Origin: Acidimicrobiaceae bacterium
GTDB taxonomy: Bacteria > Actinomycetota > Acidimicrobiia > Acidimicrobiales > Acidimicrobiaceae
Length of the DNA: 33,102 nt
Direction of reading: 5' to 3'
Assembly: GCA_013044365.1 (NCBI GenBank)
Contig: JABEUP010000128.1
Span: forward strand, 1 to 33,102
Shown here piece by piece: positions 1 to 33,102 of the stretch. Every line of letters starts with the position of its first letter. The first letter of the stretch is position 1. Position numbers and translations under genes: made by a program. Below the pieces are notes generated by a model that did not search any database, was not told the DNA's origin, and saw only the letters and a list, made by a program, of their open reading frames with translations.

Positions 1-477
1 AAGCAGTAAGTTCACTCTCTAACTACGGCATTCCCAACTTGGACGCGAATAGACAATATAGATCTCCATGACCAAATTGCGAATACCGACAAAAACGTAA
101 GATGGTTGATTCCGCCAACTCAGTACACAACCTCACACACGGGTTCCGACTGCATGAGCCTGGCAAAGTTTACGGCTTATTAGGTTTCCACTTTATGGAC
201 GCAACTAAGGACATTCAAAAAGTACCAGAAAAGTCGCTTTTGCTTTCTTGAGGAACGGAAAATATCTGCTTGCATAACGTTATCGAATTGGCTAGGTTAG
301 GCTGAATGGTGCGGGTTCGCTGTGCCTGGACCGAATTGTTGAGCAGCCCAAGTTTTTGTTGAACCGAGCTAATCACCTGCCGAGAGTCGACAACATATTC
401 GTCTTACCAAATATTCGACCTAGCTGTGAATGCTCTCATTCTGCTTATCAAGAATCAACAGACAGGAGGCACCTAAG

Positions 478-1929
478 ATGTCAAATGCAAAGCCGCCAGT
501 AACTACCAACGATGCCGGAATTCCAGTTGCGAGCGACGATCACTCACTCACAGTTGGCAGAGATGGTCCGATACTGTTGCAAGACCATTACCTCCTTGAG
601 AAAATGGCGCACTTCAATCGCGAACGTGTTCCGGAGCGGGTTGTCCATGCCAAGGGTGGAGGAGCACATGGATATTTAGAGATTTTTAATGATGTAAGCG
701 ATTGGTGTAAGGCTGACTTCCTAAAGAAGGGTACGAAGACCCCCCTTTTTGCGAGATTCTCTACTGTTGCCGGCGAGCTTGGTTCGGCAGATACGGTTAG
801 AGATCCTCGTGGCTTTGCAATCAAGTTTTATACCAATCAGGGTAATTACGATCTTGTAGGCAATAATACGCCAGTCTTTTTCATTCGGGATCCCAGTAAA
901 TTTTCTGACTTTATCCACTCACAGAAGAGACGCCCTGATAATAACTTGCGTGACAATAACATGCAATGGGATTTCTGGAGTCTCAGACCTGAATCGGCTC
1001 ATCAAGTTTCAATTTTGTTCAGTGACCGGGGTACTCCAAAGACGTGGCGGAACATGAACGGCTATTCAAGCCATACTTTCATGTGGATTAACGCTGGCGG
1101 CGAGCGATTCTGGGTGAAATATCATTTCAAAACCGATCAAGGCATAGAAAACTTTACCGATTCCCAAGCAAAGGCAATGGCTGCCGATGATCCTGATTTC
1201 CACATTCGCGACCTTTACCAGACGATTGCACGTGGTGAATTTCCTTCCTGGACTTTAGAGATGCAAATAATGCCCTACGAGGATGCCGCTGATTATCGAT
1301 TTAATGCTTTTGACCTGACGAAGGTGTGGCCGCATTCGGACTATCCGCCCATTCCTATCGGACGGATGGTACTTGACCGAAATCCGCAAAGTTACTTTGC
1401 AGAGGTCGAACAGGCTTCATTCGAGCCTTCCAACCTGGTTCCCGGGATTGGGCCAAGTCCAGACAAGATGCTTCTCGGAAGACTTTTCAGCTATCCCGAT
1501 ACCCATAGATATCGGATCGGCCCAAATTATCTTCAACTACCCATTAACCAGCCTCGGGCTGAGGTGCGTAGCTATTCAAAGGACGGCCCAATGAGGTATT
1601 CCCAAAGTGGTGCGCAGCCTGTTTACGCGCCTAACTCATACGGAGGTCCTCAAGGGGACTCCTCGTTCATGGATCCCGGCTGGACCACGAATGGAGAGAT
1701 GGTGCGAGAGGCGTACTCGCTTCATACCGAAGACGATGACTTTGGCCAGGCCGGTTCACTATATAGAAACGTCCTCACTAGTGGCGAGCGGGACAATATG
1801 GTGACAAATATTGTTGGTCATATGTCCAATGGTCTCGATAGTACAGTGATGGCTCGTGGCATTGAGTATTGGCGCAATGTCGATTTGAATCTGGGCGCCC
1901 GAGTGGCTAAAGGGCTTGGATCGACCTAA
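478..1929 (+). CDS. katA: Monofunctional heme catalase (small-subunit clade)
   Basis: Protein MSNAKPPVTTNDAGIPVASDDHSLTVGRDGPILLQDHYLLEKMAHFNRERVPERVVHAKGGGAHGYLE... and FARFSTVAGELGSADTVRDPRGFAIKFYT are catalase hallmarks. ATG at 478 is preceded by aggagg-type SD; the upstream ORF start at 430 is less likely. Confidence 0.93.
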   Translation: MSNAKPPVTTNDAGIPVASDDHSLTVGRDGPILLQDHYLLEKMAHFNRERVPERVVHAKGGGAHGYLEIFNDVSDWCKADFLKKGTKTPLFARFSTVAGELGSADTVRDPRGFAIKFYTNQGNYDLVGNNTPVFFIRDPSKFSDFIHSQKRRPDNNLRDNNMQWDFWSLRPESAHQVSILFSDRGTPKTWRNMNGYSSHTFMWINAGGERFWVKYHFKTDQGIENFTDSQAKAMAADDPDFHIRDLYQTIARGEFPSWTLEMQIMPYEDAADYRFNAFDLTKVWPHSDYPPIPIGRMVLDRNPQSYFAEVEQASFEPSNLVPGIGPSPDKMLLGRLFSYPDTHRYRIGPNYLQLPINQPRAEVRSYSKDGPMRYSQSGAQPVYAPNSYGGPQGDSSFMDPGWTTNGEMVREAYSLHTEDDDFGQAGSLYRNVLTSGERDNMVTNIVGHMSNGLDSTVMARGIEYWRNVDLNLGARVAKGLGST

Positions 1930-2088
1930 CAAGATTTGCATTAGCAAGTGATAAAGTATTTTTCGATTTTGACTTCTTGCCAGAGCTAAAAAGCACACCT
2001 TGTATGTGATTGCTGGTTGCCAAGCGAGACACTGAAAAATGCCAACTACTAATCTGCGCTGAAATTACTAGTTGGCGTAGGGCACCGC

Positions 2089-2379
2089 GTGTCAGAGCAA
2101 CCCTTGACAATGGCAACCGCCGCGAAAGATTTTACAACGTACAAACTATCGATAATATCTTTTCTCAAATCCACACCCTCGTCGGTAAAATCTGATGAAC
2201 ACCTGGACGTTTTGGCTCTTCCGAGTGCAGTGCCCGCTTGCTTAGCCTTGCTGGACCACATGCTGGCGAACACTCCGGAATATTTACGCTCGATAAAGTT
2301 GGCTGAGGATAAGATCCCACAAGGCGATCAGGGTCGAGGCCTCGAAGAAGCACGAGCCGTACTAGCTGAGAAGGAGTAG
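2089..2379 (+). CDS. Hypothetical small protein (96 aa; alternative ATG at 2110)
   Basis: Open frame with plausible amphipathic composition (SDEHLDVLALPSAVPACLALLDHMLANTPEYLRSIKLAEDKIP); no recognised family. Confidence 0.4.
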   Translation: MSEQPLTMATAAKDFTTYKLSIISFLKSTPSSVKSDEHLDVLALPSAVPACLALLDHMLANTPEYLRSIKLAEDKIPQGDQGRGLEEARAVLAEKE

Positions 2380-2714
2380 TTCTGGCTCGTTGAGTCACCA
2401 ATTCTCAGCTAGGTGAGCGGGAGTTGGCTGTGAGTCCCTTCGGGGAACGAAAGAGAGCCGCGTAAGAACTTCTGCAATTTCGCGGAAAAGTTTCAAATCC
2501 AGGCGTGAAGGCTTCAAACGGACACCCGGGTTGGTACCGACTGCGAATCAGGAACTGGCGTGTGCTGCACTTCCCAGATGATTAGGGAGTGGTGGTTGCC
2601 CCCGCATCATCAACATACGGGAGTTTGAGCGCTCCATGCCTCCATCGCCACAACAATGCGCTAGCATCCGAACAACCCGACCTTTACAACGTACTCAGAC
2701 ATCCCTCCCTGGCA

Positions 2715-2945
2715 TCATCCCCCGGCCATCTGAGGGTATACGACAATAGAGTCGCCATTTTTGAGAACCGAATCTCTGGCCGGAGCCACAGTATTATTGA
2801 GCATGACCACATAATGCCTTGCTCCCAGGCCATGCTCGCCGAGAAAGTCATCCAGCGTTATTCCGCTTCCAATCTCAATTATTGCGCTTCCGCCCGGAAG
2901 CCGATCTGCGAGTTGACCGCGTAATCGAAGTGAAATGCTCGGCAT
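2715..2945 (-). CDS. MoaD/ThiS-like ubiquitin-fold (beta-grasp) protein with C-terminal GG
   Basis: 76 aa, SISLRLRGQLADRLPGG...VVMLNNTVAPARDSVLKNGDSIVVYPQMAGG*: L-x-dGD-x-V-x-(Y/L)P-x(2)-GG terminus typical of sulfur-carrier proteins. 26 nt downstream of the acetamidase gene. Confidence 0.75.
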   Translation of the reverse strand: MPSISLRLRGQLADRLPGGSAIIEIGSGITLDDFLGEHGLGARHYVVMLNNTVAPARDSVLKNGDSIVVYPQMAGG

Positions 2946-2971
2946 CTATATTTCATAGCTCCAAATATTGG

Positions 2972-4309
2972 TTACCATCCGGCGGGTTGCCCGTATTGCG
3001 CCTCCACCAGATGGAGGATCCCCAGATCGTCAACCTTTGTTTTGGGAGCCAAAAGATTCAGTTGGATAAATCCGGGAAGTCTGCCTATTTCTATTGCCCC
3101 TGAAATAGTTCCCCTATTCTTCACCTCGTCAGCGCTCATACCAAGAAGATGAGCGGCCCGTGCAACTGCATTGTCTACCGCCGCATTAATAAAAGGACCT
3201 GATCCAAGAATCTGCAGAGGCAATACCGGACCTTCAAGACTTGTATTGTTTTCCTCAGCCAGGGTCCTGGCCCGGCCAACCTCATCGGAGGTGAAAGGAC
3301 GAACCAAAAATGGCAGATCCTCAAGTGGCGGCAACAGAATTGGCCCGTCGAGTTTAAGACCCTTTATCACTTCGACTCTGACTATGACGCGGGCCGCAAC
3401 GTCAGTGGTGTGCACCGCAAGTTCTCCGTCTCCAATCATTGCGTGAACATCCCCGGCATAGATGCCAGCACCGTCCACTTTCGCCGGAACAATCAGGATG
3501 CTACCTTCCCGGACAGAATCGATGTCCATGTGGACGTCAGTGCGTTGTTCAAGTTGTTCGTCGGTAAGGGCGAATTCATGTTCTGCTCCAACAAGAAATG
3601 CTCCGAAGTCGCCACAATTGTGCGAGCTGGGAATATCAATTGCCGGTATCGAACCAAGATTTCCTGCCGAAATTCTGCATCTGGTCATTGTCCCAACCAG
3701 ATCTGCCTTTGCCAAAGTGACCACTGGATGCTGATGGGCATTTTCGTGCAAACCCATCCAGGCTTTTCCATCCCGGGCTATCTCGGCTGCCCTATCTTTG
3801 TTTACGGTGACTCCGATTCCCTTAGGCTGGTCAAAGACCATGGTGTAGCCCTCGACCATATGGAAAGGAATTACTTCGCTATGGCAGGCTTTGCATCGGA
3901 CCGCAGATTCCCCGATTCCATCCAAATATGTGTCGGGATAAAGAAAGTGCCGTCCAGCATCACGGCAGGTCGGACATATCCCAGCCACAAAGGGATCCGA
4001 AATGAAGCGTCCATCCCAACCCGTGCTGGTTCCAGACGAAGTGGCTTTTGAGAGTTGTTCGATGCGTTCAATGTGCAGTGCCACCGAGTCACCAACTCTG
4101 GCACCGTCTACCCGCACCGGGAGACTGACCTCGTGTCCGCTTCTTAGAGAGGGGGTTATCATCGCTCCCCAGCACCCGGGCACGGTTATGAATTCGATGC
4201 GACCGCCATCTGACACCGGGCCAAGCATCTCATTGCTCGGACCCACTATGTCGGTATAGCGGTCGACTACTACGTGAGATGAGATTTTTTCTGGCATCAA
4301 AGTAGACAT
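2972..4309 (-). CDS. Acetamidase/formamidase family amidohydrolase with CPTC...CKAC insertion
   Basis: VPGCWGAMITP, DIPSSHNCGDFGAF, DVHAMIGDGEL motifs of the FmdA/AmdA family. ATG at 4309 has AGGAGG 7 nt upstream (ORF opens at 4381). Confidence 0.88.
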   Translation of the reverse strand: MSTLMPEKISSHVVVDRYTDIVGPSNEMLGPVSDGGRIEFITVPGCWGAMITPSLRSGHEVSLPVRVDGARVGDSVALHIERIEQLSKATSSGTSTGWDGRFISDPFVAGICPTCRDAGRHFLYPDTYLDGIGESAVRCKACHSEVIPFHMVEGYTMVFDQPKGIGVTVNKDRAAEIARDGKAWMGLHENAHQHPVVTLAKADLVGTMTRCRISAGNLGSIPAIDIPSSHNCGDFGAFLVGAEHEFALTDEQLEQRTDVHMDIDSVREGSILIVPAKVDGAGIYAGDVHAMIGDGELAVHTTDVAARVIVRVEVIKGLKLDGPILLPPLEDLPFLVRPFTSDEVGRARTLAEENNTSLEGPVLPLQILGSGPFINAAVDNAVARAAHLLGMSADEVKNRGTISGAIEIGRLPGFIQLNLLAPKTKVDDLGILHLVEAQYGQPAGW

Positions 4310-4811
4310 GATTACCGCCTCCTGAATTGAGCCGATTATTTGAATAGGATTCGGTGAATTCGAACCCGTCGGTTCATGCACTCACTGTTGAAGATATCAC
4401 AGCACCCAGCTCATGTCGATGAAAAAATTTTGCGGGGCGTAAAACATTCCAGTTGGTGAATCAAGGAACGCCCTATGTGGACCTCAGGGTAAACGGATCG
4501 CATAAGCCAGCCCATACGATGCCTTCCGAAAGAACACGATCGGAAATTTGCGATCATATCCCTGCGGCCGGATGAACAGTCTCTGTGATTTTAATACGGG
4601 GAATGAACATGACCCGGCCCGAGAACCCAATTGCAAAGTCAGTTCCCAGGTGCCAGTTCATCAAATGTCGAGAAGGCCATGGCCAAGCCTGACCAATCCT
4701 TTCTCGCCCGCTATGTACTCTCAAACTGCCAAAACTTGCAACCCCCATCCCAAGGCAGCAAATGCCAGCCAAATCAAGCGGGTCCCACACCTTAACCGCC
4801 CAGCAAATCCA

Positions 4812-6329
4812 CTACCCCGACGATGATTTCGCCAGAGTTGAACACGCTCCCCCTACCCCGGGGCTGCCGCCTCCCGGACAGACCAGAGAGGTCCTTGGGT
4901 CAGTGGACAATACCAGCGGAGGCCGGGGAGCCTGGGAAAAATTAAAGTCATTTATAAGATTACCAAGCACCTTTGAGTTCTCCCGGACAGTAGGCCTGGG
5001 ATCCGGACGACCGTCAGTCTGCGGATTGATAGCTTCCCCTCCAAGAAAATCATCCTCAATGAATTTTATGTAAGAATCGTAACTGAGAGTTTGGCTGTCA
5101 ATATATCCGGCCTTAGCATATGGACTTATCACCAATCCGGGTACCCTAATGCCGAGCCCGAGCGCATCAATCTGCGGTGGCACCACCTGATCGTAAAATC
5201 CTCCCCAATCATCCCATGTCACAAATATTGCCGTCGAATTCCAGTCAGGACCCTCCATTACATGATTGATGATGTTGGTCACGTATGACTGGCCCACTGA
5301 AACAAGTGCCGGCGGATGCTCACTGTCTTTGGCATTTGGCAATACCCACGAAACAGACGGCAAATTCCCTGACGCGGCCTCTGACATAAAGCTCGAAAGA
5401 TCTTTGACATTACCCAACTGATTGTCCTGATGCACATCGACAAACCCGGGAAGTACGTTCCAAATCCGTGGTACCCCATTACCGGACACACCGGCGGATG
5501 TGTTTTTAACCGCAAGCAAACCATTATTCCGCCCCGAAATTCCGGTCCCCGCAGAAACTGGCTTTTTTACTGGCTTGGCAGCGCGTGCCAGCGGCTGGGC
5601 GCCATTGTCCAGATACCATGACCATGACACACCGCTCCGGTGCAAGAGCCAGGTGAGGTCGGTCCAGCCATATGGAGTTGGATTATTGATATTAGCAAGT
5701 ATCGGGTCTTCAGCGCTTGTACAACTCATTGGAACCGTTGGGTTGAAACACGTCGCCGACCAACCTGATACCAGATAGAGATGCGAAGGAAAGCTCCAGG
5801 AGTGAACCGACTCGAACATATGATCCTGCAGCACAAAGTTTTTCGCATATGTCCAATAGTTGGGAATATCTGATCCATTGTGATAGCCCATTACATCAGT
5901 TGCGGTTCCTTGCCGGCAGGCAGGATCTGTCGGAACCTTACATCCGGATCGTGACAATTCAGCCTGGGCGATAAAACCGTTCATTAGCCCGCCGGCAACG
6001 TCGGCATAGCTGTTGGAAGCGTTATGCGGCCCGCCACCATTGCGGTCCTGGTGGTCAAGATACGGCTTTACACAGCCGCCACTTTGGGGATTTGGTACAC
6101 ACGCAGTGGGAGTTCCCTGCGACATGGGAATTCCTTCTGCCCCCGGAAATGTCCCAAAGTACGAGTCAAAGGAACGGTTCTCCTGAAATATCACCACAAC
6201 ATGGCGAATTTTATAAATCCCCGAAAAAGAGGCCGCTCCCGGCGAAGCACCGGCGATACAGGCGGCAATAAGCAGTGCGCATGCGGTGCCAAGAACACCC
6301 CATGAGATAAGCCGCGCAGAAGACTTCAT
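4812..6329 (-). CDS. Phosphoesterase (phospholipase C/acid phosphatase AcpA-type) lipoprotein
   Basis: Lipoprotein signal MKSSARLISWGVLGTACALLIAAC; HVVVIFQENRSFDSYFGTFPG, FVLQDHMFES, FVTWDDWGGFYDQVVPP, VPGLVISPYAKAGYIDSQTLSYDS are typical of the phosphoesterase family. Confidence 0.9.
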   Translation of the reverse strand: MKSSARLISWGVLGTACALLIAACIAGASPGAASFSGIYKIRHVVVIFQENRSFDSYFGTFPGAEGIPMSQGTPTACVPNPQSGGCVKPYLDHQDRNGGGPHNASNSYADVAGGLMNGFIAQAELSRSGCKVPTDPACRQGTATDVMGYHNGSDIPNYWTYAKNFVLQDHMFESVHSWSFPSHLYLVSGWSATCFNPTVPMSCTSAEDPILANINNPTPYGWTDLTWLLHRSGVSWSWYLDNGAQPLARAAKPVKKPVSAGTGISGRNNGLLAVKNTSAGVSGNGVPRIWNVLPGFVDVHQDNQLGNVKDLSSFMSEAASGNLPSVSWVLPNAKDSEHPPALVSVGQSYVTNIINHVMEGPDWNSTAIFVTWDDWGGFYDQVVPPQIDALGLGIRVPGLVISPYAKAGYIDSQTLSYDSYIKFIEDDFLGGEAINPQTDGRPDPRPTVRENSKVLGNLINDFNFSQAPRPPLVLSTDPRTSLVCPGGGSPGVGGACSTLAKSSSG

Positions 6330-6457
6330 CGAAACTGAACCTTGCAAAGATCGTTAAAGGGTGCGCACCGGCCAGCACCTATGAACGACGTAAATCGAAT
6401 AAACAGCAGCGTCCACTTCCCCAAAGGATCAAGTCCAGCAATGCTCATACCCTCCAT
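6326..6457 (-). CDS. Putative 43-aa leader ORF coupled to the phosphoesterase gene
   Basis: ATG at 6457 with GGGAGG about 8 nt upstream; encodes MEGMSIAGLDPLGKWTLLFIRFTSFIGAGRCAPFNDLCKVQFR*, and its TGA overlaps the downstream ATG (ATGA). Confidence 0.35.
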   Translation of the reverse strand: MEGMSIAGLDPLGKWTLLFIRFTSFIGAGRCAPFNDLCKVQFR

Positions 6458-6581
6458 ATGGCAGCCTCCCTCACACACACTGACTCCCAGCCAGGTGACC
6501 CAGTGTGTTTTCAACTATAAGCCATCTGACGGCATCTGCCAAGAAGTCGGTACCTGGCGCTTGTTTGCCTGCAACGGTCCA

Positions 6582-6780
6582 TCACATGAGATGCACCCCC
6601 AGGGCGACAAAGCCAGTGAGTGACAAGACAAAGTATAAGCCCGGGACCACCCCGATCGCTTTGAGTGTCACCGTGACCGCAGCAATACGGAAGGGGACCA
6701 GCTCTTATATAACCCACTTGATCAACTTGGCTGCCGACGCTGAGTTTCAGCGCCTCAGCGATACGAACCGTCGCACCTGA
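6582..6780 (-). pseudogene. Decayed membrane-protein fragment (C-terminus)
   Basis: Minus strand reads GATVRIAEALKLSVGSQVDQVGYIRAG in one frame, then LVPFRIAAVTVTLKAIGVVPGLYFVLSLTGFVALGVHLM* in another: protein-like text split by a frameshift. Confidence 0.3.
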
Positions 6781-6826
6781 AGCCGCGGCCCCACCCCAAT
6801 GACACCCTGAACACACTTTAAACAAC

Positions 6827-6857
6827 GGGCAGCTGCGGTTTTCAACTGCAGCTGCCC
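6827..6857 (-). terminator. Rho-independent-type terminator of the 14-gene operon
   Basis: GGGCAGCTGCAG-TTGAAAA-CCGCAGCTGCCC on the minus strand (12-bp stem, 1 wobble), followed by GTTGTTT; starts 9 nt after the last cupin stop. Confidence 0.75.
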
Positions 6858-6865
6858 GGCACTTA

Positions 6866-7333
6866 CTATGCAAGGGGCATATGCTCTATACCCGTTCCCA
6901 ATCCCGGACCGAGAGCCGAATCCCAGTTCGGAAAGGCCAATATGATCCGGGCGGCAACGTCGCCGGTATTGAAAAAGTCGAAGAGAACTCCGTGGGGCTT
7001 ACTTGGGATACCGAGGAGGTCACGTTCGCACCACTCATGAATTTCACCGTCAAGCCACAGTTCACCGCTACCTTCAACAACGATACCCACGATGTTTCCC
7101 GGGTGTTTGATGCGGTCTGAGCGCATACCCGCATCAATCTCAATCTCCACCATGTAGAGGGAGGAGAGCGCTCGATCTTCAAGGCTTGGGTGCAGATACC
7201 AGCGCAAAGTGCCTAGTCCCGCAACATCCTCCCGGTGAGCGTCATTGCGCGGAACCACACAGGCGGCCTGACGACTCCGCTCGAATCGGGTCCTCGAACG
7301 CTCCTCCAGATCAAGCCACAGACTGTCAGTCAC
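6866..7333 (-). CDS. Cupin-like protein, metal-ligand motif partly degenerate
   Basis: YMVEIEIDAGMRSDRIKHPGNIVGIVVEGSGELWLDGEIHEWCERDLLGIPSKPHGVLFDFFNTGD resembles a cupin beta-barrel; ATGA overlap with upstream cupin. Confidence 0.75.
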   Translation of the reverse strand: MTDSLWLDLEERSRTRFERSRQAACVVPRNDAHREDVAGLGTLRWYLHPSLEDRALSSLYMVEIEIDAGMRSDRIKHPGNIVGIVVEGSGELWLDGEIHEWCERDLLGIPSKPHGVLFDFFNTGDVAARIILAFPNWDSALGPGLGTGIEHMPLA

Positions 7334-7839
7334 CGTTCACCTCTCTCCTCCCATCGGGGACTGGCCTCAACCTGGCCAAACATGGATCCCAGCGCGCGGT
7401 GAAACGGACCGTACACCAGGGCGACCCATTCGCATGGCTCAGAATCGTCGTCCCGAAAATGTTGATGTTCTACTCCGCCGGGCAGAATCGGCAACATCAC
7501 CACATCGCCAGCTTTCCAATGAAATGTCTTCCCGTTGACGACAGTACGTCCGTGACCCCGCCGAACATAGATGACCGTGCTTCCCTGATGGCGATGCTTG
7601 CCGGACATGCTCTCGATCTTCTGTGAGAACACTCTCCATCCGGTCACAGCACTGTCGGTAACGAAGGAGTCATGGAGATAGTAACCAACGTGCCCTTGGC
7701 GGACCTGCCTCCACTCGACATCGTTGTCCCTTATCACAACCCGTCCCTCGGCGGCACGGGTGCGTTCTTCCTCAAATACACGAAGAGTCCCCTCGTAAAA
7801 ATCGGAGTCCTTCGCTGCTTCATCTCGCGGATTACTCAT
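7330..7839 (-). CDS. Cupin-domain protein
   Basis: GKHRHQGSTVIYVRRGHGRTVVNGKTFHWKAGDVVMLPILPGGVEHQHF: cupin motifs 1 and 2 with His ligands. Confidence 0.85.
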   Translation of the reverse strand: MSNPRDEAAKDSDFYEGTLRVFEEERTRAAEGRVVIRDNDVEWRQVRQGHVGYYLHDSFVTDSAVTGWRVFSQKIESMSGKHRHQGSTVIYVRRGHGRTVVNGKTFHWKAGDVVMLPILPGGVEHQHFRDDDSEPCEWVALVYGPFHRALGSMFGQVEASPRWEERGER

Positions 7840-8027
7840 GACTCTGATAACCCACGCATGTGACCAGCCAATTGACGCCGATCATAGACACAGGGGATCT
7901 CCGCCCCGATCGCCCTAAAAAGACGGCCAATCCAAGCTATTTCATCAAGGGGCATCATCATTACTGTGTCTGTTCGCGGGGAAGCACCCCGCCTCGCGCC
8001 AATGGCGGCATTTACAACCAATTGCAT
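7836..8027 (-). CDS. Small conserved-looking protein (63 aa), function unknown
   Basis: ATG preceded by GAAGGAG at about 5 nt; stop overlaps next cupin start by 4 nt (ATGA); lies inside the operon. Confidence 0.6.
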   Translation of the reverse strand: MQLVVNAAIGARRGASPRTDTVMMMPLDEIAWIGRLFRAIGAEIPCVYDRRQLAGHMRGLSES

Positions 8028-8067
8028 ATTTACTCCTTCGTTAGATGGCGGAGAAAGCTGTAGCTGT

Positions 8068-9294
8068 TCAAGACGAAAGGTTCATACTTGCTGATGTGAA
8101 GCTGGTCCCGCTGATCTTGTCGAAACCGGGCGGATAGTTTGACAACACATTCAGCTTCGGATTGCTGTAGGAGACGTCGGTTAGAGCCGAAATAGTGTGG
8201 CTGTGAAGCCATGCCTCTTTGGCACTCAGGCTGCTCGTAACCCCTGCACCCTTCAACAAAGCAATTGCTACATCTATGGCATAGGCCCCGCTCACATTTA
8301 TGGTGTCGGGCGCATGGCCTATCGCTGCCTTTTCTGCGCTTATATACGCCGACATTTTCGCAGCATCGCTCGATGGCACGTCCCCCGGCACCAGCGGCGT
8401 ACCCGGGATGGTGTAGAAGCTTGTCGGCTCATACGAGCTAATGCCTTTTAGGAAACCGTAGGAGGCATCGGCGCCAGTCACAACAAGCGGCATCTTAGGC
8501 TTGAGTTCGTTATATGCCTTGATGACCGCCGCTCTCTCTGCTCCGAGTGCAGCAACATAGATCATCGGCACGTTCGCGCTGATCAGCTTCTGCATCGCCA
8601 CCGTGTCATCGGTTGCCGTTGCCGAAATGAACTGGGTATCTAACTTTAAAGATCCCGCTGCCGCCTTGATGAAGCCCAGCTGAGACTCGCCCACGGCGTC
8701 ATCAGTTGCGATGATCCCAATCGTCGAGAAATGACTCGCTTTCGCTACCTGATCGACCACGTCATCTACAGTCGCGCCGGAAGGCGCAATCTGGAAGGCA
8801 TTCGACGAGTAGGGCGGGTTGAGAAGGTTGGTTCCTGCCAGTACCACGCTGTTACTCAACGTTGGTATAGCCGCCTTCAGGTTGGCAATCACGGAAACAG
8901 TCAGGACAACCGGTTGACTGGCGAACTTGGTGGCACACTGCTGAGCGCCGGACACGGTGCTTTGGGTATCGCATTGCTCCAGCTTGAGCGGGTGTCCCCC
9001 AATGCCTCCCGACTTGTTGAGTGCCGCTATCGCCGGCCCCATACCCTGGACCTGGCCGGTGCCAAAGAAAGCGTCGCTTCCCGTAAAGTCGCCTATGACG
9101 GGCAGAGTGATAGGCGAAGCGCTGCTGCTTGCCGTTGCCGAGGCAGCGGTTGTCGTGGAACTTGCACTACTTGCACTTCCTGAGCTACCGCAGGCCGCCG
9201 CAACCAGCGCCACCACGGATGCCGCTACCACAAATCGCAAACGCTGGTCACCGTGTCTGACAACAGACCGCCCCCCACGCGTATTTATTCTCAT
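8068..9294 (-). CDS. Branched-chain amino acid-type ABC transporter solute-binding lipoprotein
   Basis: Lipobox VALVAAACGSS; ITLPVIGDFTGSDAFFGTGQVQGMGPAIAALNKSGGIGGHPLKLEQCDTQ is typical of Peripla_BP_6 proteins. Confidence 0.93.
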   Translation of the reverse strand: MRINTRGGRSVVRHGDQRLRFVVAASVVALVAAACGSSGSASSASSTTTAASATASSSASPITLPVIGDFTGSDAFFGTGQVQGMGPAIAALNKSGGIGGHPLKLEQCDTQSTVSGAQQCATKFASQPVVLTVSVIANLKAAIPTLSNSVVLAGTNLLNPPYSSNAFQIAPSGATVDDVVDQVAKASHFSTIGIIATDDAVGESQLGFIKAAAGSLKLDTQFISATATDDTVAMQKLISANVPMIYVAALGAERAAVIKAYNELKPKMPLVVTGADASYGFLKGISSYEPTSFYTIPGTPLVPGDVPSSDAAKMSAYISAEKAAIGHAPDTINVSGAYAIDVAIALLKGAGVTSSLSAKEAWLHSHTISALTDVSYSNPKLNVLSNYPPGFDKISGTSFTSASMNLSS

Positions 9295-9313
9295 TGTATT
9301 ACCTCCTTATTTT

Positions 9314-9335
9314 GTGCTCATGATCTCAAGAGCAC
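9314..9335 (-). promoter_or_regulatory. Intercistronic stem-loop between livF and the SBP gene
   Basis: GTGCTC-N10-GAGCAC inverted repeat just upstream of the AAGGAGG SD of the SBP gene. Confidence 0.35.
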
Positions 9336-9359
9336 TGATTCATATGTCTTTCCACACAC

Positions 9360-10031
9360 TCAAACATTTGATTCCGGCGCCAAAATACGCCCCATTCGTA
9401 CCTCCACCCGACGATCTGTCAACCCCTCCAGCACCACCTCCGAATGCTCAGCAATGACAAGCGTCATCCCCCCGCGGATGTTCGAAAGCACTTCGACCAG
9501 CTGGTTCACCACCGAGATAGCGAGACCCAGCGATGGCTCATCCAATAAAAGCAGCCTGGGCTTACACATCAGCGCCCGCCCGATAGCCAGCATCTGTTGC
9601 TCCCCTCCTGACAGCTGCCCCCCCTTTACGCGTCGGCGCTGCTTCAACTGCGGGAAAACGGTGTAGACCGAATCGAGGCGGTCTTGGTGCTCTCGGTCGC
9701 GCCTGATCCGATGCCGGGACAGGAGCGTGATATCGAGATTTCCCTCTACCGTTAGATCTCTCATGATCTGACGCCCTTCCGGTACCAGGGATATGCCTTT
9801 CCCCACGCGCTCCGCCGCTTGGTACCGCTCTATCGACTCACCGGCGAAGTTGATCGTGCCTCCATTGGTTGGCAGCTCGCCAGCAATGACTTTCAACAAA
9901 GTTGACTTTCCAGCACCATTAGGACCCACGATACCCACCGCTTCGCCACCCCTTATATCGAGGTTGATACGGTGTAAAACCATCAGTTCGCGGTATCCGC
10001 CGCTCACGCCTTCGAGTAAGAGATTATCCAC
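9360..10031 (-). CDS. livF: Branched-chain-type ABC transporter ATP-binding protein
   Basis: GPNGAGKSTLLK Walker A, LSGGEQQMLAIGRAL signature, LLLLDEPSLGL Walker B. Confidence 0.95.
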   Translation of the reverse strand: MDNLLLEGVSGGYRELMVLHRINLDIRGGEAVGIVGPNGAGKSTLLKVIAGELPTNGGTINFAGESIERYQAAERVGKGISLVPEGRQIMRDLTVEGNLDITLLSRHRIRRDREHQDRLDSVYTVFPQLKQRRRVKGGQLSGGEQQMLAIGRALMCKPRLLLLDEPSLGLAISVVNQLVEVLSNIRGGMTLVIAEHSEVVLEGLTDRRVEVRMGRILAPESNV

Positions 10032-11910
10032 CCAGATGTCTCCCTGTCTCGAGCGGCGACCCCATCACTTGCCCCGTATGGTCCATATACTCGCGCAAAC
10101 CGTTTACTTCTCCGGTATAGGCAACCCGACCCAGTTCGAGCACATATCCGCAATCGGCAATATTGGCAACGAAGTCCAAATTGTGATCGACTATTACCAC
10201 GGACGTTCCCTTTGAGCGCAACGAATCAATTATCCTTTCAAGGCGGGATAATTCTTCAAGCGTCAAACCCGCACCCGGCTCATCCATGATGAGCAACCTC
10301 GGTTCCAAAGCGATAGCGCGTGCCACTTCGATGATTTTCCGCCTCCCGCCACCGATCTCTGACGTCTTACGTTGAGCGATATGCCCGAGCCCGGCTTCGG
10401 CCAGGGCCTCCCGGCATCGCTCAGTTAGGCCAATATCCGGCCGTCGATTGCGTCCGCCGAACAGCGCCAGGTTATAGACGGCTTCAGCACCAACCCAGAC
10501 GTTTTCTTCAACAGTTAGGTCCAGAGCTACCCGGGCAGTTTGAAATGTGCGGGCGATACCCACCCGAGCACGCTCAACTGGCTCGCCCGGCGTCAAACAT
10601 CTTCCTTCGAAATGCACCTCCCCGCCGGTTGGCGTCTCAACACCGGTGATTATGTTGAGAAGAGTACTCTTACCTGCACCATTAGCACCTACTATGGCTG
10701 TCACAACAGCCGGACGCGCCTCGATGCTGACACAGTCCAATGCCTGTATTCCGCCAAAGATCTTCGACACGTTCATTACTTCCAGACGGCCAGCAGACCC
10801 GGGTGGCTCGATATTCCCCGGATCTTCCCGAAGACGGGACGCGGACACCGACACCGCTGAATTCGCCGTGACATCCGAGCCGTGATCGGTTTTAAGCTCA
10901 ACAGGTTCCTGGTTGTCAACCGATCGATATCTTCGCCGGACCTTACTTGTCATGACGTCAACCGCCCCTACCACCCCGCCCTGGAAGTAGGCAACGACGA
11001 GGAAGAAAATCAGCCCGTATACGAACAGTTCAATGTCCCCGAGACCACTGGTAGCCGCAGACAGCCAGGTGAGCAGGCTGGCACCGATAACCGGGCCGAC
11101 GGGAGAGCCGCTGCCTCCCACTATTGCGAAACCAAGAAGCTGCACCGACTCGGTTAATCCTGCATCCTGAGGCACGATGACACCCTGCCAGCGGGCGAGA
11201 AGTACCCCGGAAAGGGCGGCGAGAATAGCGCTCGCCGTAAAAAGCACACGCCGGGCGCGGGTTACCTCAACGCCATGCACACTCGCAGCCAACGGGTCCT
11301 CCCGAAGAAGAGAAAACAAGCGGCCTCGCCAGCCGTGGACCAAACGATAGGTCAGTGGAATCACAGCCACTGTGATTACCACGATCGTCACATACCAGCC
11401 GAGGCCGGAATTAACGGTGAATAGTCCAAGCGGGAGCGTCCTGGTGGTGGTCAGACCAGAATCACCCTGCGTAACACCTGGGAATGCGGCAAGTACCCCA
11501 TCGATGGCTGCCGATGTACCGAGCATTGCCACGGCAAAATAGAAATTTGGCAGGCGGGCGAAAATTCCACCCGAGATCCAGGCCACCACAGCCGCTATAA
11601 CCAAACTTGCAAAGGCGGCTGGCACATATGGAATGCCGAACCGCGTGGTAGCCAGCACCGCCCCGTAGGCCGCCAAACCCAAGAAAGAGGCGCCTCCCAA
11701 ATTCACCATTCGCCCGAAGCGGATCAAGACGTTTACACCCAGTGCTGCCAGTCCCAGAATTCCGGCCAGGACCGCAGTGTTGAGGTTCCATGAAGGGATA
11801 CCAAAACCCGGCGAGAGAACAAGGACAACCACGGCGCAAAGCTTCGCCATGCTACTCCAGCTAAGCGAACGCAATCGCGCAGAGCCTGTTCGTGCCATGA
11901 TTGCGCTCAT
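10024..11910 (-). CDS. Fused LivM permease-LivG ATPase
   Basis: N-terminal LivM-like TM region (NLGGASFLGLAAYGAVLATTRFGIPYV) followed by ATPase GANGAGKSTLLNIITGVETPTGG...LLIMDEPGAGL. Confidence 0.95.
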   Translation of the reverse strand: MSAIMARTGSARLRSLSWSSMAKLCAVVVLVLSPGFGIPSWNLNTAVLAGILGLAALGVNVLIRFGRMVNLGGASFLGLAAYGAVLATTRFGIPYVPAAFASLVIAAVVAWISGGIFARLPNFYFAVAMLGTSAAIDGVLAAFPGVTQGDSGLTTTRTLPLGLFTVNSGLGWYVTIVVITVAVIPLTYRLVHGWRGRLFSLLREDPLAASVHGVEVTRARRVLFTASAILAALSGVLLARWQGVIVPQDAGLTESVQLLGFAIVGGSGSPVGPVIGASLLTWLSAATSGLGDIELFVYGLIFFLVVAYFQGGVVGAVDVMTSKVRRRYRSVDNQEPVELKTDHGSDVTANSAVSVSASRLREDPGNIEPPGSAGRLEVMNVSKIFGGIQALDCVSIEARPAVVTAIVGANGAGKSTLLNIITGVETPTGGEVHFEGRCLTPGEPVERARVGIARTFQTARVALDLTVEENVWVGAEAVYNLALFGGRNRRPDIGLTERCREALAEAGLGHIAQRKTSEIGGGRRKIIEVARAIALEPRLLIMDEPGAGLTLEELSRLERIIDSLRSKGTSVVIVDHNLDFVANIADCGYVLELGRVAYTGEVNGLREYMDHTGQVMGSPLETGRHLGG

Positions 11911-12779
11911 GCCCGAACGACTCCGCCAAAACGCACACGCCGGCCGAGTAGCGCAACCGCCACCACTATAAGTACCCCCAGCACCAGAGGTTCAGCAAGA
12001 AGTTGGTTTACGTAGCTCCCAATAAGTGACTCCGCCACTCCCACCAATAATCCGGCGAGGCAAGCACCAATGGGGCTTTTCATGGCTGCCAGTGCAGCCG
12101 CTACGTAGCCAAGAAGGGTGAGGCTAAGGCCGGCATTGTAAGTAACGATACTCAATGGAACAAGCAGGAGTGCAGCTAATCCACCCAAAAAACCTGCCGT
12201 GCCAAATGCAATCATTCGCATCATGGACACGTTTATACCAAGCAGCGAAGACATAGTCGGATTCTCGGCACAGGCCGATAACCCCTGTCCAAAGATTGTG
12301 CGGTGCAAAAACCACGATATCAATAACCCGACCAAAAGCAGGATACCAATGAGAACGAGCCCATCAAACGTCATGACAGCATTGCTCAGCCGCACTGTTC
12401 CATTGCCGACTAAAGACCGAAAGGAGAACTGGTTAGGTCCCACCGCGAAGTTTGCAATCCCCTCGGTGCACAGAGCCACCGCCACAACCAGGATTATCAG
12501 CCGCTCGGACGACCAACCTAGGCGTGGCCGTAGAATAACGCGCTCCAGACCCGCTCCAAACAGGACTGCGCACAGCAAACCGAGCGCTGCTGCCACCAAC
12601 ACTGGAACACCCATCCTGACAATCTCGGCAGTGATGAGTCCGGTCACCGTGAAAGCCTCACCCTGTGCAAGATTAACAACCCCCGAACTGCGATAACACA
12701 GTACGATACCAAGGCCGATGAGACCATATAATGCCCCATTGACCAACCCGGAGTAAAGGGTCTGTAATAGTAAAGACAT
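11907..12779 (-). CDS. livH: Branched-chain-type ABC transporter permease
   Basis: LLLQTLYSGLVNGALYGLIGLGIVLCYRSSGVVNLAQGEAFTVTG is typical LivH; ATGA overlap with livMG. Confidence 0.94.
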   Translation of the reverse strand: MSLLLQTLYSGLVNGALYGLIGLGIVLCYRSSGVVNLAQGEAFTVTGLITAEIVRMGVPVLVAAALGLLCAVLFGAGLERVILRPRLGWSSERLIILVVAVALCTEGIANFAVGPNQFSFRSLVGNGTVRLSNAVMTFDGLVLIGILLLVGLLISWFLHRTIFGQGLSACAENPTMSSLLGINVSMMRMIAFGTAGFLGGLAALLLVPLSIVTYNAGLSLTLLGYVAAALAAMKSPIGACLAGLLVGVAESLIGSYVNQLLAEPLVLGVLIVVAVALLGRRVRFGGVVRA

Positions 12780-12814
12780 TTCTTATCACCTATTCCCAAC
12801 TAACATGCCGCCAG

Positions 12815-13894
12815 TCATGGTGATGTGTCCTCTAGAAACCACTCTGTCGGAACTACATGCCCCAGACCCAACGCCTCGCACTTGGCCAGCACATAGGACC
12901 CTACGGCGGCGAACTGAAGGCCCATCCCGGTATTGTTCGCGAAAAGAGTAATCTGCTCCGGACTGGTACGCCCGGTTGCCCTTCCTAACAAAAGCGACCC
13001 AAGGTCTGCGATCTCGTCAAAAGTCTTATAGCCACGCTCTACCGGACCCATGATGTCTATCTGGTTATCGTGCGCCACCTGCTCACGCGAGAGCACTCTG
13101 ATAACTTCAGCGCGATCAAAGGTGGTGTCGTCGAGCTCCCGCCTCATCGCCGTGCCATCCGGACTTGTAATGCAGGTGACGTGGGTCCCAGGGGAAAGCC
13201 ATTCCCCGTCAAAACACGGGTCGAAGCCGGCGGTGGCACAGATCACCACCCCGCAGTCCTCTACCGCCCCTTTGGGGTCTCCCACAGCAACAATGCGCTT
13301 ACCAGTCCTGCTGCTCCAGGTGCGGGCAAACTCCTCCCGGTGCTCCCGGGTTGGACTGTAGACCCTCACTTCTTCGACAGTGGGCCTTACTCTAAGGAGA
13401 TAGGCAAGATGCGACTGCGCCTGCCAACCAGATCCGAAAAGACCGGCCAAAGGAACGTCGGGATTGGCCAATTCCCTAATACCAAGCGCAGTTGTGGCAC
13501 CTACCCGCATCTTTTGTATAAAGCTGTCGTGGATGACTGCCACTGGCTCTAAATGTTTCATCGAGTAAAGCGTGATAAGCCCGCAGTAGGTTCCGCCTGT
13601 GGCAACAGGCAGGAGGCGCCTACGTCGTTCGCCTCCTGCGAGGACTTCGACACCGGCCATGTCAGATGTTATGCGCAGGGCCCAGACACCGCTGGCCACA
13701 TTTCCGCCCTCTTGTGATTTGAAGCGGAATCCAAATCCCGGATGGTCGGCATCCTCCACGGGAAAGTAGGTATGATTCCGCGGTCGGTTGGCCGCCTGCC
13801 CCAGCGTATGCTCGCGATATGCCGTCTCCAGCACCGCCATGCACTCGTCAGGATCGAGAACCTGCTCCACATCACTATTACTCAATATCCGCAT
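12815..13894 (-). CDS. Ornithine cyclodeaminase/mu-crystallin family protein
   Basis: MRVGATTALGIRELANPDVPLAGLFGSGWQAQSHL (R-x-G-A...GSGxQA) and the overall OCD layout. Confidence 0.88.
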   Translation of the reverse strand: MRILSNSDVEQVLDPDECMAVLETAYREHTLGQAANRPRNHTYFPVEDADHPGFGFRFKSQEGGNVASGVWALRITSDMAGVEVLAGGERRRRLLPVATGGTYCGLITLYSMKHLEPVAVIHDSFIQKMRVGATTALGIRELANPDVPLAGLFGSGWQAQSHLAYLLRVRPTVEEVRVYSPTREHREEFARTWSSRTGKRIVAVGDPKGAVEDCGVVICATAGFDPCFDGEWLSPGTHVTCITSPDGTAMRRELDDTTFDRAEVIRVLSREQVAHDNQIDIMGPVERGYKTFDEIADLGSLLLGRATGRTSPEQITLFANNTGMGLQFAAVGSYVLAKCEALGLGHVVPTEWFLEDTSP

Positions 13895-13941
13895 TACGCT
13901 CCCCGTTTTTCTCTCTCACCGGCGGGATTTCCCGCATAATT

Positions 13942-15027
13942 CTAAAAACTCTTTTCCGCTGCGTTAATTCCACTTACAATGCCAGGCAACGGCGAAGTCA
14001 GAACCTCCGTGTCCTCGCCGCGAATGAGATAAGTATCTGCCAGCACCGCGGTTGAACCATCGGGCAACTCGAGTTCGAGTCGCAACGCGGCAACTGAGCC
14101 CTCGCCAACTGATGCCGCTGCCTCATGGATCGACCGGTAGCCAGCTTCGGTTTCTATATCTGTGTGTTGTATCAGATCCACCTTCCACCCGAGACCCGTA
14201 GACGCCAAGCAACCCTGCACTGCAGACGCCACCTGGGCTATCGTTACCCCGGGCCGGATTTCGGATGCGGCTGCCTCATAACCGGTGGCCAAAGCGCCCG
14301 CCCACTCGGTCTGAGCACCTCCAACAACACGTGCCGCAAGGGTCCAAAACCCGCGAAACTCTGATATCACTTCGACCGTGTCGGCATCCGGTCCGCAGTG
14401 GTGACAATAAACGCTTACGTCTTCCGCCCCGCCAAGACGAGCCACCAGTTCCGCCCGCCCGGCGCGCTCATGGTTGCTCAAGTCCTGACCCATTCCCTCA
14501 ATCACTGCCTGGGCGGTCAGACCTGAGCCCCTGGAGAGCAGTTCAAGTTCAGATTCCGATGGCTGCTGGCGCCGCTCGCGCACCACACTGCCAAGGTCTA
14601 AAATGGACCTAATGCCCGCTTGGGTCTCCAGCTCATCGACAAGCTGCGCCGGCCACCAAGACATTTCCACCAAACCTAGCTCGCTCGCTCCCTGTTCCTT
14701 TAAATACTGTCCAGCCAGCACGGCAAGATTCGGGCCGCTGCGCAAGTCACTGAGATTGGACGTCATCCGCATCCAGGGATGGACCCTCGGCGAGAGTTTC
14801 ATGAGCATCGCCGGACTGCCATTGGCGGGTACCGCGAGAACGCCCTCGTTCCAATAGATGCAAATATTGGATAAATAAGTGAGGTCTCCGGAGTGGAAAA
14901 CGTCCCCGTAGATGAGTGCCGCCGCTAAGCCGCGCTCGCGAAGGACATCTTGTAAAGCACCCACCCGACCTTCGAGTTCACCCGGCGGAATCTCGCTTGG
15001 GTCTAATACAACCAGGCCACGCTTCAT
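13942..15027 (-). CDS. M24 (pita-bread/creatinase-like) family protein, highly divergent
   Basis: Creatinase N-terminal-like region (ALIYGDVFHSGDLTYLSNICIYWNEGVLAVPANG) and M24-like C-terminus. Start MKRGLVVLD at 15027 avoids overlap with the upstream gene. Confidence 0.7.
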   Translation of the reverse strand: MKRGLVVLDPSEIPPGELEGRVGALQDVLRERGLAAALIYGDVFHSGDLTYLSNICIYWNEGVLAVPANGSPAMLMKLSPRVHPWMRMTSNLSDLRSGPNLAVLAGQYLKEQGASELGLVEMSWWPAQLVDELETQAGIRSILDLGSVVRERRQQPSESELELLSRGSGLTAQAVIEGMGQDLSNHERAGRAELVARLGGAEDVSVYCHHCGPDADTVEVISEFRGFWTLAARVVGGAQTEWAGALATGYEAAASEIRPGVTIAQVASAVQGCLASTGLGWKVDLIQHTDIETEAGYRSIHEAAASVGEGSVAALRLELELPDGSTAVLADTYLIRGEDTEVLTSPLPGIVSGINAAEKSF

Positions 15028-15049
15028 TAGTTCGTTCCTTTCCTGTCTG

Positions 15050-16174
15050 CTAAATCGGTGAGCTAAAGAGAATCCGCTCCACGCTGAGCAGCGGCTCGTA
15101 TCCGGTTTGCTTGACCACCACCGGATCACCGAGAACGTGGTATCCGGCAAGGGGGGTATAGGTATTGGGATGTATTATTATGACTGCGTTCTCTTCGAGC
15201 ACTGTCTCGTTATCTTCCAGCAGTGGAGGAAACTCATCCGGGTGAAGCCCATGTCCATGCCCGCGCACTCGGGTGTACTGACTAGTCGTATATTCTCCGT
15301 AGCCATGGGCGCGGAACACGTCATTCTCAGCCCGGGCAATATCACCGGCAGTCACCCCGGCTCGAACGACGGCTAGACCTGCTTCCACCGCCTCGTTAAA
15401 CAGATCGAACGACTTCCGCTGACCTTCGCTGGGCTCGCCCAGCACGGCGCTTCTGCAAATCTGGGCATAATAACCATCGAGCTGGGGAGTCAACTCGGTC
15501 CGTACCATGTCACCCGGTTGAAGTTCCCGGACTCCAGGCGGGGTCATCCCCATTACCTCATCCCCTCCTGAGGCCAACAGCATGAAATTGTCCTGGGCAC
15601 CCATGCGCTTGAGCTCCGCCTCGACCGCGGCTACTATCTCGAACTCGCGCACGCCTGGATGAAGAGCCGCCACAAAAGCCTTCCAGCCTGCGGAGCAAAC
15701 CACTCCGGCACGGCGAATCTGCTCCAACTCCCAGCCGCTCTTGACCAGTCGCACCTCATCCATAAGGCGCGTCGCTGATATGATGGGTGTCCCCTCTAGA
15801 GCACGCAATAACGGCTCCAGCAGGACCTTCGGCATAAGCTCGAGGTGAGCTATGCCAAGTGTGCCGGAACTCGCTAGGTCCTCCCTGATAACCGAGGAAA
15901 TGTCACCGACCTCCGGAAAACCAACCACCTTGATATCTTTCACCCGCCCGATTTCACGGGTTGCACTAGCGTCGGCGCTGTTGCCGACAAAAGCAGTGGG
16001 CTCACCCACTTTAGGCAGGTATGCAAAAGCAAAGGCACCACGAAATAGCGCTCCCGTAAGGTACCTGACGTTCTCCCGGCGCCAACCGGGTGCAAACATC
16101 AGAATTCCGTCAAGACCCGCCACGTCCATTGCGTGCCGTACTCGGCTAAGACGCCAATCCCGGTCCATCGTCAT
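15050..16174 (-). CDS. M24 family protein (creatinase/Xaa-Pro aminopeptidase fold)
   Basis: RLSRVRHAMDVAGLDGILMFAPGWRRENVRYLTGALFRG...LQPGDMVRTELTPQLDGYYAQICRS...GHGHGLHPDEFPP; TAATG junction with upstream gene. Confidence 0.87.
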   Translation of the reverse strand: MTMDRDWRLSRVRHAMDVAGLDGILMFAPGWRRENVRYLTGALFRGAFAFAYLPKVGEPTAFVGNSADASATREIGRVKDIKVVGFPEVGDISSVIREDLASSGTLGIAHLELMPKVLLEPLLRALEGTPIISATRLMDEVRLVKSGWELEQIRRAGVVCSAGWKAFVAALHPGVREFEIVAAVEAELKRMGAQDNFMLLASGGDEVMGMTPPGVRELQPGDMVRTELTPQLDGYYAQICRSAVLGEPSEGQRKSFDLFNEAVEAGLAVVRAGVTAGDIARAENDVFRAHGYGEYTTSQYTRVRGHGHGLHPDEFPPLLEDNETVLEENAVIIIHPNTYTPLAGYHVLGDPVVVKQTGYEPLLSVERILFSSPI

Positions 16175-16671
16175 TACTGTTCCTCCTCCGCAAGTCGGCC
16201 AGCCATCGGTATGAGCCCACCCGCACGCAGCATGTCCATCAAAAATGGTGGAATCGCCTCACCTTGAAGCGAGACATTCGAACGTTCGTTAGTGATTATT
16301 CCGCTTTCAAAGTCGACGGCTAAGATATCTCCATCATCAACCCCTGCGGTTATCCCCGGACACTGCAGCAGAGGGAGACCAATCTCATAGCAGTTTCGGT
16401 AAAACAGCCTGGCCGCACTGTCTACCACCAGACCACCGATGCCAGTGGCCTGTAATGCCTTCGGGGCCACGGCCCGACCCGATGACTGACCGAAATGCCG
16501 ACCTGCAACCAGGATATCTCCAGGCTGGACGTCCCGGGCAAAAGCCGGATTAAGGTTTTCCAGCACATGCTTACGCATGTCGTCCATGGAACCGATAGCC
16601 CGGTCCGAGCGCACCATTTGATCCGTGGGTATATTATCGCCGAACTTCCAGCAACGGCCGCGTGCTTTCAC
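16174..16671 (-). CDS. Aconitase-superfamily small (swivel) subunit, LeuD-like, divergent
   Basis: FGDNIPTDQMV...GDILVAGRHFGQSSGRAVAPKALQATGIGGLVVDSAARLFYRNCYEIGLPLL. Confidence 0.86.
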   Translation of the reverse strand: MKARGRCWKFGDNIPTDQMVRSDRAIGSMDDMRKHVLENLNPAFARDVQPGDILVAGRHFGQSSGRAVAPKALQATGIGGLVVDSAARLFYRNCYEIGLPLLQCPGITAGVDDGDILAVDFESGIITNERSNVSLQGEAIPPFLMDMLRAGGLIPMAGRLAEEEQ

Positions 16672-16682
16672 TGTTGCCTCCT

Positions 16683-17939
16683 TCAGGCCAAAAACTCACG
16701 TGGATCGGACAAAACGCCGCGGACGGCCGAGGCTGCCACGGTATACGCCGATGACAAATACATTTTTGCTTTTGGGCTCCCATTCCGGCCGGGAAAGTTT
16801 CGGGCATGAGTCGATACCATCGACTCAGTTTCGGCCATTGCTCCCATGTTTATCGCTTGGTTGGAACCCGTACTTGGTGGAAACCAGGTACAACCTGCCT
16901 GGAACATATCCACCACCAGGCCCTCATCGCAAGCTTGCTGGAAGACCTGCCGGCTTGAGGGAACCACGTTGAATTTCACACCGTTGGCGATGTGGCGGCC
17001 GCGCAGGATCTCTGCCGCTTGACGAATATCTTCGATACGTCCACCACCGTGGCCTCCGAGTTCCGCCCATTGCACTTCCCGGCCAGCGAAGACGCTGATA
17101 GGTCCAACATTGCCCAATGTCGGCGAAGCTGCCACCTGGGGCTCCAAATCGCTTATGTCATATGACCAGGTTGCCTGGAAATCGGAGTCGGAGTCGGAGT
17201 ACAAAAGGTCATAAGGGTTTGAGGTGAATTCCGACATAAACTGAACCGTTTTTTCATCCGGCTCGATAAATCCGCATTTAGCTCCTACATCAACCGTGAT
17301 GAGGGGAAAGAGCCACCTGTCCCACATATCTAGTTCTTTTATATACTTGCCGCCAAAATGCAGCGCCTTGTACACCGCCCCGCCCTCACCAATCTGGGCA
17401 GTGAGCCAAAGCGCCGAGTCACGCGGTGTTACCCCAGGCTTGTGGTGGCCCGACAGCTCAATCCGGATGGTTTCCGGGACCCTAAACCAGGCCTTGCCAA
17501 ACGGCATCACCATCCCGGCATGGGAATTGTTGCCAAGACCTGCAGCGAAGGCTCCGACCGCTCCATGCACCGGGGTATGGCTGTCCGACCCAACGATAAC
17601 TGCTCCGGGCCTGATAAAACCGTTTCGGAGACCGGCATGGTGGATATTTCCACTGCCGCAGTCAAAGAGGTGCACGCCATGGCGACGCGCGAAGGCGCGC
17701 GTCTCTTCCAAAACCCGGGCTTGGGACTCCGTAGGCGGAGAAAAATGGTGATCAAATACAATCACCACACGCTCAGGATACTTCATCGGTCGATGGACCT
17801 CGTTTTCGAATACCCTAGAGGTGATATAGCCGCTCAGATCATGAAGCAACAGGCAGTCCACGTTGGCAACGACGATATCTCCAGGCTCTACTTTCTGCCG
17901 CCCGCTGGCCTTGGCCAGAATCTTTTCAACCAGGTTCAT
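16683..17939 (-). CDS. Aconitase-superfamily large subunit, LeuC-like, Fe-S ligand motifs degenerate
   Basis: VIVGSDSHTPVHGAVGAFAAGLGNNSHAGM retained; cluster motifs read AELGGHGGGRIED and MFQAGCTWFPPSTGS. Confidence 0.88.
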   Translation of the reverse strand: MNLVEKILAKASGRQKVEPGDIVVANVDCLLLHDLSGYITSRVFENEVHRPMKYPERVVIVFDHHFSPPTESQARVLEETRAFARRHGVHLFDCGSGNIHHAGLRNGFIRPGAVIVGSDSHTPVHGAVGAFAAGLGNNSHAGMVMPFGKAWFRVPETIRIELSGHHKPGVTPRDSALWLTAQIGEGGAVYKALHFGGKYIKELDMWDRWLFPLITVDVGAKCGFIEPDEKTVQFMSEFTSNPYDLLYSDSDSDFQATWSYDISDLEPQVAASPTLGNVGPISVFAGREVQWAELGGHGGGRIEDIRQAAEILRGRHIANGVKFNVVPSSRQVFQQACDEGLVVDMFQAGCTWFPPSTGSNQAINMGAMAETESMVSTHARNFPGRNGSPKAKMYLSSAYTVAASAVRGVLSDPREFLA

Positions 17940-19225
17940 TAAGCAATGCTCCCTTCAGGCAAGGCGATGAAATCACGCGGATCAGCTATTACACCTCTTA
18001 CTGCTGTCGCGGCTGCCACGACGGGGCTGGCAAGATAGATTTCCGAGTCATAGCTTCCCATCCGGCCCCGAAAGTTTCTGTTAGCCGTGGAGAGGGTGAC
18101 CTCACCGTCGGCCATAACTCCACCGTCGCCAGCGCAAGCGCCGCAACCAGGATTTGTCACCAGCGCACCGCTATCAAGTAGGACTGACATCACTCCAGAG
18201 TCGATTGCACGCCGGAGGACTTGCTTTGACGCCGGAGTAACTATAAGACGGACTCCAGGCGCAACGTGGCGACCACGGAGAATGGAAGCTGCTTCGACGA
18301 GATCCTCATACTTGGCATTTGTGCACGACCCGATAAAGACCTGATTAACTGGGGTTCCGGCAACATCTTCAATTGATTTGACGTTGTCAACCGTGTCAGG
18401 ACACGCGACCTGGGGAACCAAGGTCTCTCCGTCGATGTGGACTTCCCGGACATAGCGTGCATCCGAATCAGGAAATATTTCTTCGTATGCGTCACGGGCG
18501 ACGCCACAACGTTCAAGGTATTCTCTGGTCACCTCGTCGGGAGGGACATAGGCGAACTTTGCTCCCACTTCCATTGCCAGGTTGCAAAGCGTCATCCGCT
18601 CCGAGACCGACAAGCCCTCGACATAGCTGCCATGGAACTCAACCGAACAATATGTCGCGCCATCCGCGGTCAGCTCTCCAATCAATTTCAACATAACATC
18701 CTTGGCATAGACTCCATGAGACAGGGGCCCTTCAATCACGACTTTGATCGACTCAGGGACCATCATCCATAGATATCCGCAAACCCAGGTAGCTGTCACC
18801 TCGCTGAAGCCGACGCCGGTGCCGGCAACACCGAGAGCACCGTAAATCGTGGAGTGGGAGTCGGTCCCGATGAGCAACATTCCCGGTCGAACATGACCTT
18901 CCTCAATCAGCACTACATGGGCGATGCCGGCATCCACGTCATAGAACTTTTTAATTCCATGCGAGGCTGCAAACTCGCGGCACAGCTTTTGGTCTCCTGC
19001 AGTCTTTGCGCTGTATGCGGGCGAATTGTGATCCATGACCATTGCGATGCGATCCGGATCGAAAAGCTTGTCTGTACCCAACTTCTCAAGGGTCCGGATG
19101 CAGCGCCAGCTAGCCGCATGACTCATTATCAGGTTTGGATAGGCATCAACTATCTGACCGGCCTGGGTCACACCCTCCCCCGCAGCACGCGCCAACAACT
19201 TCTCGGCAAAGGTCGAACCCATCAC
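17939..19225 (-). CDS. Aconitase-superfamily large subunit (3-isopropylmalate dehydratase/homoaconitase-like), canonical
   Basis: LLIGTDSHSTIYGALGVAGTGVGFSEV, QVFIGSCTNAKYEDL and LVTNPGCGACAG contain the three Fe-S ligand Cys. Confidence 0.94.
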   Translation of the reverse strand: MMGSTFAEKLLARAAGEGVTQAGQIVDAYPNLIMSHAASWRCIRTLEKLGTDKLFDPDRIAMVMDHNSPAYSAKTAGDQKLCREFAASHGIKKFYDVDAGIAHVVLIEEGHVRPGMLLIGTDSHSTIYGALGVAGTGVGFSEVTATWVCGYLWMMVPESIKVVIEGPLSHGVYAKDVMLKLIGELTADGATYCSVEFHGSYVEGLSVSERMTLCNLAMEVGAKFAYVPPDEVTREYLERCGVARDAYEEIFPDSDARYVREVHIDGETLVPQVACPDTVDNVKSIEDVAGTPVNQVFIGSCTNAKYEDLVEAASILRGRHVAPGVRLIVTPASKQVLRRAIDSGVMSVLLDSGALVTNPGCGACAGDGGVMADGEVTLSTANRNFRGRMGSYDSEIYLASPVVAAATAVRGVIADPRDFIALPEGSIA

Positions 19226-19719
19226 GCCACACCTCCATCTGAAAGCTTCTGGGAGACGTAAGGGATCAGACCTCCAGCTCGAATAATTTCGATAAGCGAC
19301 TCCGGATAAGCCGGAAACGGGTAGGTACTATCCCCAACTACCACAACCGCGTTTACGAGATCGACGAAAACCTCTACGCCGTCGGCGGCTGCATCGGATG
19401 CATCGGCCTGCGTGATAGCGAGGAGCCCGGTATTTATAGCATTTCGGAAAAACGTCCTGGCGAAGGACTTGGCGACTACCGCTACCACGCCGGCCCCAAC
19501 TAAGCCCGATGCCGCCTGCTCACGGGCGCTGCCACAGCCGAAGTTGAATCCGGCAACAATTACCGGGCTGTTCCGCACGCGTGCCTGAACCTCGGGGCCA
19601 AGCGGTTCGAAGACGTGCTCGGCCAGTTCGACAGGATCAATACTGACCAAATACCTCCCGGGCATAATGACGTCTGTATTTACACCGTCACCAAATTTAG
19701 TGCAGATACCACCAATCAA
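19222..19719 (-). CDS. Aconitase-superfamily small subunit (LeuD-like), canonical
   Basis: KFGDGVNTDVIMPGRYL...VIVAGFNFGCGSAREQAASGLVGAGVVAVVAKSFARTFFRNAINTGLLAI. TTG start with GGGGGT upstream. Confidence 0.92.
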   Translation of the reverse strand: MIGGICTKFGDGVNTDVIMPGRYLVSIDPVELAEHVFEPLGPEVQARVRNSPVIVAGFNFGCGSAREQAASGLVGAGVVAVVAKSFARTFFRNAINTGLLAITQADASDAAADGVEVFVDLVNAVVVVGDSTYPFPAYPESLIEIIRAGGLIPYVSQKLSDGGVA

Positions 19720-19841
19720 CGCTTACCCCCATATCGCGGCCTCTAATACCCCAGTTGTCCGTTAAAGACACCGGGACAAATTCCGTTATCCACCAGTTGT
19801 ATCCCCTACCAACTAAATGTGGTACGAACTATTCGTAGTGC

Positions 19842-19870
19842 AATATAATAAATTATCATGATAAAGTCAA
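19842..19870 (-). promoter_or_regulatory. Sigma70-like promoter of the 14-gene operon
   Basis: Minus strand TTGACT-17 nt-TATATT. Confidence 0.7.
19853..19864. promoter_or_regulatory. Putative operator: perfect palindrome TTATCATGATAA in the -35/-10 spacer
   Basis: 12-bp perfect palindrome directly abutting the -35 element and next to the divergent marR gene. Confidence 0.55.
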
Positions 19871-19985
19871 GACATACATAGACAGTTTTTGCGGCTGGAC
19901 CCACGGCCACCTCGGCGGCAGGCTACTCTGAAACTAACCCGCAGGACAGGCATCTGATATCGGCAACTACCAAGGAGGACACTTA

Positions 19986-20573
19986 GTGATGACCAGCCCT
20001 AGTGGAAACGGTGTTAGTAGCTATTCAGATGCCGTGGTCACAGGCAAGTTACTGATAAGACTTGGATCACGCATTCACCGTCTCCAAGTGGAGGTTCTCG
20101 AAAGGCTCAGCACCCCATTGTCAATCCGCCAGTACAGGATCCTGGTCCGGGTCGATCAAGGTATCTCGTCGCTGAGTCTCCAAGCTGAGCAGGCACGGCG
20201 TCAACGCTCGACTGTTTCCAAAAGTGCTGACAGCCTCGTACGCCAGGGCCTGCTCACCCGTACCGAGGCGGTCGAAGACCGCCGAAGCGTGGTACTTGCG
20301 CTCACCCCAGCCGGGCTGGCTCTGCTCAGCGAGGCAAGATCCGCGTCCGAGCAACTCGCTGTCTGGCTGGTTCAAGCGGCTGAGATTTCACCCGAAACTT
20401 TAGCCATCCTCGCCGACCAGCTCTACGAGGCAACCGAAGCAATAGTGGACACCCCGAATGTCTTGAAGCCGAATACCGCAATAATGGCCACGTCAGGTTC
20501 CGGGCAAATTGATCCGCTCCCAACCACCCGGTCCCAAAAAAAACAGCGGTCAGCCAGACCGGTTCGGCGATAG
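19986..20573 (+). CDS. MarR-family transcriptional regulator
   Basis: Winged-helix pattern RQRSTVSKSADSLVRQGLLTRTEAVEDRRSVVLALTPAGLALL; AAGGAGG SD upstream. Confidence 0.9.
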   Translation: MMTSPSGNGVSSYSDAVVTGKLLIRLGSRIHRLQVEVLERLSTPLSIRQYRILVRVDQGISSLSLQAEQARRQRSTVSKSADSLVRQGLLTRTEAVEDRRSVVLALTPAGLALLSEARSASEQLAVWLVQAAEISPETLAILADQLYEATEAIVDTPNVLKPNTAIMATSGSGQIDPLPTTRSQKKQRSARPVRR

Positions 20574-20586
20574 TGCACCCGTACTA

Positions 20587-21642
20587 ATGAAACGGCTATC
20601 CCTCAGCCTGGCTTTAACTCGCAGCGCGGTCGTGACTCCGCTTCTCGACGGTGATATCGAGGTGGAAGGTGTCGACCTAGTTACCTCTATAGTCAGCCCC
20701 GGCGATCTATTTTGGAGACAACTTCACCACCAGGAATTCGACGTGTCAGAGTTTTCCCTCTCGTCACTCCTGATTCTGGCAGACAACGGTGATCCCACCT
20801 GGCATGCCATACCTGTGTTCCCTACCCGCTCGTTCTTCCACACCCAGATTTTAGTTCGTTCCGACAGCGGAATAAATGTTCCCGGCGACCTCAAAGGGCG
20901 GCGCGTTGGAGTGCCCGAGTACCAGCAGACTGCCGCGTTATGGACCCGGGCTGCCCTCCAGCACGAGTTCGGAGTGTTCCCTAATGAACTGGACTGGGTT
21001 ATGGGACGCCAGCCACTTCACAGCCACGCAGAGGTAACTGGCTTCGAGCCCCCGGCAGGATTACGGCTTTCCACCGTTCGAGACGGTGAGACCTTGGGTT
21101 CTCTGGTTGCTGCCGGCAAGTTGGACGCTCTTATCGCCTATCGGTCGCGCAACAGCGGCTTGGGCCTCGGACTGGAACCAAACCAGTCTAATGACAGATC
21201 TGCGACAGAGGGACCTGGCATCGTCGGGACGGAGACTGCCGATCTCAAATCTGAGGGCAAACTCCGGCGCCTCTTTGCAAACCCGACCGCCGAAGGCATC
21301 CGCTACTTCAAGAGCACCGGTATGTTCCCGGTCAATCACGTTATCGTTATTCGGGATTCACTTGTGCGGCAACATCCGTGGCTACCACGAAACCTATATG
21401 AGGCTTTTTGCCGTTCGAAGGAGCTTGCGTTCCAACGCCTCCATCGGCACCTGGAACTCTATGCTGCCCTGGGCGCAGTTGAATTAGGCCGGGTTGATGA
21501 CACTAAAAGAGCCCTGTCGTTCGGACTTCGTACCAACCGTCCATTGCTCACTGCGGCCATCGGCTACGCGGTAGAACAGGAACTATTGCGCTCTTCTATA
21601 GTACCGGAGGACCTCTTCTTCCCCTCGGTATTAGAGTCATAG
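20587..21642 (+). CDS. 4,5-dihydroxyphthalate decarboxylase-like / PBP2-fold protein
   Basis: LSLALTRSAVVTPLLDGDIEVEGVDL...FDVSEFSLSSLLIL...PVFPTRSFFHTQILVRSDSGINVPGDLKGRRVGVPEYQQTAALWTRAALQHEFGV. ATG at 20587, 13 nt after marR. Confidence 0.78.
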   Translation: MKRLSLSLALTRSAVVTPLLDGDIEVEGVDLVTSIVSPGDLFWRQLHHQEFDVSEFSLSSLLILADNGDPTWHAIPVFPTRSFFHTQILVRSDSGINVPGDLKGRRVGVPEYQQTAALWTRAALQHEFGVFPNELDWVMGRQPLHSHAEVTGFEPPAGLRLSTVRDGETLGSLVAAGKLDALIAYRSRNSGLGLGLEPNQSNDRSATEGPGIVGTETADLKSEGKLRRLFANPTAEGIRYFKSTGMFPVNHVIVIRDSLVRQHPWLPRNLYEAFCRSKELAFQRLHRHLELYAALGAVELGRVDDTKRALSFGLRTNRPLLTAAIGYAVEQELLRSSIVPEDLFFPSVLES

Positions 21643-21965
21643 CTCAGATATCTAAAAGTTCATAGTTGGCGAGTCACATTAAACCACCATTCCAAGAGCC
21701 ACTTTATTTATCAAGTCTGGCCTCGCTGATCTATAAGTCGCTCAGGTTTCTGATGCTGTAAGTAACCCTGACGGTCCAAAGGAAAAGAACTCCTAGTTCC
21801 CAGATCATTTGTCCACGGGTACGGGAGAACGTCAAATGAGTGCCGTTCATCCCCGTCGGGCCTTTGAATTGACACAAACCGGAACCGTTTATAGTGTCTG
21901 GCCACAATTCAACTCTAATACCGGCAAGTTCGTTTTCCACTTAGAATAGAAATGCCATAGGCAGT

Positions 21966-21981
21966 TATAATTGTATAATTG
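21966..21981 (+). repeat. Tandem TATAATTG x2 at the 5' end of the HD-GYP gene
   Basis: Direct reading tataattgtataattg; contains two -10-like hexamers. Confidence 0.6.
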
Positions 21982-23505
21982 CTGAAACGGGGGCTCTCTA
22001 TCGACGACTCTAGTTACAAAGATTGGAATCTGAGTACCGTTATATCCACTGATCGTTTCGTTCAGTCTGACGACTTGCTTATGGTGCTTATCGATGAAAA
22101 CAAAGTTATCGTCGACTACAACGAGTCATATCGTTCGTGGTTCAGGTTGCCCAAGGGCGCTCCCACCCGCCAGAGCATTATCGACCCATGGTGGCATGCC
22201 GTACGCGAAGACGGATCGCCCTTCCCCATTTGGGACCGCCCGTCCACAATCACTTTGGAGACTGGCAGGTCCGTATCCAGCGTCGTCATGGGCGTCGACA
22301 TGGAAGGTGTTAAACGCAGATGGCTGCTAGTTTCGACCTTCGCGGCTTATGACGAGGATAGACTCAAAGGGGTAGTCTCCTGGTCCATCGACATTACAGA
22401 TAAAATCGACATGGATAGGCTGATGCGGCTAAACGCAGCGATGAACCGCAACGTAGTGACTGCATCTGATGAGACGACTTTCATGCAGCAAACCTGTGAC
22501 GCGCTTGTTAAGGAAGGTGGTTTCGCCCTCGCCAGAGTCGTTGTTGCCTCAGGTTCCAAACAAGGACTGGTAGAGGATATTGCTGCCAGTGGAGCTACAG
22601 ATTTTTTCTATAAAGAGATGACTCCGTGGTTGACCAATTCACCGCTGGACCTTAATCCTACGGGAACGGCCCTTCGAACCGGGTTAACTCAAGTCGCTAA
22701 CGATTTGGCTCATGATTCCCGTACGGAGCCTTGGCGTAAGCGGGAAAAACTATTCGATTTGGCCTCGAGCGTAGCCATCCCTTTGGATCTTGGAGATCGC
22801 CGCGCAGTCCTCAACGTCGTTTCCGATCACCCCAATGCCTTTGATAAGAAGACGCTCGATGGTCTCGAGGGAATCGCGAGGGAGATCGGATTCGCGGCAA
22901 AACACGTTCGCTCGGTACAACAACTCGCCATGGCATTCGATGGAACTCTTTCGGCTCTGGCAACTATGACAGAATCCCGCGACCCTTACACGGCAGGCCA
23001 CCAGAACAACGTCGGCCAGCTGGGCGCTGAAATCGCCGCCCGTCTCGGACTTGACGGCCCCATGGTTGTGTTGGTTAGCCAGAGCGGACGGGTACACGAC
23101 ATTGGAAAGATCGCCGTGCCTTCCGAGATCCTCACCCGTCCGGGCACGCTAAGCCATAACGAGTTCGAATTAATGAAGACTCACACTTCGGTAGGATTCG
23201 ACATCTTGTCCAAAGCATCCCTGCCCTGGCCTATTGCCGAGGTTGCTCTACAACACCACGAACGAATGGACGGGTCGGGCTACCCCCAAGGCCTCAGAGG
23301 CGATGATATCTCCATTCCTTCGAGAATTATCGCCGTGGCTGACGTTGTCGAAGCAATCATGCATTACCGCCCCTACCGGCAAGCATTGGGCGTCGATGCC
23401 GCACTTGACGAAGTGGCACGAGGTGCCGGAACGAAGTACGACGCCACAATCGTTGAGGCATGCGTCGAGGCAATCCCAGCATATCTTAACTATTTGACTG
23501 GCTGA
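21979..23505 (+). CDS. PAS-GAF-HD-GYP protein (c-di-GMP phosphodiesterase-type)
   Basis: ESRDPYTAGHQNNVGQLGAEIA..., VHDIGKIAVPSEILTRPG, VALQHHERMDGSGYPQGL, IIAVADVVEAIMHYRPYR. Start uncertain (TTG at 21979, ATG at 22081). Confidence 0.9.
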   Translation: MLKRGLSIDDSSYKDWNLSTVISTDRFVQSDDLLMVLIDENKVIVDYNESYRSWFRLPKGAPTRQSIIDPWWHAVREDGSPFPIWDRPSTITLETGRSVSSVVMGVDMEGVKRRWLLVSTFAAYDEDRLKGVVSWSIDITDKIDMDRLMRLNAAMNRNVVTASDETTFMQQTCDALVKEGGFALARVVVASGSKQGLVEDIAASGATDFFYKEMTPWLTNSPLDLNPTGTALRTGLTQVANDLAHDSRTEPWRKREKLFDLASSVAIPLDLGDRRAVLNVVSDHPNAFDKKTLDGLEGIAREIGFAAKHVRSVQQLAMAFDGTLSALATMTESRDPYTAGHQNNVGQLGAEIAARLGLDGPMVVLVSQSGRVHDIGKIAVPSEILTRPGTLSHNEFELMKTHTSVGFDILSKASLPWPIAEVALQHHERMDGSGYPQGLRGDDISIPSRIIAVADVVEAIMHYRPYRQALGVDAALDEVARGAGTKYDATIVEACVEAIPAYLNYLTG

Positions 23506-24014
23506 ATCCTACCGGCTCCGAAGGTTACGGATCTAACAGCACAGACAAATGAAGAGTACACCGTCCACAAACTACGGCCAATGGATGGAACGTGGTTGAC
23601 GCCGTGACCGGGCCTCAGATAGAAACGAAATCTTTTCGCAACCCGCAGATCCCTCAAGCGTCCTCCTAGACAGACACCGTACCTGATTACCTGTCCAGCA
23701 CAAACGGGGTTCGGCTAATCCATTATTCCGTTACCTCAAACCGATACCGGCGTCGCTCGTCTCGTTTAACTCTGCATTTTCCCAGTGCCAAATCCTGATT
23801 CACCCCAACGGAGACGATCGCTGCTGGAACCCCCACCGCACAGCCGAAACAGCGACACCGTCGAACGGCGCCGGCCGGATAACCAAACATTGTTTCCCAA
23901 TGCCAAGAAACTGTCCGTATCGCGTCGAACCAACTGTGACCGAACGTCCTTATTTCAAACTGAATATTGATAAGATTCCCTAATTTCACTCAACGGGAGG
24001 CTACCGTCTTAGTT

Positions 24015-24539
24015 ATGGCACGCGCTGAATCAATTATTTTGGTTAACACTGGGTACGGAAAAGGAAAATCATCTGCTGCCTTTGGGGTAATGGGACGTGG
24101 CTGGGCCAGGGGATGGACGGTTGGCGTGGTCCAATTTATAAAGAGCGGCAAGTGGAAAACTGGCGAGCGAAAACTGGCTGATCATCTCGGGATCGAATGG
24201 CACACCCTTGGAGATGGATTCACATGGGAGTCCCAAGACCTGGACGAGTCGGCAGCTAAGGGCCGACACGCCTTTGAAGTTGCCAAACAAATGCTGGAAA
24301 GCGGTAACTTCGATCTTTTGATATTCGACGAACTCACCTATGCAGTCAAATATGGTTGGGTCCCGGTCGAAGAAGTCGTCGGGGCGCTTGAGCAAAGAAG
24401 CCCCAAGACCAATGTGGTTATCACCGGTAGAGACTGCCCGGAGGAGATCGTAAATATTGCCGATACCGTAACGGAGATGAGAAAGATAAAGCACGCCTAC
24501 GATCAGGGAATCAAGGCTAAAAAAGGAATCGAGTACTAA
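24015..24539 (+). CDS. cobO: Cob(I)yrinic acid a,c-diamide adenosyltransferase
   Basis: LVNTGYGKGKSSAAFGVMGRGWARGWTVGVVQFIKSGKWKTGE...DLLIFDELTYAVKYGWV...VVITGRDCPEEIVNIADTVTEMRKIKHAYDQGIKAKKGIEY. Confidence 0.94.
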   Translation: MARAESIILVNTGYGKGKSSAAFGVMGRGWARGWTVGVVQFIKSGKWKTGERKLADHLGIEWHTLGDGFTWESQDLDESAAKGRHAFEVAKQMLESGNFDLLIFDELTYAVKYGWVPVEEVVGALEQRSPKTNVVITGRDCPEEIVNIADTVTEMRKIKHAYDQGIKAKKGIEY

Positions 24540-24544
24540 CAGAG

Positions 24545-25921
24545 ATGGCACAAGGCCGCCTTGGACCAAGGGTGATAATCGCCGGTACGTCCTCAGGGGT
24601 AGGAAAGACGACAGTAGCGACAACGATACTGGCGTCACTTCATCACAGTGGTGTAAGGGTAGCCCCGGCAAAGGTTGGCCCGGACTTCATAGATCCCACT
24701 TATCACGAATTGGCATGTGGTAGACGAGGACGCACGCTCGATACATTTCTCCTCGGGAAAGGTGCAATCGCTCCAGCGCTGTTCGATATCAGTAGAAATG
24801 CCGACATCACCATTATTGAGGGGGTGATGGGACTTTTTGATGGGACTCTCATGAAGCGGGACGACCCGGTTGGGGATCTGGGAATCGATACCAAACTCAC
24901 AAGCGGATCAACGGCGGAAGTGGCAGCTCTGACCCAAACACCTGTGATTCTCATACTTGACGCCACCGCAACTTCATCATCACTGGCCGCAGTCGTAGAG
25001 GGCTTTTCCAATTTTTCAACCCAGGTCAAAATCGCTGGTCTTGTTATTAACAACTACGGAAGCGCCTCCCATCTTGAACTGATCAAATCATCAATGAAAC
25101 ATCTCAATACCGAGATCGTGGGAGCCATACCACGGGGAGCTGTTCCATCCTGGCGAAGCCGCCACCTAGGCCTGATACCAGTGATTGAAGACTCCGATGC
25201 CCTGGCACTATCGATTGGCAAGCTCAGAGATCATATTGGCCCTCTGATTGACCTGGATAAGATCTTTCAAATCGCAAAGTCAGCACCAGCGATAACGGTG
25301 GCTCACCCGCAAGAAAAGCACTTGAGTCCCAAGACGACTATTGCGGTAGCTGGGGGAAGGGCCTTCAGTTTTATATATCCGGAGAACATAAACGCACTTG
25401 AAAAAGCCGGCGCCAATATCGCTTATTTTGATCCTCTTGATGACGTTGCACTTCCGGAGGGTACTAGGGGCCTTTTTATTGGAGGCGGGTTTCCTGAGAT
25501 ATTTTCCGACAGGCTCTCCCTCAATCTCCCGCTCAATCGAGAGGTCAAAAAAGCAATAGATGCCGGGCTTCCCACCTGGGCCGAGTGTGGGGGACTGATG
25601 TGGCTTTCAAACAGGGTCGACTCCGCAAAGATGGTAGGGGCAATTCCAACAGATATCACAATGAGCAAGCATCTTACTCTTGGATACGCTAAGGCGAATA
25701 CTACTGGTAATAACTGCTTATCAGAAAAAGGCGAAGCCATCTATGGACACGAGTTTCACTATTCGCTAAGCTGTCCCGCCGGACAAGACATCACATTGAG
25801 GACACGGGAGGGCACCAAGAAGGAGGGATTCGCCAGCGAATCTCTGTTTGCCAGCTACCTGCACATACATCTAGGTTCTCAGCAGCAACTTGCTGATCGT
25901 TTTGTATCAAAATGCATTTAG
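24545..25921 (+). CDS. cobB: Cobyrinate a,c-diamide synthase
   Basis: VIIAGTSSGVGKTTVATTI, KVGPDFIDPTYH, IIEGVMGLFDG, AECGGLMWL glutaminase site, SYLHIHLGS. Confidence 0.95.
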   Translation: MAQGRLGPRVIIAGTSSGVGKTTVATTILASLHHSGVRVAPAKVGPDFIDPTYHELACGRRGRTLDTFLLGKGAIAPALFDISRNADITIIEGVMGLFDGTLMKRDDPVGDLGIDTKLTSGSTAEVAALTQTPVILILDATATSSSLAAVVEGFSNFSTQVKIAGLVINNYGSASHLELIKSSMKHLNTEIVGAIPRGAVPSWRSRHLGLIPVIEDSDALALSIGKLRDHIGPLIDLDKIFQIAKSAPAITVAHPQEKHLSPKTTIAVAGGRAFSFIYPENINALEKAGANIAYFDPLDDVALPEGTRGLFIGGGFPEIFSDRLSLNLPLNREVKKAIDAGLPTWAECGGLMWLSNRVDSAKMVGAIPTDITMSKHLTLGYAKANTTGNNCLSEKGEAIYGHEFHYSLSCPAGQDITLRTREGTKKEGFASESLFASYLHIHLGSQQQLADRFVSKCI

Positions 25922-25951
25922 AAAGCTGCTGCGGTACTATCCATCAACTAG

Positions 25952-26591
25952 GTGAACGCAGCAATCGGGATGGCATTCAAAGACGTGGATTTGTTCCCGC
26001 ATCTAGGCGGGGGAAATAACGGCGTGCTTACGCACCGAATACCGCACCTGACCCCAGCACAAAATAGACTGCCAAGAAGGCACTCACCATCTTGGCGCAG
26101 GTAAGACTGGCGGCGCTCCGGCTGCCGATAAGACTGCACCAACTCTCGGGACAAAGCCACCAGCAACAGGTTGCTATAGCTAGTGCCCTGGCAACGAAGC
26201 CCTGGCAACGAAGCCCTGGCAAAGGCCGGTCTGACGAGCTAACCCTTGCATTTACCATGAGGTCTTTAACGGCGCGCAGGGAGCCATAAACGAACTCCAC
26301 CGAGACCTAACCACTCTGACTTTGTAACCATTATTCTTGGATTGCACGCCAAATTACAAGCTCGGAAGCCTTTGCCAAAAAAGGAGGAGCAGTTAAAAGG
26401 GGCCTCCGGAACAGACTTTGATTCACCCGGTGAACAGCCGACTGCTCGGCTTGTCCGGCATGATGGAAGAATTATTCCAAAACTGCTACCGACACTATTG
26501 CAAAGTGAAATCCGAACTCCTGGGTCTCAATGATTACTTCTGCAGCTACCCAGACAATCGTTGGTCACAATTTCGCCTCCAACTAAACTAG
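25952..26591 (+). pseudogene. Frameshifted ABC transporter ATPase remnant (PotA/FbpC/ModC-like)
   Basis: Fragments in several + frames match successive family motifs: AIGMAFKDVDLFPHL (Q-loop), LPIRLHQLSGQSHQQQVAIASALATKP (signature), GAINELHRDLTTLTL (post-D-loop), GPPEQTLIHPVNSRLLGLSG (G-x-P-E-x(2)-x(2)-P region). Confidence 0.65.
26186..26222. repeat. 14-bp tandem repeat CCCTGGCAACGAAG x2 plus CCCTGGCAA
   Basis: Direct reading of the sequence. Confidence 0.95.
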
Positions 26592-26832
26592 CTCAGACTC
26601 GGAACAACCTGGGGGTGAGAATTCAGAGGATTTTTCCTCCCGTGGCGATTCTGGACCTGGAGGAGGCAACGGGCTACAGGAATTCAAACGCCGACCGGGT
26701 GAAACCAGGCTGGTACCTGGCGGAGGATTATTACTAGTGCACCCTCTACCGCCATCGGGGAACAACCCGTCTACAGCGACAACCGTTGACCTCCTTAGAA
26801 GCCACCGGGATCAACAAATAATCCCAACGAGC

Positions 26833-26882
26833 AGAAACTCTACTGGCCTAAATTCGATTCAACCAGGGCCAGTAGAGTTTCT
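26833..26882 (-). terminator. 16-bp perfect inverted repeat, terminator-like, downstream of the SsuABC-type operon
   Basis: AGAAACTCTACTGGCC-N18-GGCCAGTAGAGTTTCT, about 70 nt after the stop at 26952; weak U-tract. Confidence 0.7.
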
Positions 26883-26951
26883 AACTTTAGCAACTTGACG
26901 CAAATAGTCTGAAGATCCTTTAGGACCCAACAGCGGACTTAGCCAAATTGC

Positions 26952-28061
26952 TTAATATATGCTCGGGTACTTAGCAACTATCTTTGCAGACGCTTGCCAA
27001 GGTGCAAGATCTACCTGGCTTGCTATAGACCTGACACCTGCACCCTTGATTTCACCAGCTGCAAGGTTCGCATCATAGTTTGTCTTTACCGTTGCCAGGG
27101 AAAGATTCTGGTCAGCCGAAGCAGCGGTGTCAGGCCAAGGCTTGAAGGCCTCGAGAGCCTGGCGCTGCAAGACTACATCTGCAGGCGTCGCAGCGTTGTT
27201 CGTGTACTTCTCCGCTGCTGCGTCCCATGCCGCGGTGTCATGATTGAACACCCAAGCTGCGTGCCACCATGCCAGATCGATTGCCTCTACCATTGCAGGA
27301 TTTGCATTTGCCCATGCCGGCGTAGCAGCGTTGAAGCTGTCAGCATATTCCGGCGCAATCTGACCAGCAGTCTTGATCACGTTAAAGGTCCCGTGCTGCT
27401 TGAGCGTTACAAGGTCTTCCGCAGCCACAAAACCATTCACCGTTTTCCCTGAAATTAGTTCGTTAACCACACTCGAGTCAGATCCCGGGTAAGTCATGAC
27501 CAACCCGTTTGCTCCCCAACCCATTGCCTTAGACAGGGTTGGACCGAGGTACGAACTTGGGTCAATAGAAGTTGCTCCGGCAACTGTTTGACCCTTCATC
27601 TGATCAATTGATGTAAATTTGCTGGAAACCAACACCAGGTCCACGTGCGTCATTGCTGGCGCAATGATAACAAGTCCTGAGTCCGCAGCGCCAGCTTCCT
27701 GACCATCGGCCACTTGGAGCTGACCACTTAATACCGCAAGCTGCATGCTGCTGCCGCTTCCTATGGTGTAGCTGACCTTGGCTCCCCAGCTCTTTAATGT
27801 CTGAGACAAAATGTAGTTGGTTGTATCGCCAGGTACCGGGTTACCAGCAGCGATCCCCAACTTAAATGACATTCCTGTCAAAATTGGGGTGCCATCGGCA
27901 TTGAATTTAAGTCCATAATTATTGCTTGCTCCCGCACTACTAGCACCCGAAGCTGCAGTAGTTGTACTTGGGGAAGACGATGTCGATGATGAACCACCAC
28001 AGGCACTTGCCAGAGCGCCAATCCCCAAGGCTATAGCCGAGAACCGAAACGGGTATCTCAC
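26952..28061 (-). CDS. NMT1/SsuA/TauA-type solute-binding lipoprotein
   Basis: Lipobox IGALASACGGSS; SIDQMKGQTVAGATSIDPSSYLGPTLSKAMGW...; GTG start with AAGGAG upstream. Confidence 0.88.
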   Translation of the reverse strand: MRYPFRFSAIALGIGALASACGGSSSTSSSPSTTTAASGASSAGASNNYGLKFNADGTPILTGMSFKLGIAAGNPVPGDTTNYILSQTLKSWGAKVSYTIGSGSSMQLAVLSGQLQVADGQEAGAADSGLVIIAPAMTHVDLVLVSSKFTSIDQMKGQTVAGATSIDPSSYLGPTLSKAMGWGANGLVMTYPGSDSSVVNELISGKTVNGFVAAEDLVTLKQHGTFNVIKTAGQIAPEYADSFNAATPAWANANPAMVEAIDLAWWHAAWVFNHDTAAWDAAAEKYTNNAATPADVVLQRQALEAFKPWPDTAASADQNLSLATVKTNYDANLAAGEIKGAGVRSIASQVDLAPWQASAKIVAKYPSIY

Positions 28062-28149
28062 AGAGTAACTCCTTAAATTAATTTGCGATTAAAAGTTCTT
28101 ACAATCAAAAGGTACAGCTATTGTCAATGAATAAATCTGCTGGCGATCT

Positions 28150-28995
28150 CTATCTCCCCCTTTTCTCCGTGGCCACCCACGGAGCCCATTTCCTAGATAT
28201 CAATGTCAAAACTCCCACATTCACTAGACCGAAACTCGTAGAAATCGCGAACACCGCCAAAAGCTTCGCAGTTTGGAAACCGGAAGCATAAGAAGCCAGC
28301 AAATATCCCAAACCGACCAGGCTAACCTCCATCTCAGATACCACAACGCCGATTACTACAAGTCCGGCGGAGATTCTGGCACCGGTCAGGAAATAGGGCA
28401 AAACACCGGGCACTATGATCTTACGGATCATCTCAAATCTGGTAAGACCCGCCGAGCTGCCAAGTTCGGTGTACCGTCCACTTACGTTTCGGCAACCGGC
28501 TGCCACATTTAACAGAACGGGCCACAATGCCAGAATTACGATGAAAATTATTCGAGCCTTTTGGTTGACCCCCACCCAAATAGCCATGAGAGGCAGGGTA
28601 ATCACTATTGGGGTTGCGTTCAAAAAGTTAATGTACGGAGCCAAAGTGCTTCGCGCTACCTTAGAGCGTCCAATCAAAAGTCCCAGCACACTACCTAAAA
28701 CAAGTGCGATAGCAAGTCCAACATACATCTCAACAGCTGATACAGCTATGTCGTGCCAGATCTGATGCTGGCCAAAAAGCATCGCATACAGATTTTTATA
28801 CACCAGCACTGGAGTTGATATATAAATCGGGTCCATCATCGACCCGATAACCTGCCAAAGGATAAGAATTACTATCAAGGCATAAACCGCGCCGAGAGAA
28901 GACAGAGAAAATCCTCGTCCGCTAACCCTCGCCTTATCATCGGTTCCCTTGAAGGTATCCTCACCTACCTTTTCTCTTTGGAGGCCAACGGTCAT
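28150..28995 (-). CDS. SsuC/TauC-type ABC transporter permease
   Basis: NATPIVITLPLMAIWVGVNQKARIIFIVILALWPVLLNVAAGCRNV...IIVPGVLPYFLTGARISAGLVVIGVVVSEM. ATG at 28995 gives ATGA overlap with the ATPase gene. Confidence 0.92.
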   Translation of the reverse strand: MTVGLQREKVGEDTFKGTDDKARVSGRGFSLSSLGAVYALIVILILWQVIGSMMDPIYISTPVLVYKNLYAMLFGQHQIWHDIAVSAVEMYVGLAIALVLGSVLGLLIGRSKVARSTLAPYINFLNATPIVITLPLMAIWVGVNQKARIIFIVILALWPVLLNVAAGCRNVSGRYTELGSSAGLTRFEMIRKIIVPGVLPYFLTGARISAGLVVIGVVVSEMEVSLVGLGYLLASYASGFQTAKLLAVFAISTSFGLVNVGVLTLISRKWAPWVATEKRGR

Positions 28996-29810
28996 TGGAT
29001 GCCGCCAACTTCTTCCCAATCATCAATGCGAAGTCCCAATTCTTCAACGATTGATTCTCGCAGAGCCAGAGCGGTCGGATGGGCGCGCACGTTATATTTC
29101 CATCTGGGACGAGGAAGATCTACTGATAATACCCTGGAAACTTGACCAGGATTTGACCTCATCAAAACGATCTTGTCTGAGAGTAAAATTGCCTCGTCAA
29201 TATCATGAGTGACAAACACGACCGTAGCACCGATACGTTCGATGAGCCTTGACATTTCCTGTTGAAGACGCTCTCTGGTGAAGTTATCCAGGTGGCCAAA
29301 CGGCTCATCCATGAGAAACACCACAGGCTGGCGAGCAAGAGCACGAGCCACTCCAACCCGCTGTTGCATTCCGCCAGAAAGTTGATACGGCGGGCGGCTA
29401 GCAACCTCTTCCAGACCAACTAGTCGCAGAGCCTCAATTGCACGCTCTGATCGCTGCGCCTTAGACAGCTCCTTCATGGCTTCTAAATTCAGCTCGACAT
29501 TTTTTTGAACACTTCGCCAGGGAAGAAGGTTCGAGTCCTGGAATACGAACGCCATTCTTCGACGCTGAGCCGGGCCAACCCGCTCACCCTCAAGAATCAC
29601 CTCGCCAGAATCAGACTCAATCAGCCCGTCTATGATTCGCAATAAGGTCGTTTTACCGCATCCGCTGGCTCCGAGAATGCTTACAAACTCACCTTTACAA
29701 ACTTGGAGCGAAATATCATCTAAAATGAGATTTCGTTTACCCTTATCTCCCTCAAAGGACTTTCTAATGTCTTTTATTTCCAGCAAACAACCATTATCTA
29801 CAGCACCCAC
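28992..29810 (-). CDS. SsuB/TauB-type ABC transporter ATPase
   Basis: GASGCGKTTLLRIIDGLIESDSG, FQDSNLLPWRSVQKNVELNLE, YQLSGGMQQRVGVARALARQPVVFLMDEPFGHLD, FVTHDIDEAILLSDKI. Confidence 0.95.
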   Translation of the reverse strand: MGAVDNGCLLEIKDIRKSFEGDKGKRNLILDDISLQVCKGEFVSILGASGCGKTTLLRIIDGLIESDSGEVILEGERVGPAQRRRMAFVFQDSNLLPWRSVQKNVELNLEAMKELSKAQRSERAIEALRLVGLEEVASRPPYQLSGGMQQRVGVARALARQPVVFLMDEPFGHLDNFTRERLQQEMSRLIERIGATVVFVTHDIDEAILLSDKIVLMRSNPGQVSRVLSVDLPRPRWKYNVRAHPTALALRESIVEELGLRIDDWEEVGGIQ

Positions 29811-29867
29811 TACTTTACTTCTCCCCCCGATACATAGCTAAACAGACCTTATAAATCAACAACTTGC

Positions 29868-30701
29868 CTATCCCTGTCCCGTCGCATGAATCCATGGACT
29901 GCGGACATTCTGGTAAAAGCGTAGCAACCCAAAAAATATAAATGCCATAATCGTTGAGGCAGTTATAGTTGCAAGCAATTGAGGCGTTTGGAAGAACGAG
30001 CCATAGTTATTTGCGAGTCCGCCAAGGCCACTGGTTCCAACTTCCTGCCCGGCCAGAACAGCGCCGACAATAGCTTGCGCTACGGCGATTCTAAGACCGG
30101 CGAAGATAAACGGCGACGCACCTGGAAGAACAACATAACGAAGCGTTTCAAACTTGGAAAGGCTCATAGACTCAGCCAACTCATTGTAGGAGCCTAAAAG
30201 CGACGATACTCCCACGAAGGTATTGATTATCATCATCCAAATGCACAAGATAAAAGTAAACGCCACCCTGGCTGCAAGACCCAACCCAAACCAAATCTCC
30301 ATTAAAGGTAACAGCGCCACAAATGGTGCGGCAATGGCCATGCTTATGAGCGGAGCTATTGTTTGACGAGCTCGCCGAGACCGTCCGATGATAAGCCCGA
30401 TTGAGATTCCGACAACCGAAGCCAACGCAAGACCTATGATCACCGTCAGTATTGTTGCCGCCGTAGCTCTAATAAGTTCACCACTTATTATCATGCCTAA
30501 AAATGTGCTGACAACTTTCGATGGCGTAGAGAAATATATTGGCTTCAAATATGAGCCACTCGATTGCCACAAACTAAAGAAAACAACCAGAGAAACAGCA
30601 CTGACTAGCAGCGCCTGCTGCCGTCGGACCAGCGATTTAACTGACGAAAATGTCGACGAGGAACTTTGCCCAGAATCCTGGGCCTCGTGCAAAATAGCCA
30701 T
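29868..30701 (-). CDS. SsuC/TauC-type ABC transporter permease (second)
   Basis: AAPFVALLPLMEIWFGLGLAARVAFTFILCIWMMIINTFVGV...VVLPGASPFIFAGLRIAVAQAIVGAVLAGQEV; ATG at 30701 with AAGGAAGG SD. Confidence 0.92.
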   Translation of the reverse strand: MAILHEAQDSGQSSSSTFSSVKSLVRRQQALLVSAVSLVVFFSLWQSSGSYLKPIYFSTPSKVVSTFLGMIISGELIRATAATILTVIIGLALASVVGISIGLIIGRSRRARQTIAPLISMAIAAPFVALLPLMEIWFGLGLAARVAFTFILCIWMMIINTFVGVSSLLGSYNELAESMSLSKFETLRYVVLPGASPFIFAGLRIAVAQAIVGAVLAGQEVGTSGLGGLANNYGSFFQTPQLLATITASTIMAFIFFGLLRFYQNVRSPWIHATGQG

Positions 30702-31144
30702 GCAACCTTCCTTTGAACTCGTGATCAAGACGCGTGGTTAAGAAAAGTCCCCCGGCACGACCCCTCATAGCGGAATTATTATAACAGATCGACAGTTGAT
30801 ACCGATCAATAGAGTTTCACTTTACCACTAAGGACTAAATGCCACAAATCTAAGAGTGACTTTTTATCCCAGAACTACCCAAACGCAATTCGCAAAAAGG
30901 TCGTGAAATCAACGTTCTAGTACCACCTCAACCAGCATACAGAGCCACCAAAGAGGACCATTCCAACGCTCTCGATGAGTCCATTGAACTCTTGAGCATA
31001 CCCTGAGATGCTTATCTCCATCCATAAGAGGAATGACTTGGGGATGTTCAGGTCGGAGAGACGGGAAGACTGGGGCGGGATGCTTGACGTACCATAAAAA
31101 ACAATAGGCGTTAGAAATTCATTCGGGAGTCGGCTGGGGGTGGG

Positions 31145-31285
31145 TTACGACTGATTGCCAAAATCTATTTTTATGCTACCGCTAAATATTTCTTCGACAG
31201 ATCCGACAACTCCGTGTCGATCCCATTCAGGCATCCATTCTCTGCGAAATCGAAATCTTTTGCCAACTCCGATTAATTGATTCAA
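31145..31285 (-). pseudogene. Small coding-like fragment (46 codons, TTG start), possible remnant or microprotein
   Basis: LNQLIGVGKRFRFRREWMPEWDRHGVVGSVEEIFSGSIKIDFGNQS* on the minus strand; an upstream overlapping frame reads ALLYQTEYFEIELGDKTGGQLFVTMVESINRSWQK. Confidence 0.35.
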
Positions 31286-31410
31286 CCATAGTCACGAACA
31301 GTTGGCCACCTGTCTTATCCCCCAGTTCAATTTCAAAATATTCGGTCTGGTAAAGCAATGCACTAATTAGGGATCACCAGTATTGAAATAGCACCCCCAC
31401 GCATATCGTT

Positions 31411-32937
31411 TTACAACGGCTTGGCAGGCCGATCGGCTGACTCCATCACAGCCATAAAGGCCGCCACCACTTGAGGATCATAAAGAGTTCCTGAACCGGC
31501 AGAGATTTCCGAAAGAGCCCGGTCGGATCCGAGAGCCGGCCTATAAGGTCGGTGCTGGGTCATGGCTTCAAAAACATCGGCCACTGCTATTATCCTCGCC
31601 GGCAGGCAAATTTCGTTCCCGGATAGACCATCGGGATAGCCCGATCCGTCCATTCGCTCATGGTGCTGAAGTGCAACATCGGCAATTGGCCAAGGAAGCG
31701 AAGCTTTACTCAAGATATCGTAACCCGCCCTGGGATGGCCTTTTATGATTTCAGACTCCAGAAAACCAAGACGTCCCGGACGGGTAAGTATCTCGGCAGG
31801 AATAGAGATCTTGCCAATGTCGTGCACTTCACCGCTTTGCCGAATTGTCTTAACAAAATCAGAGGCCAGACCCAGACGCATGGCGATAGCTTCGGCCATA
31901 GAACCAACGCTGACCTGATGCCCGGCCGTATAAGGGTCACGGGTCTCAGTCATGCCAGCAAGTGCGGCTAGAGTCCCATCGAGAGCCGATTGCAACTGAT
32001 TGACTGAGCGGATATGATCGACTCCGAATTTTGCTCCATCGGCAATCTTTTCGAGTTCGTCAACTGTTGACTCGTCAAAGGCGTGGATATGGCGATCGTA
32101 GATGACCAGTACCGCCTTCGCGCCTGCGGCTGGAAACGGAACAGCGATCAAAGAAGCCAGCCCAAATTGTGCTGCCCGCTCTCGCCAAGGATTGTTTCGG
32201 GATTGGCCCGCCAGGTCGTTTTCCACTTGCGTAGACCTAGTCCGAAACGCGATTCCGACTGGACCACGTCCGCGTTCACGCGACTCCAACCAGGATACCA
32301 TCCCTTCGTGGAGGTAATCAGTATCGCCAGCAGAACAAACGACTTTGACGCTACCTTCCTCATCGTCGTCGGGCACTCCAATCCAGGCGAGCGCATAATT
32401 GCCCTGCTTGACGAGTGCCAAACATATTTGCCTGAGGGAGTCTGATTCATCAGTGGCAAACATCACCACCCGAGTCACTTCATTGAGTAAATTGAGCAAT
32501 TTCTCTTTCTTTACCCGGTCGGTAACATCAGTTAAAGAACTCAGTACTCCTGTAACCTGACCTTCGACAATTAAAGGAAAGGTAGTGTTCGAAAGCCATC
32601 GGCGGGCTTTTCCGGCATTGTCAACACCCACGACGACGCTGTAGCAAGGCTTTCCGGTCCTCAGGGTGACCATTACCGGCCTTTCTTCCGCCGGGAATGG
32701 GAGGCCATCCTCGTAAACGGCATCCCATATAAGATCATTGGCTAAAAATCCAATCAACTCCCGCTTGGTTGCACCGAGCAAATTAGCGCCAGCTCTGTTG
32801 CAGTCGATAATTTCACTATTGGGTCCAAACAGCAATATGCCCGTCGCTATTCCGTCAAGCACACCTTTCCGCGCAAATAGCGACTGTAGTTGCCCTTTTT
32901 CATCTTCGAAGGAGTTTTCATTCAAAAAGTGGCTCAT
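31411..32937 (-). CDS. PAS-GAF-HD-GYP protein (paralog of 21979..23505)
   Basis: ETRDPYTAGHQVSVGSMAEAIA, VHDIGKISIPAEILTRPG, VALQHHERMDGSGYPDGL, IIAVADVFEAMTQHRPYRPALG. Confidence 0.93.
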   Translation of the reverse strand: MSHFLNENSFEDEKGQLQSLFARKGVLDGIATGILLFGPNSEIIDCNRAGANLLGATKRELIGFLANDLIWDAVYEDGLPFPAEERPVMVTLRTGKPCYSVVVGVDNAGKARRWLSNTTFPLIVEGQVTGVLSSLTDVTDRVKKEKLLNLLNEVTRVVMFATDESDSLRQICLALVKQGNYALAWIGVPDDDEEGSVKVVCSAGDTDYLHEGMVSWLESRERGRGPVGIAFRTRSTQVENDLAGQSRNNPWRERAAQFGLASLIAVPFPAAGAKAVLVIYDRHIHAFDESTVDELEKIADGAKFGVDHIRSVNQLQSALDGTLAALAGMTETRDPYTAGHQVSVGSMAEAIAMRLGLASDFVKTIRQSGEVHDIGKISIPAEILTRPGRLGFLESEIIKGHPRAGYDILSKASLPWPIADVALQHHERMDGSGYPDGLSGNEICLPARIIAVADVFEAMTQHRPYRPALGSDRALSEISAGSGTLYDPQVVAAFMAVMESADRPAKPL

Positions 32938-33102
32938 TCCGGTTTGCTCCAGAATTCTGGAGATAAAGTTAATGCCGTAAATTATGAACGGCAGGACAGT
33001 TTGAAATTTATCTTAACTATTCAAGAAAATTAACACACTGCGCTCCACAAATTCGCCTCGACACGATGAATTCGCTAAACCACCTAATTTTCTCGCAAAC
33101 TG

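Follow-up and report, generated by a model that had tools for sequence, protein, structure and literature searches.

An aconitase-type heterodimer without the cysteine ligands of the iron-sulfur cluster, conserved in a rare cross-phylum operon

The window analyzed here, a 33,102-nucleotide stretch of an Acidimicrobiaceae genome, carries an operon encoding two aconitase-type pairs, the canonical pair A (LARGEA and smallA) and a second pair B (LARGEB and smallB), and it is probable, judging from sequence, that B is a functional IPMI/homoaconitase-branch heterodimer in which the [4Fe-4S] cluster is gone but the substrate and acid-base site is still in place. As described in the literature, enzymes of the aconitase superfamily depend on an Fe-S cluster ligated by three cysteines (PMC8184944), and B looks like a textbook iron-sulfur enzyme remodeled to function with no such cluster. 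A ligand-free branch with the base, acid dyads, and carboxylate clamp in place would show what the scaffold is capable of without a cluster, as well as the conversion of an Fe-S enzyme into an oxygen-insensitive one. Automated annotation as '3-isopropylmalate dehydratase' or 'aconitase family' hides the B proteins, and their operon, found in soil actinomycetes, Alicyclobacillus, and gut anaerobes, points to an uncharacterized pathway of catabolism. No matching report of the B gene cluster or of cluster-less aconitases was found in the open-access literature, an earlier description being possible, and the B subfamily is new with respect to the open-access literature and annotation libraries searched.

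The operon lies on the minus strand and is tightly packed, with gene overlaps of 1-4 bases or gaps of 11 bases from smallA through M24a. It begins with smallA (19222..19719), a canonical small subunit with the loop NFGCGSAREQA, and LARGEA (17939..19225), a canonical large subunit with GSCTN and NPGCGAC. These are followed by LARGEB (16683..17939), a large subunit of 418 aa without cluster ligands, and smallB (16174..16671), a variant small (swivel) subunit of 165 aa with a GTG start, which lies directly downstream of LARGEB after an 11 bp gap and 3 kb from its canonical paralog smallA. Next come M24a (15050..16174), of the creatinase/prolidase fold, its diverged paralog M24b (13942..15027; the start, an ATG at 15027, is set from ortholog alignment), OCD (12815..13894), a protein of the ornithine cyclodeaminase/mu-crystallin (ketimine reductase) family, and a Liv-type (branched-chain-amino-acid-type) ABC transporter (8068..12779) with permeases, ATPases, and a substrate-binding protein, the last called by Pfam and the permeases and ATPases read from the sequence. 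Further aconitase-type proteins, among them a long aconitase and a LeuC-like protein, are encoded on other contigs of the host, so neither leucine synthesis nor the TCA cycle would have to draw on this operon for such an enzyme.

LARGEB differs from canonical large subunits at the positions where the cluster is held. Residues were mapped through HMMER alignments to MJ0499 (4kp1) and mitochondrial aconitase (1aco), and counts for large subunits come from an alignment of 90 sequences, 28 of them B and 62 other. The roles of Ser642, the cluster cysteines, and the cluster itself follow a published account (PMC8184944), and those of the other residues are the ones familiar from aconitase. With aconitase positions numbered as in the mitochondrial enzyme and LARGEB residues by their own count, the motif GGHGGGR (residues 295-301; 17037..17057, minus strand) replaces GSCTNxx and places His297 at the position of Cys358, TGSNQ (residues 357-361; 16857..16871, minus strand) replaces CxxC and places Thr357 and Asn360 at the positions of Cys421 and Cys424, and within ARNFPGR (residues 379-385; 16785..16805, minus strand) Asn446 has become Ala, with Arg447 and Arg452 kept. 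The same holds across the family: Cys358 is replaced by His and Cys424 by Asn in 28/28 B-type large subunits, Cys421 by Thr, Ser, or Ala, the cluster-contacting Asn258 by Leu or Met, Asn446 by Ala or Ser, and Glu262 by Asp (28/28). All three cluster cysteines are present in 62/62 of the other large subunits, both types of LARGEA included. B, for its part, shows no variation at Asp100, His101, His147, Asp165, Ser166, His167, Arg447, or Arg452 in any aligned sequence that covers the position. The result is a clean split, in which the residues predicted to touch the cluster are lost and those predicted to handle protons and carboxylates stay.

The original prediction had described smallB as directly next to a Cys-less large subunit. 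The two genes do adjoin and the ligand cysteines are indeed gone, but the protein is not devoid of cysteine, as C94 and C222 are present and invariant in 28/28 B-type large subunits. These residues bear on a different reading, in which the cofactor has been relocated, with His297 and C94 and/or C222 (possibly H100 or H121/D119) binding a mononuclear metal or an atypical cluster, so that B would still be a Lewis-acid hydro-lyase. Cys is not among the commonest residues at either site in the other 62 large subunits, C94 precedes the H147 site by 6 residues, C222 follows the E262 site by 5, and His297 and Asn360 are invariant as well. Aconitase X (AcnX), the most divergent branch of the superfamily, also binds an Fe-S cluster through three cysteines that are differently placed (PMC8184944). 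Relocation would, however, have to be reconciled with the loss of all three standard ligands and of both cluster-contacting asparagines, with just two conserved nonstandard cysteines known, and we regard it as rather unlikely, preferring the loss of the cluster with retention of the remainder of the site.

In smallB, the corresponding change concerns the swivel loop HFGQSSGRAVA (residues 59-69; 16465..16497, minus strand), in which S64 and R66 are the equivalents of Ser642 and Arg644 of mitochondrial aconitase. The contrast first drawn between this loop and the NFGCGSAREQA of smallA is borne out, and in an alignment of 92 small subunits (32 B and 60 other) the loop is identical in 32/32 B-type sequences, the Ser642 and Arg644 equivalents thus being retained in all of them. 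The loop had been characterized as having lost Cys and Glu and kept Arg; the replacement of Glu645 by Ala67 and the retention of Arg644 are correct, but the emphasis on Cys was misplaced, since that position (FG-C-G) is no cluster ligand and is naturally variable, the 60 other small subunits having C, L, S, or I there. The informative changes are the loop-start Asn to His59, Gly641 to Ser63, Ser643 to Gly65, and Glu645 to Ala67, each found in 32/32. In the gut/anaerobe version of the operon, smallB is duplicated in tandem (L054, L055, L062, L063, and L064, and also L057), both copies being complete, with an intact HFGQSSGRAVA, beside a single LARGEB.

The two changes go together. When 84,980 species genomes were scanned with LARGEB, 27 orthologous loci were found at 60-79% identity, and the co-variation proposed between the loop and the large subunit is seen in 27/27 of these as well as in the window, a QSSGR small subunit being paired each time with a large subunit that lacks the cluster ligands. 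The change in parallel is confined to the B pair, as foreseen, with the large subunits of A pairs keeping all three cysteines. A QSSGR small subunit beside a Cys-containing large subunit, the counterexample named in advance, was not seen in the genomes sampled, where rare exceptions are possible. A degenerate DNA pattern for HFGQSSGR, which is independent of the large subunit and tolerates Thr in place of Ser, matched in 27/27 ortholog genomes, once per genome or twice in those with a duplicated smallB, and the controls gave one match in total. The lone match in 198 further genomes of the Streptomycetales, the order of the Streptomyces that harbors locus L065, lay in a nonhomologous frame and was rejected. 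Protein searches with smallB in 807 further genomes from four groups (300 + 299 + 59 + 149) returned operon copies only, including one extra operon with the same gene order in a relative of Alicyclobacillus (L095). Pairwise identities of LARGEB and smallB are correlated (r = 0.91 over 351 pairs, a value that includes shared ancestry). LARGEB forms a single clade (support 100/100, with a stem of 1.39 changes per site), as does smallB (support 100), and one fully supported clade for each subunit type indicates a single old, co-inherited heterodimer. Constant pairing and this clade structure support the idea of a co-inherited second heterodimer, and the 'new chemistry' that was suggested for it is plausible in the sense that the Lewis-acid cluster appears to be lost and the general base and carboxylate site kept.

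NCBIfam assigns both large subunits to the aconitase/3-isopropylmalate dehydratase family and both small subunits to LeuD/DmdB, with no equivalog cutoff reached. The score of 387.6 bits against NF001614 exceeds its cutoff of 385, which places B in the IPMI/homoaconitase (HACN) branch, and smallB scores 130.5 bits against TIGR02087 (LeuD/DmdB; cutoff, 108.95). The AlphaFold model of LARGEB (pLDDT 91) superimposes on 4kp1 (MJ0499) with a TM score of 0.92 and is least confident at residues 362-364, which lie in the CxxC-replacing loop, and that of smallB (pLDDT 95) superimposes on the IPM isomerase small subunit (3vba) with a TM score of 0.95. Compared with IPM/citramalate isomerase and homoaconitase (HACN/LeuCD type), B has the same fold, subunit split, and equivalents of Ser642/Arg644, D100/H101, H147, D165/S166/H167, and R447/R452, and thus the catalytic serine and carboxylate arginines of the HACN branch, but it lacks the branch's three [4Fe-4S] cysteines along with N258 and N446, has Asp for E262, and reads QSSGRA for CGSSRE in the loop. 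Scores fall below the LeuCD equivalog cutoffs (LEU2, 321 bits against 610.65; leud, 128.5 against 245.85), a separate LeuC-type protein of the host is encoded on another contig, and B does not lie in a leucine operon, no leuA or leuB having been recognized at B loci. B and aconitase X (cis-3-hydroxyproline/phosphomevalonate dehydratase) are both members of the aconitase superfamily with an altered cofactor site (PMC8184944). The two are distant, however, as LARGEB belongs to the IPMI/homoaconitase family and compares with AcnX (7cnp/7d2r) at a TM score of about 0.57 and 12% identity; the AcnX family was absent from Pfam and NCBIfam scans of the window proteins. Dimethylmaleate hydratase DmdAB of nicotinate fermentation shares the LeuD/DmdB-type family (TIGR02087) with smallB. 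DmdAB is an Fe-S enzyme that acts on cis-1,2-dicarboxylates in N-heterocycle catabolism, and no nicotinate-fermentation genes were recognized at B loci. A viral fold search gave no match.

The B operon is rare and patchy in its distribution, with orthologs in at least six phyla. The hosts are Acidimicrobiales, Streptomyces, Saccharopolyspora, Amycolatopsis, Alicyclobacillus, Halalkalibacter, Clostridia, Lachnospiraceae, Peptococcaceae, Flexilinea, Spirochaetales/Treponema, Burkholderiales, Sterolibacterium, and deltaproteobacterial genomes. A possible 28th ortholog, L075, was rejected at 33% identity over 123 residues. Among 198 genomes of the same order and 397 of the same phylum, only homologs of at most 39% identity were found besides the window, and those that were read are canonical. 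Plasmid relatives in Peribacillus, Natronorubrum, Burkholderia, Skermanella, Deinococcus, and Variovorax gave good scores, but all retain the cysteines; the Skermanella mucosa plasmid (L025, 7670-11320) encodes two large and two small aconitase-type subunits, and both large ones keep them. Divergence of a different kind is seen at L018 (1002-3251), a canonical-type pair with the loop FGIGSARPVAS in which Asn258 is replaced and the cysteines are retained. A Treponema MAG (L062, 8001-9254) has a LARGEB frame that stops ~40 residues early while the DNA match continues, which reflects either a frameshift or a sequencing error. At L095 (8125-9930; G1396, of the Alicyclobacillus order), LARGEB is split over two frames and the smallB loop reads HFGQPSGRAVA, indicating ongoing decay or an assembly error.

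The broken frame and HFGQPSGR loop of this related operon are what could be cited for B being a pseudogene or a degenerate duplicate of the canonical pair, and for the family as a whole that reading is refuted by the 27 orthologous loci, intact or nearly so, in different phyla, by a conserved operon, and by purifying selection, so that we give it next to no credence. Close pairs give dN/dS values of 0.04-0.20 (LARGEB) and 0.06-0.18 (smallB, with one saturated pair), similar to the 0.03-0.12 of LARGEA, and identity levels of LARGEB and smallB are close to those of the canonical pair. The motifs GGHGGGR, GSNQAINMGAM, and RNFPGRNGS of LARGEB and HFGQSSGRA of smallB are essentially invariant among orthologs, and with such residues at the loop and ligand sites and this range of dN/dS, chance or decay is ruled out. 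A recent duplication of the adjacent canonical pair was also rejected, as A and B are 34% identical and fall in separate clades. With aconitase A as the root, the tree places LARGEB in the midst of Cys-bearing IPMI-type enzymes, in a poorly resolved inner branching order, and this makes loss of the ligands the simpler reading and leaves an ancestral absence of the cluster unsupported.

Two operon layouts were found among B loci. Type 1, in aerobes and others, reads M24a-M24b-OCD-smallA-LARGEA-LARGEB-smallB, and the window has the same blocks in another order. Type 2, in gut and other anaerobes, reads TRAP transporter, PreA-like protein, LARGEA', smallA', M24a', M24b', LARGEB, smallB, usually with a second smallB and often with an AbrB-type membrane protein. 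No M24 genes were recognized in two deltaproteobacterial type 1 loci, and in a deltaproteobacterial MAG of this kind a UbiD-family decarboxylase follows the operon (L060, 13548-15113). OCD was not recognized in type 2 loci, and it is just there that the PreA-like protein, a dihydroorotate dehydrogenase fold (flavin) with a 4Fe-4S domain, precedes the operon (L054, 2840-4015; L055, 2935-4110; L057, 649-1875; L062, 1078-2262; L063, 2881-4077; L064, 1044-2228; partial in L056). A redox-enzyme swap between aerobes and anaerobes is possible. The canonical large subunits of the two layouts, LARGEA (type 1) and LARGEA' (type 2), belong to separate, unrelated clades, and the constant part of the operon is LARGEB and smallB, mostly with the M24 pair.

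The A and B pairs are close together at every locus with enough flanking sequence, and cluster loss would normally mark a dead aconitase, so B might instead be a noncatalytic partner or regulator of pair A, a pseudo-heterodimer in an A2B2-type assembly. Such a role would not account for the invariance of the general base Ser, the substrate arginines, and the acid dyads of B or for B-specific loops that are near-invariant across phyla, and a constant B beside an A drawn from two unrelated clades fits a pathway neighbor better than an obligate assembly; we consider this explanation improbable. Since A comes from two unrelated clades, OCD was not recognized in type 2, and B is constant, B is probably a self-standing enzyme.

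As to what this enzyme may do, the presence of Arg380, Arg385, and Arg66 suggests that the substrate is probably a 1,2-dicarboxylate, which would be of the malate/maleate type and bind as in aconitase. Ser64 of smallB would take the alpha proton, and general acid catalysis by His64/His100/His121, and perhaps by His297 at the cluster-ligand position, would complete the reaction without a Lewis-acid metal, the leaving group being released with the help of the His dyads and possibly of His297. Because a Lewis acid would be missing, an amine or ammonia leaving group or a pure proton-shift isomerization is favored over the usual loss of hydroxide. Aspartase offers a precedent for a serine base acting without metal on an ammonia-type leaving group. 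The neighborhood of C-N/imine enzymes (the M24 pair and the OCD-like or PreA-like protein) and of carboxylate or aromatic-acid transporters points to a nitrogen-containing di- or tricarboxylic acid, in whose catabolism B would perform a pathway-specific step and the canonical pair A the more generic hydratase step, hydrating or dehydrating the resulting alkene dicarboxylate. A metal-free elimination or isomerization in the catabolism of a nitrogen-containing dicarboxylate is accordingly the candidate reaction favored here, and dipicolinate, isonicotinate/citrazinate, and hydantoin-like rings have been considered as candidate substrates. More tentatively, the whole may be a cluster-free subfamily that uses a serine base and an arginine clamp for C-N elimination from, or a proton shift in, a nitrogen-containing 1,2-dicarboxylate, and that is the signature of an undescribed, horizontally spread, cross-phylum catabolic pathway.

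The transporters beside the operon vary (TRAP, TctC, TAXI-TRAP, MFS group, and Liv), and the MFS member in Alicyclobacillus has its best scores against aromatic-acid/H+ symporters. In Alicyclobacillus suci (L048, 4752-10125), the operon is followed directly by hydantoinase/oxoprolinase A and B and MmgE/PrpD, the latter being found upstream of the operon in L049 (two loci with MmgE/PrpD in all), and single loci also carry class III aminotransferases and an aldehyde dehydrogenase.

The M24 pair is a second enzyme of the operon without its usual metal site. In M24a, four of the five peptidase metal ligands are replaced, and the residues now at the five positions (E, Q, H, H, G) are conserved, whereas M24b has no recognizable metal ligands and is best conserved in its N-terminal domain. 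In the creatinase fold, the N-terminal domain reaches into the active site of the partner, and this, together with the N-terminal conservation of M24b, makes an M24a/M24b heterodimer likely and suggests a metal-free, creatinase-like one. Like creatinase and ectoine hydrolase, M24a has the M24 fold without the peptidase metal ligands, but its scores against both families are low (52 bits against DoeA, with a cutoff of 613, and 59 bits against creatinase 1chm), and its E/Q/H/H pattern is its own.
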